Positions 1 to 64,000 of a stretch of 64,000 nt of DNA are shown here, in pieces. Within the stretch, counting starts at the first letter, position 1. The number at the start of each line of letters is the position of its first letter. The translations under genes and the position numbers were made by a program. Below the pieces are notes generated by a model. The model saw only the letters and a program-made list of their open reading frames with translations. It was not told the DNA's origin and did no database searches. This stretch comes from Anaerolineales bacterium HSG25 (GTDB lineage Bacteria > Chloroflexota > Anaerolineae > 4572-78 > J111), in the NCBI GenBank assembly GCA_030377865.1, contig JAUCGA010000021.1:1-64000 (forward strand), written 5' to 3'.

Positions 1-123
1 GAGTCTCTACCCCCCTCAGTCCCCCCTGCTAGGGGGGAAGCGGCTCCTCCCCCTAGCAGGGGGAGGCTGGGAGGGGGTAGAGTGTCACAATGGTTTTGGG
101 AGGTTTTAAATTCTGGAACTTCC
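1..123 (-). mobile_element. MITE family A, copy 1 (C/G-rich core), cut by window start
   Basis: Inverted copy of the elements at 5736-5882 and 15606-15764. It contains the nested C-run/G-run hairpin (CTACCCCC against GGGGGTAG, with an inner CCCCCTAGCAGGGGG) and ends at 123 with the family terminal repeat GGAACTTCC. The other end lies outside the window. No coding capacity. Confidence 0.7.
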
Positions 124-151
124 TAAAGCCATATAGGGAAACCGATTGCTG

Positions 152-859
152 ATGAATCCGGTACAATCTTTAGATTTACCCGCCCTTAACGAAAAACTAG
201 AGCATGCTTCCACCCCCCAAATTTTAGCATGGGCGTGGGATACCTTTGGCCCTAAAATTGCCAGTAGTTCCTCTTTTCAAACTCAGAGTGTTCCTCTTAT
301 TCATCTTATCTCCCAAACTTGTCCCGACATGCCGATTGTTTTTTTAGATACCGGCTTCCATTTTCCAGAAACCCTCACCTTTCGGAATCAGTTAGAGAGT
401 GCCTATAATTTGAATATTATGAATATCTATCCGAGTGTGGATCAAAGCCAACTATTCTACCAATATGGCGAAGGGTTGTATCGTTCTGACCCAGATTTGT
501 GTTGCCACATCAACAAAGTAGAGCCGATGCAACGAGCCGTGGAGGGATTTGAGGCTTGGATTAGTGGAGTACGACGAGACCAAACCGAACACCGTGCCGG
601 ATTACGTGTATTAGAAGAGCAGTCGAATGGCCTACTCCGGATTCATCCCATGTTACGTTGGACAAAACGAGAGGTTTGGGCCTACATCGACGAACATACT
701 TTACCAAGCCATCCGTTATTTGAGCAGGGTTACATGAGCATCGGCTGTGCGCCCTGTACCCGTCCTGTTTTTTCGGAACAAGACGAGCGAGAAGGTCGTT
801 GGGGTGGTGCAATTAAAACAGAATGTGGCTTACATTTAGATATAAAACGTGATGAGTAA
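152..859 (+). CDS. cysH: Thioredoxin-dependent adenylylsulfate (APS) reductase, CysH family
   Basis: Reduces activated sulfate to sulfite in cytoplasmic sulfate assimilation. The 235-residue protein carries the PAPS-reductase landmarks: SSSFQTQS in place of the P-loop-like SGGKDS, FLDTGFHFPET, a CC pair (DLCCHINK), SGVRRDQTEHR, a CAPC pair and the C-terminal catalytic ECGLH. The CC plus CxxC set is the 4Fe-4S ligand signature that separates bacterial APS reductases from cluster-free PAPS reductases, so APS is the likely substrate. ATG at 152 is chosen; an in-frame TTG at 146 sits closer to the AGGGAA at 135-140 and is possible. It stands alone, directly after a MITE. The SulP transporter at 3485-5620 may supply its sulfate. 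Confidence 0.9.
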   Translation: MNPVQSLDLPALNEKLEHASTPQILAWAWDTFGPKIASSSSFQTQSVPLIHLISQTCPDMPIVFLDTGFHFPETLTFRNQLESAYNLNIMNIYPSVDQSQLFYQYGEGLYRSDPDLCCHINKVEPMQRAVEGFEAWISGVRRDQTEHRAGLRVLEEQSNGLLRIHPMLRWTKREVWAYIDEHTLPSHPLFEQGYMSIGCAPCTRPVFSEQDEREGRWGGAIKTECGLHLDIKRDE

Positions 860-898
860 TGCGTGTTGAAATACAGGCTAGTACTTGGTGGCAGATGT

Positions 899-1010
899 AC
901 TACAGTCTTTCAGATAATGATTTTCAATTCAAGACCAACCTTCCCGCAAGTTCAAAACTTGCGGGAAGGTGACAACTGAAAATGTTTATCTGAACATCTA
1001 TAGTTTGTTT
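899..1010. repeat. Palindromic element family G, copy 1
   Basis: Ends CTACAGTCTTTCAGATAA and its imperfect inverted copy near 985-1010 flank the perfect hairpin CTTCCCGCAAGTT / AACTTGCGGGAAG. Further copies lie at 5721-5945 (split), 7864-7945, 25790-25860 and 31908-32270 (split). The hairpin could also terminate cysH transcription. Confidence 0.75.
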
Positions 1011-1054
1011 ACAGTTCCATACGCCATACTCACCACGTTAACAACGACGATGTT

Positions 1055-2008
1055 ATGAAAGAAACAATTTTAGTGACCGGAGGAGCCGGTTATATCGGCT
1101 CATGTTTTGTTCGTAGTTTAGCCAACTCACCCGAGTTTGCCGACTACACCATTCGCATATACGATAATTTATACCGACAACGATATGCCGGATTGATGGA
1201 TTTGCCCAAAAATGGGAAATTTGAGTTCGTTGAGGGTGATATTCTGGATCGCCTCAATTTAGACCGTGTCATGCGGGGAGCAAAAACGGTGGTGCATTTG
1301 GCCGCTGTTGTTCGGTCGCCACTCAGTTTTGAACACCCAGAATGGACGGAGCAGGTGAACCATTGGGGCACTGCCTCGGTGGTTGAGTGTGCCTTGCGAG
1401 CGGGTGTGTCTCGTTTTTTGTTTGCCAGTTCGGCCAGTGTATATGGGGTTAGCGGATTAATCACCTATAAAGAAGGTGACCCATGTCAACCCGTGGGGCC
1501 ATACCCAACCTCAAAATTACGAGCCGAGGAGGCGGTTAAACAGGCCAGTGAACGAGGCTTAAAAACAACTACCATTCGTATTGGCAATGTGTTTGGCAAT
1601 GCGCCGGCCATGCGGTTTGACGGCTTCATAAGCCGTTCGGTCTACTTAGCCGGGGTTGGGCGACCGATTGTTGTGCATGGCAGTGGCGACCAGATTCGCC
1701 CTGCGATTCATATCGAGGATGCGGCGGGGGCTATCCGATTTTGTCTGGCCCATGCCGAGACAGAAAATGACATTATCAACGCGGTCTCAATTAACCCGAC
1801 CGTCAACGAAATAGCAACCAATATTCAGGGCTTGGCTCCAACCTCTAAAATTCGTTACACTGATCAAGAACTGTTAACTGAGGTTAGCTTTGGGGTTGAT
1901 TCGAGCAAACTACTTCAACTTGGTTTTGAGCCGCAATACGACTTACAACAGGGTGTTTGGGAGATGTTGGCTCGCTTCCAATCACTTCAACCAGCGTTTG
2001 GGCGATAG
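1055..2008 (+). CDS. NAD(P)-dependent epimerase/dehydratase (extended SDR)
   Basis: A 317-residue extended short-chain dehydrogenase, probably acting on a nucleotide sugar. It has the Rossmann glycine motif TGGAGYIG at residues 8-15, the FASSASVYG strand with the catalytic Ser, and YPTSK as the YxxxK active site near residue 150. Length fits UDP-glucose 4-epimerase/dTDP-glucose dehydratase relatives, but the substrate cannot be read from the sequence. No neighbouring glycosyltransferase or sugar pathway genes give a hint. Confidence 0.88.
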   Translation: MKETILVTGGAGYIGSCFVRSLANSPEFADYTIRIYDNLYRQRYAGLMDLPKNGKFEFVEGDILDRLNLDRVMRGAKTVVHLAAVVRSPLSFEHPEWTEQVNHWGTASVVECALRAGVSRFLFASSASVYGVSGLITYKEGDPCQPVGPYPTSKLRAEEAVKQASERGLKTTTIRIGNVFGNAPAMRFDGFISRSVYLAGVGRPIVVHGSGDQIRPAIHIEDAAGAIRFCLAHAETENDIINAVSINPTVNEIATNIQGLAPTSKIRYTDQELLTEVSFGVDSSKLLQLGFEPQYDLQQGVWEMLARFQSLQPAFGR

Positions 2009-2029
2009 AGTAAAAATGGGTAAATATTC

Positions 2030-2110
2030 AGTGAACTCGTCAGAAAGAGTGTCAGAAACCCGATTTCTTTGAGAAATCGGGTTTCTAGGGCTACTTTACT
2101 GAACGTTTAC
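2030..2110 (+). mobile_element. MITE family F, copy 1, with 8-bp target duplication
   Basis: Begins GTAAATATTCAGTGAACTC, ends TTTACTGAACGTTTAC (imperfect inverted ends) and has the central hairpin AGAAACCCGATTTC / GAAATCGGGTTTCT. It is flanked by AAAAATGG on both sides (2022-2029 and 2111-2118). Related copies: 8041-8249, 10827-10917, 20526-20616, 36518-36580, 47326-47390 and 54011-54100. Confidence 0.85.
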
Positions 2111-2227
2111 AAAAATGGTGATGATGCGCGTCTATACATACACCATCCTTAAATTCGCCTAATAAATCAGGCCATGCTATAATCCCCGCTTGTGTGTTAA
2201 TTAACAATAAAGTTACCCTGTTTTTTT

Positions 2228-2314
2228 GGGGAGGTGCCAGAGTGGTTGAATGGGACGGTCTCGAAAATCGTTGTAGACTTCGGTCTACCGTGGGTTCGAA
2301 TCCCACCCTCCCCG
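2228..2314 (+). tRNA. tRNA-Ser (anticodon CGA)
   Basis: Acceptor stem GGGGAGG / CCTCCCC with discriminator G, a long class II variable arm (TGTAGACTTCGGTCTAC), and T arm GTGGGTTCGAATCCCAC. Anticodon loop CTCGAAA gives CGA, reading UCG. CCA is not encoded. Confidence 0.96.
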
Positions 2315-2338
2315 TTAGTTAATACATCCCATTATCAT

Positions 2339-2424
2339 GGGGAGGTGTCCGAGTTGGCTTAAGGAGCACGATTGGAAATCGTGTGGGTGTCAAAGCCTCG
2401 AGGGTTCGAATCCCTCTCTCCCCG
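2339..2424 (+). tRNA. tRNA-Ser (anticodon GGA)
   Basis: Acceptor GGGGAGG / TCTCCCC with one G-T pair, class II variable arm, and T arm with GGTTCGAATCC. Anticodon loop TTGGAAA gives GGA, reading UCC and UCU. It lies 24 nt after the first tRNA-Ser, so the two are probably co-transcribed with the SRP RNA. CCA is not encoded. Confidence 0.96.
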
Positions 2425-2487
2425 CTCCTTTAACAAATTCTAGGCCATTATACAGTGGCATTTATATACTCAACATTCGACATGACG

Positions 2488-2616
2488 CAGATCGGCTGGT
2501 GATAGGCGGGACCTGCGCGGCGGAAGGCTTCGAACTAGGTCAGGACCGGAAGGGAGCAGCCTTAAGAGGTTACTTTCGGGTGACGTGGGATTTCCTGGAA
2601 GGATCCAGTCGATCTT
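2488..2616 (+). ncRNA. ffs: Signal recognition particle RNA (small bacterial SRP RNA)
   Basis: Contains the conserved domain IV signature GGTCAGGACCGGAAGGGAGC followed by AGCC at about 2537-2561. The ends GATCGGCTGG (2490-2499) and CCAGTCGATC (2605-2614) pair, closing a helix of roughly 125 nt. It follows the two tRNA-Ser genes and ends before a strong terminator. Exact ends are estimated from the pairing. Confidence 0.93.
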
Positions 2617-2639
2617 CATCATGTTGAATAACAGTATCA

Positions 2640-2672
2640 GGCCGAGTTCGTTACGAACTCGGCCTTTTTATT
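2640..2672. terminator. Bidirectional intrinsic terminator after ffs
   Basis: Perfect 11-bp stem GGCCGAGTTCG / CGAACTCGGCC with a TTA loop, followed by TTTTTATTTTT. It overlaps the stop codon of the convergent HD-domain gene, so it can serve both strands. Confidence 0.9.
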
Positions 2673-3273
2673 TTTCTTCTTCCCCTGCTTGCGTCTTCGC
2701 TAAACCCACAAAGATTTCCTGTAGCTCTGGCAACGTCAGCGCTTGCTGAACCCGTTCAAACATTTCGTTCGTGTCAATCAACCCTTGTTGTTGATACACG
2801 GTCGCTTGCATAACAAACTCTAACTTGTCTATTTGTCGCACAAACTGCGCTTCTACAGAATCTCCAGTCTCAAATTCATCCCACAGAGCAATATACATCT
2901 CACCTTGTGGTAAGTTTCCCAATACCTGTACAACCGATTCCCGTTCCAAGCGGGTTTTTTCGGCAGGCGCGATTGGGTCGAGAGGGGTAAAATCTCCGGC
3001 ATAAACTTCTCCAAAATCATGGACGAGAGCCATCCGCATTACGGTCAACAGGTCAAGATTTGGGAAATAAGCATCGGCCAACAACATCGTCAAAATTGCC
3101 ATGCTAAAAGAATGTTCGGCCACAGTTTCACATCGTTCTAATGAAACGTTACGTCGTAACCAACCCTGCCGATAAAGCTGTTTGAGCTGATTGAACTCAA
3201 AGTAGGCTTTAATAATCGGCAGGGTGTTTTGTCCCTCGACGAGGTTAACTGGGTTTGGGGCTTTGGTTTGCAT
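2668..3273 (-). CDS. HD-domain phosphohydrolase (YfbR/HDDC2-like 5'-deoxynucleotidase)
   Basis: Likely hydrolyses deoxynucleoside 5'-monophosphates. The 201-residue protein shows the metal-binding HD layout: ETVAEHSFSMA (His), MALVHDFGEVYAGDF (HD plus Glu) and a downstream acidic QIDKLEF. Length and motif spacing match the YfbR/HDDC2 family. It runs convergent to the tRNA/ffs unit and shares the terminator. The specific substrate is inferred from family only. Confidence 0.82.
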   Translation of the reverse strand: MQTKAPNPVNLVEGQNTLPIIKAYFEFNQLKQLYRQGWLRRNVSLERCETVAEHSFSMAILTMLLADAYFPNLDLLTVMRMALVHDFGEVYAGDFTPLDPIAPAEKTRLERESVVQVLGNLPQGEMYIALWDEFETGDSVEAQFVRQIDKLEFVMQATVYQQQGLIDTNEMFERVQQALTLPELQEIFVGLAKTQAGEEEK

Positions 3274-3292
3274 AGGAAAAACTCCATTTATT

Positions 3293-3450
3293 TCAGAAAT
3301 TTACCATTTCAACATGACTAAAACAATATCTGACAGGATTAACAGGATTGACAGGATTACAAGCAAAAAAATCCTGCTAATCTTGTTAATCCTGTCAAAA
3401 AATGCTTTTGATTTTGTCAATATATCAGGTCATGAATGAAACGACAAACC
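3293..3450. repeat. Palindromic element family H, copy 1
   Basis: Ends CATTTCAACATGAC and GTCATGAATGAAACGAC are imperfect inverted repeats. The core is repeated ACAGGATT units facing AATCCTGT units. Copies at 26193-26352, 36231-36376 and 46448-46588, and a split copy at about 10916-11142. The core is built from 9-10 bp units of variable number. Confidence 0.75.
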
Positions 3451-3484
3451 CTTGTATTTTTCTAGAATTGCCTGATTTATGGAT

Positions 3485-5620
3485 TTACGATTTAACTGCC
3501 ACCAAGCGATTCTCCGTCTCCCAAGCGACCATGCCCCCTTTTAATACCTGAATATCGGTATAACCATGATCGAGCAACAGTTGCGCCGCCCGTTTACTAC
3601 GTCGGTCACTGCGCCCTACGGTAACGATGAGCCGGTCATGAGGGAGTTCTGGAGTGTCGGTTAAAAGACGAGGTAGTGGTAGCAGGTGAGCCTCAGGAAT
3701 ATGTGCTTTGTTGAATTCACGCGGCTCTCGGATGTCTAAAATATAAGGGTGTGGGCTACCATTGTGTAACGAATGCCATAGCTCTTCGGGGGTAATGGTG
3801 TCGATATGACCGTTGGGCTGTTCGGTATGTAGATGGATTTGGACGGTGTAGTCAGGTTTGGGTAAATTCTGACATTCCTTAAAAACTCGAATCGGACATT
3901 CGTACACACAGATGGCCGGGTCAAGAACGCGATAATACAGATGTTTGATGGCCGCATCCTGAACCAAGAAATTTTGTGCCCCGATATAGTCATAGCTCTC
4001 GGTGGCTTTTAGAACCTTCATTACCGAATCGCGAACCCCAACGATGAATACGTCGCCTCCCCGTTCGCGATAACTATGGACAATCACCTCAAGGGCATGA
4101 ACACCGCTAAAATCGCACTGATTAACGCTATGAAGCCGAAGCAATAAATAGCGTTGCTCTGGATATTTCCCCATGTGGTCTAATAATACCTCTTCCACAT
4201 GATGAGCGGCTCCAAAATACATGTCGCCTAACACTTCGATAATGCCGAGTTGAGAGCATGATCGTTTGTTTGGCTGGGGAGTAAAATGCTTAAATTCATC
4301 ATCGGGCAAAACTTCGTAAACCTGCGGCGAGCTAGTCTTTAAGATGTATCCGGCAAACGAGAGCAGAATTCCCATCAAAACCGCGAACTCGATATGGAGG
4401 AAAAGTGTGCCTAAAAAGGTGACAACCATAATACTGGCATCACGCCATGTACCGCGCCAAACCCGTTTAATCTCCTCTTGATCAATCATCCCATAGGCCG
4501 TCACAATTAGCACTCCGGCCAAGGCGGCTCTTGGTAAATAGGCCGCCGCGGGAGCTAAAGTAAAAAGGGCGATGACGACAAACGCGCTCGAAAATAGCGC
4601 CGACAGAGGCGTTTTAGCTCCTGACTTAAAGTTGACGGCTGACCGCGAAAACGATCCCGCACATGGATACCCAGAAAAAAAGCCAGAGCATATATTGGCT
4701 AACCCTTGCCCGACAAACTCTTGGTTGCTGTCGAGGCGTTGTCCTGTTTGAGTCGAAATCGACTTGGAGATAGCCGCCGTCTCAACAAGCCCAATTGCTC
4801 CAACAGCTAAGGCTCCGGTCGAGAGTTCGGCGATTAACCGTAGGTCAAAAATCGGTATATCGGTCAATGGAGGCAACCCACGAGGCAGTTGTCCTATCAC
4901 GGCCACGCCCTGTTGGTCAAGCCCCAAAATATAAACCACTAACGAGGCGACAACCATGCTAATCAATGTCGCGGGCAGTTCGGCATTTATTTTGCGAATG
5001 GCGACAATCAGAACAATCGTTGCAATACCCAACACGACCGTAGCAAAATGTGCTTCGGGCAAATGTACAAAAATACCTTCGATCGTTTCGATGAGATTAT
5101 GGTTGGGAAATTTGAGTTTGAATAAGGGGAGGAGCTGTTTTATGGCAATCAACACCCCCGCGCCGGTGGCAAAACCGACAATCACCGAGTGGGAGACAAA
5201 ATTGACCAGCAAGCCCAAACGGGCTAACCCCATCACTAGTTGAAATATCCCGACCATGACCGCTAATAACCCCGCGGCCAAGATAAACTCAGGTGTGCCG
5301 GGCGTGGCCGAGACCAACAACGTTGACAAAACCAGCAGTGAAATAGCGTTGGTCGGCCCAGTATGGATTTGGTTAGAACAGCCCCACAACGCGCCGATAA
5401 TTGCCCCAACAATGGCCGTATATAACCCCATTTCGGGTGGCAGTTCAGCAATTAAAGCAAAAGCGATGGCTTGCGGTAATAGAATAACCGCCACGGTAAT
5501 TCCGGCAATCACATCTGCCCGCAAATTTACACGATTGTAATCGCGTAATAATCGCACCGGACGCAATAAATAAAATGGTATATGTTTTGGTAGCACCGCG
5601 TACTGCTTAATCCCCACCAT
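3485..5620 (-). CDS. SulP/SLC26-family anion transporter with STAS and degenerate rhodanese domains
   Basis: A 711-residue inner-membrane anion (probably sulfate) transporter. Residues about 15-410 hold the SulP membrane domain with RADVIAGITVAVILLPQAIAFA, the family hallmark, and GPTNAISLL. A STAS domain follows at about 440-560 with CDFSGVHALE. A rhodanese-like domain ends the protein (about 605-711; DIREPREF, LKGGMVAWE). The rhodanese active loop reads VGRSDRRS where CxxGxRS is expected, so the catalytic Cys is absent. Start at 5620 is chosen because AAGGAG stands just upstream; the frame stays open further into a repeat. The nearby cysH fits sulfate uptake, but bicarbonate or other anions cannot be excluded. 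Confidence 0.88.
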   Translation of the reverse strand: MVGIKQYAVLPKHIPFYLLRPVRLLRDYNRVNLRADVIAGITVAVILLPQAIAFALIAELPPEMGLYTAIVGAIIGALWGCSNQIHTGPTNAISLLVLSTLLVSATPGTPEFILAAGLLAVMVGIFQLVMGLARLGLLVNFVSHSVIVGFATGAGVLIAIKQLLPLFKLKFPNHNLIETIEGIFVHLPEAHFATVVLGIATIVLIVAIRKINAELPATLISMVVASLVVYILGLDQQGVAVIGQLPRGLPPLTDIPIFDLRLIAELSTGALAVGAIGLVETAAISKSISTQTGQRLDSNQEFVGQGLANICSGFFSGYPCAGSFSRSAVNFKSGAKTPLSALFSSAFVVIALFTLAPAAAYLPRAALAGVLIVTAYGMIDQEEIKRVWRGTWRDASIMVVTFLGTLFLHIEFAVLMGILLSFAGYILKTSSPQVYEVLPDDEFKHFTPQPNKRSCSQLGIIEVLGDMYFGAAHHVEEVLLDHMGKYPEQRYLLLRLHSVNQCDFSGVHALEVIVHSYRERGGDVFIVGVRDSVMKVLKATESYDYIGAQNFLVQDAAIKHLYYRVLDPAICVYECPIRVFKECQNLPKPDYTVQIHLHTEQPNGHIDTITPEELWHSLHNGSPHPYILDIREPREFNKAHIPEAHLLPLPRLLTDTPELPHDRLIVTVGRSDRRSKRAAQLLLDHGYTDIQVLKGGMVAWETENRLVAVKS

Positions 5621-5735
5621 AAACCTATCTCCTTGTAGATTATTTCGACCTGTGCAGATAACCGGAAAATCAACCTTGTAGGTTTTAAAAACCTGCAAGG
5701 TCTTGGCTCCAACACACACCACAGTCTTTCAGATA

Positions 5736-5882
5736 GGAAGTTCCAGAATTTAAAATCTCCCAAAACCATTGTGACACTCTACCCCCTCCCAGCCTCCCCC
5801 TGCTAGGAGGAGGAGCCGCTTCCCCCCTAGCAGGGGGTAGAGACTCTGCTCAATTTGGGAGATTTATTTTTTTGGAATTGCC
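5736..5882 (+). mobile_element. MITE family A, copy 2, inserted into a family G element
   Basis: Ends GGAAGTTCCAGAATTTAAAA and (inverted) GGCAATTCCAAAAAAATAAA are terminal inverted repeats; the core is the C-run/G-run hairpin. A 3-bp target duplication ATA flanks it (5733-5735 and 5883-5885). The family G sequence CAGTCTTTCAGATA is interrupted exactly here and resumes at 5883, so A2 is younger than the G element. Confidence 0.85.
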
Positions 5883-5990
5883 ATAATGATTTTTTATTCA
5901 AGACCAACCTTCCCGCAAGTTTTAAACTTGCGGGAAGGTGACGGCTGACCTTGTAGGTTTTAAAAACCTGCAAGGTCTTGGCTCCAACAC
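5883..5990. repeat. Right half of split family G element plus a short palindrome
   Basis: Continues the G element interrupted by A2, with the CCCGCAAGTTTTAAACTTGCGGG hairpin split around its centre at 5911-5935. At 5943-5985 follows GACCTTGTAGG / CCTGCAAGGTC with TTGGCTCC, also present at 5670-5712 before the MITE. Confidence 0.7.
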
Positions 5991-6469
5991 ATCTACAAGG
6001 TCTTTGCAGGTGATCAACCACACAGTTCGGATTATTTTAGTAACACTCTCGGATTGGATTGTACTTGGGTACTATCTTATCATAAGATGTACAGTTTGTA
6101 TAGAGAGTTTAGTTTGTCCTACGATTACAAGTACATACCTTTGCCTAAACGATACAGCTTGATTACACTGGCTTAGGTGTAGAGTCACCGGACATATTGA
6201 AATCAACCCAAAGCCTTTCCGTTGCGGATTCAGGCTCGTCTGTTTGACAAAAGCTCTACCCCCTCCCAACCTCCCCCTGCTAGGGGGAGGAGCTATCGTC
6301 CTCACCTGAAATTACTCGCACGGACAAAACTTCCCCCCTTGCAGGGGGGATTGAGGGGGGTAGAGTGCTACTCCGGCCATAATATCCAAATGTGGGGTGA
6401 CTCTACATGGCTTAGGATGTAGTATCAAACTAACATTATCAACATTCAATTAGCACAAAGAGGTAACGT
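5991..6469. other. Non-coding leader region of tryptophanase
   Basis: No gene seen. A nested C-run/G-run inverted repeat occupies 6254-6365 (CTCTACCCCC against GGGGGGTAGAG), like the core of family A elements but without their ends. A 10-codon frame with two Trp codons lies at 6390-6422 (see findings). The tnaA ribosome site AAAGAGG is at about 6458-6464. Confidence 0.6.
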
Positions 6470-7861
6470 ATGACATTCAAAACAATTATTGAACCATTTC
6501 GTATTAAAACAGTCGAACCAATTCGCCATACCAATCGTATCGAACGAGAAGCGGCTCTACGAGAGGCTGGGCACAACCTATTCCTGCTTCGAGCTGAGGA
6601 TGTCCTCATCGACCTGTTGACCGATTCTGGTACAGGGGCGATGTCGGCGGGACAATGGTCGGGCATGATGCAGGGAGATGAATCTTATGCCGGAGCGCGC
6701 TCCTTTTATCGGTTTGAATCGGTGGTGCAAAATATTACCGGCTTCAAGCATATTATCCCCACCCACCAAGGGCGAGCGGCGGAGCGAATTTTATTCGGTA
6801 ACGCTCTTAAACCCGGTCAGATTGTACCGAACAACACCCATTTTGATACGACGCGGGCAAATGTAGAATACCGCCAAGCCCGTGCCCTCGACCTCCGCAC
6901 CGCCGAGGGAAAACAACCCCACGTTATTCACCCTTTCAAAGGAAATATCAACTTAGACGAACTCGAACAGACACTCGAACAAAATCTAGGTAACGTACCA
7001 ATGGTAATGATTACCGTGACTAACAACTCTGGGGGTGGGCAACCTGTTAGCATGGCAAATATTCGAGCCGCTCATGCTCTATGCCGCAGGTATGATATCC
7101 CGCTGTTTTTAGATGCCTGCCGCTTCGCTGAAAACGCGTGGTTTATTAAAATGCGTGAAAAAGGATACGCCGACAAAACACCCTTAGAGATTGCTCAAGA
7201 GATGTTTAGTTATGCCGATGGAGCGACCATGAGCGCGAAAAAAGATGGTATGGCGAATATCGGTGGTTTTTTGGCCTTAAATGATGATGAATTGGCTCAA
7301 CGATGCAAAAACATGTTGATCTTAAGTGAGGGCTTCCCGACCTATGGCGGGTTGGCCGGATACGATTTAGAGGCAATTGCCACCGGTCTCGAAGAGGTGG
7401 TCAACGAGGATTATCTGCGTTATCGAATTCGTTCGGTGGAATATTTGGGTGATCGCTTAACCCAAGCGGGTATTCCGATTGTACGACCGCCGGGCGGTCA
7501 TGCGATCTATATTGATGCCCTGAGCATGTTGCCTCACATACCACAAAGTGAATATCCTGCTTGGGCCTTGTCGTTGGCACTTTACCTTGTCGGGGGTGTG
7601 CGCTCGGTAGAGATTGGTTCGGTGATGTTTGGTCAACAACCAGACGGCACTGAAAAACCAGCCGAGATGGAACTGGTGCGCCTCGCTTTTCCTCGACGAG
7701 TGTATACTCAAAGCCATGTTGATTATTTGGCCGAAGTACTGCTACACCTCAACGAAATTAAAGGTTCGATTCGTGGGGTGCGACTAGTCGAATCACCGTC
7801 GGTACTACGCCACTTTACCGCTCGCCTAGAACCGGCTCATGGTCAATTGATTGCGAGTTGA
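6470..7861 (+). CDS. tnaA: Tryptophanase (L-tryptophan indole-lyase)
   Basis: PLP enzyme splitting tryptophan into indole, pyruvate and ammonia. The 463-residue protein follows the beta-eliminating lyase family end to end: LLTDSGTGAMS, PTHQGRAAE, GGQPVSMAN, the PLP-lysine site MSAKKD and EGFPTYGGLAG. Tyrosine phenol-lyase is the close alternative. DACRFAEN and VEIGSV resemble tryptophanase (DSARFAEN, VEIGSF) rather than the TPL forms (DATRCVEN, SMERGI), so tryptophanase is favoured, although other stretches (SYADGATMS, VNIGGFL-like) are TPL-like. Single gene with AAAGAGG before the ATG. Confidence 0.87.
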   Translation: MTFKTIIEPFRIKTVEPIRHTNRIEREAALREAGHNLFLLRAEDVLIDLLTDSGTGAMSAGQWSGMMQGDESYAGARSFYRFESVVQNITGFKHIIPTHQGRAAERILFGNALKPGQIVPNNTHFDTTRANVEYRQARALDLRTAEGKQPHVIHPFKGNINLDELEQTLEQNLGNVPMVMITVTNNSGGGQPVSMANIRAAHALCRRYDIPLFLDACRFAENAWFIKMREKGYADKTPLEIAQEMFSYADGATMSAKKDGMANIGGFLALNDDELAQRCKNMLILSEGFPTYGGLAGYDLEAIATGLEEVVNEDYLRYRIRSVEYLGDRLTQAGIPIVRPPGGHAIYIDALSMLPHIPQSEYPAWALSLALYLVGGVRSVEIGSVMFGQQPDGTEKPAEMELVRLAFPRRVYTQSHVDYLAEVLLHLNEIKGSIRGVRLVESPSVLRHFTARLEPAHGQLIAS

Positions 7862-7863
7862 TA

Positions 7864-7945
7864 CAGTCTTTCAGATAATGGTTTTCAATTCAAGGCCAAT
7901 CTTCCCGCAAGTTCTAAACTTGCGGGAAGGTAATGGCTGACAAGG
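7864..7945. repeat. Palindromic element family G, copy 3
   Basis: CAGTCTTTCAGATAATGG followed by the CTTCCCGCAAGTT / AACTTGCGGGAAG hairpin, only three bases after the tnaA stop. Downstream, 7960-8035 holds short palindromes (GCGCAGGCATCC / TGCCTGC, ACAGGTGTGTACCCGTTA) also seen in other gaps. Confidence 0.7.
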
Positions 7946-8040
7946 CGGTGTAAATCCTCCGGTCGTTGGAGCGCAGGCATCCTTGCCTGCATCTGCCGTT
8001 CCATGATAGTAACAGGTGTGTACCCGTTACCCATAACAGG

Positions 8041-8249
8041 GTAAAAATTCAGTAAAATATGTAGTGGTCAGACTGATGTTGAAAATGGAGTGCAACGGGT
8101 TTAGCCGTTGCCAAAAGCAATGGCTGAACCCATTGCACTCCAACATCATCTTGACCACCACAAAATTCAGTAAAATAGCCCTAGAAACCCGATTTCTCAA
8201 AGAAATCGGGTTTCTGACACCTTTTCTGGCGAGTTCACTGAATATTTAC
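8041..8249 (-). mobile_element. MITE family F, copy 2, interrupted by an E element
   Basis: Inverted copy of the F element (ends GTAAAAATTCAG and CTGAATATTTAC, hairpin AGAAACCCGATTTC). The 103-bp E1 element sits inside its left end at 8060-8162. TAACAGG occurs on both outer sides (7 of the usual 8 bp). Confidence 0.8.
8060..8162 (-). mobile_element. MITE family E, copy 1, 103 bp with perfect 15-bp target duplication
   Basis: Terminal inverted repeats TGTAGTGGTCA and TGACCACCACA. The interior has GAGTGCAACGGGTTTAGCC facing GGCTGAACCCATTGCACTC. AAATTCAGTAAAATA is repeated exactly at 8045-8059 and 8163-8177. The duplicated bases come from the host F element, proving E1 landed in it. Confidence 0.92.
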
Positions 8250-8251
8250 TA

Positions 8252-8366
8252 ACAGGCGGGTATATACCCGCCAAATACCCGTTGCGATTACATAATCGCA
8301 ACGATCAGGAATAGCCCTAATGAAAGAGTGGTTCAATCTTTAAGATTGAACCACTCTGAAGCGCAC
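8252..8366. repeat. Two short palindromes (families M and I)
   Basis: 8253-8310: GGCGGGTATATACCCGCC followed by TGCGATTA / TAATCGCA, repeated near 47776-47862. 8325-8357: perfect hairpin AGAGTGGTTCAATCTT / AAGATTGAACCACTCT, repeated at 14144-14178 and 46761-46795. Confidence 0.7.
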
Positions 8367-8435
8367 ATCAGCCGACCCGTCATAAGATCATCACTTTTTA
8401 ATATCAAACTTATCATCACAAAATTAACGATTAAA

Positions 8436-9272
8436 TTAACGTATAGTCTCAGTCAATCGCCCCCACTCAGTCAGCGTTAGGGTTTCAGCCCGACGTTTCG
8501 GGTCGATATTGGCTTGTTCGATGAGAGGAGTAATCTCTTTGATGGGGCGCTGTAAGCCACCCGCGAGGGAATTTTTTAACTGCTTTCGTTTTTGACTGAA
8601 TCCAGCCTTAACCACTCGAAAAAATAAATTCTCGTCACTGACTATAACCGGACGTTCGGTGAAAGTGTCGATCCGCAGAACTGCCGAATCGACCTTGGGC
8701 GAGGGATAAAATGCTCCCGCCGGAATATGATGGATGAGGCTAGGCTGACCGTAAAACTGTACGCTCACGGCCAGTAAACTCATCTTGCCCGCTTTGGCGA
8801 CAATCCGTTGGGCGACCTCTTTTTGAATCGTGACCACAATTCGTTTGGGTGCGGGGTCAGCTTCAAGTAAATGGCGAATCACTGCCGAGGTAATGTAGTA
8901 AGGCAGATTAGCGACGACACTGTATTGATGATTAGCGATTGGTAATTGGCATTTTTGGAACAGTTCGTCAATTGAGGTTTTTAGAATATCGGCCTCGATG
9001 ATCGTTAGGTTATCCAAATCGGTATATTCATGCCGGAGCAGGTTAACCATGCCTCGGTCTACTTCTACGGCGACGACATGTTGGGCACGTTCAGCCAATA
9101 GTTCAGTCAGTGCGCCGGGGCCGGGGCCAACCTCCAGTATGGTATCGGTTTGCTCAACGTCCGCTGTAGAAACAATTTTATTGAGATGAAACGGGTCAGT
9201 TAAAAAATTTTGTCCTAATCCTTTACGAGGTCTGAGGTTGTATTGATTGAGTAACTGGTTTAGGTTTTTCAT
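8436..9272 (-). CDS. rsmA: 16S rRNA (adenine1518/1519-N6)-dimethyltransferase RsmA/KsgA
   Basis: Dimethylates two adjacent adenosines in the 3' hairpin of 16S rRNA during small-subunit maturation. The 278-residue protein has GLGQNFLTD near the N-terminus, the SAM-binding loop EVGPGPGALT, AVEVDRGM, the catalytic NLPYYITS (motif IV) and FYPSPKVDSAV. It starts 12 bases after the stop of the DUF348-G5-3D gene with AAGGA upstream, so the two form an operon. The same pairing (yabE/rpfB with ksgA) is known from Bacillota and Actinomycetota. Confidence 0.96.
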   Translation of the reverse strand: MKNLNQLLNQYNLRPRKGLGQNFLTDPFHLNKIVSTADVEQTDTILEVGPGPGALTELLAERAQHVVAVEVDRGMVNLLRHEYTDLDNLTIIEADILKTSIDELFQKCQLPIANHQYSVVANLPYYITSAVIRHLLEADPAPKRIVVTIQKEVAQRIVAKAGKMSLLAVSVQFYGQPSLIHHIPAGAFYPSPKVDSAVLRIDTFTERPVIVSDENLFFRVVKAGFSQKRKQLKNSLAGGLQRPIKEITPLIEQANIDPKRRAETLTLTEWGRLTETIR

Positions 9273-9284
9273 ATAAAATATCCT

Positions 9285-10799
9285 TCATCTTCCTGATTGC
9301 GGCCACTCCGGCAGAACGTACCGAATTTGGTGGGCCGGGGGGATGGGGGGCAAAAGATACACCTCACGCCAGCCATAAATAGGGGGCGGCACATCCTCGT
9401 CAAAACCCAAATCGACATGTTTGCCTAGCACCCCACCGCCGGTATCCTCGGCACTGGCTCGACCATAACTGGGGATATATAACTGTGTTTTTAGAGCGAT
9501 AACTCGAGGATCAACTGCCACCAAACCATATCTGGCTCGTTCTCCGGTGCGGGTAATGCCGTAGTTCGGATGGTCTCGCGGTTTACCAGATGTGGCCGCG
9601 CTGTAGGCGGTGGTCAGTACCGAGATTTTACGCCAGTAGGTAATCTCACCCAGTTCGGTTTGAAGGGTTTGCAAGATAATTTTGGTGCCATAAGCCACTC
9701 GACGGGATTCGGGCTGTTGATCTAGCCATTCATCCTCAACCACTCGTAGCTGTTCCTCTCCGTTTTCGTAGCGAACTCGAAACCGAGTTTTAACAATACC
9801 TGCTTGCCCCGATTTTAAGATTACCTGCTGATCTAAATGTAACTCATCACTGGCCTGCCACTCCGTTTCAAAGGGGATAAAACTGTTGACCGTTTCAATT
9901 GTCTCTTGAACCCGCACTACTTCTACGTTAGCTGTGGCTGATATAGCCTGATTAACAGCCGGATGACTGAAATCTTGTCCCATCAACAAGATTCCGGCCT
10001 CGCTGAGAGCCGCACCAATGCTATCTTGGTGAGTACGAATCTGCATGGTGCGACCGTCAACAGTTACGGTTAAAGGTGTAGCACGGATTAGATAAAGCTG
10101 TAGCCCGCTAGAGACGGCTGTGTCAGCCTTGGGTCTGAGAATATCCTCAGGGTGAAGCGTAACCCCAGCTTGTTGAAGGGCTTGTCCGACGGTCTCTTGA
10201 ACGGTGTAAATTGCCTGAGTATAACTGTTTTCGTGTAGTGCTATTTGTGTGGCTCGTTTGAGACGTAATCGGGTAATCGACGCTCGCTGAAACGTAGGCT
10301 TGGGAGTGATAAAATCGGTTATAAAATTTGAGGTTGGCGGTTTTGTCAGAATTGACTCTGCATCAGGTAAATGACCCAACTCGATGTGGTTGAGCAAATG
10401 ATCATTGAGCCAAACTGCATCATGAGGCGCGAGATGAATGTTCGCCTCATTCAAAATCTGGCTTATACTCTGTTCTTGAGTCAGGAGGGTTTCGGTTTTA
10501 CCATCAACCTCAACTTGAATCGGACGGGCGAGGCTGACGGTAATGATCATGCCCGATTCAACGGCCATGTCGGGATGCGGTTCCACCAAATCGGCAGGCG
10601 CGAGCGGGAATCCTTCTGCCTGTAATGCTTCGCCGATGGTGTTTTGGTCGGTGCGAAATATATACGGTTGATCGTCAATTAGTACCGTAATAGAGCGACT
10701 GCTCAAACGGTAGCCAAGCGCAATAATCAGACCTAGACTGCTGAATATTAAGGCAATGCCAAGGACTTTTACAGGTGTTGGTGTGATGGGGGTAAACAT
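9285..10799 (-). CDS. DUF348-G5-3D domain cell-wall protein (YabE/RpfB-like)
   Basis: A 504-residue exported wall-active protein, anchored by a hydrophobic segment at residues 8-28. DUF348-type repeats follow (SITVLIDDQPYIFRTDQNTI, PIQVEVDGKTETLLTQEQ, PLTVTVDGRTMQIRTHQDSI), then a G5-like domain at about 290-365. The C-terminal 3D domain at about 395-475 (VLTTAYSAATSG, GLVAVDPRVIALKTQLYIP, EDTGGGVLGKHVDLGFD) has the three conserved Asp positions of the double-psi barrel. In relatives this domain acts on peptidoglycan, probably as a lytic transglycosylase. No transglycosylase domain of the Rpf type is present. First gene of the rsmA operon. Confidence 0.86.
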   Translation of the reverse strand: MFTPITPTPVKVLGIALIFSSLGLIIALGYRLSSRSITVLIDDQPYIFRTDQNTIGEALQAEGFPLAPADLVEPHPDMAVESGMIITVSLARPIQVEVDGKTETLLTQEQSISQILNEANIHLAPHDAVWLNDHLLNHIELGHLPDAESILTKPPTSNFITDFITPKPTFQRASITRLRLKRATQIALHENSYTQAIYTVQETVGQALQQAGVTLHPEDILRPKADTAVSSGLQLYLIRATPLTVTVDGRTMQIRTHQDSIGAALSEAGILLMGQDFSHPAVNQAISATANVEVVRVQETIETVNSFIPFETEWQASDELHLDQQVILKSGQAGIVKTRFRVRYENGEEQLRVVEDEWLDQQPESRRVAYGTKIILQTLQTELGEITYWRKISVLTTAYSAATSGKPRDHPNYGITRTGERARYGLVAVDPRVIALKTQLYIPSYGRASAEDTGGGVLGKHVDLGFDEDVPPPIYGWREVYLLPPIPPAHQIRYVLPEWPQSGR

Positions 10800-10826
10800 T
10801 GCTGTTCCAATCTCAGAAGTTTATTA

Positions 10827-10917
10827 GTAAATATTCAGTAAACTTGCTAGAAAGAGCGTCAGAAACCCGATTTCTCAAAGAAATCGGGTTTCTAGGGCGG
10901 TTTTACTGAACTTTTAC
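10827..10917 (+). mobile_element. MITE family F, copy 3
   Basis: Full-length element from GTAAATATTCAG to CTGAACTTTTAC around the AGAAACCCGATTTC hairpin. Flanks GTTTATTA (10819-10826) and GTTTATCA (10918-10925) match in 7 of 8 bases, consistent with an 8-bp target duplication. Confidence 0.82.
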
Positions 10918-11142
10918 GTTTATCATTTCAACATGACTAAAACAATAGACTTGTTCGGCAACAACTTATTATCGCATAAAAATTCAAATTCGAGGTCTGC
11001 GGAGTGCAAAAGCTTCTTGCTTTTGCATGTTTGTCTCCGGCAAAAGCAAGAAGCTTTTGCACTCCTTTATTCCCGAACAACTCTAATATCTGATAGGATT
11101 AAAGGCAAAAAATCCTGTCAATCCTGTTAAAAATTTTTTGAA
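10918..11142. repeat. Family H element split by a family D palindrome
   Basis: The left end of family H (CATTTCAACATGACTAAAAC, 10926-10945) is interrupted and its core resumes near 11090 (ATCTGATAGGATT, AATCCTGTCAATCCTGTT). In between is family D: GAGTGCAAAAGCTTCTTGC facing GCAAGAAGCTTTTGCACTC, flanked by TTGTTCGG / CCGAACAA. Family D recurs at 19965-20045 and 56715-56812. Confidence 0.7.
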
Positions 11143-11143
11143 T

Positions 11144-11240
11144 TAGATACCTTTAATGGGGCAATCTTCCCGCAAGTTTAAACTTGCGGGAAGATGATGA
11201 CACGTTTGCACGGAAAGCCCCAAAGAGCCAATTTTTTATT
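11144..11240. repeat. CCCGCAAGTT palindrome in a second type of frame
   Basis: Hairpin CTTCCCGCAAGTT / AACTTGCGGGAAG set between GGGGCAAT and GATGATGACACGTTTGCACG, ending CGGAAAGCCCCAAAGAGCCA. The same outer frame occurs at 19720-19830 and 47589-47715, different from the family G frame. Confidence 0.7.
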
Positions 11241-11276
11241 TAATCGGCATGTCGAGTACTGAGTCGATAGATTGAA

Positions 11277-13928
11277 TTATGATAATCCCCGCGCTAAGGC
11301 CAGTTCACCGGGCGTGCCGAGGACAATCAACACATCTCCTTCTTGCAGAGCCGTATTACCCCCCGGTTTGTATTGATAATCCCCATTGCGGGCTTTAATT
11401 GCCACCACGAGCAGTTGAGTGTGTCGCCCCACATCTATAATCGACAGGCTCTTTTTGCCAATCAGTCCCGGCACCTCTAGTTCATCGAGGGTAATCTCCT
11501 CAAGACGTAATGTTTGCCCGGTTAACTGCTCGGCTCGGAGCATGCCGTCCAAAAAGGAGACGACCGAGGGACGGATCATGACCGAGGCCATGCGTAATCC
11601 ACCGATGGCTTGTGGTGAGACGATTTCTGTCGCTCCAACCTTCTTTAATTTTTCCCGATTATCCTCATCACTTAAGCGAGCGATAATCCGAAAAGCGGGA
11701 TCGAGGTTGAGGGAGCGTGCCGTCAACACCACAAAGGCGTTATCTTTATCGTCACTAAGGGTCGTGATCAATCCCTTGGCTCGGTGAAGTCCCGCGGCCA
11801 TGAGAACTTCATCCTTGGTGGCATCTCCATCAACATACAAAACATCACCCAAACGCAGAAAATCCTCTAATACCTTGGTGTTTTTTTCAACGATAACAAA
11901 CGGGGTGTTTGTTTTATAAAATTCTGCCGCAATTTGTAGGCCAATTCGTCCTCCTCCACATAATATAATATGATTATGCAGTTTGGATATATCTTTATTC
12001 ATTCTTCTACCCCACAAAAGTTCATTTAAATCTCCCTCGACTAAAAAAGAGGCTAACGCTGAAATCGCGTAGGTGCTAATCCCCACAGCCACTAAACTTA
12101 ACAAAATAGTAAAGGCTCGACCTTCAGAGGTCAGAGGAGCAATATCTCCATAACCGATAGTCGTCATCGTAATAATGGTCAAATATAGGGCATCAATTGG
12201 GTTTAATTGTTTATCTGCATTCAATTGGGCATCATACTCTAAGTAGTAAAAACCAACTGTACCGATGCCAGCTACCATAACAAAAATAACTAGAATCCGG
12301 AAAACCCGAAACCACGGTAACAGGGCTGTCGGAACCCGATTAAAGACAAAAATTAAGACAATGGTCGAAATAAGCAGACCATATATCATCATGGTGCCGG
12401 CATTGATTTGGTTGGGAATGAAGATGGCACTTAAAACAATACCTCCGATAAATACGAAAGTTACCCCAAAGTTCCAACGAATAATCGGTTCAGTTGATAT
12501 TTGTTGCCCTAAAATATTAACACTAGCAAACTGATGGTGTAATTTACCTAACTGTTTAGATCGAATAAGACCGAGATAAATTTGCCAGCCAAATAGGCCA
12601 AAGATAATGCTACCGCTAACTGTATCATAGATAAAAGCCGCATACACGTATTTTGTATGGTCAAAGGTGATGCCGACCGAGAGGAAAACAAGGTAACTGA
12701 TGACCCCTAATGCGATGCTAATGAGTTCGTGCCCCCGATTAATTTGGTCAACCGAGTTGAGCATGTGCTGAAAGCGGGTGTTATTCATGGGGACGGCTTC
12801 TTGAAAAGCGTTGACACTGCTATTAAACAGGTGACGAATTATAACCGGAGCCATCATAAAATAGGCAAACAGTGCCGGATAGAACAAGTTGTTCCACCAA
12901 CTAAAACCGGATTCATGCTTGTAAAGCGTGTCATCCCATGCCGAAATAATAATCCCAACTCCATACGCGGCTACGGAAATAACTAGTGTTGCGTTAAACC
13001 ATGAGTGTATATTGGTGATGCCTTTCCATCTTTTCATTAAATCATCTAAAATGGTATTATTTGTGACGGGAGGCATTTCTAAATACTGTTTGGTATAGGG
13101 TATTATATACCCTGAAATAAATTTTCTTAACAGTAATAGTTGAGAAAAAACAATTATTAGATAACTGAAAACTACAAAATAACCAAGGAATAACAGTTTA
13201 AGGAAAACAATTTTTAGTCCTAACAGGCCAAAGAAAAATAGCCCAAGACCCACATTCCATTGCAGAATCGGTCTAAGCATAACCAGCATGTCTGTTTCGG
13301 TGGTAATGGCGATGGTGTCATCATATAGGTTTGCCAGACGCTTGGTACGAGTGAGCCAGCTATAAATATGCCAACCTAGTAGTCCTCCTACCAAGGTTTT
13401 ACCAATTATTATTTGCCATGCTACAGAAACAGAAGGCATATTCCAGAATTCTAAATGGGGGCCAAAATAACCATAAAGTAATATCCCCAATATAACGGCA
13501 ACTGTTTCATGGACTCGGTTTAGGGCATAAGTGTTCAGCACTGCCGGATAACACTGTTCAGGGGTACTATGTTGTCGGAATAATTTAATGGTATCATGAA
13601 GCAGTTGACGTAACAGAGGAGCGACCAAAAGGAGATAGATGATCATGCCCGGAAAAAGTAGAGTGGCCCAATGATCTGTCCCGCTGATTTGTATTGCTGT
13701 ACCGTCAAACAGGGCTAAAATTAAAAATACACCATAAAATACGCCCGCTAACGCTATGCAGGCAACCGCCCATGATGAAAATCCAGTCAGAAGCATCCAC
13801 CGCTTCATTAAACTATCCAATAATGTTGGAAACGGCGTGGGGGGCATGTCAAAATAACTTTGCCCTTGATTAGTTTGGGTAACAAAGAATTCCCTTGTTT
13901 TTACAGACTGCTTTGTTCGAGCCACCAT
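11277..13928 (-). CDS. TIGYGD potassium channel with RCK domain and duplicated N-terminal membrane module
   Basis: An 883-residue membrane protein. The channel core at about 541-640 has the filter TIGYGD (590-595) between two helices. A cytoplasmic RCK/TrkA-N domain follows (ILCGGGRIGLQIA from about 655) and then a TrkA-C domain at about 800-880. Residues 28-283 and 285-535 are two copies of one membrane module: MPPTPFPTLLDSLMKRW and MPPVTNNTILDDLMKRW, NRVHETVAVILG and NRGHELISIALG, GLLGWHIY and GLFGWQIY, ILQWNVG and IIRWNFG. I do not recognise that module. GAGGATAA precedes the ATG. Monocistronic, flanked by long spacers. Confidence 0.85.
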   Translation of the reverse strand: MVARTKQSVKTREFFVTQTNQGQSYFDMPPTPFPTLLDSLMKRWMLLTGFSSWAVACIALAGVFYGVFLILALFDGTAIQISGTDHWATLLFPGMIIYLLLVAPLLRQLLHDTIKLFRQHSTPEQCYPAVLNTYALNRVHETVAVILGILLYGYFGPHLEFWNMPSVSVAWQIIIGKTLVGGLLGWHIYSWLTRTKRLANLYDDTIAITTETDMLVMLRPILQWNVGLGLFFFGLLGLKIVFLKLLFLGYFVVFSYLIIVFSQLLLLRKFISGYIIPYTKQYLEMPPVTNNTILDDLMKRWKGITNIHSWFNATLVISVAAYGVGIIISAWDDTLYKHESGFSWWNNLFYPALFAYFMMAPVIIRHLFNSSVNAFQEAVPMNNTRFQHMLNSVDQINRGHELISIALGVISYLVFLSVGITFDHTKYVYAAFIYDTVSGSIIFGLFGWQIYLGLIRSKQLGKLHHQFASVNILGQQISTEPIIRWNFGVTFVFIGGIVLSAIFIPNQINAGTMMIYGLLISTIVLIFVFNRVPTALLPWFRVFRILVIFVMVAGIGTVGFYYLEYDAQLNADKQLNPIDALYLTIITMTTIGYGDIAPLTSEGRAFTILLSLVAVGISTYAISALASFLVEGDLNELLWGRRMNKDISKLHNHIILCGGGRIGLQIAAEFYKTNTPFVIVEKNTKVLEDFLRLGDVLYVDGDATKDEVLMAAGLHRAKGLITTLSDDKDNAFVVLTARSLNLDPAFRIIARLSDEDNREKLKKVGATEIVSPQAIGGLRMASVMIRPSVVSFLDGMLRAEQLTGQTLRLEEITLDELEVPGLIGKKSLSIIDVGRHTQLLVVAIKARNGDYQYKPGGNTALQEGDVLIVLGTPGELALARGLS

Positions 13929-14143
13929 AACTTATCCTCATATCGATGTGTTTACATGTAAATTTAATTAAATTATATACCAAGCTGTATTAAATGAATA
14001 ATGATTAAGAGACAGGTGATACATTTTAACAATGTTATTTCTTCTATCTTAGAGAACTATAGTATAATTGGGCAATAGCTCAAAAGGGCTATGTTAGCGA
14101 ATTTATTAAGAATCGGGATTAATTAACTTGTGCAGTTTGTCAT

Positions 14144-14178
14144 GAGAGTGGTTCAATCTTAAAGATTGAACCACTCTG
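14144..14178. repeat. Family I palindrome, copy 2
   Basis: GAGAGTGGTTCAATCTT / AAGATTGAACCACTCT, inside a frame AATCGGGATTAATTAACTTG (from 14111) to CAACTTATTTAACCC that is also seen near 46615-46815. It stands 44 bp before serC and may affect its mRNA leader. Confidence 0.65.
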
Positions 14179-14221
14179 AGGCACGCAACTTATTTAACCC
14201 TCATTCATAAGGAAAATAACA

Positions 14222-15313
14222 ATGACAAAACGAGTACATAATTTTTCAGCCGGGCCGGGCGTACTACCCGTGCCAGTTTTAGAAGCAATTCAGCATGACA
14301 TGTTGGCCTTACCCCAAGCCGGTATTTCTGTGTTGGAGATTAGCCATCGCTCTAAATGGTTTATTGAGATTTATCAAGAGGCACAAGCCAACTTACGTCA
14401 ACTACTTAACATTCCAAGTAACTACCATGTTTTATTTTTACAAGGAGGAGCTAATCTTCAGTTTTCTATGGTCCCGCTTAATTTGTTACGAGGGCAAAAT
14501 GCACCGGCTGACTATATCGTCACCGGTTCGTGGAGTGTTAAAGCGGTCAAAGAGGCTCAACGAGAAGGGGAGGTACGGGTACTGTGGAACGGTAAAGATG
14601 ATAAGTTTGTGCGTGTTCCGAAGCAGACCGAACTAACGTTTAATTCTGATGCGGCTTATGTCCATTTTACCTCTAATGAGACGATTCAAGGGGTTGAGTT
14701 TGCCGTTGAACCAGACGCAGGCGAGGTGCCATTGGTCTGTGACATGTCCTCTGACTTTATGTCTCGCCCACTCGATGTGAATCGATACGGCTTGATTTAT
14801 GCTGGCGCACAGAAAAACGCTGGCCCCTCGGGGGCAACCATCGTCATCATTCGAGATGACTTACTGACTAAAGTGCCCGATAATTTGCATACCATGCTTG
14901 ATTATCGAATCCATGTCAAAAAAGAGTCCTCCTATAATACTCCGCCAGTCTTTTCTGTTTACGTAATCATGCTAATGACGCGTTGGCTAATGAATGATAT
15001 TGGCGGACTAGCCGAAATCGCTAAAATCAATCACCAAAAAGCCAGTTTGCTCTATAACCTTATTGATAATAGTAACGGCTTTTACATCGGCCATGCTCAA
15101 GCCGATAGCCGTTCATTGATGAACGTTAGCTTTAATCTGCAAACACCCGAACTTGAGCAAGCTTTCCTCAGTGAGGCGGCCAAACACGATTTACATACTC
15201 TTAAAGGACATCTCTCTATCGGTGGTATCCGAGCCTCCATATACAACGCCATGCCCCTCGAATCAGTGCAGGCTCTGCGTGATTTCATGATCAAGTTTCA
15301 GACCAATCATTAA
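14222..15313 (+). CDS. serC: Phosphoserine aminotransferase
   Basis: PLP-dependent transaminase converting 3-phosphohydroxypyruvate to phosphoserine (serine pathway, also pyridoxine synthesis in some bacteria). 363 residues, standard for SerC. Motifs: NFSAGPGVLPVPVL at the start, ISVLEISHRSK, FLQGGANLQF, the PLP-lysine motif YAGAQKNAGPSG, and GGIRASIYNAMPL near the end. AAGGAA lies about 10 bases before the ATG. Monocistronic; serA and serB are not in the window. Confidence 0.96.
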   Translation: MTKRVHNFSAGPGVLPVPVLEAIQHDMLALPQAGISVLEISHRSKWFIEIYQEAQANLRQLLNIPSNYHVLFLQGGANLQFSMVPLNLLRGQNAPADYIVTGSWSVKAVKEAQREGEVRVLWNGKDDKFVRVPKQTELTFNSDAAYVHFTSNETIQGVEFAVEPDAGEVPLVCDMSSDFMSRPLDVNRYGLIYAGAQKNAGPSGATIVIIRDDLLTKVPDNLHTMLDYRIHVKKESSYNTPPVFSVYVIMLMTRWLMNDIGGLAEIAKINHQKASLLYNLIDNSNGFYIGHAQADSRSLMNVSFNLQTPELEQAFLSEAAKHDLHTLKGHLSIGGIRASIYNAMPLESVQALRDFMIKFQTNH

Positions 15314-15557
15314 AGGGCTGTTCAGTTCTAATCTATATGGGCATAATCGTGACGCTACAAGCGTCACCTACAGTAATTTTGTCAGACATGAGGCCGTGGA
15401 GGTCACGCTTGTAGCGTGACAAGCATGGAGAACTGAATAACCCTAATCATTAATGGTGAACAAATTTTTCCTCTGTGCCCTTCTGTGCGTCTCCGTGAAT
15501 CTCTGTGTTCCTGTTTTAGTCTTACAGAGTTTGCACGGGTTGAATCACTGAAAATAA

Positions 15558-15601
15558 AAAGCGTCTTGTTCCCAAACAGGAGAACGAGACGCTTTTTTGT
15601 T
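15558..15601 (+). terminator. Intrinsic terminator downstream of serC
   Basis: AAAGCGTCTTGTTC pairs with GAACGAGACGCTTT (one G-T pair) and is followed by a T-rich tract. It lies about 245 bp after serC; 15340-15420 between them is a palindrome with GTGACGCTACAAGCGTCAC and its relatives. Confidence 0.75.
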
Positions 15602-15605
15602 TTCA

Positions 15606-15764
15606 GGTAGTTCCAGAATTTAAAATCTCCCAAAACTATTGTGACACTCTACCCCCTCCCAGCCTCCCCCTGCTAGGGGGAGGAGCCGCTTCCCCCCTAG
15701 CAGGGGGGACTGAGGGGGGTAGAGACTTTGCTCAATTTGGGAGATTTATTTTCTTGGAATTGCC
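15606..15764 (+). mobile_element. MITE family A, copy 3, with 3-bp target duplication
   Basis: Full-length element with the C-run/G-run core. Ends GGTAGTTCCAGAATTTAAAA and inverted GGCAATTCCAAGAAAATAAA. Flanked by TCA at 15603-15605 and 15765-15767. It begins in the tail of the serC terminator. Confidence 0.88.
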
Positions 15765-15883
15765 TCAGTCTGCGAACCTATTACGATGGCTACAGTTTTG
15801 TTTTCCTACGTTCGTTGATTATTCAATAACCTACTCTACCTCTTTTGTTGTACCATTCGCTTATTCGCACATTCGCTTATTCA

Positions 15884-18109
15884 CTAAGCGTTTAATTTTT
15901 GGAACGCGGTGATCGCATTACGGAGTAAGGCACTATATTTCGCCGCCTCATGACCACTTTTGTAGAGCGTAGCAAAGCCATCAATATCACCGTCACGCAA
16001 CGCTTCGATTTCACGAGAATCTTGGTTAGCCCCACCAATCAAATCAAACAGGCCAATCAATTGACAGCGTTCACTAGAAGCAAAAGCATCGTACATTTCA
16101 CCGACATCGTTGTAACCAATCCTGCCATAGTTTGTGCCTAACAGTTCGGGTATACCCATAGAAATTGATTGTTTGGCCGCGGTCTCATCTAAACTCATGG
16201 CAAGATCAAACGCGCCCCACTCGCTGTCCTGTTTGCCATGATAATTTTGCCAATCACCGTTGGCATCGGCTCGCCATTGCTGTTTTTGCCACGGATTATC
16301 AGCATCGTAGCGGAAATGTTGCTGGAACTTATCGGGATTATCATTACCCCATTTTTCTTGGAAGATATGAGCCTCAAAATGGATGGTCATACGGCCATCG
16401 CTGTCTAAACCTTGAGTGTTGGTCTCGCTGGCCGGAATAGCAACGGCTAAGGCAATATCAATCCCCAAAATATCGGCAATCAGATTCAGCACCCAGCCGT
16501 TTCGATTCCATACTCGGCAGACTCGTCGACCTAAGCTGTTTTCAGCATCGCTCAACCGCAACTGCTCGGTTTTAGGCATGGCGGATGGCACACCAATCAG
16601 TTCGTCGAACCCTTTCAAGAACGGATCAAAATCATCATCACCCACTGAGAAGCTGGCAATCTCGGCATCGTCACTCAAGCCTAAAATCGTCCGCATCTCT
16701 TGTTTGATTTGACTCTTCTCCTCTTCGCTCAAGTTGGGGTTTTTGGAGATTCTTGCCCCATCATACGAATTATTCCGCCCTGCACCGACAAGGCCACCTA
16801 AGGTCAAGCCTCCTTTAATCAGTAATCCCCATGGGTCAGACCAACCCATCTTCCGTCCGGCTTGATAGAAGGCATCAATCACATTTTGATTGGTGAATGT
16901 CGCATCCTCGGTAGCTTCTGGAGCCAATACGCCTAACTCTTCCCGTACCAAGCGGCGTTCTTCGGGATTCAGGTTCAGTTGTGAGATTGACGCGCCACTG
17001 TAGGGATTATCTCGTCCGGCTCCAACAAGGCCACCCAAGGTCAAACCGGCTTGGGTCAGCAAGCCCCACGGAGCAGGTTCCACGCCCAAGGCTTTGCCGA
17101 CGTTGTACATGGCATCTACCATGTTTTGGTTGGTAAAACTACCCGGCTCGGCAGAAACACCAGTCTCTTTCGATGGTTGTTTGGCTTCGACCTCTTTTTT
17201 GACCGGCGCGGGTGGCTTCTGACTGCGAGCTATTGCCCCTCGACGCTCAGGACGAGGTAGGTTAGCCACTTTGTCTACAATCGGTTTTACATACCCATCT
17301 TCTTTACGCCAAGCAAAGAACTCCCAGTTACCCGTATCTTGAGATGATAAAAGGAAATAGGCAACCGAGTTGATATAAGGATACTTAAAGACTTCATTCA
17401 GCCAGTCGCCAAACTCACGAGCAACATCTTGGTCAGAAATTGGAATATTATTTTGGCAATTTGAGTTGCCACATTCCAGAATCTCAATCACTTTGTCAGG
17501 GTATTGCTGATGGTAAAACTTAAAGTTTAGGCCGAAATTTTCATGAAAAATAACGCTCGGATTACCATCGTTGGGTGTTTGCCAATAGCAATGACAGCCC
17601 AACCAGTCGGCTTTTTCAATTGCCGGACGACAAATGTTTAACCAAGCGCGGTCACGGTGTCCAAAGTCGGGCAAAGCCAGCCCCGGAAAGCCAAGTTGCG
17701 CCCAAGGCAAAGCCTGTTTTAAACGGTCATACGCCTCTAAGAACCATTGGTTAAAATTACGAGCATCGTCATCGGTTGACCCCCAACCCTCATAACGATG
17801 GACGTGATTTGGTTCATTCAGTAGATGAAACTTCTGGCAGTAGGGCTGATAGTTCTTCATGATCGGAATCATACGGTCGGCAAACTCTTGGGGTGAGGGA
17901 TGATGCCCTGTCCCGATTCGGTCGTCATACAACCGAGTGATGATTTCGATGTCTGAGTTAACTTCTTTAACCCGCCGCAATACATCTGGGTTAGTTTGGC
18001 TCATCATTTTGATGGCTTCAACCCGCGAATGACGAATAACATCGTAATCGCTGGCCTCAAAATTAACGTTATTACGTCCATGTACACCAATACGACAAGT
18101 TCTGCTCAT
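15884..18109 (-). CDS. GH-like TIM-barrel / N-acetylmuramidase (PF11860-type) fusion protein
   Basis: A 741-residue probable cell-wall hydrolase with no signal peptide. Residues 1-285 resemble a clan GH-A glycosidase barrel, with HLLNEPNH (Glu99) and IEILECGN (Glu212) as candidate acid/base and nucleophile. A Lys/Pro linker follows, then two near-identical repeats of about 75 residues (325-395, 404-475) sharing FTNQN, WGLL and GLTLGGLVGAGR. Residues about 520-741 match the N-acetylmuramidase (DUF3380) pattern: PASETNTQGLDSDGR with Glu562, HFEAHIF, GTNYGRIGY, FATLYKSGHEAAKY. AGGAG precedes the ATG. Monocistronic. The two-enzyme combination is odd; function is inferred from domains only. Confidence 0.7.
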   Translation of the reverse strand: MSRTCRIGVHGRNNVNFEASDYDVIRHSRVEAIKMMSQTNPDVLRRVKEVNSDIEIITRLYDDRIGTGHHPSPQEFADRMIPIMKNYQPYCQKFHLLNEPNHVHRYEGWGSTDDDARNFNQWFLEAYDRLKQALPWAQLGFPGLALPDFGHRDRAWLNICRPAIEKADWLGCHCYWQTPNDGNPSVIFHENFGLNFKFYHQQYPDKVIEILECGNSNCQNNIPISDQDVAREFGDWLNEVFKYPYINSVAYFLLSSQDTGNWEFFAWRKEDGYVKPIVDKVANLPRPERRGAIARSQKPPAPVKKEVEAKQPSKETGVSAEPGSFTNQNMVDAMYNVGKALGVEPAPWGLLTQAGLTLGGLVGAGRDNPYSGASISQLNLNPEERRLVREELGVLAPEATEDATFTNQNVIDAFYQAGRKMGWSDPWGLLIKGGLTLGGLVGAGRNNSYDGARISKNPNLSEEEKSQIKQEMRTILGLSDDAEIASFSVGDDDFDPFLKGFDELIGVPSAMPKTEQLRLSDAENSLGRRVCRVWNRNGWVLNLIADILGIDIALAVAIPASETNTQGLDSDGRMTIHFEAHIFQEKWGNDNPDKFQQHFRYDADNPWQKQQWRADANGDWQNYHGKQDSEWGAFDLAMSLDETAAKQSISMGIPELLGTNYGRIGYNDVGEMYDAFASSERCQLIGLFDLIGGANQDSREIEALRDGDIDGFATLYKSGHEAAKYSALLRNAITAFQKLNA

Positions 18110-18259
18110 GAGTGAATCTCCTATGAAACGATTTTAGAATTTGGAATTTTGGATTGTGTTTGGTGGTTTTACAACCATCCCTATTGTAAAACAGATTGTA
18201 ATATTTATGCAATTATGCAACTTGACAAAAGAGGCGGTATACTATGGTGTACCGTGTTG

Positions 18260-18440
18260 CTACAGCGTAAATAAGTCTTGCCTGATTTTTGATCGTTTAG
18301 GCATGTTGTATTATTAGACTTTTTTATTCTATCATCCTTGAAATTCTGCTCTTTTATGGCTGGTTTAGAGCAGAATTTCAAGGATGATAGAATTTTTACA
18401 ACAACCGCAAAAACCCCACAGAACTTATTTCACAATGTAG
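18260..18440 (+). mobile_element. MITE family J, copy 1
   Basis: Ends CTACAGCGTAAATAAGT and ACTTATTTCACAATGTAG are inverted. A long inner hairpin reads TTCTATCATCCTTGAAATTC / GAATTTCAAGGATGATAGAA. The second copy, at 38692-38971, carries a nested K element. Confidence 0.75.
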
Positions 18441-18550
18441 TTATGGGGAGTGAGAGATTGGAGCATGTTTTGAAGCGTTAGCTTACTCAAATTGTTATTT
18501 TCATTACGCGTTTTTTACAGATAGACTTATCTGTGCTAAGATTAATTTTT

Positions 18551-18641
18551 GGTAGTGGCGCAGAAGTAGTGGTACGGATCCGTTAGCTACCCGCAAGTTT
18601 AGAACTTGCGGGTAGCTGACCACTACCTATGCAGGACTACC
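18551..18641 (+). mobile_element. MITE family K, copy 1
   Basis: Terminal inverted repeats GGTAGTGGCGCAGAAGTAG and CTACCTATGCAGGACTACC enclose GGATCCGTTAGCTA and the CCCGCAAGTT hairpin. Nearly identical inverted copy at 38846-38936; a core-less relic at 29516-29569. Confidence 0.8.
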
Positions 18642-18674
18642 AAAAAATTTATAAAAAAACAGGTACAAAATACT

Positions 18675-19682
18675 TTGTGGCAAAAAATTATATCCATAAT
18701 CAATGAACATGAGAAGTTTGTTATTACATCCCATATCAACCCCGACTGCGACGCGCTTGGCTCAGAGTTAGCTTTAGCCACACATTTACGAGCAATGGGT
18801 AAGAGCGTTTTGATCATGAACAGTGACCCTGTTCCACCTAATTATTGGTTTATAGACCGCAAAAACAAGGCTAAACGGTTTCATAAAAACAGCAAACATC
18901 TGCGTAAACTGGACGAGGCCGAGGTGATTATTGTCGTTGATGCATCTGGTGGCTGGGAACGAATTGGCCGTGTGGGACAGAAGCTATCAGAAAGTAAAGC
19001 TATCAAAATTTGTATCGACCATCACCCCGACCCAGTTGATTTTGTTGACGTGGCGGTGGTTGATACTGACGCGGCCGCGGCCGCCGAGTTGATATATAGT
19101 CTCCTTGTAGAAATGGGAGCTACCTTTACGCCGCACATGGCTCAAGCTCTATATACAGGAATTATGACCGATACTGGCGGCTTCCGATTTCCTAAAACTA
19201 GCCCAAGAACCCACCAAATTACGGCAGAACTGTTGACTCATGGTGCTGATCCATTATTTATTTACAAACAGATCTATGAACAATCGTCTGCGGTTCGACT
19301 GCGGCTTAAGGGACATGTGCTAAGTAGTATCGAAACAGCGGCTGACGGTCAGATTGCCTACTACTCACTCGACCAAAAAACGTTCAAGGAGCATAATATC
19401 GAATTCGGCCAGCTTAATGGTTTTGCGGGTTTGGGACAGGAGATTAAAGGGGTTCGGGTAACAATTTATTGTGTAGAAGCCAGCCCTAATCGCGTAAAAA
19501 TCAGTTTGCGAACTGATGGTTCGGTCAGTATCAATCAGTTAGCTATAGAGTATGGTGGTGGTGGGCATCCTTCTGCCGCTGGTGCGAGTGCAGAGGGGCA
19601 AGTTGACGAAGTGATAGTCGAACTGGTTAAAAAAGTCACCTATTTACTGACCGAAACAAAAACGGAAACAACGTCTCCATGA
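18675..19682 (+). CDS. nrnA: DHH/DHHA1 phosphoesterase NrnA (nanoRNase / pAp phosphatase)
   Basis: Degrades short RNA oligonucleotides and dephosphorylates pAp, recycling the by-product of sulfate assimilation. About 335 residues. DHH domain: SHINPDCDALGSE, VVDASGGWERIG and IDHHPD, with YTGIMTDTGGFRFP. DHHA1 domain at the C-terminus with GGGGHPSAAGAS. The frame stays open upstream to a TTG at 18606 but that part lies in a K element. TTG at 18675 gives a normal-length protein and is preferred; no ATG precedes the conserved region, so the start is uncertain. Confidence 0.88.
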   Translation: MWQKIISIINEHEKFVITSHINPDCDALGSELALATHLRAMGKSVLIMNSDPVPPNYWFIDRKNKAKRFHKNSKHLRKLDEAEVIIVVDASGGWERIGRVGQKLSESKAIKICIDHHPDPVDFVDVAVVDTDAAAAAELIYSLLVEMGATFTPHMAQALYTGIMTDTGGFRFPKTSPRTHQITAELLTHGADPLFIYKQIYEQSSAVRLRLKGHVLSSIETAADGQIAYYSLDQKTFKEHNIEFGQLNGFAGLGQEIKGVRVTIYCVEASPNRVKISLRTDGSVSINQLAIEYGGGGHPSAAGASAEGQVDEVIVELVKKVTYLLTETKTETTSP

Positions 19683-19719
19683 TTCTAACCACATGAGGTT
19701 CTCTGGTAGATTCCGTGCA

Positions 19720-19830
19720 ACTCGAAATCCTGAATTAGATACTTTGATGGGGCAATCTTCTCGCAAGTTTTAAACTTGCGGGAAGATGATGACACAATCA
19801 TGACGTTTGCACGAAAAATCCCAAAAAGTG
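19720..19830. repeat. CCCGCAAGTT palindrome, second frame type, copy 2
   Basis: Frame CTGGTAGATTCCGTGCAACT to GACGTTTGCACG around the hairpin TCTCGCAAGTTTTAAACTTGCGGG split around its centre. Same frame as 47589-47715, in opposite orientation. Confidence 0.65.
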
Positions 19831-19840
19831 TGGTATGACT

Positions 19841-19920
19841 GTCAACTTAAGAAGTTCGTAGTAGGCACTTTAGTGCCTTTGAGGGTGATGAATCGCCTAC
19901 TACAAACGTTAAGTTGACAC
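19841..19920. repeat. Short inverted-repeat element
   Basis: TGTCAACTTAAGAAGTTCG and TAACGTTAAGTTGACA-like ends (GTTAAGTTGACA at 19909-19920), with inner GTAGTAGGC / GCCTACTAC. No second complete copy in the window. A GTCACGCTACAAGCGTGAC palindrome follows at 19924-19942. Confidence 0.6.
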
Positions 19921-19964
19921 TTATGGTCACGCTACAAGCGTGACCTACACGGCTCAAATTCGAG

Positions 19965-20045
19965 ACACGCGGAGTGCAAAAGCTTCTTGCTTTTGCCAGA
20001 GGTAAACATGCAAAAGCAAGAAGCTTTTGCACTCCTTTATTGCCA
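19965..20045. repeat. Family D palindrome, copy 2
   Basis: GGAGTGCAAAAGCTTCTTGC facing GCAAGAAGCTTTTGCACTCC with a short CAGAGGTAAACATG centre, then TTTATTGCCAAACAACTC. Copies near 10985-11068 and 56715-56812. Confidence 0.75.
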
Positions 20046-20146
20046 AACAACTCTTTTGGAGAAGATAGATTTATCTTATAAAGTTCTAACAATCATCATT
20101 TATACTGGAGTAGGTAGCTTAGTTAACGCAAGGAGGTTTGTAATCA

Positions 20147-20467
20147 ATGCCAATTTATGAATATCGGTGTCCAGAATGTGGGGAAACATTTGAGAAGCGA
20201 CAAAGTTTTAATGCCGAGCCTGTAGCAGATTGTGTAGAGTGTGATTTTTCTGGAGCCAAGCGGAAAATCTCTGCACCAGCCATCGTGTTTAAGGGGAGTG
20301 GTTTTTATGTAACTGATACGCGCAAAGGTAGCTCAAAAAATGCTTCTCCAAATAATGGCAGTAAAAAATCTGACAACGGTGCCAATACCAATAAAGAGAC
20401 AAAAACATCTGATAAAAAATCATCAACAGATAGTAAAAAAGTTAAAAAAGAAGCCAAAGCGGCATAA
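20147..20467 (+). CDS. FmdB-family zinc-ribbon protein
   Basis: A 106-residue putative regulatory protein. The N-terminal zinc ribbon MPIYEYRCPECG...DCVECDF carries two Cys pairs and is the FmdB/CxxC hallmark, with FKGSGFYVTDTR after it. The C-terminal 40 residues are a low-complexity Lys/Ser/Asn tail. A strong AAGGAGG precedes the ATG. A terminator follows within 30 bases, so it is a single-gene unit. Members regulate amidase genes in one studied case; the role here is unknown. Confidence 0.85.
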   Translation: MPIYEYRCPECGETFEKRQSFNAEPVADCVECDFSGAKRKISAPAIVFKGSGFYVTDTRKGSSKNASPNNGSKKSDNGANTNKETKTSDKKSSTDSKKVKKEAKAA

Positions 20468-20493
20468 TTAATTTAACAATTCAACGTCGAACA

Positions 20494-20521
20494 AAAAGAC
20501 TCGGTATTTACCGAGCTTTTT
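20494..20521 (+). terminator. Intrinsic terminator of the FmdB-like gene
   Basis: CTCGGTA / TACCGAG with flanking AAAAAG and CTTTTTA. An F element (copy 4) inserted immediately downstream, duplicating part of the T tract. Confidence 0.8.
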
Positions 20522-20525
20522 ATGT

Positions 20526-20616
20526 GTAAATATTCAGTGAACTCGCTAAAAAGAGCGTCAGAAACCCGATTTCTCAAAGAAATCGGGTTTCTAGGGCTGT
20601 TTTACTGATCTTTTAC
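20526..20616 (+). mobile_element. MITE family F, copy 4, perfect 8-bp target duplication
   Basis: Full-length element GTAAATATTCAG to GATCTTTTAC with the AGAAACCCGATTTC hairpin. TTTTATGT flanks both sides (20518-20525, 20617-20624). From 20625 to the tRNA at 20819 I see nothing recognisable. Confidence 0.88.
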
Positions 20617-20818
20617 TTTTATGTGGGTATGACCAAACTGAACCGGAAACCGCATTGTCCGTCGTTACTCAGACTAGGCAGCATTAAAAAGCGTCTTGAT
20701 ATTGTGATGATTGAAATCAATCACCTTTTTCTTGTTGGCTCTATGAGCATAAACCACTTCAAAAACATAAATGCAAAGTTGCGTAACTGAAAATCTCATG
20801 CTAAAATGGCTTCATTGT

Positions 20819-20889
20819 TGGGGAGTCGTCTAATGGTAGGACAACAGATTTTGGTTCTGTCGGTTGGGGTTCGAGTCCCTGCTCCCCAG
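20819..20889 (+). tRNA. tRNA-Gln (anticodon TTG)
   Basis: Acceptor TGGGGAG / CTCCCCA with discriminator G, anticodon stem ACAGA / TCTGT with loop TTTTGGT (anticodon TTG), and T arm TTGGGGTTCGAGTCCCTG. CCA is not encoded. A terminator follows directly. Confidence 0.96.
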
Positions 20890-20893
20890 TTAT

Positions 20894-20926
20894 AGGGCAA
20901 GAGATACTCTTGCCCTAATTTTTTTT
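20894..20926 (+). terminator. Intrinsic terminator of tRNA-Gln
   Basis: AGGGCAAGA / TCTTGCCCT stem with a five-base loop, then AATTTTTTTT. Confidence 0.9.
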
Positions 20927-20942
20927 ATCCACATATTCTAAA

Positions 20943-21491
20943 TTGGCCGGACTAATTTCAAAAACAGGTTGCATTTCACTTTTACTGCTTGCCATCGGAC
21001 TTCTCGTTGGCACGCTTTTTTTTATTCAAGCCTATTTTTTATTTGCCCTGCCCAAACCATCAGACCGGCTTTATGTTGAGCCAACCTCAGCCGCCCCCGC
21101 TTTACGGTTGCCCACTGCTCCTCCTCCAACAATTACTCATGCTCCACTCGCTCCATCTGTTGAAAAATTCACCGCTAAAGAGCCGATTCGTGGTTTTAAC
21201 AACTGTACAGAGTACGGCTTTCGAGGGATTGTCTGGTCAATCGCCCAAGAACCTTTGGCTGATGTACAGGTGGTGGCTTGGGAAAAAGAGACGCGTCTTG
21301 TGGCAATGGAAACTACCGATAGTAGCGGTATTTACCAAATTATGCTTTCTGGATCGGCTACAGTACCTCAATTTTGGGTGCAAATTTATCAAGCCGATCA
21401 ACCCGTTTCTAACCCATTACTGTTAGATATTCAAAATGATTGTAGCCAAGGATATCAAGTCTATCAAATAGACTGGCAAGCAATACCGTAA
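20943..21491 (+). CDS. Membrane-anchored extracellular protein of unknown function
   Basis: 182 residues. A hydrophobic segment at about 10-35 (ISLLLLAIGLLVGTLFFIQAYF) is followed by a Pro/Ala/Thr-rich stalk (about 45-75) and a small C-terminal domain. The latter, with ADVQVVAWEKE and TTDSSGIYQIML, looks like a carboxypeptidase-regulatory-type beta sandwich, with Cys near 87 and 167 that could pair. Start TTG at 20943 is the first in-frame start after the tRNA terminator; no clear ribosome site was found. It lies 15 bases upstream of the next gene and is probably co-transcribed with it. Confidence 0.62.
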   Translation: MAGLISKTGCISLLLLAIGLLVGTLFFIQAYFLFALPKPSDRLYVEPTSAAPALRLPTAPPPTITHAPLAPSVEKFTAKEPIRGFNNCTEYGFRGIVWSIAQEPLADVQVVAWEKETRLVAMETTDSSGIYQIMLSGSATVPQFWVQIYQADQPVSNPLLLDIQNDCSQGYQVYQIDWQAIP

Positions 21492-21506
21492 CAAAGTATA
21501 AAACTC

Positions 21507-22517
21507 ATGAAAACCTCAATTTTTACTAATGTAACAACCTTTGATGCCCTTTCTGTGGAATGGGATAATTTGTTAGAACGAGCTGTCAGCGCACCGTTTT
21601 TTATGCGTTATGCCTATCAGCGGGCATGGTGGCAATATCTGGGTAATGACGATTTGGTTTTGATTGTCGTGCGAGATGACGATGATCGCCTAGTTGGTTT
21701 GGTTCCACTATATGGCAAGATTAATCAAGCTGGTCAACGTGAGCTAAGTTTTGTGGGCTGTGTTGAAGTGTCGGATTATCTTGATATGTTGGTTGACCCG
21801 AATCATGCTGAGGCAGTTTATATCGCTTTGCTCGATTGTTTTGCTTCTACTGACCTGATGTGGGATAGGCTCTATCTGTGTAGTTTACCTCATAATTCAC
21901 CCACTCATGCTCGTTTTGCTGAGTTGGTTCAGCAACGAGGGTGGAGAGTGGCGGTGTCACAACAGGACGTTTGTCCGGTGATTACATTGGCCGATAGTTG
22001 GGACAATTATTTGGCTGGAATCGTCAAGAAACAACGTCATGAAATTCGGCGCAAAATTCGGCGTTTAGAACGAGATGCACAGGTTGAGCAGGTGGTCATT
22101 GATTCGGAAGTAGGTTTGGATGCGGCTATGGATATTTTCATCGACCTGCATCAGAAATCGACCCCCGATAAAGAGGATTTTTGGAGTGATCAACTCATCA
22201 ACTTCTTTAAGGCGTTTGCTCATGACGCGGCGCAGGCCGGTTGGCTAAAACTCTATTTCTTAGAGGTTGATGGGGCAAAACTCGCGGCGATGCTCTGTTT
22301 TGATTATGATAATCAGTTTTTGTTGTATAACTCTGGTTACGACCCAGCTTATGCCAAGTTGAGTGTGGGCAATGTGCTAACCTCGTACACGATTAAGGCC
22401 GCTATTGAGTTAGGTCGCACTCGGTATGATTTTTTACGGGGTGACGAAACCTACAAGTTCCGTTTTGGGGCTGAATCAGAAGTAGTCTACGATTTACAAA
22501 TCACACGAGGTGCATAA
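21507..22517 (+). CDS. FemAB-like GNAT acyltransferase (PF13480-type)
   Basis: A 336-residue cytoplasmic protein of the BcsL/FemAB-like GNAT group. Visible features: APFFMRYAYQRAWWQYLG near the N-terminus, the basic stretch IVKKQRHEIRRKIRRLERD in the middle, and the C-terminal SVGNVLTSYTIKAAIELG plus DFLRGDETYKFRFG typical of the fold. Such proteins transfer acyl or aminoacyl groups in polysaccharide or peptidoglycan modification. The substrate cannot be deduced. Its 3' end overlaps the convergent UroD-family gene by 17 bases. Confidence 0.8.
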   Translation: MKTSIFTNVTTFDALSVEWDNLLERAVSAPFFMRYAYQRAWWQYLGNDDLVLIVVRDDDDRLVGLVPLYGKINQAGQRELSFVGCVEVSDYLDMLVDPNHAEAVYIALLDCFASTDLMWDRLYLCSLPHNSPTHARFAELVQQRGWRVAVSQQDVCPVITLADSWDNYLAGIVKKQRHEIRRKIRRLERDAQVEQVVIDSEVGLDAAMDIFIDLHQKSTPDKEDFWSDQLINFFKAFAHDAAQAGWLKLYFLEVDGAKLAAMLCFDYDNQFLLYNSGYDPAYAKLSVGNVLTSYTIKAAIELGRTRYDFLRGDETYKFRFGAESEVVYDLQITRGA

Positions 22518-23472
22518 TCGCTCGTAGATTCTCATCGGGGGTTTGAGGAGATAAAACATTTGTGGGAGCTAAAATAAGGCGCTGACCACCGGTCTTTTTT
22601 GTAGCATGACGAATTTGAGTAAAAATTTCTGCCGAACTGCCTTGTTCTAATATCGAGCTGTTAAGACCGGTCATGAGCGTTTTGTTGGTTAGGATTAATG
22701 CCTCTTCGATGGAACTATTATGACCAGAATGTTGCCAACTAACGGCATGGACAGGGTATTGGTTAGCAACTTTAAAGTCAATATTACTCCCTTCCAAATG
22801 CAATACTAGCGGTACTGGCTCTGCTTTAACCCGTTCTAGGGCAATAAGATCGTATCGTACTCCATAGGTCTGATAATCCTCTGCATCAAACTGGGTGGTG
22901 CTGGCGGTCTGGCTAACAAAAAAGATACCGTCTGCACCCGCGTCGATAACCGCTCTGGCAAAACGAGATATTGTCTCGGCAATGGTGGCTAGACCAATAT
23001 GGACATCGGTCGGTGTGTCATGCAGATGTTTAATTAGGTTTTTACCCGCAAGTTGATAGGCAATCGTTAGCGGGGTGAACACGGTCATCAAAAACGGCGC
23101 GTCATCCTCAGCGAGTTGGTTCTTAACCAGCTTAATCGCATGAAGCATCTCTCCATAACACCCCTCTGTACCGCGCAACGTCGTTAAATTTCGCCAATCT
23201 TGAGATCGTTGAATAAGAGGTTGTTTGAGAATAGAGGGCTGGGTATCATCTTGGGAAAAAGAGATTCTGGCTCCCCAATCTTCAATAGCGTAGAAACTGC
23301 TGGGAGTCAATTTAATTAGATCAAAATCGTACCGTTTGTAAAATGCCAATGTTGCAGAAGCTAATCCGGTTGCCGTTTGTTCTTGTTTATAAAAATGTCG
23401 CCACAAACTGATTGGCACTCGGTCAACCGGCAAGCCCTCTAGTGCCGCATAAACTCGGTCACGCTTGTTCAT
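22501..23472 (-). CDS. Uroporphyrinogen decarboxylase-family protein
   Basis: 323 residues of the UroD/MtaA fold. It starts MNKRDRVYAALEGLPVDRVPISLWRHF, the family's N-terminal pattern, and has DAGADGIFFVSQTAS and LHLEGSNIDF in the barrel. True HemE enzymes carry FAGAP(W/F) and YTAP-type motifs that I do not see, so a corrinoid-methyltransferase-like or other side branch is more likely than haem synthesis. AGGAG precedes the ATG. No corrinoid protein gene lies nearby. Confidence 0.78.
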   Translation of the reverse strand: MNKRDRVYAALEGLPVDRVPISLWRHFYKQEQTATGLASATLAFYKRYDFDLIKLTPSSFYAIEDWGARISFSQDDTQPSILKQPLIQRSQDWRNLTTLRGTEGCYGEMLHAIKLVKNQLAEDDAPFLMTVFTPLTIAYQLAGKNLIKHLHDTPTDVHIGLATIAETISRFARAVIDAGADGIFFVSQTASTTQFDAEDYQTYGVRYDLIALERVKAEPVPLVLHLEGSNIDFKVANQYPVHAVSWQHSGHNSSIEEALILTNKTLMTGLNSSILEQGSSAEIFTQIRHATKKTGGQRLILAPTNVLSPQTPDENLRAIMHLV

Positions 23473-23727
23473 TTACGCTCCTAGTTTGGTAAAAAACCGC
23501 CAACTCACTTTATTAATCAAATAATCTCGTTTGACGGGTAGGTCATTTGTCTTAGCAGGTTAGCATGATTTATGACAAATTGCCTACGTTATTGCCATGA
23601 TAGCATAAATCGAGTAACTAGACAATCGTTACAGATTGTATGAGTCTGCGATAGGTTATGTTGATATGAGAATCACTTATCACTTATCACTTATCACTTA
23701 TTACTTTATCTCAATGTTAAAAAACAC
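23473..23727. other. Intergenic, no gene seen
   Basis: AT-rich spacer between the divergent UroD-family gene and the leuA promoter. The only repeat is a run of CACTTATCA-type units at about 23672-23705. Confidence 0.6.
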
Positions 23728-23756
23728 TTGCCAAATCATTAAAATCGTGATATAGT
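23728..23756 (+). promoter_or_regulatory. Sigma-70-type promoter of the leuA leader
   Basis: TTGCCA (23728-23733), a 17-base spacer, then TATAGT (23751-23756). Transcription would start near 23763, about 25 bases before the leader-peptide ATG. Confidence 0.75.
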
Positions 23757-23787
23757 CAACGCACGTCTAAAAAATGTTGATTTAATT

Positions 23788-23874
23788 ATGTTGATACTTG
23801 TGCCAACCATAAACCTACTTAACCTTCTTAGCACGCTCCTCCGGGTGAGGGGCTATTTTTGCTTGGGTGAGTGA
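23788..23874 (+). CDS. leuL: Leucine-rich leader peptide of leuA (attenuator)
   Basis: A 28-codon frame with nine Leu codons: ATG-TTG-ATA-CTT, then CTA-CTT-AAC-CTT-CTT, CTC-CTC and TTG, plus Ile and Val codons. It reads MLILVPTINLLNLLSTLL and ends GYFCLGE. It sits between a good promoter and a terminator directly before leuA, the arrangement of ribosome-mediated attenuation. No strong Shine-Dalgarno is visible. The symbol leuL follows the enteric precedent; the peptide itself is not homologous in sequence. Confidence 0.8.
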   Translation: MLILVPTINLLNLLSTLLRVRGYFCLGE

Positions 23875-23947
23875 GTATCTATTATGGTTGGATTAGGTAC
23901 ATGTAATGGCCTTTCAAAGCCTCCCCAAGTGGGAGGCTTTTTTTATT
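23862..23947 (+). terminator. Attenuator: antiterminator / terminator of leuA
   Basis: Terminator: AAAGCCTCCC (23916-23925), loop CAAGT, GGGAGGCTTT (23931-23940), then TTTTATT. Antiterminator: CTTGGG and GAG at 23862-23871 can pair with CTC and CCCAAG at 23921-23929, nine base pairs with one bulge. The left arm covers the last codons of the leader peptide. A ribosome reaching the stop would mask it (termination); one stalled at Leu codons 23815-23841 would leave it free (read-through). Confidence 0.82.
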
Positions 23948-23971
23948 GTTTTAATTTAAGGAGATTATCTT

Positions 23972-25726
23972 ATGAGTATGACCCAGATTGTAACCGACGA
24001 ACAGCATGATGTTGTAGCTCAACCATCCGTTAGCCAGCCAAATGGAAATGGTAAACCAATGTTGAAAAAATATCAACCGTTTCCCCAAATTGACCTGTCT
24101 AATCGGCAATGGCCCACGCGTACCATTACCACTGCGCCGATTTGGTGCAGTGTTGATTTGCGAGATGGTAATCAGGCATTGGCAATTCCTATGAGTGTAG
24201 ACGAAAAAATTGCCATGTTCCAATTGTTGGTCGATATTGGTTTTAAGGAGATTGAGGTTGGTTTTCCAGCCGCTTCGCAAATTGAGTTCGACTTTTTGCG
24301 ACGGTTGGTTGATGAGAATCTGATTCCTGACGATGTACGAGTGCAGGTATTGGTACAGGCCCGCGAGCATCTGATTCGACGTACCTTTGATTCGTTACAG
24401 GGTACAAAAAAGGCGATTTTACACCTATATAACTCTACTTCGCCAGTGCAACGTGAGGTCGTGTTTGGCATGTCCAAACAGGAAATTATTGATATTGCAG
24501 TTAGTGCCACAAAATTGGTTAAATCGTTGGCTCCTACTCTGCCCGACACTGACCTGATGTTTCAATATTCGCCGGAAAGTTTCTCGGCCACTGAACTGTC
24601 TTTTGCCGTAGAGGTTTGTGACGCGGTCGCTGATACATGGCAACCTACTCCTGAACGTAAGATGATTTTGAATTTGCCCGCAACTGTAGAGTTAGCAACA
24701 CCTAACGTTCATGCTGACCAAATTGAATGGTTCTGCCAAAATATCCATAAACGGGATTCGGTTATCATTAGCCTGCATACCCATAATGATCGCGGAACAG
24801 GTATCGCCGCTACGGAATTAGGGCTTTTAGCTGGAGCAGAACGGGTAGAAGGGACGTTGTTTGGTAATGGGGAGCGAACCGGTAATGTGGACTTGGTCAC
24901 TGTAGCGTTGAACATGTATACTCAAGGGGTTGATCCCCATTTGAATTTTGATGATATTAATGGTGTGCGATTAGCGTATGAGCAGGGGACACGCATGCTG
25001 GTTCATTCACGTCATCCCTATGCCGGTGATTTGGTTTTTACGGCCTTTTCTGGTTCACATCAAGATGCGATCAACAAGGGCATGGCGGTTCAAAATAAGA
25101 AAACTGACCCGTTGTGGGATGTGCCTTATCTGCCAATTGACCCGCAAGATATTGGGCGTAACTATGAGGCGATTATTCGGATTAACGCTCAATCTGGTAA
25201 GGGTGGAGTGGCCTATTTGTTGGAGCATGAGTTCGGTTTTAAATTACCCAAAGCTATGCGGATAGAGTTTGGCAAGATTATCAACGATATGGCCGATAAA
25301 CTGGGGAATGAAATCAGTAGTTTGCAGATTCGGGAATCGTTTGAACAGACCTATCTTCATATTACTTCACCCTTTAAGCTGGAGAAATTCCGTACTCAAC
25401 TGCTAAACAATGATGACCCCGACAAATCAGTTCGCTGTGAGGCCGATTTGTTGATTGACGGCAAACCTCATACCGTTCAGGGATACGGCAATGGGCCAAT
25501 TAATGCCTTTATGCAGGCTATGAAAGAGGAGCTAGTTCCAGAGTTCCGCCTGCTGTCATACAGTGAACACTCCCTGCAAAAAGGCTCAGGTGCTGAGGCT
25601 GTTTCTTACATCCAAATTTGTACCCCCTCTAATGAGAGTTTCTTTGGCGCTGGAACTGATACAAATATTGAATTAGCTTCCATTAAAGCCTTGGTTAGTG
25701 CCTTAAATCGAGCTTTGAGCAATTAG
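23972..25726 (+). CDS. leuA: 2-isopropylmalate synthase (long LeuA form)
   Basis: First committed step of leucine synthesis: acetyl-CoA plus 2-oxoisovalerate to 2-isopropylmalate. At 584 residues this is the long type seen in Actinomycetota and others. Residues about 50-345 form the HMGL-like barrel with CSVDLRDGNQAL, EVGFPAASQ and the metal-binding SLHTHNDRGTG plus GNGERTGN. The C-terminal 150 residues (CEADLLIDGKPHTVQGYGNGP, GAGTDTNIELASIKALVSAL) form the leucine-sensing regulatory domain. AAGGAG at about 23958. Controlled by the upstream attenuator and presumably by leucine feedback. No other leu gene follows. Confidence 0.96.
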   Translation: MSMTQIVTDEQHDVVAQPSVSQPNGNGKPMLKKYQPFPQIDLSNRQWPTRTITTAPIWCSVDLRDGNQALAIPMSVDEKIAMFQLLVDIGFKEIEVGFPAASQIEFDFLRRLVDENLIPDDVRVQVLVQAREHLIRRTFDSLQGTKKAILHLYNSTSPVQREVVFGMSKQEIIDIAVSATKLVKSLAPTLPDTDLMFQYSPESFSATELSFAVEVCDAVADTWQPTPERKMILNLPATVELATPNVHADQIEWFCQNIHKRDSVIISLHTHNDRGTGIAATELGLLAGAERVEGTLFGNGERTGNVDLVTVALNMYTQGVDPHLNFDDINGVRLAYEQGTRMLVHSRHPYAGDLVFTAFSGSHQDAINKGMAVQNKKTDPLWDVPYLPIDPQDIGRNYEAIIRINAQSGKGGVAYLLEHEFGFKLPKAMRIEFGKIINDMADKLGNEISSLQIRESFEQTYLHITSPFKLEKFRTQLLNNDDPDKSVRCEADLLIDGKPHTVQGYGNGPINAFMQAMKEELVPEFRLLSYSEHSLQKGSGAEAVSYIQICTPSNESFFGAGTDTNIELASIKALVSALNRALSN

Positions 25727-25789
25727 GGGTAATTGGCCTTGGCTCTTTGGGGCTTTCCGTGCAAAATTCCATTCGTAGTAAAATTCTCG

Positions 25790-25860
25790 CAAAGGTTTTT
25801 AATTCAAGGCCAACCTTCCCGCAAGTTCTAAACTTGCGGGAAGGTGATGGCTGAAGATAT
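25790..25860. repeat. Family G palindrome, copy 4
   Basis: TTTTAATTCAAGGCCAACC followed by the CTTCCCGCAAGTT hairpin, ending GGTGATGGCTGA. It is preceded at 25735-25765 by a stray end (TTGGCTCTTTGGGGCTTTCC) of the second-frame elements. 25865-25998 shows nothing recognisable. Confidence 0.65.
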
Positions 25861-26013
25861 CTGACGCTAACGGAATCTTTGGGCGAGCAAGACTACAACA
25901 GATTTGGGGATTTAACGGATAAAAACCTCCCCCGATAACAGACTGATTACATTCAAATTCGGTTAATTCGTGTCATCGAGAACCAATCCGTTTTTTTCAA
26001 TTATCCGTTGTAG

Positions 26014-26116
26014 TGTGGTGGTCAAGATGATGTTGGAGTGCAATGGGTTCAGCCATTGCTTTTGGCAACGGCTAAACCCGTTGCACTCCATTTGCAACAT
26101 CAGTCTGACCACTACA
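26014..26116 (+). mobile_element. MITE family E, copy 2, 103 bp with perfect 15-bp target duplication
   Basis: TGTGGTGGTCA and TGACCACTACA ends. AATTATCCGTTGTAG is repeated at 25999-26013 and 26117-26131. Same length as copies 1, 3 and 4. Confidence 0.92.
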
Positions 26117-26192
26117 AATTATCCGTTGTAGTCCTGTCTTCAACTGAACCAAAGAAAAAGTTAGGGTGAGCAAAATTAGTCTAAACTCTATA

Positions 26193-26352
26193 TCAAGAGT
26201 TTGTCATTTCATTCATGATCTGATATATTGATAAAATCAAAAGCATTTTTTGACAGGATTAACAAAATTAACAGGATTTTTTGCTTGTAATCCTGTCAAT
26301 CCTGTTAATCCTGTCAGATATTGTTTTAGTCATGTTGAAATGATAAACTTCT
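26193..26352. repeat. Family H palindromic element, copy 2
   Basis: AGAGTTTGTCATTTCATTC to CATTTCAACATGACT-type ends in inverted order around ACAGGATT / AATCCTGT units. 40 bp upstream of the response-regulator stop. Confidence 0.72.
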
Positions 26353-26389
26353 GCTATATATATAGTCGAAACAAATACCAAAATAGGTC

Positions 26390-27046
26390 TCAGTTATCCA
26401 AATCGGCTAACCCCTCGCGGAGGGCATATAAGGCCACCTGAGTTCGATTAGCTAGATGTAATTTGCCCAAAATATTACGGACATGGGTACGCACCGTCCA
26501 TTTACTGATGGATAGTTCTTCGGCAATCTCTTCATTAATTAGCCCCTGCGCGACCAACTTCAGCACCTCCACCTCGCGGCTAGTCAGTGGGCTTTCAGTC
26601 GGTGGTTGGTTTGAGGACTGGTTAAGCTCACGAATTACTTTGAGGGCAATCGTGGGATGCAATGATGATTGTCCTTGGTAAACATCATGAATGGCTTGAA
26701 GTAACTGTTGGGGAGATGAATCTTTTAGCAAGTAACCCAATGCCCCAGCCTTGATAGCTGAAAAGACTCTTTCATCATCATCAAAGCTAGTCAATACCAG
26801 GATTTGAGCATCAGGATCATTCTGCCTAATATCTTTAATAGTTTCAAGGCCATTTTTGCGGGGCATGACCATGTCTAGCAAAATAACATCAGGTTTCAGA
26901 GAGATAACTTTTAACACGGCTTCAGCCCCATCTACGGCCTCACCCACCACCTTCATCCCCGGCTTGGCAGTTATCAAGGTACGTAATCCTTCCCGTACGA
27001 CAGCATGGTCATCAACAATGAGAATACGAATTGTTTCAGTCATCAA
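26390..27046 (-). CDS. NarL/FixJ-family response regulator
   Basis: 218 residues. Receiver domain at 1-120 with DDH (12-14), phosphoacceptor Asp58 in LLDMVMP, LTSFDDD and the LLKDSS lysine. LuxR-type HTH at about 150-212 (LTSREVEVLKLVAQGLINEEIAEEL, KWTVRTHVRNILGKL). Overlaps the kinase gene upstream by four bases (ATGA), so the two are translationally coupled and surely partners. Target genes are unknown. Confidence 0.95.
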   Translation of the reverse strand: MMTETIRILIVDDHAVVREGLRTLITAKPGMKVVGEAVDGAEAVLKVISLKPDVILLDMVMPRKNGLETIKDIRQNDPDAQILVLTSFDDDERVFSAIKAGALGYLLKDSSPQQLLQAIHDVYQGQSSLHPTIALKVIRELNQSSNQPPTESPLTSREVEVLKLVAQGLINEEIAEELSISKWTVRTHVRNILGKLHLANRTQVALYALREGLADLDN

Positions 27047-29307
27047 AATATCTCCTGTTTAACTTCAAAATTTTTACTCATACTAACCGTTACTCTTGTT
27101 CCTTCTCCTGGGGTCGAGTGGATCGTCAATGAGCCGCCTACTTTTTCAGCCCGCTCTCGCATACTAATCAATCCGATACCACCAGTATCACCCGCAACAT
27201 CGGGGTCAAATCCTGAGCCATCATCCACCAACTCTAACTCCACCTGCTCTTCTTTCACCCGAAGATAGACCGTAACCGAACTAGCCGTCGCGTGTTTGAG
27301 GATATTATTTAATGCCTCCTGGGCAATACGATAAAGCTGTTTTTCAACAAATGTTGGTAGCTCAATAAACTCTTCTGCGACCAGCTGAGTCTTCACATTG
27401 ACCCGTCCCTCAACAGCACTCAACCTCCGATGTAAAGCCCCCACCAAACCTTCTTGTTGGAGGTCCAATGGACGTAGTTCATAAACTAACAAACGCATCT
27501 CTTTGAGCGCGTGTTGAGCGGTCTCACCCATTCTTACAAAATTATGTCTCGCAGAATCCAAATCTCTCGTTTTGATTAATTCAGTTCCCGCTTCTGCAAA
27601 AAGAGTCAAACTGTAGAGCGATTGAGTAACCGAGTCGTGAAGTTCTCTGGCTAACCGTTCTCGTTCCTCCATGACAGCTGCTTGCTCGGCTCGCTGGCGC
27701 AGCCTAGCGTTCTCCACAGCCACTCCCACTTGATCAGCAATGGAAGTCAATAAAGTCACCTCTTCCATATTAAGTTGCTGTTTTGTTTCTCCAAAGACAC
27801 TAAGTACTCCTAATGTCCGTCCTCTGGCCCGCATTGGCACACCAACATAAGTATGAAAATTATTTAGGTGAATTATTCGTGAATCGGTTGCCATGTCGGA
27901 CACCAACAATGGTTCACCATGTTTAATCACCCAACTGGCTATAGGGTCTATTTGAGGCACAATATCAGAAGGTAGATTTCGTTGAGTAGTCAGATGCAAT
28001 ATTTTCTGTGTTTTATCCAACAAGTGAATAGCCCCCACATTACCTCTCATGGTTTCCAACACTCGCTCTAGCGATCTCTCCAACGTTGTTCTCAAGTCCA
28101 AAGACTCACTGGCTATCGTTGTCACCTCATACAGGGCCGATAATTTCCGTGTTCGGTCAACAACCCGTTGTTCCAACTCATCGTTGAGTTTGCGGATTTT
28201 ATCCTCTGCTTGCTCAATATTCTCCAGCATTTGATTAAATGCCGCTGCCAATTTCCCAAATTCATCGTTAGTTTGAATGATAACCCTATGATTTAACATT
28301 CCTCTACCGATAATTTCGGTTTCTCTTACCAGATGAGTGACGGGCTTGATGACCCCTCTGGTTATCGTCCAGGCTGAAATCAATCCGATTGAGATACCAC
28401 CTCCCCCTAGAACTATGAGCAATATAGCGGTTGTGGTCGTTGCGGCTTTTGTTTCTTCTACTGCTTTGATCGTTTCCGTATGTATCAGAAACTGAATATC
28501 ATCCAGAATTATATCTATTTTATCAAGAGTCGCTTCAAATTGACCAAGAAACTCGTGTAATTTATCTGTATCAGCAACGAGTTCATCGCTGGACTTCATG
28601 GCCTCTTCAAACTCGTTGCTTATTTGGTTAAGCCACCTCTCCTCATCAGCAGATAAGCTGGTCTCTCGATACATTGACACCCGTTTGTTGAACGATGCTT
28701 TCTCATTAAGAATCTCCTGCACCAGAGCGGAATCCCGTTGAGCAATATAGGCTTCAATTGCGACAAAGGCTTCATCAATATTGATTTCCATGTCGAGTGC
28801 GGCTTCTAATTTTTTGATAGCATCGGGAGCATTTCTATCAATGGCTGCCTGAAATTCCTCATCAATCAACTCGTCAATTTCGCTGACATCCTCTCTAAAC
28901 AACAGGAGAGTGGCATGTCGTTTGTCCACAAGCATGATGATCTCATCGCCCAACCTCTTGAACTCCTCATAAAGTTGGACAACCTCTTGACCAAGCCGTT
29001 TTTCCTCGTCAGTTTCAGCAAGTTTATCAAATTTTGCGGTAAATTTCTCGAAATCAGCTTTAGCATCATGTATCTTTTCGATCTTTCTGGCCTCCGAATC
29101 CCAAACATAATGGAGTACTGCTCCAGAAGATTCACCGACATTAATCTTTATCTCCAGAATTGCCTCTTCAAGAGGATTCTCTACTTCTACGACGCGAAGC
29201 ACTTTTTGATATATTTGCTGGATTTGCCATGAGGAAATTAGCATACTAACTAATAGAACAGATATTAGCAATCCAAAACTGAACCATAATTTTTTTGTAA
29301 TTGTCAT
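27043..29307 (-). CDS. Membrane sensor histidine kinase (HAMP-GAF-HisKA_3-HATPase)
   Basis: 754 residues from the chosen start. Helix 1 at about 7-28, an extracytoplasmic alpha-helical sensor at about 30-285, helix 2 at about 292-315, HAMP, coiled coil with NDELEQRVVDRTRKL, GAF domain at about 390-545. The HisKA_3 phosphoacceptor is His in RERLARELHDSVTQSL, and the HATPase has QEALNNILKHA and GGIGLISMRERA. The frame opens eight codons earlier at 29331; the ATG at 29307 with AGGT about nine bases upstream is preferred. The sensor's helical bundle resembles 4HB_MCP-type domains; the signal is unknown. Pairs with the overlapping NarL-type regulator. Confidence 0.92.
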   Translation of the reverse strand: MTITKKLWFSFGLLISVLLVSMLISSWQIQQIYQKVLRVVEVENPLEEAILEIKINVGESSGAVLHYVWDSEARKIEKIHDAKADFEKFTAKFDKLAETDEEKRLGQEVVQLYEEFKRLGDEIIMLVDKRHATLLLFREDVSEIDELIDEEFQAAIDRNAPDAIKKLEAALDMEINIDEAFVAIEAYIAQRDSALVQEILNEKASFNKRVSMYRETSLSADEERWLNQISNEFEEAMKSSDELVADTDKLHEFLGQFEATLDKIDIILDDIQFLIHTETIKAVEETKAATTTTAILLIVLGGGGISIGLISAWTITRGVIKPVTHLVRETEIIGRGMLNHRVIIQTNDEFGKLAAAFNQMLENIEQAEDKIRKLNDELEQRVVDRTRKLSALYEVTTIASESLDLRTTLERSLERVLETMRGNVGAIHLLDKTQKILHLTTQRNLPSDIVPQIDPIASWVIKHGEPLLVSDMATDSRIIHLNNFHTYVGVPMRARGRTLGVLSVFGETKQQLNMEEVTLLTSIADQVGVAVENARLRQRAEQAAVMEERERLARELHDSVTQSLYSLTLFAEAGTELIKTRDLDSARHNFVRMGETAQHALKEMRLLVYELRPLDLQQEGLVGALHRRLSAVEGRVNVKTQLVAEEFIELPTFVEKQLYRIAQEALNNILKHATASSVTVYLRVKEEQVELELVDDGSGFDPDVAGDTGGIGLISMRERAEKVGGSLTIHSTPGEGTRVTVSMSKNFEVKQEIF

Positions 29308-29515
29308 TATTTGTCGACCTGCACCTGCCATACCTCAAATAAGGTAGACCTACCTACTCTATTTAGGGAGAGAAACAACACCAGAAATACCTTTTTTCCA
29401 TTAGTTAAAATCCCTTTTTGGGGTAATGTGTAAAGAGCGGAAAGATGATATACTGAGCCTATCAGTGTAAAACTTCTTTGAAAAAAGTCAAGAAGGCAAA
29501 CACACAAAATCATGA

Positions 29516-29569
29516 TAGTGGTGCAAATGTAGATTTCATTTTTTCACTTCTACTTATGCAGGGCTACCA
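29516..29569. repeat. Relic of family K element
   Basis: ATAGTGGTGCAAATGTAG to CTACTTATGCAGGGCTACC matches the ends of family K but lacks the GGATCC and CCCGCAAGTT core. Confidence 0.5.
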
Positions 29570-29590
29570 AAATCATAAAGGAGTAATACT

Positions 29591-29920
29591 ATGGGACTAG
29601 TTCGACAAATACAAATAATTATTGAATCTGCACGTAAACAGGGAAAGAACCCATCGTTGGTTGGAACTGATCTGAGTGGTGTTAATTTGAGAGGCGTTGA
29701 TCTAAGTGCTGTCAATTTAAGTGAAGCCAAACTGTTCGGAGCGGATATGCGTAATACTAACTTACATGAGGCTAATTTGTCTAAGGCTGACTTACGTTAT
29801 GCCAATATGTTTGGGGCTGACCTGAGTGATGCTGACTTGGGCGGGGCCAACTTGCAAAAAACCAATCTGGAAAAAGTTAATCTGAGTGGAGCTATTATGC
29901 CAGATAGCTTTGGCATCTGA
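29591..29920 (+). CDS. Pentapeptide-repeat protein
   Basis: 109 residues. From about residue 25 to 105 there are about 16 A(D/N)LXX repeats (TDLSGVNLRGVDLSAVNL, GADMRNTNLHEANLSKADL) forming a right-handed quadrilateral beta helix. No signal peptide and no other domain. AAAGGAG precedes the ATG. It is followed by a long hairpin and then the Na/Pi transporter, which may be co-transcribed. Function cannot be told from the repeats. Confidence 0.88.
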   Translation: MGLVRQIQIIIESARKQGKNPSLVGTDLSGVNLRGVDLSAVNLSEAKLFGADMRNTNLHEANLSKADLRYANMFGADLSDADLGGANLQKTNLEKVNLSGAIMPDSFGI

Positions 29921-29993
29921 GGATGCCTCTCCTCGAACTGCGTAAGTACTGGTTCATCATACAATTAAGAAATGATGCAAAGCTTGCTTTGCA

Positions 29994-30046
29994 CTCCAAA
30001 ATAAAACAGGCTTCCGGAAGTCTCAGAAGTCTGTTTTATTTTGGAG
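29994..30046. terminator. Perfect 16-bp hairpin between pentapeptide gene and transporter
   Basis: CTCCAAAATAAAACAG (29994-30009) and CTGTTTTATTTTGGAG (30031-30046) are exact inverted repeats around a 21-base loop. The 3' arm is T-rich but no clean T tract follows. It may attenuate or protect the transporter mRNA; preceded by GCAAAGCTTGCTTTGC at 29978-29993. Confidence 0.55.
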
Positions 30047-30065
30047 CTTAAGGAGTAAAAATATT

Positions 30066-31826
30066 ATGGATTCCACAAATACGATAGAAGTTAGTACTGT
30101 CATTTTTGGCTTATTAGGCGGACTAGGTCTTTTCCTATTCGGAATGGAGCGAATAACCACAGCTTTGAAGATAGTTGCTGGTAAAGGCTTGAAAAATTTA
30201 CTTGCTAGTATGACAACCAACCGTTTTAAAGCGGTGTTTGTTGGAGCATTTGTAACGGGAGTTATCCAGTCATCCTCGGTAACAACAGTGTTGATTGTTG
30301 GCTTCATATCGGCGGGATTGATGACATTGCAACAATCTATCGGTATTATTTTGGGGGCGGACATTGGCTCAACATTCACGGCTCAAATATTTGCTTTTAA
30401 GGTCACAAAATACGGTCTTTTGATGATTTTTATAGGTTTTGTCATACCCTTCCTTACCGAACGGAAAAAGTATCAACAGTACGGTAATATGATTATGGGG
30501 CTGGGGTTGGTCTTTTTTGGGATGGAAGTAATGAGCAATACTACAAAACCACTGCGAACTTATGAGCCATTCATTAACATGATGCACCAGATGGGGAATC
30601 CTTTGTGGGGTATTCTCATTGGAACGATATTCACTGCTATCATCCAAAGTTCTGCCGCTACAATGGGTATCGTTATCGTACTGGCGACCCAAGGGTTTAT
30701 CACTCTTGAGGCCGGTATTGCTCTCGCGTTTGGAGCAAATGTCGGAACTTGTGCCACCGCGTTATTAGCCTCAATTGGCAAACCGCGTGAGGCAGTTCAA
30801 GCCGCAATAGCCCACGTACTTTTTAAGGTAGTAGGAGTTATGATATGGTATCCATTTATTATTTATCTGGCAAGTATAGTCAGGATAATCTCACCAACTT
30901 ACCCAGAGTTAGAAGGTGTTGCCAGAATGGCTGCCGAGACACCACGCCAGATTGCCAATGCACACACGATGTTCAATGTAGCAAATACATTCCTTTTTAT
31001 CTGGTTTACTAAACCATTTGCCAGATTAGTACAATATATCGTTCCAAAACGGGATGAGATTGAAGAGAAAACAACTGGCCCAATGTATCTTGACAATCTT
31101 CTTTTAAAGACTCCTGATTTGGCATTGGATCGGGTAAGGTTGGAAATGGAATGGCTTGGCGCGCACACACTCCGTATGATACGGGCTACTTTGCCAACGG
31201 TGTTTGATGGTACCACAGATGACCTTGCGGCTCTTGAAAAAATGGATGACGAGGTGGATATGCTACATGGAAAGATTGTCATTTATTTAGGACGGTTATC
31301 TCAAGAAAATCTACTGAGTGGACAGGTAAAACAGCTCTATGATTACATGGCCGTTGTCAATTATATTGAGCGAATCAGTGATATGATAGAAACAAATATT
31401 GCTGAGACTGGCAAGGCACGATTACAACATAACGTCGAGATGAGCGAAGAAACTCGAGAGGTTATTATAGCCCTGCATGATAAGGTTAGCGAAGCTGTTA
31501 AACAAGCTCTGGAAGCTGTCGTCAAATCCGACAAGAAAATGGCTAAAGAAATTATGAAAGCTAAGTCGGATATTAACCAATTAGCAGATGCCGCCGAGAT
31601 CCATTTAACACGTCGATTGACTGCCGACGAGCCGAATCGTTTAGCGACATTTCGCATCGAGTCTGAGCTTATCGAATACCTTAAGCGCATGTACTACTTT
31701 GCTAAACGTATTGCCAGAATAGTGGCAGAGGAAGATAATCGACATCTCCCAGAAGAGCTATTAACGGACAGAGGAAACCGTTGGGGGAACGTGGGAATAA
31801 ATCTCCACATGGATAGCTCAAGCTAG
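30066..31826 (+). CDS. Na+/phosphate cotransporter family protein (NptA/YjbB-like) with PhoU-like domain
   Basis: 586 residues. Residues about 10-320 hold two Na_Pi_cotrans repeats with the QSS signatures GVIQSSSVTTVL and AIIQSSAATMG, plus GADIGSTFTA and GANVGTCATA. A helical PhoU-like domain covers about 345-565. This is the bacterial sodium-dependent phosphate transporter layout; in relatives the PhoU-like domain modulates activity, sometimes with nucleotide signals. AAGGAG precedes the ATG. Could export rather than import phosphate. Confidence 0.92.
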   Translation: MDSTNTIEVSTVIFGLLGGLGLFLFGMERITTALKIVAGKGLKNLLASMTTNRFKAVFVGAFVTGVIQSSSVTTVLIVGFISAGLMTLQQSIGIILGADIGSTFTAQIFAFKVTKYGLLMIFIGFVIPFLTERKKYQQYGNMIMGLGLVFFGMEVMSNTTKPLRTYEPFINMMHQMGNPLWGILIGTIFTAIIQSSAATMGIVIVLATQGFITLEAGIALAFGANVGTCATALLASIGKPREAVQAAIAHVLFKVVGVMIWYPFIIYLASIVRIISPTYPELEGVARMAAETPRQIANAHTMFNVANTFLFIWFTKPFARLVQYIVPKRDEIEEKTTGPMYLDNLLLKTPDLALDRVRLEMEWLGAHTLRMIRATLPTVFDGTTDDLAALEKMDDEVDMLHGKIVIYLGRLSQENLLSGQVKQLYDYMAVVNYIERISDMIETNIAETGKARLQHNVEMSEETREVIIALHDKVSEAVKQALEAVVKSDKKMAKEIMKAKSDINQLADAAEIHLTRRLTADEPNRLATFRIESELIEYLKRMYYFAKRIARIVAEEDNRHLPEELLTDRGNRWGNVGINLHMDSSS

Positions 31827-31907
31827 GCTTAGCCCGTTTTACAAGGCCCACTTTCCGTAATTTTAAACTCGCGCCAGCGTCCATGAGCTACCGCAGACAC
31901 AGACTAT

Positions 31908-32270
31908 AGATATTCAGATAAATATTTTCAGCTATCACCTTCCCGCAAGTTCTAAACTTGCGGGAAGGTTGGCCTTGAGTTGAAAAGCAGGCATGGTTCA
32001 TTTTCGACTAAATGATCTTTACAATTTGCGGTTTCTCGTAGGGGCGATGGCAGGGCGGTCTAATCTTGGAACGTGCGTCCATGTTGTCTCCACTCCTGCC
32101 TCGCCCGTTTCTCGGAGATGCCGTATTTTGTGGGCTAAGGGCGAGGTAAGGCGGATGTAGACTCGATGTCAATCAGGCATGGTTGCCGCCTTACCATCGC
32201 CCCTACCGAGACATAAATTTGTAAAGATGATTTCCTCTGTTTTGAACCATGCCTGAAAGACTGTAAGTTG
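31908..32270. repeat. Family G element split by a 264-bp inverted-repeat element
   Basis: The G element starts at 31912 (TATAGATATTCAGATAA), carries the CCCGCAAGTT hairpin and breaks at about 31987; its other end CTGAAAGACTGTA resumes at 32251. The inserted piece has ends GCAGGCATGGTTCA and TGAACCATGCCTG, inner arms CTTTACAA / TTGTAAAG and GTAGGGGCGATGG / CCATCGCCCCTAC, and no gene. Confidence 0.7.
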
Positions 32271-32278
32271 TCAGATTC

Positions 32279-32318
32279 AAAAAACCTCCTACGAGTTATG
32301 ATCGTAGGAGGTTTTTGT
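32279..32318. terminator. Bidirectional intrinsic terminator of sdhCAB
   Basis: AAAAACCTCCTACGA / TCGTAGGAGGTTTTT with a seven-base loop, A tract on one side and T tract on the other. It lies about 55 bp past the sdhB stop. Confidence 0.88.
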
Positions 32319-32370
32319 GTTTACAGTTCTTGGGGTATTAATCGTCGAGGACGATTTGGATATACAGCTT

Positions 32371-33141
32371 TTACACCGTTGGCCCAATACCCTTCAAGGT
32401 CGCGGTAATCAAATCTCTGTTCATCTGAGCGATGAAGTCGAGGCTAATCTCTTTCGGACAGGCCGCTTCACATTCGGCCATGTTGGTACATGCCCCAAAC
32501 CCTTCGTTATCCATCTGAGTGACCATGTTGACCACCCGCTGATACCGCTCGGTTTGACCTTGCGGCAGATGATTAAGGCTTCCCATTTTTGCTGAGGTGA
32601 AGAGCATAGCCGAGGCGTTAGGACACGCGGCTACACAAGCTCCACAGCCAATACAGGCCGCGGCATCCATTGATATATCCGCGTTCTTTTTAGGAATCGG
32701 CAACGCGTTCGCATCGGGCGCACTCCCCGTTCCAACCGATATAAAGCCACCCGCTTGAATAATACGATCAAACGCGCCACGGTCTACGATGAGGTCTTTG
32801 AGAAGTGGGAATCCTTCCGCCCGCCAAGGTTCAAGCACAATCGTTTCGCCACCTTTGAAATTACGCATGTGAAGCTGACAAATTGTGACGGCTTTAATCA
32901 GCTCTCGGTCTTGACCGTGGGCCACGCCATTTACCACCAAACTACACATGCCGCAAATCCCTTCTCGGCAGTCATGATCAAAGGCAATAGGTTCATTACC
33001 TTCATTGGTTAATTTTTCATTCAGATCATCAATCATTTCCAAAAACGAGGAGTCTGGACTCACATCATCTAATTGATGATCTTCAAGTTTGCCTTGCGTG
33101 TTTGAATTTTTCTGTCGCCATACCCGTAAGGTTAATTTCAT
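32371..33141 (-). CDS. sdhB: Succinate dehydrogenase/fumarate reductase iron-sulfur subunit
   Basis: 256 residues. Plant-ferredoxin-type 2Fe-2S ligands in CREGICGMC plus a downstream Cys (residues about 58-76), then [12 protein letters not shown] for the 4Fe-4S cluster and further Cys ([14 protein letters not shown]) for the 3Fe-4S cluster. Length and motif context match the B-type enzymes of Bacteroidota and relatives rather than E. coli SdhB. It transfers electrons from SdhA to the membrane quinone site. Starts 12 bases after sdhA. Confidence 0.95.
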
Positions 33142-33153
33142 GGTTTTTTCTCC

Positions 33154-35103
33154 TTACTTGTAACTTCGCTGTGTTAATTTGACGTATTCAAAGGTGAGTG
33201 GCTCTTTATTCAAAATCGGCGTTTTACCTTCGCCTGCGTATTCCCAAGCGGAGACATAGGCAAAATTCTCGTCGTCACGCAAGGCTTCACCCTCTTCTGT
33301 TTGGCTTTCTTCTCTAAAGTGTCCGCCACAGGACTCGGCACGGTATAGGGCATCAAGGGCCATTACCTCGCCAAATTCTAAGAAGTCAGCCACTCGACCG
33401 GCCATTTCAAGACTTTGATTCAAGTCAGCGGCACTGCCGGGGACTCTCACATTTTCCCAAAACTCAGCCCGAATTTCGGGAATACGTTTGAGGGCCTTTC
33501 GTAAACCAGCATCGGTACGAGCCATACCCACATTATCCCATATCACTCGGCCTAATTCACGATGGAAAGAACTAACCGACCGTTTGCCGTTGATGGACAT
33601 GAGTTTTTTCGTTTTTTCATTCACCGCGGCTTCAGCTTCTTTAACCGCCGGATGATTGGTGTCTACCTTTTTTAGGCTAGCTTGAGCCAGATAGTTCCCC
33701 ATAGTGTAGGGTATCACAAAGTAGCCATCAGCCAAACCCTGCATCAAAGCACTCGCTCCCAAACGGTTCGCTCCGTGGTCAGAAAAGTTCGCTTCACCAA
33801 TCGAAAACAGGCCGGGAATGGTGGATTGCAGGTTATAATCGACCCAAGTGCCACCCATAGAATAGTGAATGGCGGGATAGATACGCATCGGTACTTTGTA
33901 GGGGTCTTCGCCGGTAATACTGGTGTACATATCAAACAGATTGCCGTAGCGCTCTTTAATAATATGTGCCCCTAAACGACCAATCGATTCAGAAAAATCT
34001 AGGTAAACCCCGTTTTTCAGTTCACCCACACCATGCCCTTCGTCTACTACGGTTTTGGCATTACGAGAGGCCACATCACGCGGCACTAAGTTACCAAAAC
34101 TCGGATATTTTTCCTCTAAGTAGTAATAACGGTCTGATTCAGGAATATCGTTAGCTTTGCGATTATCACCGGCATTGCGTGGCACCCAGATACGTCCATC
34201 GTTACGAAGTGACTCACTCATCAAGGTCAATTTTGATTGATGTTCACCAGCAGGTGGGATACAGGTGGGGTGAATTTGAACGTAACATGGGTTGGCAAAA
34301 AATGCCCCACGTTTGTAAGCTCGCCAAGAGGCGGTCACATTACAACCCATCGCGTTGGTTGACAGATAATACAGATTGCCATAACCACCTGTCGCCAACA
34401 CTACAGCATCGGCCAGATAAGATTTAATCTCGCCCGTTACCATGTTGCGGGTGACAACACCACGAGCTTGCTCGTCGATGACAATAATATCGAGTATTTC
34501 GGTACGAGGGAAGAGTTTTACGGTTCCGGCGGCGGCTTGTCGAGACAAAGCTTGATAAGCACCTAACAACAACTGTTGTCCTGTTTGCCCGCGAGCATAA
34601 AAAGTACGAGATACTTGCGCCCCACCAAATGACCGATTATCGAGCGCACCCCCATATTCACGGGCAAAAGGCACACCCTGCGCGGCACACTGGTCGATAA
34701 TATTGTTACTGACTTGAGCCAAACGATACACATTGGCTTCACGAGAGCGATAGTCGCCCCCTTTTACCGTATCATAAAAAAGGCGGAAAATGCTATCACC
34801 ATCATTCTGATAGTTTTTAGCGGCGTTGATACCACCTTGAGCGGCCACACTGTGGGCGCGGCGGGCACTATCTTGATAGAAGAAGCATTGCACATTGTAT
34901 CCTAGCTCCCCCATGGTAGCCGCGGCGGCTCCTCCCGCCAAACCAGAGCCGACCATAATCACATTAAATTTTCGTTTGTTGGCCGGATTAACCAACTTCA
35001 TGTTAAACCGATGGTTGTCCCATATATCTTGAATTGGGCCTTCGGGAACCGCCGAGTTTAAGCTTCCTTCAACAACTTTTATTTGGTCAATAATATTTTT
35101 CAT
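33154..35103 (-). CDS. sdhA: Succinate dehydrogenase/fumarate reductase flavoprotein subunit
   Basis: 649 residues. FAD-binding [18 protein letters not shown] at about 51-68, the covalent-flavin region [15 protein letters not shown] (His), the active-site segment with HPT in QIHPTC, and [19 protein letters not shown]. It oxidises succinate to fumarate in the TCA cycle, or the reverse. The N-terminal extension and motif details match B-type enzymes. Eighteen bases downstream of sdhC. Confidence 0.96.
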
Positions 35104-35121
35104 GGTCTATTCCTTGTTTCG

Positions 35122-35817
35122 CTAACCCTCCAAGCCAATTATTCCAAAAACAACGCTCAATGGCACCAAAGCAAACCCAAGTGGAATAAAAATCGCTACT
35201 AGCCAAGCCAAAATCCGAAGCGCGTCCGTATAGGTTTTATTGTTTAGCCCCAAAGTTTGGAATACACTCCACATGCCATGATACAGGTGCAGAGCCAACG
35301 CAATCAAAGCCACTAAATACACGACTACAAGAATGTAGCCATAAGACTGAAACCCTATCACAACGTTATAATATGGGTTATCAGGATCAAAACTGGGATG
35401 AACCACAGCACCCAACGTAAAGTGCATCAGGTGAAAAAGTATAAACAACACCAATGCTATGCCACCATAAATCATGGTCATTTGGGCAGCATTTGCATTT
35501 AACTTTCTATGCTGAACATACCCTGAACTTCGCGCCTGTTTATTAAGTAGAGTCAGCGAAATTGCGGACCATATATGAGCAACTAGCGCAACAATGACAA
35601 CGATCCGAGCAATCCATAACGCTTGACCATAAGCCAAAAGCGGCTCCCCGAGCGTACGCAATCCGTGGGCATAATGATTAAAATGCTCTTCTCCCATAAA
35701 AATTTTGAGATTTCCAAACATATGACCCGCCACAAATCCAATCCAAATCAGACCTGTGAGTGCCATAATAACTTTTTTCCCAATTGTTGTATTGGGAAAA
35801 TGCGATATACCTACCAT
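35122..35817 (-). CDS. sdhC: Succinate dehydrogenase cytochrome b subunit (B-type, five helices)
   Basis: 231 residues with five predicted membrane helices and His residues positioned for two haems (SHF at the N-terminus, GHMFGNL, ALVAHIWSA, FHLMHFTLG, LHLYHGMWSVFQTLG). It is the only anchor subunit, as in di-haem B-type complexes, which normally use menaquinone. AAGGAGG precedes the ATG. First gene of sdhCAB. Confidence 0.92.
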   Translation of the reverse strand: MVGISHFPNTTIGKKVIMALTGLIWIGFVAGHMFGNLKIFMGEEHFNHYAHGLRTLGEPLLAYGQALWIARIVVIVALVAHIWSAISLTLLNKQARSSGYVQHRKLNANAAQMTMIYGGIALVLFILFHLMHFTLGAVVHPSFDPDNPYYNVVIGFQSYGYILVVVYLVALIALALHLYHGMWSVFQTLGLNNKTYTDALRILAWLVAIFIPLGFALVPLSVVFGIIGLEG

Positions 35818-35837
35818 TTATATCCTCCTTGGTTTTT

Positions 35838-36230
35838 AATATAGTAATCAGAAAGATTTTTGACCTTATCGTGCTATACGATTGCCTGATAAAAATTCTA
35901 TCTGAGTCACTATTCCTCTAAAATAATAACGCCCATACAGGAAACTAAAATGGAAATAATCATCTGTATAAATTGAGTGGTTACTTGTGTAACGTCTCAT
36001 ATTACATCTGACTATTTCGCTCAGTTCTCCGTATGAGCGAATTGTAACGTGCTACTTAACGCCTATCATTGGCTATGTAATCTTTGTTCAGTTTGTGCAA
36101 TCTCTCACAAACGCGCGTCTATTATACTCTTTTTTAATAGAGTAGCAAGTTTAAGTTGTGTAGTTTCAACATTTTAGCCTTATTATATTTTCCTATATTA
36201 TACTGAGTCGGTAGTATCTTATAAGAGAAA
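35838..36230. other. Intergenic upstream of sdhC, no gene seen
   Basis: AT-rich DNA without recognisable repeats; probably contains the sdh promoter, which I could not place with confidence. Confidence 0.5.
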
Positions 36231-36376
36231 GATCAAGAGTTTGTCGTTTCATTCATGACCTGATATTTTGATAAAATCAAAAGCATTTTTTGACAGGATT
36301 AACAGGGTTTTTTTGCTTGTAATCCTGTTGATCCTGTTAAAAAATGCTTTAGTCATGTTGAAATGATAAACTTCTG
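36231..36376. repeat. Family H palindromic element, copy 3
   Basis: AGAGTTTGTCGTTTCATTC to CATGTTGAAATGATAAACTTC ends, ACAGGATT / AATCCTGT core, shorter in units than copies 1 and 2. Confidence 0.72.
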
Positions 36377-36395
36377 AAAGATGTTACTAACTTAA

Positions 36396-36585
36396 GGTGC
36401 GATAAAATACATCGGAATAAATCCCAATGCTGATAGCCAAAGCAGGCTAAATAGGCCGCTCTTAGTGTGGGGATTTATTCCCACGTTATCTGTTTCGTCT
36501 TATGTTTATAGCCGGAGAAATCAGAAACCCGATTTCTCAAAGAAATCGGGTTTCTAGAGCTACTTTACTGAACTTTTACCTTTGT
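36396..36585. repeat. Family L element followed by a partial F element
   Basis: 36396-36500: CATCGGAATAAATCCCAATG, GCTGATAGCCAAAGCAGGC and an inverted GGGGATTTATTCC; the related copy is at 56389-56513. 36518-36580: F-element hairpin AGAAACCCGATTTC with its right end only. Confidence 0.6.
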
Positions 36586-36624
36586 TGAGGGTGATAAATT
36601 TGCAAAACTTATGCTCACCTACTT

Positions 36625-36720
36625 AGACCTCCAAGGAGAAAAACACACCTTGGAGGACGTGGAATCGTTCTCCTCCGAGGTATGTAGTTTTCCTCGGAGG
36701 TGTCGGAGGTGTTTGAAAAA
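36625..36720. repeat. Cluster of CCTCCGAGG-type short palindromes
   Basis: TCCAAGGAGAAAA / ACCTTGGAGG, TCTCCTCCGAGG and TTCCTCGGAGG. Similar pieces at 38440-38500 and 47935-47965. Confidence 0.6.
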
Positions 36721-36728
36721 ACCGCGTA

Positions 36729-37370
36729 TTACTTAATTAACAGTGCTCTTACCCCCGTCAACCGAGTTAGTTCTTGTATGACCGAATCAGTCTCTATAAA
36801 GTGAATGGCTAGCATGCCCACTGCTTTGGCCCCTTCAATGTTTTCGATAAAATCATCAATAAAGACGGCATCAGAGACATTAATGTCTAAACTTTCGGCG
36901 GCGAGATGATATATTTGGGGGGTTGGTTTGGCAATACCCACCTCAGCAGAGATGATAACCCCGTCAAAATAGTGAATGAATGGATAGGTGTTTGTCCATA
37001 ACGGACGAGCTTGGTCACTATAGTTGCTCAAAATACCGAGTGGATATCCGGCCTGTTTAAGCCGTTCAATATAGGCTACTAGCGGCTGGTTGAGATAATC
37101 GCCAGCAAAAAAATCTTGCTCCATGGTTTGGGCGTCAATTTCAGTGAGCTTAAAATGTTCAGCCAACCATTGCCAATGTTCGAGCCAACTTTTTTGTCCT
37201 AACTGCGCCTGCTTACCCGATTCATAATTAAAGATATAGCTTTCAAGTTCACTAGGTGACAGGTTTAACTTTGTGGCCCACTTTTCGCGGCCATGCCGAT
37301 GGTGGGTACGAATAAGCACGCCGCCAACATCAAAAATTACGGCTTTCGGTTTGTTTTTTATATGAGCCAT
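36729..37370 (-). CDS. HAD-superfamily phosphatase
   Basis: 213 residues. Motif I VIFDVGGVL (Asp nucleophile; the second acidic position is Gly, as in the YihX/epoxide-hydrolase-N subgroup), motif II ILSNYS, motif III Lys in GIAKPTPQIY and motif IV VFIDDFIENIEGAK. A helical cap follows motif I. Probably a small-molecule phosphatase; the substrate is unknown. Starts two bases after the preceding gene, so co-transcribed. Confidence 0.88.
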   Translation of the reverse strand: MAHIKNKPKAVIFDVGGVLIRTHHRHGREKWATKLNLSPSELESYIFNYESGKQAQLGQKSWLEHWQWLAEHFKLTEIDAQTMEQDFFAGDYLNQPLVAYIERLKQAGYPLGILSNYSDQARPLWTNTYPFIHYFDGVIISAEVGIAKPTPQIYHLAAESLDINVSDAVFIDDFIENIEGAKAVGMLAIHFIETDSVIQELTRLTGVRALLIK

Positions 37371-37372
37371 TT

Positions 37373-38374
37373 TTATTGCTCTAGGTCTCCTATAGAAACA
37401 TTGACGGTATCATAAGGGAAGAGGTAATAGTCTATGGGGACTGAATTGTCGTTTTTTAGGTGGATATAATGAAGCATCTCTTTAATAAGCATCCCACTCC
37501 ATTCTATCTCACCTGTGTTTGGATCTTCATCTTCAATACGTAATACTCCGGCTCCGATAGATTTCAGTTCCTCTCCTCTGGCCCAAACAACGGGGGCAGA
37601 CGCATCAAATATATTCATCTCAAGGTTGTATTTATTATTATTGGGAGTAAAAAATACTGTCAGGTTAGATGACTGGTACATTCCAGCATCAATTTCTTGT
37701 GGCATAATTGAGAATACATACCAACGTTCTTCACCCGGCTGTAATCTGCCTTTTGTATGGTCTTTCTCCATGTTTAAGGTAATGGGATTAGCAATATCCA
37801 TGCCAGATGTGGTTGCTACAGTTGTTGGTTTCTCTAAATCCGCTTTAATCACATCCTCGGTAAAGAGCCAATAATCGAGTGCGCTACTGTTTTTGTTTTC
37901 GAGACGGACTCTGTAAATTTTTTCACCTTCTACCCAACCCCGCCATGATAGTTCTCCTGTGTCGGGCTTGCCATCACGTGAAACGATGCTAGATGCACCA
38001 ACGTCAAGTTCATCGTCCGGTTCGAATAGCTCTAAACTTACATTCTGTACGGCATTTGTCTCGTTTGGAACGATAAATAAAGTCATAGGCAACTGCATAA
38101 ATGGATCTCCTTCTGGTTGAAATGAAAACCATAGCACCTCATTTGCCTCAATCTGTCCTATATTTTGACCCATTGTCATGGTAATAGGTTGGGTACTAAC
38201 AGCCGTTGAGCTTGTTGCTGTGGTAATAGTAGCAGTTACGGTTGGTGCTGGTGTAGCTTTACTATTACTACCTGTTTGTGCCTCAACAACCGTAACAGGT
38301 TTCAATAAAGAAGCGATACTTATGGCAAATATTCCTAACATAACTACCTTTATACTGATTGATAAATTTTTCAT
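37373..38374 (-). CDS. Secreted protein with two beta-rich repeats, unknown function
   Basis: 333 residues. Signal peptide at about 1-32 (VVMLGIFAISIASLL...VVEAQ), a Thr/Ser-rich linker to about 62, then two related domains of about 110-130 residues. They share ITMTMGQNIGQIEANEVLWFSF against ITLNMEKDHTKGRLQPGEERW, DTGELSWRGWV against NTGEIEWSGML, and LDYWLF against IDYYLF. The pattern resembles pre-peptidase C-type beta sandwiches, but I do not assign a family. AGGGGAAA precedes the ATG. Operon with the HAD gene, no clear functional link. Confidence 0.7.
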   Translation of the reverse strand: MKNLSISIKVVMLGIFAISIASLLKPVTVVEAQTGSNSKATPAPTVTATITTATSSTAVSTQPITMTMGQNIGQIEANEVLWFSFQPEGDPFMQLPMTLFIVPNETNAVQNVSLELFEPDDELDVGASSIVSRDGKPDTGELSWRGWVEGEKIYRVRLENKNSSALDYWLFTEDVIKADLEKPTTVATTSGMDIANPITLNMEKDHTKGRLQPGEERWYVFSIMPQEIDAGMYQSSNLTVFFTPNNNKYNLEMNIFDASAPVVWARGEELKSIGAGVLRIEDEDPNTGEIEWSGMLIKEMLHYIHLKNDNSVPIDYYLFPYDTVNVSIGDLEQ

Positions 38375-38520
38375 CTTGTTTCCCCTTGAAATTAATTTTT
38401 GTCTGAGTTAGTACAGCGTTAGATAAAGTAATGCGTGATTAGACCTTCAAGGTCGCGGAGTCATTCTCCTCCGAGGTGCGAAGCTCCTCGGAGGTGTTTG
38501 AAAAAACCACGCACAACTTA

Positions 38521-38673
38521 GGCAGTTCCAACTTTTAAAATCTCCCAAACTGATTAAATTCTCTATGTCATTCCCGCATGTTTTTAGCGGGAATCCACAT
38601 TCTGCATACAAATGGATGCCCGATAACACCATTCGGGCATGACATTTGGGAGGTTTATTTTCTTGGAGTTACC
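38521..38673 (+). mobile_element. MITE family A, copy 4, with a different core
   Basis: Same ends as copies 2 and 3 (GGCAGTTCCA, AAAATCTCCCAA; inverted GGTAACTCCAAGAAAATAAA) and 3-bp duplication TTA, but the core is TGTCATTCCCGCATG...GCGGGAATC...GATGCCCGATAAC...CGGGCATGACA. That core also lies inside the family B elements. Confidence 0.9.
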
Positions 38674-38691
38674 TTAATTAACAATATAGTT

Positions 38692-38971
38692 AGTACAGCG
38701 TTAAATAAGTTATGCGGGGTTTTCGATCATTCAGGGTATACTGTATCATTAGATTTTTTATTCTATCATCCTTGAAATTCTGCTCTAAATCAGCCATAAA
38801 AGAGTAGAATTTCAAGAATGATAGAATTTTTACAACAACCACAAAGGTAGTCCTGCATAGGTAGTGGTCAGCTACCCGCAAGTTCTAAACTTGCGGGTAG
38901 CTAACGGATCCGTACCACTACTTCTGCGCCATTACCCCACAAAATCCCACAAAACTTACTTAACGTTGTAT
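38692..38971 (-). mobile_element. MITE family J, copy 2, carrying a nested K element
   Basis: AGTACAGCGTTAAATAAGT and ACTTAACGTTGTA ends, inner hairpin TTCTATCATCCTTGAAATTC / GAATTTCAAGAATGATAGAA. K2 is inserted at 38846-38936. Confidence 0.78.
38846..38936 (-). mobile_element. MITE family K, copy 2, nested in J2
   Basis: GGTAGTCCTGCATAGGTAG to CTACTTCTGCGCCATTACC. CCACAAA occurs on both sides (38839-38845, 38937-38943), a likely 7-8 bp target duplication. Confidence 0.82.
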
Positions 38972-38985
38972 TAATTCTTAATTCC

Positions 38986-41900
38986 TTATTCCTGCGTTTC
39001 TATATCAATCGACCAGTTGTAGAAATCGAGCCGTTTATCAGCCGGATAGTTGCGATACAACCACGGTTTGGTTAAGGCAACACTTCCTGGGTGTGAGAGT
39101 GGAGCGTAGGCGGCTTCATCTACTGCTAATATCTGCTCGGCCTGAGCATATAGTTCAAAGCGCTCTCGGGGATCAGCTGTTTCTGCGGCGACAGTTGTTA
39201 ACTTATCAAACTCGGTTGGCCCCAAAATTTCTTGACAAGCTGGATCATTGCAGTTCCGACGAACATAGTTGGTGCCTTGTTGAGAGTTGAACACCTCATG
39301 CACAAAGTTGTTTTCATCGGGATAGGTGGCGCAATGGGTTGCATAGAATATATGAGGCATCTCTTCTATAGAAACACTATGATTATAATCCCCCCCTATA
39401 TTCTTTAGAGTTACTGTAATTCCTAATGTTTGGTACCACATTTGCTGAATCTTCTGTGTGGTTTCATTGTCCTTATCTAAAACAATGTCATAGATTACGT
39501 TAAATTCATCGGTAGTTAGACTCAAATCATCAAGATATTCTTGCAGTATAGTTTTAGCCATTTCAGGTTCATAAGATTGACCATATCGTCCCGGTGAAGG
39601 AGCGCCAAAGATACCTTGTGGGGCAAAGGTTGTCGCGGGCGTATCACCTAAACTTTCGTTGACAATCCCTTGACGGTCAATTGCGGCTGAAAATGCCTGG
39701 CGTATTCGTACATCATCAAAAGGAGCTTGGGGATATACAAAACCGAGATAATCACTGCAAGAGGTGTAATTTATACTCAACTCTTGAATAAACTGAGTAT
39801 TATTTTGAATGTTCTCTATTTCATCTATGAGATCAGAAAGGGTGTCAAACTCGTTGTCTTGATACATGGCCAGAGCTGTGGCGGTATCTGTAACGACGGT
39901 TTGGTTGATTTGTTCTATTTGAACCTGCTCTGCCTCGATCCATAGCGGATTTTTGATAAACTGAACCTGTTTCCCTTCATTCCATTGACTTAACAGGTAA
40001 GGGCCACTGGTATTAATTGCCTCAACGTTTGTCCACCCATCGGCCCATTCACTGATAGCCCAAGATGGTACTGGATAGGTGCGTGGATGTGAAAGAATAG
40101 CCGGAAAGTACACTGCTGGGTGCTTCAACTTAAATTTAACCGTCCAAGCATCAATTGCTTCCACCCCTAGCTCGGTCATGTCCAACTCTTGGGCATGGAC
40201 GGCTTGGGCATTTTCGATAATATAAAGCATGCTAGCTGTTGGGTTTTCAGATGATAGAACACGTTGAATTGTGTAAACCACATCATGAGCATTAACAAAT
40301 TTGGGGTTCCCATCAAAATCGGTAGCCTGCGTCACTTGGGCAGTTTGGGAATCATACTTTATCCACACAATATCGTTACGTAGTTTGAATGTCCATTCAA
40401 GCCCATCCTCAGAGGATTCCCAGTCTGTTGCCAGAGCAGGTACAACTTGACCGCCTTGAGGGTCGGATTGAGTTAGTCCCACAAATAAGTTTCGGATTTG
40501 AGCATCGTCCTCAGCTCGCTCAATGAAGGATGGGTCAAGGGTTTGAATTGCCTCAGGAAGATTGTAACGTAAGGTAACTAATCCACCAGTTATAACCTTT
40601 GCGGCTTCAATATCCCCAATAATAACAGATTCTATCTCCGTAATAGGTGTTTCCTCGTCAACTGTTACCTCTACAGTTGGTTCTTCTAACGTTTCTTCTG
40701 TCTCCTCTCCTGTCTCCTCTATCGAAGTTTCTTCATCTGAGGCTTCTTCTTCAAACAAACCCTCTGGATTAAACTCGATATCTTCATCTTCATTGCTCTC
40801 TAACCCATCTACCTCTGGATTCACGGTCTCTTCTGAATCGCCATTATTTATCTGTTTGTTTTTTAAAAGATACTCTTGATACTCTTTCTCAATCGCATCA
40901 TTTTTGGCCCGAATGGTTGCTAAATCAGGTGGAGCAGGATAAAAAATAATTAACGTAACCGCCAAAAAGGCTCCGATGACAACCGGCCAATATAACAGTT
41001 TTGGGTAAAGATTATTGCCAAATTGGATAAAGGAGATGTTAATGTTTGAATAGAATAACATGGAGTTAACCGAAATGATAAGTAAGATCACGTAAGCAGA
41101 AATGTAGGCATATTCTAGGTATACTACTCCAGATGCCTGTAACTCACTTCGTAAGCCGACATGAGACACGGCAACCACAAAGAAAAGCGCGGCCGCATAA
41201 GATAGTACATTAAAAGAGTTTTCGGCTTGAACAAGCAAAACGGCAAACATAAGGGAAATAACAACCAGAATTGTAACCGCATGGGCTATGATTGGTGATA
41301 AAATCGAACGACTGATCACTACATTATAATATAAATCAGGAATATAATGCTTTTTTATAGTCCGATTGCCTCCAAAGTCGGTGCTATATTTATCGGTGCG
41401 ATAACTGAAATAGCTACGAAGAATATACCAATCTTGTATAACGAGATTTTCAACCAAACCGGGTTGTTTAATCGGTTCAATAAATTCGTAACTATCTAAA
41501 TCTGGGATGAGAACAAAATTTTTATCTAATAAGCGAGGCCAAATCTGCAACTGTACGGTAGCCTGATCAAGAGGGTATTTATGGACACTTGGCTTTTGAC
41601 GCAAGGTTGCTCGAAAGAACCAACCAACCGTTTCGGTGTCACCTTCTGTAAAACGATAAATTTCGTCGATGTGTGCGCCTTCGTCATCAACTGAATCTGT
41701 TAATAAGGGCATTTCTTTGGCGGCTTCCGGTAAATCTTGCGGATATTTCTGCCAAATGTAACCAGATACTGAACTTTCGATAGTGTTTTCGAAACCAATC
41801 GTTTCCAACATCACCCCCGTTGGAATTTCGATTGTTTCACCCCCTTCATTTCCATTTCTAAGGCGATTGTCGATAATCGCTAAATGCTTTTTTAGCGTCG

Positions 41901-43152
41901 AGGAATCGGCTAAAACGGTTTCTAAATGATTATAAGGAGGATAAGCCATTTCCAGATACCAAATACAACCGATAGCTGTAATAAATAAAATAGCAGTAAA
42001 AAATGACACTGCCCACAAGTTGTATACCCCACCGTTATAGGCTCGAAAAAGAAGTACAGAGAGGAACAATAGAAAACCTGTTCCTGATAGGATGATTTGA
42101 ATAAGGCTACGTTTGTTGGTATTGGGGTCAAGTAAGCGAATATCTTTGTTAAAAACAACTCCTATCGACCAGCCTGCAATTGGCACAGGTTCATAAAATA
42201 TCCAATTTTCTTGACCTGTTTCAGGGTCAACTTCTTCCCGATAGAAAATTTTACCTGCTAAAGCCCGTTCACCATCACGACGTAATGCTTCATTCCCAGT
42301 TTCATCAGCTATTTCAAAAATTGTCCGTTCCAAGTATCCCTTATCTGGATGGGAGATAAATTTCCCCTCTTTGGAGAGAATATAACTATATCCACCCTCA
42401 CCCAAATCAAGCGATTTAACAAATTCGGTTAAAGTTTCTAAAGAATGGTCAACATAAATTAAGCCGATTGGCATGTTCTCAAACGTGTCGGGATTAAGTC
42501 GATAAAAAGGAATAGTGTATTCGGCTAAATATGTCTGAGCCACTTCACCAAAATAGGGTTCGATCCAGCCCCCACCTTGAGATATTGAGCTATACCAAGC
42601 TGATTGTGGAAGTTCAGAGTCGGTATAATCATAAAAATTTTCGATTTGACCCCGTTTAAACTCACCCAGTTCGTTTTTACTGTAATAAGGGGCAAATAAA
42701 TCCTTATCAGATTTATACTCTCTTGGTTCAAAGGCCGCCCCTAAACCAAATATATTTGGTTTTTTATCTACATCACTGGTTATACGTGAAACTAATTCCT
42801 CGTTAGAAAGCTTTTTGTGGGTCAAGTCATTGGCAATGCCTCTGGCTAAGAGCATGGTTTCATTTAATTCTCGATTAATGCTCAGAGCCACCCGAAACGC
42901 ATCCCGATGAGCGTCTTCAAAGGCTATTGTTTCTTGTTGAGCTTTGTACTTGTTGTATTGCGAATTAAGGTATAGGGTCAATCCTAAAAAAAGAAAGCAA
43001 CAGATTAGTGCAATGAGAAACACCGAACTACCCTCAAAAAGGGCCATGCGACTAATATCCGTTTTCGCCTCGCTTCGCCCCATCATAAGCAGGGCTTCAC
43101 TAACCGATTTAGTTCTTTGGGCTTTACTTCGTTGTTTCGGTTTTTGTGACAT
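38986..43152 (-). CDS. dCache - four-helix channel-like - SBP_bac_5 fusion receptor
   Basis: 1388 residues, start at 43152 with AGGGGG upstream. Helix at about 42-62; extracellular dCache-like sensor at about 65-345 (GWIEPYFGEV, GEGGYSYILSKEGKFISHPD, GWSIGVVFNKD); helices at 350-370 and 378-400; a beta-rich extracellular domain at about 405-612 with KYPLDQATVQLQIWP and IQDWYI; four helices at about 619-642, 646-664, 681-702, 717-738; a Glu-rich linker (about 770-850); and a family 5 oligopeptide-type solute-binding domain (about 855-1388; LRYNLPEAIQTLDPS, DAHDVVYTIQR-like, RQAFSAAIDRQGIV). The beta domain plus four helices resembles a pentameric ligand-gated ion channel subunit; this part is inference. 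Topology keeps all three ligand-binding domains outside. Two bases after the preceding gene. Confidence 0.7.
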   Translation of the reverse strand: MSQKPKQRSKAQRTKSVSEALLMMGRSEAKTDISRMALFEGSSVFLIALICCFLFLGLTLYLNSQYNKYKAQQETIAFEDAHRDAFRVALSINRELNETMLLARGIANDLTHKKLSNEELVSRITSDVDKKPNIFGLGAAFEPREYKSDKDLFAPYYSKNELGEFKRGQIENFYDYTDSELPQSAWYSSISQGGGWIEPYFGEVAQTYLAEYTIPFYRLNPDTFENMPIGLIYVDHSLETLTEFVKSLDLGEGGYSYILSKEGKFISHPDKGYLERTIFEIADETGNEALRRDGERALAGKIFYREEVDPETGQENWIFYEPVPIAGWSIGVVFNKDIRLLDPNTNKRSLIQIILSGTGFLLFLSVLLFRAYNGGVYNLWAVSFFTAILFITAIGCIWYLEMAYPPYNHLETVLADSSTLKKHLAIIDNRLRNGNEGGETIEIPTGVMLETIGFENTIESSVSGYIWQKYPQDLPEAAKEMPLLTDSVDDEGAHIDEIYRFTEGDTETVGWFFRATLRQKPSVHKYPLDQATVQLQIWPRLLDKNFVLIPDLDSYEFIEPIKQPGLVENLVIQDWYILRSYFSYRTDKYSTDFGGNRTIKKHYIPDLYYNVVISRSILSPIIAHAVTILVVISLMFAVLLVQAENSFNVLSYAAALFFVVAVSHVGLRSELQASGVVYLEYAYISAYVILLIISVNSMLFYSNINISFIQFGNNLYPKLLYWPVVIGAFLAVTLIIFYPAPPDLATIRAKNDAIEKEYQEYLLKNKQINNGDSEETVNPEVDGLESNEDEDIEFNPEGLFEEEASDEETSIEETGEETEETLEEPTVEVTVDEETPITEIESVIIGDIEAAKVITGGLVTLRYNLPEAIQTLDPSFIERAEDDAQIRNLFVGLTQSDPQGGQVVPALATDWESSEDGLEWTFKLRNDIVWIKYDSQTAQVTQATDFDGNPKFVNAHDVVYTIQRVLSSENPTASMLYIIENAQAVHAQELDMTELGVEAIDAWTVKFKLKHPAVYFPAILSHPRTYPVPSWAISEWADGWTNVEAINTSGPYLLSQWNEGKQVQFIKNPLWIEAEQVQIEQINQTVVTDTATALAMYQDNEFDTLSDLIDEIENIQNNTQFIQELSINYTSCSDYLGFVYPQAPFDDVRIRQAFSAAIDRQGIVNESLGDTPATTFAPQGIFGAPSPGRYGQSYEPEMAKTILQEYLDDLSLTTDEFNVIYDIVLDKDNETTQKIQQMWYQTLGITVTLKNIGGDYNHSVSIEEMPHIFYATHCATYPDENNFVHEVFNSQQGTNYVRRNCNDPACQEILGPTEFDKLTTVAAETADPRERFELYAQAEQILAVDEAAYAPLSHPGSVALTKPWLYRNYPADKRLDFYNWSIDIETQE

Positions 43153-43154
43153 AA

Positions 43155-46100
43155 TTAACCCCCTAATCGTTCCCGACATTCATCAAGAATTTTTTGAGCC
43201 GTTGGAACAAGGGCATCAAGTTCAGTTTGAATTTGTTCTTGTTTTATTTCGTCAAGCATGATTTTTTCCCAAACTTCATCAGCCGTTTCGATGACAGTAC
43301 TACTACACGGATGGATGTTTCGCCATGTTGCGATAGGGGTGAGGTCTAAAACATTAAAGAAAGCCCTTGTTGATTCTTCGTCAGCGTTCTTATGTTCTAT
43401 TAAAACGGTTTTAATTGACGGGAAGAGTGTGCCATGTTCCATGAGAAATCGTTGCCCCGGTGGGCCAGCCCACCATTTTAGAAACGTCCAAGCCTCGTCA
43501 GGATGTTTTGTTTCTTTCCAGATAGAGGCTGGCAATGACCATGAGTTGACATAATGGGGAGCATCAGCCAAGCCCGGTTCAGGCAGAACTCCAAAATTTA
43601 ATCCAGCTTCTTGAACCGAAAGCATGTGTCCCTGATTGAGTGTTGCCATCGCCAGTCGTCCATCTAAAAAAAGATCTACCGGGCCAGTTGCCTCTCGTCC
43701 TAACGCTTCAATGTCAGCCACCGAAGGAGTGCTATCCGTCTGAACCAAATTCCATAGCCATGTATAAGCGGCCACCGATTCTGGACTGTTTAGGTAGCTA
43801 TCAACTGTCAAACTATTGTCACTGTATGGACGCGCTCCGTAGTTAAACCAGAGCGCCCGAAAAGGATGTCGAGGACGGTCTCCTCCCCAACGTTTTTTGG
43901 CTGGATCATTAAGTTGAGTAACGAGCATGAGCCAATCATCGGTCGTCCAATCTTCGGTCGGGTAGGGGAGGCCGACTTCATCAAAAATATCTTTATTGTA
44001 TAGTACAATACTAGCTCCTACCCCCAAAGGGAGAGCCACAATCTTATCATCCCACAAAGCGCGAGTTTTCCAAAAGCCGGACAGATACATGGAGGTGTCA
44101 AAGTTATCATGTTCAATAAATGGGGCTAAATCAAGTGCTTCGGGGAACCAACTTTTATCCCAAAAAAAGGCTACATCAGGCCCATTATCGCCAGCCTCAA
44201 AAGCGGTTTCCATGTATCCCGTAAAGTTACTCTCACTTAGGACGGTCATGTTTATTTTTATATGTGGATGTTCGGCTTCAAACTGTTCAACCATTTCTCG
44301 TTGAACCTGCTCGCTATACTCCTCCGAGTCCACCGTCCACCATTCGAGAGTCACAACATCAGCAGAATCTTCCGCCATTTCCATCGTTTCTGTCACAGTG
44401 ACATCAGTTTGCGGATCATCCAAGAACTGGTTGACATTGGCAAAATCTACAAAGCGTGGTCCGGTAGGCCAAATTTTATCAGCGGGTATGTTAGCATTGT
44501 CGTTATACAATTTTAATAGGACAATAGGAATGTAACCTTGAAGGTATTGCTGTTGGTCAACCGCAAATATAATATCGTTGTTTTTTATTAGCGTTAGTAT
44601 CTCCGGCGATGTGTCGAAAGTGGCTAGTTTAACTTTGTTTGATAGTCGCTCCGTACCTTCGATTATCTCTAAGGTAGGCATAATTATTGACATATCTGCG
44701 GTCAAGACACCCACAATACCCATTTGAGCCTTGATTGCCCTCACGACCTGCTCTTCCATATCAATCAGATTATCTGGGTCAACAATTAGCGTCTCAACCG
44801 TACCGTTGACTCGTTCTAGGGCATCGGTAAAACCTTCGCAACGTAATCGTAGGGTTTGGCTATCTTGGTTATTGCTGATACAAACACCGTTCCTTACCCC
44901 AAAAATAGCCAACCGTTTGCCCGAATTAAAACCCGCTTCATACTCTAACTGTCCAACATGGGTCAGAACACCTAGCGAAGAAGTTACTTCAGAACCAGAG
45001 TTGATGGAAATAACGGGGATTCCAGCTTCAATGGCTGTCTCAATTGAGGGGACTAATGTTTCGAGGTCGGGTATTGAGACGACTAAACCATCCGGTTTAG
45101 TCGCAACTGCTTCGTCAATCAGTTGCGCCATAGCCTGTATATCTGCCAATTCTGGAGCTAGAAATTTAACCGTCCCCCCCATGTTTTGTTGAATTGATTT
45201 GGGGCGATATTGTATCCTTCCGGCTGGAGCCAGAAACTCAACAGTAACACCTAATTCCTGAGCCGCTTGGTTGACCCCGTCCTCCACGATAGACCAAAAA
45301 CTGTCTCCCTTTCCTTGGGTAATTACGACAAAATGTAATGGTTCCGTGGATTCTTCTGTGGTTTGGGTTGAGGTTTTAGCCCGTACCTTTTCTGTAGCCT
45401 CTATAACGGCATCTACATTTTTTAGGGTCACAAAATTGGGGCCGGTTGGTGTTATATCATCGACCGGAACATTTCCATTATTTAAGTAAAGATGCAATAG
45501 CATAACGGGTAAATATCCCTGTAGGTATTGTTGCTGGTCAACAGCAAATAGTATTTCTTCGCTTTGAATCGCTTCAATAATCTCAGGCGACAGGTCAAAT
45601 GTTGCTAGGGTAATATTATCAAGCCTGTTTTTTTCTTTGAGTGCCCGTAGAGCCGCCATCCCGACGTTGCCCCCGCCCGTTAAAATGCCATCAACCGTAG
45701 AGATTGCCTCTAGCGCCATACCAATTCGTTGCTGGGTAGCCATAAGGTCAGAATTGTCTACCGCCAGTGTATCCGCAACACCCCCTACCTCTATCATGGC
45801 ATCAGTAAACCCTTGACATCGAGCATCAATGGCTCTATTTCCGACCTCTTGATTTACACAAAACCCATGCCGTACACCCGCCTCGACCAAGCGTTTTCCT
45901 GCTTGAACCCCGGCTTCATATTCTAACTGTCCGACATGAGTTAGTACGCCTAAATTTACGGTAGTCTCTTGACCCACATTAATCGAAATGATCGGAATAT
46001 TCGCTTCAACAGCTTTTTCAATTGCTGGAGATAAAGCCCCCACATCTGGGATTGAAACCACTAAACCATCTGGTGGGGTGGTTATAACCGTTTCGATTTT

Positions 46101-46400
46101 TTGAGCCATTAATTCAACGTCAAAACTTGCCGGACTCCGATAATCAACCGTAAGGTCGAAATCGTTAGCGGCTTGATCCGCACCTCGTTTAACGACCGCC
46201 CAAAATGGATTGGAGGCTACCCCATGAGTGACAAAAACAATGTGTGTTTTAGTAATCATGTCCTGCTCCAAAACCGAAGGTGTAACTGCCTCTATCGTTG
46301 AAGATATTTCATCATTAGGGGGTTGGTTGTTACAACCACATAGCAATAAAACGAGAATAACTGAGATAAATAGAGTTTTGTTGGTGAGATGTACTGACAT
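43155..46400 (-). CDS. Lipoprotein with two sugar-type and one family 1 solute-binding domains
   Basis: 1081 residues. Lipobox LCGC (Cys23) after a hydrophobic signal. Two homologous Peripla_BP_4 (RbsB-like) domains at about 50-338 and 355-660 share GLVVSIPD, LGVLTHVGQLEYEAG, LATFD.SPEI and FAVDQQQYLQGY, each with a Cys pair (FC...RCQGF, VC...RCEGF). A family 1 solute-binding domain covers 680-1081 (TLEWWTVDSEEYSEQV, GPDVAFFWDKSWFPEAL, AWTFLKWWAGPPGQRFL). A 24-residue extra segment sits in the second domain. Start at 46400 is chosen over the longer frame because it places a proper signal peptide. No permease or ATPase is near; it probably feeds ligands to the downstream receptor. Confidence 0.85.
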   Translation of the reverse strand: MSVHLTNKTLFISVILVLLLCGCNNQPPNDEISSTIEAVTPSVLEQDMITKTHIVFVTHGVASNPFWAVVKRGADQAANDFDLTVDYRSPASFDVELMAQKIETVITTPPDGLVVSIPDVGALSPAIEKAVEANIPIISINVGQETTVNLGVLTHVGQLEYEAGVQAGKRLVEAGVRHGFCVNQEVGNRAIDARCQGFTDAMIEVGGVADTLAVDNSDLMATQQRIGMALEAISTVDGILTGGGNVGMAALRALKEKNRLDNITLATFDLSPEIIEAIQSEEILFAVDQQQYLQGYLPVMLLHLYLNNGNVPVDDITPTGPNFVTLKNVDAVIEATEKVRAKTSTQTTEESTEPLHFVVITQGKGDSFWSIVEDGVNQAAQELGVTVEFLAPAGRIQYRPKSIQQNMGGTVKFLAPELADIQAMAQLIDEAVATKPDGLVVSIPDLETLVPSIETAIEAGIPVISINSGSEVTSSLGVLTHVGQLEYEAGFNSGKRLAIFGVRNGVCISNNQDSQTLRLRCEGFTDALERVNGTVETLIVDPDNLIDMEEQVVRAIKAQMGIVGVLTADMSIIMPTLEIIEGTERLSNKVKLATFDTSPEILTLIKNNDIIFAVDQQQYLQGYIPIVLLKLYNDNANIPADKIWPTGPRFVDFANVNQFLDDPQTDVTVTETMEMAEDSADVVTLEWWTVDSEEYSEQVQREMVEQFEAEHPHIKINMTVLSESNFTGYMETAFEAGDNGPDVAFFWDKSWFPEALDLAPFIEHDNFDTSMYLSGFWKTRALWDDKIVALPLGVGASIVLYNKDIFDEVGLPYPTEDWTTDDWLMLVTQLNDPAKKRWGGDRPRHPFRALWFNYGARPYSDNSLTVDSYLNSPESVAAYTWLWNLVQTDSTPSVADIEALGREATGPVDLFLDGRLAMATLNQGHMLSVQEAGLNFGVLPEPGLADAPHYVNSWSLPASIWKETKHPDEAWTFLKWWAGPPGQRFLMEHGTLFPSIKTVLIEHKNADEESTRAFFNVLDLTPIATWRNIHPCSSTVIETADEVWEKIMLDEIKQEQIQTELDALVPTAQKILDECRERLGG

Positions 46401-46447
46401 GTATTTTCCGTTTAAAAGGTAAAATATTACAACATTAAATGGAAGCA

Positions 46448-46588
46448 AAAGTTTGTCGATTCATTCATGACCTGACATGCTGACAAAATCAAAAGCATTT
46501 TTTGACAGGATTAATAAGATTACAAGTGAAATAATCCTGTTAATCTTGTCAGATATTGTTTTAATCATGTTGAAATGATAAACTTCTG
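46448..46588. repeat. Family H palindromic element, copy 4
   Basis: AAAAGTTTGTCGATTCATTC to CATGTTGAAATGATAAACTTC, with ACAGGATT / AATCCTGT units. It ends close to the upstream edge of the triple-binding-protein gene. Confidence 0.72.
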
Positions 46589-46609
46589 TGGAAGTTTTTG
46601 TTCAAGAAT

Positions 46610-46815
46610 GTTTAGGAATCGGGATTAATTAACTTGTACCGTTGGTCATGAGGTTATCAACTTAAGAGGCGACAGTGAAAGTTGGAGCGTAGGCTTCCTA
46701 GCCTGCAAATCGGGGCAGACAGGGATGTCTGCGCTCCAGCTTCAGTTGATAGTCGGTCATGAGAATGGTTCAATCTTTAAAGTTGAACCATTCTGAGGTG
46801 CCCAACTTATTTAGG
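46610..46815. repeat. Composite palindromic block
   Basis: AATCGGGATTAATTAACTTG (46616-46635), an inserted TATCAACTTAAGAGGCGAC...TTCAGTTGATA unit with GGAGCGTAGGC / GCGCTCC arms (46658-46751), then the family I hairpin AATGGTTCAATCTT (46761-46795) and CCCAACTTATTTAGG. It corresponds to 14111-14210 with an extra insertion. Confidence 0.6.
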
Positions 46816-47176
46816 ACTCGTTCCTTAGTTGACTTGTGTGTTTTGTAATCATGCCATCTGAGGCGCAAGTGAAAATCTAACCAAACATATAGCATAGCCT
46901 GTTTTTAGCAACTGGCCTAGTCTACATTAAGATGATATGGGTTAAAATATTTACCATAAAATGCCTTAAAGTTACGCACATGAAAATAAACAGCCAATAA
47001 ACATAATAACTAAACAACTTTTATTATGTTGAGTTGAGAGGATTTCTTTGCCGTATTGTACATTAAATTGATTGGTTAGGGTAATGTCATGCGGGGTGAG
47101 TTTTTTTTGGGAAAATTGAGGGGGTTAACAAATCGATTTGACTTACTATCGACAAGAAACTTAGCTTAGAATAATT
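46816..47176. other. AT-rich intergenic, no gene seen
   Basis: No coding pattern, no repeat of the window families. Confidence 0.5.
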
Positions 47177-47299
47177 TTACCTGACAACCTGCACCCTTTC
47201 CAACTCTTTGGCTATCTCGGTTATTTTATGAGACGGCACAATCACCCCGTTAGCTTGCCGTTTTTGACAATCGAGCCAGGTCTCTACCGACTCGCTCAT
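47177..47299 (-). CDS. Possible 40-residue ORF or gene remnant
   Basis: Reads MSESVETWLDCQKRQANG then VIVPSHKITEIAKELERVQ, ending VVR. Codon use looks protein-like (amphipathic C-terminal helix), but no ribosome site is evident and it borders a broken gene. It could be an intact small protein or the end of a lost one. Not recognised. Confidence 0.35.
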   Translation of the reverse strand: MSESVETWLDCQKRQANGVIVPSHKITEIAKELERVQVVR

Positions 47300-47325
47300 G
47301 GATGATGAGTTGGAACTATACTCGT

Positions 47326-47390
47326 AAATATTCAGCGAACTCGCCAGAAGGAGCGTCAGAAACCCGATTTCTCAAAGAAATCGGGTTTCT
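47326..47390 (+). mobile_element. MITE family F, copy 6, right end missing
   Basis: Left end GTAAATATTCAGCGAACTC and hairpin are present; sequence passes directly into a broken coding fragment at 47391. Confidence 0.7.
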
Positions 47391-47561
47391 AAAACCGGCA
47401 ACACCAAGTTTGAACCCCAGCCGATTAGCCAGTATATTGAGGGGCGGTGGCATTTTCATTTGGAAACCGTTGATGGACGAGCGGTTTCAGCCACCTATCC
47501 GATTGACATGAGCTTGCCTCATCGAGAGTGGTACTTCTTCCGTTTTCAGCCCACACAGTAA
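47391..47561 (+). pseudogene. C-terminal 56 codons of a lost protein
   Basis: Open frame without start, KTGNTKFEPQPISQYIEG...DGRAVSATYPIDMSLPHREWYFF, ending FRFQPTQ and a stop. It abuts the truncated F element. Family not recognised. Confidence 0.55.
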
Positions 47562-47588
47562 AAAGCTTTGTGAGGTCTTAGTAATAGT

Positions 47589-47715
47589 TGGCTCTTTGGG
47601 GCTTTCCGTGCAAATATCATGATTGTGTCATCATCTTCCCGCAAGTTTTAAACTTGCGGGAAGATTGCCCCATCAAAGTATCTAATTCAGGATGCAGTTT
47701 TGAGTTGCACGGAAT
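47589..47715. repeat. CCCGCAAGTT palindrome, second frame type, copy 3 (most complete)
   Basis: GGCTCTTTGGGGCTTTCCGT to GTTGCACGGAATCTACCAGAG around CATCATCTTCCCGCAAGTT. Best guide to the full frame of this family. Confidence 0.72.
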
Positions 47716-47775
47716 CTACCAGAGAACCAAGTAGTTTTCAGAACTAACTTGTAAAAAACAGAAGTGTACCCATAA

Positions 47776-47862
47776 TAGGCGGGTAGCGCGAAGCCTCCTT
47801 GAAGGAGGATATACCTGCCAAATACCCGTTGCGATTACATAATCGCAATGATCAGGAAAACA
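47776..47862. repeat. Family M palindrome, copy 2
   Basis: AATAGGCGGGTAGCG...TATACCTGCC then TACCCGTTGCGATTA / TAATCGCAATGATCAGG, longer than the copy at 8253-8310. 47870-48060 holds further short palindromes (GTGTCAAAATTG / ATTTTGACA, TTTAAATCGAGAT) but no gene. Confidence 0.6.
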
Positions 47863-48126
47863 GGAGTGTCAAAATTGTATTTTGACAGCAAGAATGGAAT
47901 TCTGGCACTCCGAGAAAGATGACAACTTAGAAACGGCTTCTCCTCCAAGGTGTGTTTTTCTCCTCGTCCTTCGTGCCCAATCTGAGTTTGGGCACAAGCC
48001 GCTCCACGTTTCACCTCGATTCAGGGGTTTAAATCGAGATTGTTGTATGGTACAATAAGTTTAAAATCTTAAACTTATTGTGAATTTTTTCACAGCATGT
48101 CAAAACCAACCCATGAGGAAAACATC

Positions 48127-48297
48127 ATGCGTTTACCCAAATTACCAAGTGTTCAACGAATTACCTTTTTAGCCATCATTTCTGGTTTTGTTATATTTAT
48201 CAGTTCGAGCGTTCAAGTGCCGAGCTTGATTTGGGTTATCAACTCATGGCTTCGGCGGTTTTTTCGGCCAATATCGAAGGCAACAGTATCGACCTGA
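48127..48297 (+). pseudogene. Truncated 5' end of a secreted-protein gene
   Basis: GAGGAAAA then ATG starts MRLPKLPSVQRITFLAII then SGFVIFISSS, a typical signal peptide, which breaks off near 48198 where Fic homology begins in another frame. The frame runs out at 48297 with no domain. Confidence 0.5.
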
Positions 48298-48800
48298 ACT
48301 CGTTTATGAACATGCGACTGGCTCAAATTAAGTTCAAACCGACCAAAGAAGTCGCTGAAATCGAGGATTTGATCTCAGCCTATCAGTTTGCTCAAACCCA
48401 CTCGCTGACCGAAAAAACAATGTTACAGGCCCACGCGTTACTGGCAAAAAATCTCGTTGAGCCATTTCAGCAGGGTGCTTATCGCCAAACTAAATCTGGA
48501 GTGTTTAGCCCGCGTGGACTGGTCTATCTGGCTGTGGAGCCTGAGTTTGTGACTCAAGAGATGGCTCGTTTTTTTGTGGAAATCAACCAACTCCTTACCA
48601 TGTCCCTATCACTTAGTGAAACATTCTATTTTGCGGCCTTGATTCATCTGCGCTTTGTCCACATTCACCCCTTTATTGACGGCAATGGTCGTACCGCTCG
48701 CCTGCTCGAAAAGTGGGTCATGGCGCATCATCTTGGCGATACGGCATGGCAAATCCCTACCGAACAATATTACAAAGAACATCAGAGGAGTAGGGAGTAA
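48201..48800 (+). pseudogene. Fic-family AMP-transferase fragment
   Basis: Homology starts in QFERSSAELDLGYQLMAS, ahead of any usable start, and has the N-terminal inhibitory helix (SANIEG, the S/T-xxx-E-G/N motif of class II Fic), FVHIHPFIDGNGRTAR (the HPFx[D/E]GNGR active site) and QIPTEQYYKEHQ. It then stops at an inverted repeat (GGAGTAGGGAGTA / TACTCCCTACTCC, 48787-48829). Intact relatives continue for about 40-50 residues more. Missing both ends, so probably inactive although the catalytic loop is intact; an internal TTG at 48231 could still make a 189-residue product. Confidence 0.7.
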
Positions 48801-48850
48801 GGGAAGCAAATCCCCTACTCCCTACTCCCGCCCCAAAAAGGAAACTGATC

Positions 48851-50506
48851 ATGACCTTAAACAACGATCCATTATGGTACAAAAACGCAATATTTTACGA
48901 ACTGCACATCCGCTCGTTTTGCGATAGCAACGGCGACGGCAAAGGCGACCTGCTCGGTATCGTCTCCAAACTCGACTACATCAAAGAGCTAGGCGTTGAC
49001 TGTTTGTGGCTTTTGCCCATGATGCCCTCGCCCTTGTTGGATGACGGCTACGATGTGGCCGACTACTACAACATCCACCCCGATTATGGCACCATCGAAG
49101 ATTTTAAGCTGTTGGTCGACGAGGCCCATCAGCGCGGTTTGCGGGTGATTACCGACTTGGTGCTGAACCATACTTCTGACCAGCATCCGTGGTTTGTGGA
49201 GTCGCGCAAATCAAAGGACAACCCCTATCGAGACTATTACGTCTGGAGTGATACAGACGAGAAATATAAAGGGGTGCGGATTATCTTCACCGATACCGAA
49301 CCCTCAAACTGGACGTACGACGAGACCACCGAGCAATTTTATTGGCATCGGTTCTACGCCAGTCAGCCCGATTTGAACTACGACAACCCCGTCGTGGCCG
49401 ACAAGATGATTGAGGTGGTGCGCTACTGGCTCGACATGGGGATCGACGGTTTTCGGGCTGACGCGGTGCCCTATCTGTTTGAGCGAGAAGGCACCAGTTG
49501 TGAGAATCTGCCGGAAACCCATACCTATCTGCAACGAGTGCGGGCGGCGATGGAGGCGTATCCCGGCACGATCATGCTCGGCGAGGCCAACATGTGGCCC
49601 GACGAACTGCGCCCTTATTTCCGCGGCGACCCGAATGACCCGTCCGTGCCGGGCGACGAGTTCCACATGGCCTTCCATTTTCCGGTCATGCCCCGTATCT
49701 TCAAGGGGTTACGTTTGGGTGAGGCGACCGACATCATCAACATTATGCGCGACACGCCCGACATTCCCTACAACTGTCAATGGTGCGTTTTTTTACGCAA
49801 TCATGACGAGCTAACCTTGGAGATGGTCACAGAAGAAGACCGCCAACTGATGTGGAACGAGTACGCCCCAGACCCGACCATGCGCCTGAATTTGGGCATT
49901 CGGCGGCGGTTGGCTCCGTTGCTAGACAATGACCGGCGCAAGGTGGCCTTGGCAAACGCCATTCTGTTCAGTCTGCCCGGCGCACCGATTATCTACTATG
50001 GGGATGAGATTGGCATGGGCGATAACATCAGCCTGTTTGACCGGAACGGAGTCCGCACGCCCATGCAGTGGACGGACGATGAGACAGCCGGTTTTTCGGA
50101 CACCACACCAGACAAGTTCTGGGCTTCCTTGATTGCTGATGAGACCTACGGCTATCAGCGTATCAACGTGGCAACGCAACAGAATCAGGATGATTCGCTT
50201 TTGGCGCTGATGAAACATTTTGTGGCGGTGCGAAAAGCTAATCCGGTATTAGGTTGGGGAACATGTGAGTTTATCGATTTGGATAACACGGCGATTCTGG
50301 CTTACCACCGCGCGCATGAGGCTGAACAGTTATTGATAGTCTGCAACCTGTCTGACACCCCGCAGATGGTGACTCTGCCCTTGGCCGATGTGGTGGGCCA
50401 AACTCCGACGGATGTGTTGACGGAGGAATCGTTAGGGGTAGTTGATGCGGTGGAGTACGGCATGACGTTGGAGCCGTATCAGTATCATTGGTTGAGGTTT
50501 GAATGA
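48851..50506 (+). CDS. treS: Trehalose synthase / maltose alpha-D-glucosyltransferase (GH13)
   Basis: 551 residues; interconverts maltose and trehalose. Starts LWYKNAIFYELHIRSFCDSNGDG as TreS does. GH13 regions: DLVLNHTSD, GFRADAVPYL (Asp nucleophile), MLGEANMWPDE (Glu acid/base), FLRNHDEL (third Asp), GDEIGMGDNI. A beta-rich C-terminal domain ends the protein; no maltokinase fusion is present. AAGGAAA about eight bases before the ATG. Codons are visibly more GC-rich than in flanking genes, hinting at separate ancestry or strong expression. Intact within otherwise decayed surroundings. Confidence 0.92.
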   Translation: MTLNNDPLWYKNAIFYELHIRSFCDSNGDGKGDLLGIVSKLDYIKELGVDCLWLLPMMPSPLLDDGYDVADYYNIHPDYGTIEDFKLLVDEAHQRGLRVITDLVLNHTSDQHPWFVESRKSKDNPYRDYYVWSDTDEKYKGVRIIFTDTEPSNWTYDETTEQFYWHRFYASQPDLNYDNPVVADKMIEVVRYWLDMGIDGFRADAVPYLFEREGTSCENLPETHTYLQRVRAAMEAYPGTIMLGEANMWPDELRPYFRGDPNDPSVPGDEFHMAFHFPVMPRIFKGLRLGEATDIINIMRDTPDIPYNCQWCVFLRNHDELTLEMVTEEDRQLMWNEYAPDPTMRLNLGIRRRLAPLLDNDRRKVALANAILFSLPGAPIIYYGDEIGMGDNISLFDRNGVRTPMQWTDDETAGFSDTTPDKFWASLIADETYGYQRINVATQQNQDDSLLALMKHFVAVRKANPVLGWGTCEFIDLDNTAILAYHRAHEAEQLLIVCNLSDTPQMVTLPLADVVGQTPTDVLTEESLGVVDAVEYGMTLEPYQYHWLRFE

Positions 50507-50547
50507 TGTTCTATATCCGCCATTATCGCCGAGTCGTCTTAAGCAGG

Positions 50548-50576
50548 TTGTGAGGGCTTAGGATTTATGTTAAAAT
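50548..50576 (+). promoter_or_regulatory. Sigma-70-type promoter before AAA ATPase remnant
   Basis: TTGTGA, a 17-base spacer, TAAAAT. Followed 30 bases later by GAGGTAACTC and the ATG of the truncated ATPase. Confidence 0.5.
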
Positions 50577-50605
50577 ATGACCGTCATACAATAACGAGGT
50601 AACTC

Positions 50606-50749
50606 ATGTTCAATCCCTACATTGCTGGCAATCCCGTTGGGGGTGGTAAAGCCTTCATTGGTCAAGCCGCTCTCCTGCGAGATGTGCTACGAGTTTTAGC
50701 CAACCCAAATGAAAATATCCTCCTGCTCTACGGACAGCGGCAGAAATGA
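50606..50749 (+). pseudogene. AAA ATPase gene, 5' fragment only (47 codons)
   Basis: MFNPYIAGNPVGGGKAFIG...ALLRDVLRVLANPNENILL, then LYGQRQK and a stop where the Walker A GxxxxGKT should follow (relatives read LYGQRRIGKTS). It keeps promoter, ribosome site and N-terminus but lacks the rest. Confidence 0.7.
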
Positions 50750-50784
50750 AACGAACTACTCATGCTCAAAAACGACATAAATAA

Positions 50785-51012
50785 CATGACAGACCCACTC
50801 AGTTTGCTTATCAAGACAAAACTAATCCACAAGAAGTATATCTTGATAATGAAACTGGTCATACTATTTATGTTGGTATGAAGGGACGAACGCATGTATT
50901 TGTATCAGATGGCGAGCATCATACTAGTTTCGTAACAACTAGGCGAAATCGTCAATGGCGAGTACGATTGGGAAAATGGATACCAATATCAAAAGGAGAT
51001 ATATATCAATGA
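50785..51012 (+). pseudogene. 3' fragment of an unidentified, possibly toxin-like, gene
   Basis: Open frame after a TAA at 50782: HDRPTQFAYQDKTNPQEV, YLDNETGHTIYVGMKGRTHV, and a basic tail with RRNRQWRVRLGKWIPIS. The first usable ATG is 50878 (44 codons). Its TGA overlaps the ATG of the next gene (ATGA). A short basic C-terminal domain coupled to a small acidic gene is the layout of polymorphic toxin tails with immunity genes; the family is not recognised. Confidence 0.45.
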
Positions 51013-51287
51013 AAATGTTACAGGTTAAAGAAGAAAGCAGTGTTAAACTGTTTCATGTTGAAGTGAGTGAAGATGAATTGGATGTATACGAAAATTGTTT
51101 GCGATATATCTATACCCATTTTCGACCTAGGAAAATCAACGATATTTGTGGGGCAGAAGATGATGAACTTATGGCAATGGTTGAGCAATTATCGGAATTA
51201 TTGGAAACGTTTACCGATTTACCAAGAGGTGACATGGGCGAAGCGGGGATAAAGGCCCATGCCGACTATCTTGCTACCACATCATAA
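51009..51287 (+). CDS. Small acidic protein, possible immunity protein
   Basis: 92 residues, strongly acidic (VSEDELDVYENCLRYIYTHF, AEDDELMAMVEQLSELLETF). AAAGGAG stands nine bases before the ATG, and the start overlaps the stop of the preceding fragment. No known domain recognised. The role as immunity partner is inferred from coupling and charge alone. Confidence 0.6.
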   Translation: MKMLQVKEESSVKLFHVEVSEDELDVYENCLRYIYTHFRPRKINDICGAEDDELMAMVEQLSELLETFTDLPRGDMGEAGIKAHADYLATTS

Positions 51288-51354
51288 ACAACAACGAGTA
51301 CAAAGCTTACTTTGAGCAAAGCAAGCTTTGCACTCCTGATTTAGGTCGTTAATA

Positions 51355-51606
51355 ATGAGTCAAGTTATTTTAGATATTCCAGATGAAACATTGTTCGCTT
51401 TAAAGGTCTCTTCTGTTGAGGCGAGTGAGATGTTCCGCATGGTTGTGGCTGTCAAACTATTTGAGTTAGGCCGACTCTCATCCGGTGCGGCGGCTCGGTT
51501 GGCTGGTGTTCCTCGAGTGGTTTTTCTTTTCCGCTTGGCAGAGTATGGGGTTGATACGTTCTGTTTAACAAAAGAACAACTTCAGCGAGAGGTGAGTCTT
51601 GTCTAA
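51355..51606 (+). CDS. UPF0175-family protein (antitoxin-like, helix-turn-helix)
   Basis: 83 residues: MSQVILDIPDETLFAL, VAVKLFELGRLSSGAAARLAG and FLFRLAEYGVDTF match UPF0175, whose members usually precede a DUF3368 PIN-domain gene and are thought to be antitoxins. Here a PIN start (see next entry) overlaps the stop, but the toxin is reduced to a stub. No strong ribosome site. Confidence 0.82.
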   Translation: MSQVILDIPDETLFALKVSSVEASEMFRMVVAVKLFELGRLSSGAAARLAGVPRVVFLFRLAEYGVDTFCLTKEQLQREVSLV

Positions 51607-51652
51607 GGTTATTTGTGACACATCACCGCTTAAATTGTCATCACCCAACTAA
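51599..51652 (+). pseudogene. Stub of a DUF3368/PIN-domain toxin gene
   Basis: TTG start overlapping the UPF0175 stop, preceded by GAGAGG. It reads (M)SKVICDTSPL, the invariant N-terminus of this PIN subfamily with its first catalytic Asp, then KLSSPN and stop. The stop codon is supplied by MITE B1. Removing B1 shows that homology already ended before the insertion. Confidence 0.7.
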
Positions 51653-51799
51653 GTACAGGACAAAATATCTTGTTGAGATGATGGTGTCATTCCCGCACGT
51701 TTTTAGCGGGAATCTATGGATAATGGATGCCCGATAACACCATTCGGGCATGACATTTTTATTCAATCTGATTGATTTTTGTTTTTGTCCGGTACAGAG
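51649..51799 (+). mobile_element. MITE family B, copy 1, with 9-bp target duplication
   Basis: Ends CTAAGTACAGGACAAAA and TTTTTGTCCGGTACAGAG are inverted. Core TGTCATTCCCGCACG...CGGGCATGACA as in family A copies 4 and 5. Flanks ATCACCCAA and ATCGCCCAA match in 8 of 9. Confidence 0.88.
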
Positions 51800-51829
51800 A
51801 TCGCCCAATAAACTAAAAGGAGTAGAAGC

Positions 51830-52298
51830 ATGAATATTAACCCATTTTTCCACGGCAACCCCGTTGCCCCCAAAGATTTTATCAATCACAAAAGACCGAT
51901 CCGGCGAATCGTCGGACGAATTATCAATCAAGGGCAATCCTCGGCCTTGATTGGTGAACCGCGTACCGGCAAGAGTTCCTTGCTACGCTACTTAAAATCA
52001 GCGGAAACACATGAGAAACTGTACAGTCAACATGTGCATGTGGATCAGCTGATCTTCTCTGAACTGGACATGCACACAACTGACCGATATTGTACGGCAG
52101 GGGACTCCGCTCGAGGAGTGGTTGCAGACCGCTGGTTTTCGAGATAGCTTCACGGAGCAAACTTGGGATAAACTGGCTAATGTGGCAAATGGTACGGGGC
52201 AACTCATCAAAGCCAATAGCGCATCATTAGTGCCTACAATCATCGGTGGTGTCATCGGTGGCGTATCCGAAGGAGTAGGCGGTGGGATGATTGGTTAA
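51830..52298 (+). pseudogene. Second AAA ATPase remnant fused out of frame to an unrelated tail
   Basis: 51830 onward: MNINPFFHGNPVAPKDFINH and the Walker A SALIGEPRTGKSSLLRYL, preceded by AAAGGAG. Near 52080 homology shifts frame: LTDIVRQGTPLEEWLQTAGF, DKLANVANGTGQLIKAN, then a Gly-rich end IIGGVIGGVSEGVGGGMIG. The ATPase core is missing, so this is an internal-deletion chimera. The N-terminus is homologous to the fragment at 50606. Confidence 0.65.
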
Positions 52299-52304
52299 TC
52301 AACA

Positions 52305-52329
52305 ATGAGTCAAGGTATTTTAGATATTG
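52305..52329 (+). pseudogene. Stub of a second UPF0175 gene
   Basis: ATGAGTCAAGGTATTTTAGA (MSQGILDI) is nearly identical to the start of the gene at 51355 (MSQVILDI), and is cut after eight codons by MITE E3. Confidence 0.6.
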
Positions 52330-52432
52330 TGTGGTGGTCAAGATGATGTTGGAGTGCAACGGGTTTAGCCGTTGCCAAAAGCAATGGCTGAACCCATTGC
52401 ACTCCATTTTCAACATCAAGCTGACCACCACA
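52330..52432 (+). mobile_element. MITE family E, copy 3, 103 bp, without target duplication
   Basis: Same length and ends (TGTGGTGGTCA, TGACCACCACA) as the other E copies. Left flank GTATTTTAGATATTG does not match right flank GTAATTCACAATGTA, so sequence beside it was deleted or recombined after insertion. Confidence 0.85.
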
Positions 52433-52448
52433 GTAATTCACAATGTAC

Positions 52449-52865
52449 TTACCAATCATGCTCCGGCTCAATGGTAAAAACCAGCGGAAAGCCAGACTGT
52501 CGAGCCGAATATTGGGCCTTGAAGACTTTTGTTTTAGCCTCTTCGAGGGGCATGGTGGCGATGTAGGCATTTCCTTTATAGTGGGTCTCAAAAGCCAACT
52601 TGGTAGCCCGAGCAAAGGACTGCTCAAAAATCCTAACTAGGGTGTTAATCACAAACTCAAAAGTGGTTACGCTGTCATTATGGATAATGACTCGATAAGG
52701 CTGGTCATCTTCCTCCATGACCACAAACTCTAAATCAAGGTCAGAATCAGTATCAGTATCCGTATCGGGTACAACGATGTCTATATCTGTATCGGTGTCA
52801 TACGGGCCAAATTTGACTGGTGTGATACCGAGTAATGTATCTATCTCAAACCGTATATTTTTCAT
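52449..52865 (-). CDS. clpS: ClpS-like Clp protease adaptor with acidic N-terminal extension
   Basis: 138 residues. Residues about 55-138 form the ClpS fold: YRVIIHNDSVTTFEFVINTLVRIF with the N-degron-binding NDxxT/TxxFV region, THYKGNAYIATMPLEEAKTK and the end LVFTIEPE. It presents N-end-rule substrates to ClpA/ClpC. The first 50 residues include an unusual Asp/Thr repeat (YDTDTDIDIVVPDTDTDTD). Start at 52865 with GAGGTG upstream rather than the longer 52880 frame. Stop lies 16 bp from MITE E3. Same strand as the TPR gene, 26 bases downstream. Confidence 0.85.
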   Translation of the reverse strand: MKNIRFEIDTLLGITPVKFGPYDTDTDIDIVVPDTDTDTDSDLDLEFVVMEEDDQPYRVIIHNDSVTTFEFVINTLVRIFEQSFARATKLAFETHYKGNAYIATMPLEEAKTKVFKAQYSARQSGFPLVFTIEPEHDW

Positions 52866-52891
52866 GGTGTAGCACCTCACACATTTTGCCT

Positions 52892-53884
52892 CTATTCCTG
52901 TTCTAATGGTGCGTCAGCGGGTAACGTTGTGGCTCCCATCTGAGCGAGAGCCATGCGAGCCATGACCACAACTTCGTTATCACCATTCTCTGTAGCGAGA
53001 TTTCCGGCATGTTCGTAAGTCCGAATTGCATCAAACCGTTTGCCCTGTGTTTCAAAAATCTGGCCTAACATGAGCCAAGCCGAAGATTTTCGTTCGTCCA
53101 ATTTAATAACCTGACGGATATCCTCTTCCGCTTTATCGACGTTCGCATTTCGTAAATAGAGTTGCGCCCGAGCGATATAAAACGTGACCGGATCATTGAT
53201 AACTGTCTTCACCCGATTAAAACTCTCTTCGGCCTGCTCGGGTTGGTTTAAGGAGTCGTGGATTGTTCCTTTTAGGAGCAACAAGGTCGGATCATCTGTC
53301 AGCAGGTCGTTTTGTAGCCCCTCGTCAACCTGAGCGAGGGCTTTTTCATATTCGCTATAGAGCAGGGTTTGATAGACGGCATTTTCGACCTCCAAACGAG
53401 CCACAACAGACGGCTCTGGGGCAAGAACTGTTTGGAACGCGACATAAAAGCCAATCACCACCGCAAAAAATATTCCCAAAACCATCGCAATATTCATCAC
53501 AATTCGTTTTTGACGATCCACAATCGCCGAATCGATATACCACCACCATTGATCCACCTCATCAGCCGATTTAGGCCGATGGTCGCGCATAACCTGTGCC
53601 CCACCAAGCTGTTTGACGATGGTGACGGTGCTTCGTTGCAGGCGAAGTTGTAAACTATTAAACCGGCTTGCTTCGGCGGTTAAGTCCAACCCTGTTGATT
53701 GTAACGCCTCAAACAATTTATGCACGCGGTCTAAATCACGTAATAAAATCAGCATTTTAGTTTCTGTCAGGTTTTTTAGGCGTGGGGCGCGACTTTCCAA
53801 TGAAGAGAGCAGTTCGCGCAGTTCGTCGGCTCTACTTAGTTTTTTAGTTTGCAAATGGCCTATTATTTTATCGGTTGTATCCAA
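52892..53884 (-). CDS. Membrane protein with C-terminal TPR repeats
   Basis: 330 residues from TTG at 53884 (AAGGA about nine bases upstream); the frame's longer ATG version lies in GTGATGA repeats and is rejected. N-terminal cytoplasmic helical region (about 1-130), one membrane helix at about 138-160 (IVMNIAMVLGIFFAVVIGFYVAF), then about four tetratricopeptide repeats (YEKALAQVDEGLQNDLL, PEQAEESFNRVKTVI, VDKAEEDIRQVIKLDERKSSAW, RFDAIRTYEHAGNLA). A scaffold role is likely; the partner is unknown. Probably co-transcribed with clpS. Confidence 0.75.
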   Translation of the reverse strand: MDTTDKIIGHLQTKKLSRADELRELLSSLESRAPRLKNLTETKMLILLRDLDRVHKLFEALQSTGLDLTAEASRFNSLQLRLQRSTVTIVKQLGGAQVMRDHRPKSADEVDQWWWYIDSAIVDRQKRIVMNIAMVLGIFFAVVIGFYVAFQTVLAPEPSVVARLEVENAVYQTLLYSEYEKALAQVDEGLQNDLLTDDPTLLLLKGTIHDSLNQPEQAEESFNRVKTVINDPVTFYIARAQLYLRNANVDKAEEDIRQVIKLDERKSSAWLMLGQIFETQGKRFDAIRTYEHAGNLATENGDNEVVVMARMALAQMGATTLPADAPLEQE

Positions 53885-53898
53885 AGTTAATATCCTTG

Positions 53899-53950
53899 TT
53901 TGTGTGATGAGTGATGAGTGATGGGTGATGAGTGATGAGTGAAACGTGAG
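53899..53950. repeat. GTGATGA heptamer array upstream of the TPR gene
   Basis: Seven units of GTGATGA, GTGATGG, GTGAAAC and GTGAGAA type in tandem. Related TCACxxx units lie at about 54190-54232 and in the large array at 61812-62012. Confidence 0.75.
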
Positions 53951-54010
53951 AATGTGCATGTCACTCATGGGTTAGGGTGAGTTTGCCATGTCACACTGAG
54001 AGAAACGAAG

Positions 54011-54100
54011 GTAAATATTCAGTGAACTCGCCAGAAAGAGTGTCAGAAACCCGATTTCTTTAAGAAATCGGGTTTCTAGGGCTACTTTACTGAACTTTTA
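54011..54100 (+). mobile_element. MITE family F, copy 7, perfect 8-bp target duplication
   Basis: GTAAATATTCAG to CTGAACTTTTAT with the AGAAACCCGATTTC hairpin. AAACGAAG flanks it at 54003-54010 and 54101-54108. Confidence 0.88.
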
Positions 54101-54232
54101 TAAACGAAGTGTCCCCCGAATCTACGAACCCTTGGGTGGATTTTTCGGCTTTTCAAGCCTCAAAATGACATGTTCCCCAAACTGAGATGCACCTGTCACT
54201 CATCACGTTTTCACGCCTCACATATTCATACC

Positions 54233-55660
54233 TTACGCAACACCTGCCCGTTCCAACATTTCACGACTTAAGCGGTTATGGGTTTCGACCAGTGGGCCAA
54301 GCTCAAATGGTAAAAACTGCCCATCCTCGACAATGACCTTGCCGTTGATGACCGACAGCCATGCTTGTCCGGGGGCGCAGGTTACTAATGAGGCCAGCGG
54401 GTCAGATAGACCACCGGCATGGGGTAAATCATCCACCCGAAAGGCGACAAAATCAGCTGATTGACCAGCCTCTAAGGTGGCGATGTCATCGCGACGCAAA
54501 ACCCGCGCCCCACCAACAGTGGCGAGTTCTAAGGCTTCACGAGCGGTAAAGCGGTCAGCACGAGACTCAAACCCCGGCCAGCCGACTCGTTGCAAGAGCA
54601 TGGCCTGTCGAGCCTCACCGAGCATGTGGTTGCCGTCGTTACTGGCCGAGCCATCAACCCCCAAACCAATCCGCACATCTTTATCCTTCATGGCTCGAAT
54701 TGGAGCAATACCCGAAGCCAACAACATGTTGCTCGAGGGGCAGTGACACACGCCAGTATGGGTCTTGGCGAGCCAGTCCATCTCATCTTGGTTGGGATGT
54801 ACCATGTGGGCAAACCAAACATCCTCACCCGCCCAGTTGACCGATTCGGCATACTCTAAGGGGCGTTTGCCGAACATCTCCAAGCAGAAACGATCCTCGT
54901 CAACTGTTTCAGCTAGATGGGTGTGCAGGTTAACCAACGGATATTGGCGAGCTAACTCGACTGATTCGCGCATTAAATCAGGCGTGACGCTAAAGGGTGA
55001 GCATGGCGCAACCCCAATCCGAAGCATGGAATATCGCTCTGCATCATGAAATGTTTCAATCGCCCGTTGGCAATCTTTCAAAATGGCGGGTTCGGTATCA
55101 CAGACTCGGTCGGGGGGCAAACCGCCTTGGCTCTCGCCCAAACTCATACTACCCCGCGTCGGGTGAAAACGCACTCCGACCTCTTGCGCGCCCCGAATTT
55201 CATCATCAATTTTACTGCCGTTGGGGTACAAGTACAGATGGTCGGCCACGGTGGTACAGCCACTCAACACCAGTTCAACCAGTCCTAATTTGGCGCTGGT
55301 GTAGACCGATTCCGGAGTCAACTCCGCCCAAATCGGGTAAAGAAACTTGAGCCAGTCGAACAGCACCATGCCGTTTCCGGTGGCGATGGTGCGAGTTAGG
55401 GTTTGATAGAGATGATGATGACAGTTGACTAGGCCGGGAATGACGACACAGCCCTGCCCATTGATGACTTTGTCGAACCCGTCTCGTTCGAGCGCGGGAC
55501 GATTTTCGCGTATCCATTGTTCCGCCTCACTGGTGGAGCCGACAAAGGCAAGCTGATTATCTTCGACCACAATGGCGGCTTGTTTAATCTCCGTCCATTG
55601 CCGAGTCGCCATGTCGGGTGTGGCTAACAGGTCAATATTTTTAATGAATAGATTGGTCAT
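54233..55660 (-). CDS. 8-oxoguanine deaminase-like amidohydrolase (AtzB/TrzN group)
   Basis: 475 residues of the amidohydrolase superfamily. Metal ligands: GLVNCHHHLYQTLTR (HxH), LHTHLAE (His), AHMVH (His) and GVDGSASND (Asp). HHHLYQTLTR with LFDWLKFLYPIWAELTPE is the pattern of 8-oxoguanine deaminases/hydroxyatrazine hydrolases. It probably deaminates an oxidised purine or related N-heterocycle in the cytoplasm; substrate not proven. Monocistronic. Confidence 0.87.
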   Translation of the reverse strand: MTNLFIKNIDLLATPDMATRQWTEIKQAAIVVEDNQLAFVGSTSEAEQWIRENRPALERDGFDKVINGQGCVVIPGLVNCHHHLYQTLTRTIATGNGMVLFDWLKFLYPIWAELTPESVYTSAKLGLVELVLSGCTTVADHLYLYPNGSKIDDEIRGAQEVGVRFHPTRGSMSLGESQGGLPPDRVCDTEPAILKDCQRAIETFHDAERYSMLRIGVAPCSPFSVTPDLMRESVELARQYPLVNLHTHLAETVDEDRFCLEMFGKRPLEYAESVNWAGEDVWFAHMVHPNQDEMDWLAKTHTGVCHCPSSNMLLASGIAPIRAMKDKDVRIGLGVDGSASNDGNHMLGEARQAMLLQRVGWPGFESRADRFTAREALELATVGGARVLRRDDIATLEAGQSADFVAFRVDDLPHAGGLSDPLASLVTCAPGQAWLSVINGKVIVEDGQFLPFELGPLVETHNRLSREMLERAGVA

Positions 55661-55694
55661 ACGGTTCCTCTTTGGAATCGGGATTAAGTTGCGC

Positions 55695-55790
55695 GTTTGA
55701 TTGGGAGTGCTGGTAGACAGCCAGCATGCTGACTGTCTGCCAACGCGTCAACTGCACAAGTTAATTAATGCTCATTACTTGTAATACAGA
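55695..55790. repeat. Palindromic block behind the amidohydrolase start
   Basis: AATCGGGATTAAGTTGCGCG and GCACAAGTTAATTAATG frame TAGACAGCCAGCATGCTGACTGTCTGCC. The frame is that of 14111-14210 with another centre. Confidence 0.55.
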
Positions 55791-55866
55791 ATCTCCATGC
55801 ATTTTAGCACAGGGGTTAAAGTGCGTCAATGCGCTCTCTACAACAGCCGGATTTTAGATTGCCAAC

Positions 55867-56018
55867 CTCTGTACCGGACAAAAATAAAAACTAGCTAAAT
55901 CAACTGAAAATGTCATGCCCGAATGTATTTATCGGGCATCTACGACACATAGATGCCCACTAAAAGCGTGTGGGAATGACATCATAATCAGGCCAAAGCT
56001 TTTTTGTCTTGTACTTAG
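55867..56018 (-). mobile_element. MITE family B, copy 2, perfect 9-bp target duplication
   Basis: CTCTGTACCGGACAAAAA to TTTTGTCTTGTACTTAG. ATTGCCAAC flanks both sides (55858-55866, 56019-56027). Core in reversed order to copy 1. Confidence 0.92.
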
Positions 56019-56054
56019 ATTGCCAACGTTGCGCTCTTGGGATATTGAGCGTTA

Positions 56055-56207
56055 GGCAGTTCCAACTTTTAAAATTTCCCAAACTGATTAAATTCTCTAT
56101 GTCATTCCCGCATGCTTTTAGCGGGAATCCACATTCTGCATACAAATGGATGCCCGATAACAACATTCGGGCATGACATTTGGGAGGTTTATTTTCTTGG
56201 AGTTACC
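56055..56207 (+). mobile_element. MITE family A, copy 5 (TGTCATTCCCGC core)
   Basis: Nearly identical to copy 4 at 38521. TTA flanks both sides. It lies 36 bp after B2, so two elements of different families with the same core are adjacent. Confidence 0.9.
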
Positions 56208-56388
56208 TTAGTCTTCGTTTGGGCCAAAAACACAACAGCGAATGATGAAAAAAGCGAATAAAATCTCCCGTATCAAGTAAGTTATCTCATTTTGATGTTT
56301 CTCACATACGAGTAAACCATATTTGCTGTATTCTAAATTCGTTGCTCACCCTAATTTTTTCGGTAATGTTGTTATCTTGACTGATGAC

Positions 56389-56513
56389 ACATCGGAATAA
56401 ATCCCGATGCTGATAGCTAAAGCAGGCTAAAGCCAGCTATTTAGGTCGCTTTTAGCGGTCTTGAGTTTTTAGCCTTGTGGCTTTAGCCCAAGGCTATCAG
56501 TCAACACATCAAC
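56389..56513. repeat. Family L element, copy 2
   Basis: ATCGGAATAAATCCCGATG, CTGATAGCTAAAGCAGGCTA and GCCTTGTGGCTTTAGCCC...GGCTATCAG arms. Compare 36396-36500. Confidence 0.6.
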
Positions 56514-56597
56514 ACTACCATTTATTTGGACAATTTATGTCTCCGCTTATGTTAAAATTTGCTTCGCATAAACCAAAAAGTATGTTATAATAGAGAC

Positions 56598-56705
56598 AAC
56601 TACATAAAATAAAAACCGTTGGAGTTGTTTGGAGGCTATGGCAACGGTTTTGCATAACACCCACGCCGCATGGTCAAAACGACTGGGGGCGTTTTTTGTT
56701 TACGG
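56598..56705 (+). ncRNA. Candidate small RNA
   Basis: Extended -10 TGTTATAAT at 56583-56591 (TATAAT 56586-56591), with TTCGCA 17 bases upstream as a weak -35. The following 105 bases contain AAAACCGTTG / CAACGGTTTT and end in AAAACG...CGTTTTTT, a weak terminator-like stem. A short frame from 56638 (MATVLHNTHAAWSKRLG) preceded by GGAGG is an alternative reading. Low certainty. Confidence 0.3.
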
Positions 56706-56714
56706 CCAGATAAT

Positions 56715-56812
56715 AGACTTGTTCGGGAATAAAGGAGTGCAAAAGCATCTTGCTTTTGCCAGAAACAACCATGCAAAAGCAAGATGCTTTTGCACTCCGT
56801 GTATCTCGATTT
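56715..56812. repeat. Family D palindrome, copy 3
   Basis: GACTTGTTCGGGAATAAAGG, then GAGTGCAAAAGCATCTTGC facing GCAAGATGCTTTTGCACTCC and GTGTATCTCGATTTTGAG. Confidence 0.75.
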
Positions 56813-56824
56813 TGAGTTTTTATG

Positions 56825-56970
56825 CTAAGTACAGGACAAAAAATTTTGGTAAGGATAATGGTGTCATTCTCGCACGCTTTTAGCGGGAATCTATGGGTTT
56901 TAGATGCCCGATAACTACATTCGGGCATGACACTTCCATTCAATCTGGTTTGTTTTTGTCCGGTACAGAG
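56825..56970 (+). mobile_element. MITE family B, copy 3, perfect 9-bp target duplication
   Basis: CTAAGTACAGGACAAAA to TTTTTGTCCGGTACAGAG. GTTTTTATG flanks it at 56816-56824 and 56971-56979. Confidence 0.92.
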
Positions 56971-57106
56971 GTTTTTATGAGACGATTAGTTATTGTCGAA
57001 CAGTTCTAGTCCATCAAACTGTATGCCTCAACAACTACATTTGTGAGTTTGATTGTGAATTTTTTCACAAGTAATTTGCAGGTTGCTATGAGTTTCTTGT
57101 TATTTG

Positions 57107-57209
57107 TGTGATGGTCAAGATGATGTTGGAGTGCAATGGGTTCAGCCATTGCTTTTGGCAACGGCTAAACCCGTTGCACTCCATTTTCAACATCAACCTG
57201 ACCACTACA
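57107..57209 (+). mobile_element. MITE family E, copy 4, 103 bp with 15-bp target duplication
   Basis: TGTGATGGTCA to TGACCACTACA. GTTTCTTGTTATTTG (57092-57106) and GTTTCTTGTTATCTG (57210-57224) differ at one base. Directly upstream of the hydrogenase operon. Confidence 0.9.
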
Positions 57210-57277
57210 GTTTCTTGTTATCTGCAACCAGTAACCAGTAACCGATTAGGAATCGGGATTAAATAAAAGGAGTAACA

Positions 57278-58438
57278 ATGATGTCATCAACCCCAAACGT
57301 TGGCGAGCATGTTATTGTTAAGCGGGCTGATTTTGAGCAACTGCTTGACGCGCTAAATGCACGCAACTATCAAATTGTAGGTCCAACAGTACAGGAAAAG
57401 GCCATTGTTTACGATGAGATAACCTCAGTCAATGACCTACCTATCGGTTGGACAGATGAACAGGATAAGGGACGGTATCGCCTAAAACGGCGGGCTGACG
57501 AGGCGCTTTTTGGTTACGTTATCAGCCCTCAATCTTGGAAAAAATTCCTGCATCCGGCCTCACTTCGGTTGTGGCAGGCCGAGCAAACCGATGACGGTTT
57601 TCACATTACCGAAACCGCACCGACTGCACCCCAATACGCGTTTATCGGTGTTCGGGCGTGTGAGCTAAACGCCATTCTTATTCAGGATCGTGTATTTATG
57701 CACGATACCTATGTTGACCCCAACTATCAATCTCGCCGCACCGAGGCTTTTATCATGGCCGTTAACTGTGGGCAGGCGGGCAACACCTGTTTTTGTAGCT
57801 CCATGAACGCCGGGCCAAAGGTTTCAGCAGGGTTTGATCTGGCTTTAACCGAAATTATCGAACCGGATCGGCATGAGTTCGTTGTTGAAATCGGCACGGA
57901 ACTTGGGGCTGAAGTGATGGGCGAGGTAGCCTATCAAACTGCCAGCCAAGCCGTACAGGAACAAGCCGAGCAAATTGTGACGGAGGTGGCCTCGCAAATG
58001 GGCCGTTTGTTAGACACCACCGATATCAAAGCTCTTATGTATCGTAATTTTGAACACCCAGAATGGGAAAATATCGGTAATCGGTGTTTAACCTGCGCCA
58101 ACTGTACTATGGTTTGCCCCACCTGTTTTTGTACCACCGTTGAGGATGTGACCGATTTAACAGGTCAACAAGCCGAGCGCCATCGTTATTGGGATTCTTG
58201 CTTTAATATGGAGTTTTCTTATATTCACGGTGGCAGTGTCCGAAGCTCAAACAAAGCTCGCTACCGCCAATGGATGACCCACAAGTTGGCTACTTGGGTT
58301 GACCAGTTTGGGACGTTGGGCTGTGTCGGCTGTGGGCGCTGTATTACATGGTGTCCGGTTGGAATTGATATTACTGAGGAAGTTGCCACCATACGCAAAA
58401 CCGATTCGGCCCTGCTGACGCGGTTACGGGAGAAATAG
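57278..58438 (+). CDS. hydB: Group 3b NiFe hydrogenase (sulfhydrogenase) beta subunit, 4Fe-4S
   Basis: 386 residues, related to AsrA. Electron-transfer subunit of a cytoplasmic NADP-linked hydrogenase. Two C-terminal cluster motifs: [16 protein letters not shown] (about 270-285) and [12 protein letters not shown] (about 350-362), plus [18 protein letters not shown] near 130 and [10 protein letters not shown] in the middle. AAAAGGAG precedes the ATG. First gene of a tightly packed operon; two bases separate it from the next gene. MITE E4 lies only 54-68 bp upstream, close to where the promoter or leader should be. Confidence 0.93.
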
Positions 58439-58440
58439 TT

Positions 58441-58911
58441 ATGAAAATGATTAAAGAGTTAATTCACGATTATGCTTTTTTTAGGGGTCTTACTCCTGAA
58501 TATCAGGAGTTATTAGCCGGATGTGGTTCGAATGTTCGTTTTAATCCCAATGAATTTATCTTTCGTGAGGGGCAACCGGCTGATAAATTCTATCTGATTC
58601 GGCATGGTAAAGTATCTATCGATGTCTACATGCCTCAACGTGGAATTGTCACTATTGAAACAATTGGCGAAGGTGAGGTGTTAGGCTGGTCTTGGCTATT
58701 TGAGCCATACCAATGGCATTCTGATGCCCGCGCCTTAGTTCTCACCCGAGCCGTTGCCTTTGACGGTCAATGTTTACGAGACAAGTGTGATGCTGATGTT
58801 GCATTTGGCTACGACATCGTGAAACGGTTCGCCCAAATCATTATTCATCGTCTACAGGCCACCCAACTGCAAAATTTAGATGTGTATAGTTTACAAAAGC
58901 GAGGTCCATAA
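58441..58911 (+). CDS. Stand-alone cyclic-nucleotide-binding-domain protein
   Basis: 156 residues, essentially one cNMP-binding beta roll ([55 protein letters not shown]) and a C-terminal helix that ends where Crp/Fnr proteins would begin their HTH. Hence not a DNA-binding regulator. The phosphate-cassette Arg-Ala of true cAMP sites is not obvious (HSDARALV is the nearest match), so ligand binding is open. Its stop overlaps the hydG start, so it is translated with the hydrogenase and may bind or regulate the complex. Confidence 0.85.
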
Positions 58912-59744
58912 TGATAACACCTAATGACCCTATGATTCCTCAGCAATATCGCATCCGACAACGACAGCAAGATAATGCTGATACATTTACCCTAGAATTA
59001 GAGCCAACCAACGGGACAGTCTTACAATTTGCTCCGGGACAGTTTAACATGCTCTACGTTTTTGGTGTGGGCGAAATCCCCATCTCTATTAGTGGCAACC
59101 CAGCCACACCGAGCAAATTGGTTCACACCACCCGCTCGGTGGGAACAGTGACCAATGCGATGAGTACGCTCAAAACGGGTGATGTGATTGGTGTACGCGG
59201 CCCTTATGGTAAAAGCTGGCCGGTCATGCAATCTACTGGGCGTGATGTTGTTATCGTTGCTGGTGGTATTGGCCTCGCCCCATTACGTCCGGCCATCTAC
59301 CAACTGTTTGCCAAACGCGAACAGTTTGGCAAACTGGTTCTGCTCTACGGAACCCGTACTCAAGAAGACATTCTTTATCGCCAAGAACTTGAACAATGGC
59401 GAGCTAGGTTTGATGTGGATGTGTATGTCACCGTAGACCGAGCCACCAGTGATTGGCGGGGCAACGTTGGAGTAGTTACCAATCTCATTCCTCGTACCCC
59501 GTTTTATCCGCCTGATACTGTGGCTATGGTTTGCGGGCCAGAGGTGATGATGCGTTTCACGGTTCAAGCTCTGCAAAAACGGGGTGTGCCAACCGAGCAG
59601 ATTTATGTCTCGATGGAACGGAACATGAAATGTGCCACCGGCTTTTGTGGACATTGCCAATTTGGGTCAACCTTTATTTGCAAAGATGGGCCGGTGTTCA
59701 GTTATGATCAAGTTGAATCATTTATTGGAATGTGGGAGGTATAA
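58911..59744 (+). CDS. hydG: Hydrogenase gamma subunit, FAD/NAD(P)-binding
   Basis: 277 residues of the ferredoxin-NADP reductase superfamily. FAD domain with [22 protein letters not shown] and [11 protein letters not shown](P) domain with [19 protein letters not shown] and [10 protein letters not shown]; a C-terminal 2Fe-2S site [12 protein letters not shown]...FICKDGPVF. It exchanges electrons with NAD(P)H. Starts in the stop codon of the cNMP gene; one base separates it from hydD. Confidence 0.94.
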
Positions 59745-59745
59745 C

Positions 59746-60534
59746 ATGCTAAAAAAACATAAACCCAAACTAGCTGTCTGGAAATTTGCCTCTTGCGATG
59801 GCTGTCAACTCAGTTTGCTCGATTGTGAAGATGAGTTGCTGGCTGTTGCTGGCGCGGTTGAGATTGCCTACTTCCCCGAAGCATCACGGGCCACCATGCG
59901 CCCGCCGTATGATTTGTCCTTGGTAGAAGGCTCAATTACCACCGCCCATGATGCCGAGCGAATTCAAGATATTCGGCGAGTGTCAAAATCTTTAATTACC
60001 ATTGGAGCATGCGCCACCGCGGGCGGCATACAGTCTCTCCGTAATTTTGCCGACGTACAGGATTTTATCAATATCGTCTACGCCTCACCAGAATACATCA
60101 ACACCCTAGCTACCTCAACTCCGATTGCCACCCATGTTTTTGTCGATTATCAGTTACGGGGTTGTCCTATCAACAAAATGCAACTGGTTGAGGTCATAAA
60201 CGCCTACTTAAATGGGCGCAAACCCAACATTGCCTCCCATAGCGTGTGTATCGAATGTAAACGGCGAGGCACGACCTGTGTCATGGTCGCGCATGGGACA
60301 CCCTGCTTAGGGCCAGTTACCCATGCCGGATGTGGGGCAATCTGCCCTGCCTACAATCGGGGCTGTTATGGCTGTTTTGGCCCTATGGAAACCCCCAATA
60401 CATCGGCCTTGAGTACCCAATGGCATGAGACATTGGGCGTGGATAAGGATGACATCATACGTGTATTCCGAGGTTTTAATGCGTTTGCGGAAGAGTTCCG
60501 CAAGGAGAGTGATTATTATGAATCCGCAAAGTAG
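59746..60534 (+). CDS. hydD: NiFe hydrogenase small (delta) subunit
   Basis: 262 residues. Proximal-cluster motif [17 protein letters not shown] near the N-terminus, [28 protein letters not shown], and a Cys-rich C-terminal half ([30 protein letters not shown]) for further clusters. It wires the large subunit to HydB/HydG. Start at 59746 with GGGAGG upstream; the longer open frame overlaps hydG and is rejected. Overlaps hydA by 17 bases. Confidence 0.94.
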
Positions 60535-61813
60535 AACTCTAAAAGTTGATTATTTGGCCCGGGTTGAGGGCGAAGGGGCGATGCACCTCAAAATCCATAA
60601 TGGTCAGGTTGATGAGGTACGGCTAGAGATATTTGAGCCGCCCCGTTTTTTTGAGGCATTTTTGCAAGGCCGAAAATACGGCGAAGCTCCTGATATTACA
60701 GCCCGTATTTGTGGAATTTGCCCCATTGCCTACCAAATGAGTGCGGTGCATGCGATGGAGCGCGCCTTTGGAATTACCGTAAACGGCCCACTTCGGGAGT
60801 TGCGGCGGCTGATTTACTGCGGCGAATGGATTGAGAGCCATGTGTTGCATGTCTCCATGTTACATGCCCCCGACTTTTTGGGGTATCCGGATGTTATACA
60901 GATGAGCCAAGACCATCCTGAGATTGTGCAAAAAGCCCTGAAATTAAAGAAGACTGGCAACGATATTGTCAACCTGTTAGGCGGGCGGGAGATTCACCCG
61001 ATTAATGTGCGGGTGGGCGGGTTTTATCGAATTCCGACCAAAAAAGAGTTTGCCCCGTTAATCGAGCGGTTAAAATGGGCCAGAGAAACAGCCCTTGAGA
61101 TGGTTCGTTGGACTAGCACCCTTCCTCAGCATGAGTTTGAGCAGGATTACGAGTTTGTGGCCTTACGCCATCCTGATGAATATCCGTTTAACGAGGGTCG
61201 CTTGGTTTCCAATAAAGGGCTAGATATTGAGATTGGCGAGTATGAGCAACATTTCACCGAACTGCATCTGCCCCACTCCACCGCGCTCCACTCCGTTATT
61301 GATGGGGCACGAACCTACTTTACTGGGCCACTCGCCCGATACAGTCTCAACTTCGACAAGCTCTCACCCTTAGCTCAAGACGCGGCCAAGGAGGCGGGTC
61401 TTGGGTCGGCCTGCAACAATCCGTTCCAAAGTATCATCGTCCGCAGTGTGGAAACGTTGTACGCTTGCGATGAAGCTCTGCGGATTTTAGAGCAGTTTGT
61501 CATGCCCGACCAACCAGCCGTTGAGATTGAGCCACAGGCTGGCACGGGTTACAGTTGTACCGAAGCCCCTCGTGGGATTCTCTACCATCGCTATCAGCTT
61601 GATGATAATGGACTGATTATGAACGCCAAAATCGTACCACCAACCTCGCAAAACCAACGCTCTATCGAGAATGATTTGCGACAATTTGCCCTGCCGAGGC
61701 TTGATTTATCGGACGACGACCTCACATGGCAATGTGAGCAGGCAATTCGCAACTACGACCCCTGTATCTCATGTTCAACCCATTTCCTAAAGCTCCATAT
61801 TGAGCGAACGTAG
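60518..61813 (+). CDS. hydA: NiFe hydrogenase large (alpha) subunit
   Basis: 431 residues, catalytic subunit. Ni-Fe ligands: [19 protein letters not shown] (N-terminal CxxC) and [10 protein letters not shown] (C-terminal CxxC). [16 protein letters not shown] and [15 protein letters not shown] are group 3 motifs. After the His of STH there is a short tail FLKLHIERT, the part removed by a maturation protease, which is encoded just downstream. Start at 60518 with AAGGAGAG upstream. Group 3b is inferred from the hydB-G-D-A order. Confidence 0.95.
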
Positions 61814-62012
61814 TCAGTGAGGAGTGAAACGTGAATATGTGAGGCGTGAATATGTGAGGAGTGAAACGTGAATATGTGAGGCGTGAATATGTGAAACGTG
61901 AATATGTGAATATGTGAATATGTGAAACGTGATCTCACGCCTCACTCCTCACGTTTCACTCCTCACGTTTCACGCCTCACTCCTCACGTTTCACGCCTCA
62001 CGTCTCACATCC
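61812..62012. repeat. GTGA-heptamer array with polarity switch (giant hairpin)
   Basis: About 15 tandem units of GTGA plus 3-4 bases (GTGAGGA, GTGAAAC, GTGAATAT, GTGAGGC), switching at about 61932 to complementary TCAC units (TCACGCC, TCACTCC, TCACGTT) up to the maturation protease gene. Unit order differs between arms, so the hairpin is imperfect. Confidence 0.85.
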
Positions 62013-62023
62013 TACGAGTTTTT

Positions 62024-62503
62024 ATGACCATCATGCTCAACCCCACCGCGCAACCAGCCCCCGTCCTCGTCATCGGTATCGGCAATGACTACCGCCATGA
62101 TGATGGGGTGGGGCTGGTTGTCGCGAGAGCCTTAAAACAAAAAAGTTTGCCTCATCTCACCATCATCGAATCCACTGGTGGTGGAGCCGAGTTAATGGAT
62201 TTGTGGCAAACTAAGCCGTGTGTTATTTTGATAGATGCGGTCTCCTCTAATGCAGAGCCGGGTACCTTCCATCAACGTAATGTCGTTGAGACCCCCCTGC
62301 TCACCAATTTTTTAACCCAATCTAGCCATGCTTTCGGCCTTGCTCCAGCAATCGAGCTATCCCGCACCCTGAACAGTTTGCCCGTGCAACTCCTATTTTT
62401 AGGTGTTGAGGGCGAGGATTTCAGCCTTGGCTTGGGTCTCTCTCCCCGCGTACAGGCGATGGTTCCGGTTGTAGTGGAGCATGTCTGCCAATTTTCAGGA
62501 TAG
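62024..62503 (+). CDS. Hydrogenase maturation protease (HycI/HoxW-type)
   Basis: 159 residues. VLVIGIGNDYRHDDGVGLVVARAL holds the GxGNxxxxDDGxG motif with the Ni-sensing Asp, followed by ESTGGGAELMDLW (second acidic ligand) and the His in SSHAFGLAPAIEL. It cleaves the C-terminal tail of the HydA precursor after nickel insertion. The frame extends 34 codons upstream into the GTGA/TCAC array, giving a repetitive sequence (RFTPHVSRLTPHVSRLT); ATG at 62024 is therefore preferred. Last gene of the hydrogenase operon. Confidence 0.9.
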   Translation: MTIMLNPTAQPAPVLVIGIGNDYRHDDGVGLVVARALKQKSLPHLTIIESTGGGAELMDLWQTKPCVILIDAVSSNAEPGTFHQRNVVETPLLTNFLTQSSHAFGLAPAIELSRTLNSLPVQLLFLGVEGEDFSLGLGLSPRVQAMVPVVVEHVCQFSG

Positions 62504-62513
62504 GTTGAATGAG

Positions 62514-62710
62514 GACATCGAATTAGGGGAACAGCGAATTCGTTTTTCCCTCAGAGTGGGCGGTATGTCGGCCCGTTTGGAGCTTAAGATGTCGTTGTTT
62601 TTTGATGTTTCGGCTGAGTTGTTCATGCGCGATGAATTGGATGAATGATGAATGAGGACATCGAATTAGGGGAACAGCGAATTTGTTTTTCCCTCAATTC
62701 GATGTCCTGA
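62514..62710. repeat. Two copies of an AATTAGGGGAACAGCGAATT element around an XRE remnant
   Basis: 62514-62553: left half, GACATCGAATTAGGGGAACAG to TTTTTCCCTCA. 62655-62710: complete copy with inverted ends GACATCGAATTAGGGG and CCCTCAATTCGATGTC. A third copy is at 63519-63571. Confidence 0.7.
62556..62648 (+). pseudogene. C-terminal remnant of an XRE-family regulator
   Basis: Frame reads ARLELKMSLFFDVSAELFMR, DELDE, stop. It resembles the end of the intact regulator at 63295 (NIADIFEVSTDQLMRDQLEIE region). The N-terminal part is replaced by the AATTAGGGG repeat. Confidence 0.5.
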
Positions 62711-62719
62711 TTGATCTGA

Positions 62720-62762
62720 AACAAAAGAGCGTCCGACTTTTTAGCCGGACGCTCTTTTTGAT
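62720..62762. terminator. Bidirectional intrinsic terminator
   Basis: AAAGAGCGTCCG and CGGACGCTCTTT with a nine-base loop and T tracts on both strands. It separates the hydrogenase region from the AT-hook gene (minus strand). Confidence 0.88.
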
Positions 62763-62898
62763 TTTGTACTTTGTTCACGCCTCACGTTTCACGAACCCTG
62801 TTTGTCAATTACCTAAATTACCCTTATCATGCTTGGTGAGACATAACAGGCCTGACCTGTTTGGTTTTAGACGTACCGCGCCGTATAAGCGCGGTGCG

Positions 62899-63189
62899 TC
62901 ATCCTTTCTTTTTGGGTGGCCGACCACGGGGTCGTTTTGGTGGTGAGTCGGGTGGCGTGGGCGGTAGCCCCGTATGCTTGAGCAGACGCTCGACCTCGGT
63001 GCGTAACAGCACTTGCTGACGTTGAGTTTCGGCATGAGCGTTGGTCAATTTGATGTGGTTCTGCTTGATTTCTGTGACCTCTTCCCACAGCAGATTGAGG
63101 TGTTGCCCGATATGCCCAATCGCCATCTCCACGGTGATGGTCGCTTGGCTCCATTTTTGGAGCAGTTCTTTGATGGGGTAGGTTGCCAT
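62899..63189 (-). CDS. Small coiled-coil protein with AT-hook-like tail
   Basis: 96 residues: a helical region (PIKELLQKWSQATITVEMAI, EEVTEIKQNHIKLTNAHAET) likely to form a coiled coil, then a Pro-rich basic tail PPKRPRGRPPKKKG with the AT-hook core RGRP. GGAGG precedes the ATG. Start at 63189; the longer frame has no support. Possibly a nucleoid-associated or partner-recruiting protein. Divergent from the XRE gene, with a shared control region. Confidence 0.75.
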   Translation of the reverse strand: MATYPIKELLQKWSQATITVEMAIGHIGQHLNLLWEEVTEIKQNHIKLTNAHAETQRQQVLLRTEVERLLKHTGLPPTPPDSPPKRPRGRPPKKKG

Positions 63190-63232
63190 GTGTTGCCTCC
63201 TTTTTGAATAAAACAAATTTTTTACAAAAATT

Positions 63233-63279
63233 ACCCTATAGGGTGGGTCTATTGTATTACAGAATCGACCCGTTGTCAA
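63233..63279 (-). promoter_or_regulatory. Promoter and palindromic operator of the AT-hook gene
   Basis: On the minus strand: TTGACA (63279-63274), a 17-base spacer, TACAAT (63256-63251). The perfect 12-bp palindrome ACCCTATAGGGT at 63233-63244 covers the expected start of transcription. The divergent XRE regulator is the obvious candidate repressor. Confidence 0.75.
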
Positions 63280-63294
63280 GATGCAGTTTTTGAT

Positions 63295-63507
63295 ATGAAA
63301 CGATTCGGCGAAAAATTAAACCGATTGCGAAAACAGTCGGGCATAACCCAAAAACAGTTGAGTGACATGTTAGAGGTTAGCGAAAGTTTTATTTGGAAGC
63401 TAGAGCATGGTCAAAAAGTCCCTAATGCGGCCATGATTCTAAATATTGCCGATATTTTTGAGGTCTCTACAGATCAGTTAATGCGGGATCAGTTAGAGAT
63501 TGAGTGA
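63295..63507 (+). CDS. XRE-family HTH regulator
   Basis: 70 residues, a single Cro/CI-type domain: FGEKLNRLRKQSGITQKQLS, DMLEVSESFIWKLEHGQKVP and NIADIFEVSTDQLM. ATG at 63295 directly follows the control region; no strong ribosome site, so expression may be leaderless or weak. Likely binds ACCCTATAGGGT and controls the divergent gene. Confidence 0.9.
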   Translation: MKRFGEKLNRLRKQSGITQKQLSDMLEVSESFIWKLEHGQKVPNAAMILNIADIFEVSTDQLMRDQLEIE

Positions 63508-63518
63508 CTTCGATTCAG

Positions 63519-63571
63519 GACACCGAATTAGGGGAACAGCGAATTCGTTTTTCCCCCAATTCGGTGTTCCC
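63519..63571. repeat. AATTAGGGGAACAGCGAATT element, copy 3
   Basis: GGACACCGAATTAGGGG and CCCCCAATTCGGTGTTCC inverted ends, 12 bp after the XRE stop. It may act as a terminator-like hairpin. Confidence 0.7.
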
Positions 63572-63589
63572 ATCCTAAACACACCAACC

Positions 63590-64000
63590 ATGCCCCAAAT
63601 CATCCACAAAACCTTAAGCTACGCCGTGCGTGGTATTTTATTTGATGTCCACAACAACCTTGGCCCTCTACTTCCAGAAACGATTTATCAAGAGGCGGTT
63701 AGTTATGGTCTGCGCCAACAGAGGATTAAGCATGAGACCGAAAAACAGTTTTATATCATCTATCGGGAAGATGTGGTTGGGAAATTTTATGTTGACCATT
63801 GGATCGAAGATGGTAAATTGTTACTTGAGTTAAAAGTTACCCCCCAAATTGAGCCGGTACATCAAGCCCAAGCAATCTCCTATCTCAAACTGACCGATGC
63901 CGATTTGGCAATTGTGGTCAACTTTGGTGAGCGGTCGCTAAACGATCAACGTTTGCCAAACTATATTCGGAACAAAACCACTAACGTTGCGTGGCATCCA
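63590..64000 (+). CDS. GxxExxY protein (PD-(D/E)XK-like), partial
   Basis: First 137 codons; the gene runs past the window end. It has LGPLLPETIYQEAV (the family-defining GxxExxY-type motif), YIIYRE and WIEDGKLLLELKV, where the LELK segment matches the nuclease-like PD-(D/E)XK core, and QAQAISYLKLTDADLAIVVNFG. Function is unknown; such genes are very common in genomes rich in repeats. No clear ribosome site before the ATG. Confidence 0.85.
   Translation, partial: MPQIIHKTLSYAVRGILFDVHNNLGPLLPETIYQEAVSYGLRQQRIKHETEKQFYIIYREDVVGKFYVDHWIEDGKLLLELKVTPQIEPVHQAQAISYLKLTDADLAIVVNFGERSLNDQRLPNYIRNKTTNVAWHP

Follow-up and report, generated by a model that had tools for sequence, protein, structure and literature searches.

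Prokaryotic pentameric ligand-gated ion channels (pLGICs) with additional sensor modules have been known since 2004, when Tasneem et al. described members carrying a PBP-I domain or an MCP-N plus Cache module at the N-terminus, reported PBP-II proteins encoded as separate genes in the same operon as a prokaryotic pLGIC, and proposed a sensor-assisted chemoreceptor function for both the fusions and the operons (PMC549065). GLIC from Gloeobacter (3eam, 4ire) is a proton-gated protein of about 317 residues without accessory domains. DeCLIC from Desulfofustis, a multidomain bacterial pLGIC whose gating is modulated by its extra extracellular domain, is described, as of 2022, as the sole pLGIC of solved structure to carry an additional domain at its N-terminus (PMC9897478). 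Jaiteh et al. left flanking domains aside and urged the study of architectures (PMC4795631). Little has been established about the natural ligands of bacterial pLGICs or about the part these channels play in the cell.

The window analysed here, a stretch of 64,000 nucleotides from Anaerolineales bacterium HSG25, a scarcely studied member of the Chloroflexota, carries on its reverse strand a gene whose product joins a dCache sensor, a pLGIC-type core related to the ligand-gated channels of nerve cells and a C-terminal solute-binding protein (SBP) domain. The features of this receptor are listed below.

38986..43152, minus strand: whole gene of the dCache - pLGIC - SBP_bac_5 receptor subunit, 1388 aa plus stop (38989-43152 without the stop)
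42967..43023, minus strand: TM0, signal anchor, residues 44-62, N-terminus inside (hydropathy, AF2 helix)
42118..42960, minus strand: dCache_1 sensor, residues 65-345, outside (Pfam, Foldseek)
41941..42111, minus strand: TM hairpin of TMa (residues 348-372) and TMb (residues 375-404), joining the dCache to the channel ectodomain (hydropathy, AF2)
41314..41940, minus strand: pLGIC-type beta-sandwich ectodomain, residues 405-613 (AF2, Foldseek, profile against PDB)
41566..41577, minus strand: Pro-loop motif YPLD, residues 526-529, P and D invariant among valid relatives
41233..41301, minus strand: M1, residues 618-640, with pre-M1 Arg615 kept and the canonical Pro replaced by Thr627 (AF2, alignment)
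41143..41217, minus strand: M2, predicted pore helix, residues 646-670, with Glu644 just ahead of it at about -1' (AF2, GLIC alignment)
41050..41121, minus strand: M3, residues 678-701 (AF2)
40942..41010, minus strand: M4, residues 715-737, ending outside (AF2, hydropathy)
40591..40941, minus strand: post-M4 helix and acidic linker, residues 738-854 (AF2, hydropathy)
38989..40590, minus strand: C-terminal SBP of the SBP_bac_5 / OppA type, residues 855-1388 (Pfam, OppA 1b05)

The start codon, an ATG preceded by AGGGGG (a good ribosome-binding site), lies 2 nt past the stop of the upstream gene. Hydropathy analysis revealed seven hydrophobic segments, one ahead of the dCache (44-62), two between the dCache and the beta domain (350-368 and 379-397, modelled by AF2 as helices 343-368 and 376-403) and four beyond the beta domain (621-639, 649-667, ~675-700 and 719-737). 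The first 40 residues contain 9 K/R against 4 D/E. Since a basic N-terminus inside and seven segments would leave the C-terminus outside, the dCache, the channel ectodomain and the SBP are all predicted to be extracellular, which bears out the topology proposed in the initial annotation. The cytoplasmic loops are short and the receptor has no cytoplasmic output domain.

A full-length paralog is present in the same genome (L009:2023-5991, 1323 aa, ~70% identical), and another full-length copy was found in Anaerolineales bacterium HSG24, a different species of the same genus (L024:4945-9141, 1399 aa, 80% identical); G410, also of this genus, has the same 1399-aa protein. The M1-M4 segment is the most conserved among the copies, with 84-89% amino acid identity and codon differences of 0.02 at position 2 versus 0.33-0.51 at position 3. 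Codon-position differences reveal purifying selection on the dCache, the ectodomain, M1-M4 and the SBP, while the post-M4 linker, which holds 39 D/E in residues 740-855 and is the least conserved part of the receptor, drifts free. The intact paralog, the HSG24 copy and the codon-position pattern together establish that the frame is neither a product of chance nor an assembly chimera. The single 1388-residue frame first noticed is thus real, and the whole three-domain architecture is conserved as one protein.

The initial annotation had read the beta domain and the four helices behind it as following the pLGIC plan. The pLGIC ligand-binding and transmembrane HMMs (PF02931 and PF02932) lend this reading no help, as neither matches the window protein, and a Pfam/NCBIfam search of the receptor core gave no match at residues 340-850. 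With the single core sequence, phmmer found nothing credible in the PDB (one chance match at E 0.33), so that a family profile built from 30 sequences was needed. Searched against all PDB sequences, this profile retrieved 46 chains below E 10, all 46 of which are pLGICs, with GLIC as the best match (E 1.1e-4). The AF2 monomer model of the core, computed from the family alignment (mean pLDDT 83), begins with a membrane helix and alpha-1, continues with a beta sandwich and the M1-M4 bundle, and closes with a single further helix; residues 405-745, whose fold the initial annotation had named as its refuting test, thus show the anticipated sandwich plus four helices. Foldseek returned 746 PDB matches to this model below 1e-3, and the best 50 of the 746 are all pLGICs, including GABA-A, glycine and nicotinic receptors, sTeLIC and GLIC (TMt 0.72). 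A larger AF2 model covering residues 36-768 retained both the dCache and pLGIC folds. The Pfam blank at 340-850 might have betrayed an artefact, either a false joining of genes or a membrane domain of other descent that only resembles a pLGIC. We give this explanation next to no weight: two species share three intact copies, dCache-core relatives number about 25 and come from several phyla, and the profile matches and listed fold matches are exclusively pLGICs, which refutes it. The middle of the protein is a pLGIC ectodomain followed by an M1-M4 bundle. It shares with GLIC the pLGIC fold and the Pro-loop YPxD, and GLIC is both its best profile match and among its best TM-scores; the two differ in that identity is only ~12% and GLIC has the M1 proline.

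The gene product is very probably a channel, and we consider it fairly likely that it is the subunit of a homopentameric pLGIC-type channel in the cytoplasmic membrane, gated by its dCache and SBP sensors. YPLD and Trp575 are present where they had been reported; Trp575 is conserved, P527 and D529 are invariant in 31 of 31 valid relatives, and so is the pre-M1 Arg615 among valid relatives. L042 was excluded from these alignments because the frame chosen was wrong, an overlapping one that matches a BON domain. The M1 proline, the most conserved transmembrane position of pLGICs (PMC4795631), strongly conserved and not definitional, is found in 26 of 31 relatives; it is Thr627 in the window protein and also Thr in both sister copies. 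M2 holds unusual bulky residues, including aromatics, and the M1-M2 loop is shorter than in the relatives. The change of the M1 proline to Thr, the bulky M2 residues and the failure of the Pfam ligand-binding and membrane models to match count against the favoured explanation. The same loss of the canonical proline from the genus, the M2 aromatics and the short M1-M2 loop would suit a pseudo-channel, in which the pLGIC fold serves as an oligomeric membrane scaffold that passes on the state of the sensors through its conformation and conducts no ions. We find this improbable, given that conservation is strongest in M1-M4, that the M1 proline is also missing from L030 and L038, and that a non-conducting relay would have no target, since there are only short loops and no output domain on the cytoplasmic side.

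A scan of public genomes yielded 34 loci with related cores. Most of the relatives are dCache-pLGIC proteins of ~720 aa with nothing past M4, or else consist of the core alone (360-385 aa); among the relatives found, the SBP_bac_5 match is limited to the three copies of the window's genus, so that the full dCache - pLGIC - SBP_bac_5 order stands at three copies in two species. The core sequence matched in 9 of 400 genomes of a phylum sample, all others belonging to one family. Within the window's family, 2 of 12 genomes have the receptor, both in the window's genus; this confinement to one genus is a point against the favoured explanation. Searching 301 Chloroflexota genomes with PF02931 gave no match, controls included, and is uninformative; Pfam-based surveys miss the dCache-pLGIC family of Chloroflexota, Cyanobacteria and other phyla. 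The N-terminal Cache, pLGIC ectodomain and four helices are shared with the MCP-N plus Cache pLGICs of Methanosarcina, Cytophaga and Microbulbifer, which, however, lack a binding-protein domain after M4 (PMC549065), where the window protein carries a 534-residue SBP_bac_5 domain. DeCLIC likewise differs: its extra lobes are N-terminal jelly rolls that pack against the ectodomain, it lacks a TM hairpin, and nothing has been reported after M4 (PMC9897478). In the open-licence literature searched, no domain after the M4 of a pLGIC has been described, which agrees with the initial annotation, to whose author no described protein with such a domain in this position was known. While N-terminal Cache or PBP-I fusions and adjacent PBP-II genes have been known since 2004, the fusion of a PBP-II domain after M4 is new with respect to the literature searched.

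The dCache domain is recognized by Pfam (dCache_1, residues 88-333, E 8e-15, 55.4 bits against a cut-off of 45) and, in Foldseek comparisons with dCache structures (TMt 0.71-0.82), adopts the double-PAS fold, with the sensor domains of mmHK1, MkcA, TlpQ and PacA as the closest. It retains the WY pair and, at about residue 234, the conserved Asp common to amino-acid and amine sensors, and shares fold, WY pair and Asp with mmHK1 (3LIB), PacA, TlpQ and PctA; these sensors sit on a chemoreceptor or kinase, whereas the dCache of the window protein sits on a channel. The dCache_1AA motif consists of the WY pair, an Arg two positions ahead of it and the Asp. Alignment to PctA places a Ser at the Arg position, and a canonical amino-acid sensor was rejected for lack of this motif Arg. 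Of the dCache_1AM motif, the aromatic pair and the Asp are present, and the positions of the PctD Trp155/Arg103-type insertion could not be aligned. dCache domains are often dimeric, and their fit to a five-fold channel is not obvious, a point against the favoured explanation.

At the other end of the protein, SBP_bac_5 matches residues 902-1293 (E 2e-55, 188.7 bits, over the cut-off), and residues 855-1388 match OppA (1b05) over its full length (505 residues, E 1.5e-45). Unlike OppA, the domain is tethered to a channel, and the OppA pocket is altered: Trp397, Arg404, Arg413, Trp416 and Asp419 (1b05 numbering), which contact the peptide in OppA, are replaced by Gly, Ser, Tyr, His and Thr, respectively, and all three genus copies read HCATY or RCATY at the WCADY (GWCADY-type) site of OppA. 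These replacements weaken the case for an ordinary oligopeptide binder, and the ligand is probably another one, judging from the residues lost.

The genes flanking the receptor are as follows.

43155..46400, minus strand: triple binding protein with two Peripla_BP_4 domains, one SBP_bac_1 domain and a lipoprotein-like signal, encoded upstream in the operon, likely start ATG 46400
37373..38374, minus strand: secreted protein without family assignment, downstream of the receptor and with a syntenic counterpart in HSG24
36729..37370, minus strand: downstream HAD-like hydrolase, syntenic in HSG24

Binding-protein genes of the Peripla_BP_4 type lie directly upstream of the receptor at all three loci; in HSG24 the domains of the triple binding protein are split over two genes, and the paralog is accompanied by two separate Peripla_BP_4-type genes, SBP_bac_1 being absent. 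The receptor could still be a true channel whose SBP takes no part in gating, acting instead as a tethered collector that raises the local ligand concentration for the ectodomain, a role proposed for PBPs by Tasneem et al. (PMC549065), or as a donor to an ABC importer encoded elsewhere. The long, flexible and poorly conserved acidic linker suits a tether better than rigid coupling, and the same genome has a complete opp-type operon (on C47) with an SBP 38% identical to that of the receptor. We nevertheless regard a non-gating SBP as rather unlikely: none of the three loci has a permease or ATPase next to the receptor, a set of five channel-bound SBPs would make an odd donor, the OppA pocket residues are lost, SBP and channel stay fused in all three copies, and the plan seems to have arisen twice (see below).

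In the favoured explanation, with both sensors gating the channel, M2 would line a pore built of five subunits. The dCache, on binding a small solute, would shift the balance between open and closed states via the TM hairpin, which would pack beside the pore. The SBP, likewise on binding a small solute, may shift the same balance by docking on the ectodomain or on the M4/pre-M1 region, or by handing its ligand to the ectodomain. Ions, probably cations in view of Glu644 near -1', would then flow as the chemosensory signal, and the upstream triple binding protein may serve the same receptor as a diffusing or lipid-anchored ligand collector. dCache and SBP domains are well-studied types, and each can be screened for ligands as a separate domain. 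With two such sensors and the upstream triple binding protein, the natural agonist should be directly findable.

A remote profile match led to a second SBP fused after the M4 of a pLGIC, in L075 (G224, another Anaerolineae family), a 1304-aa protein with the order Peripla_BP_6 - pLGIC - SBP_bac_1 (Neur_chan_memb, 34.1 bits against a cut-off of 28.1; SBP_bac_1 after M4, E 4e-34). It differs from the window protein by its pLGIC clade, by a PBP-I instead of a dCache sensor in front, and by an SBP of family 1 rather than 5. When the whole of L075 was searched over the class, the matches were mostly ordinary SBPs. In a tree of 41 cores, which has long branches, L075 groups with Peripla_BP_6-pLGICs, far from the clade of the window protein, the two groups lying on either side of a fully supported branch (length 2.09), and the starred branches require at least two changes of the SBP-after-M4 character. 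Because the tree needs these changes and L075 belongs to a different pLGIC clade, a binding protein after M4 seems to have been gained twice, from different SBP families.

In animal receptors, M4 has a known modulatory site at its extracellular end. The C-terminal position of the SBP suggests that a large sensor domain can be accommodated there, and that this has happened twice. We tentatively propose that these pLGICs may be gated from both ends, with venus-flytrap SBPs after M4 as regulators, and that this arrangement evolved at least twice in Anaerolineae. By analogy, such gating might parallel, by another route, that of the binding-protein-gated glutamate receptors of animals, a comparison we likewise offer with reserve. 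SBP genes were not seen as common neighbours of the dCache-pLGIC relatives when the flanks of L025-L057 were examined with the queries used, the sole exception being L028, which has an SBP fragment on the opposite strand.

The three-domain binding-protein gene directly upstream of the receptor (43155-46400, minus strand) corresponds to two genes in HSG24 (L024:1710-4969), coding for a PBP-I protein and a PBP-I plus SBP_bac_1 protein, and is a fusion of this two-gene set. Relative to HSG24, its second PBP-I domain contains an additional insertion of about 25 residues. Tandem fusions of binding proteins also occur in L099:3951-7877 (G000:C96), a 1308-aa lipoprotein with three similar SBP_bac_1-type domains, and on contig C126 (L011), and fusing binding proteins seems to be a tendency of the genus. 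The C-terminal part of the 1353-aa protein of L010:3623-7681 (G000:C36) matches the SBP_bac_5 domain. Judged by eye, its domains resemble those of a BTAD/SARP-type regulator that includes an ATPase portion; the protein would thus be a probably cytoplasmic regulator bearing a binding-protein fold.

The channel gene of G224, from another Anaerolineae family, is an independent case:

L075:3425-7336, pLGIC gene with N-terminal Peripla_BP_6 and SBP_bac_1 behind M4

Its actual start likely lies near residue 90, where a lipoprotein-like signal is found. A histone-deacetylase-like gene (L075:7913-8932) lies close by.

In G410/HSG24 the receptor operon is immediately preceded by a gene for a Ras/Roc-type small GTPase (L078:3906-4439; PF00071, E = 6e-35), of which no counterpart was seen upstream in the window.

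The closest other relative of the window core, L030:2643-6139, codes for a dCache-pLGIC with another pLGIC core directly after it, an arrangement that points to a heteromeric channel.
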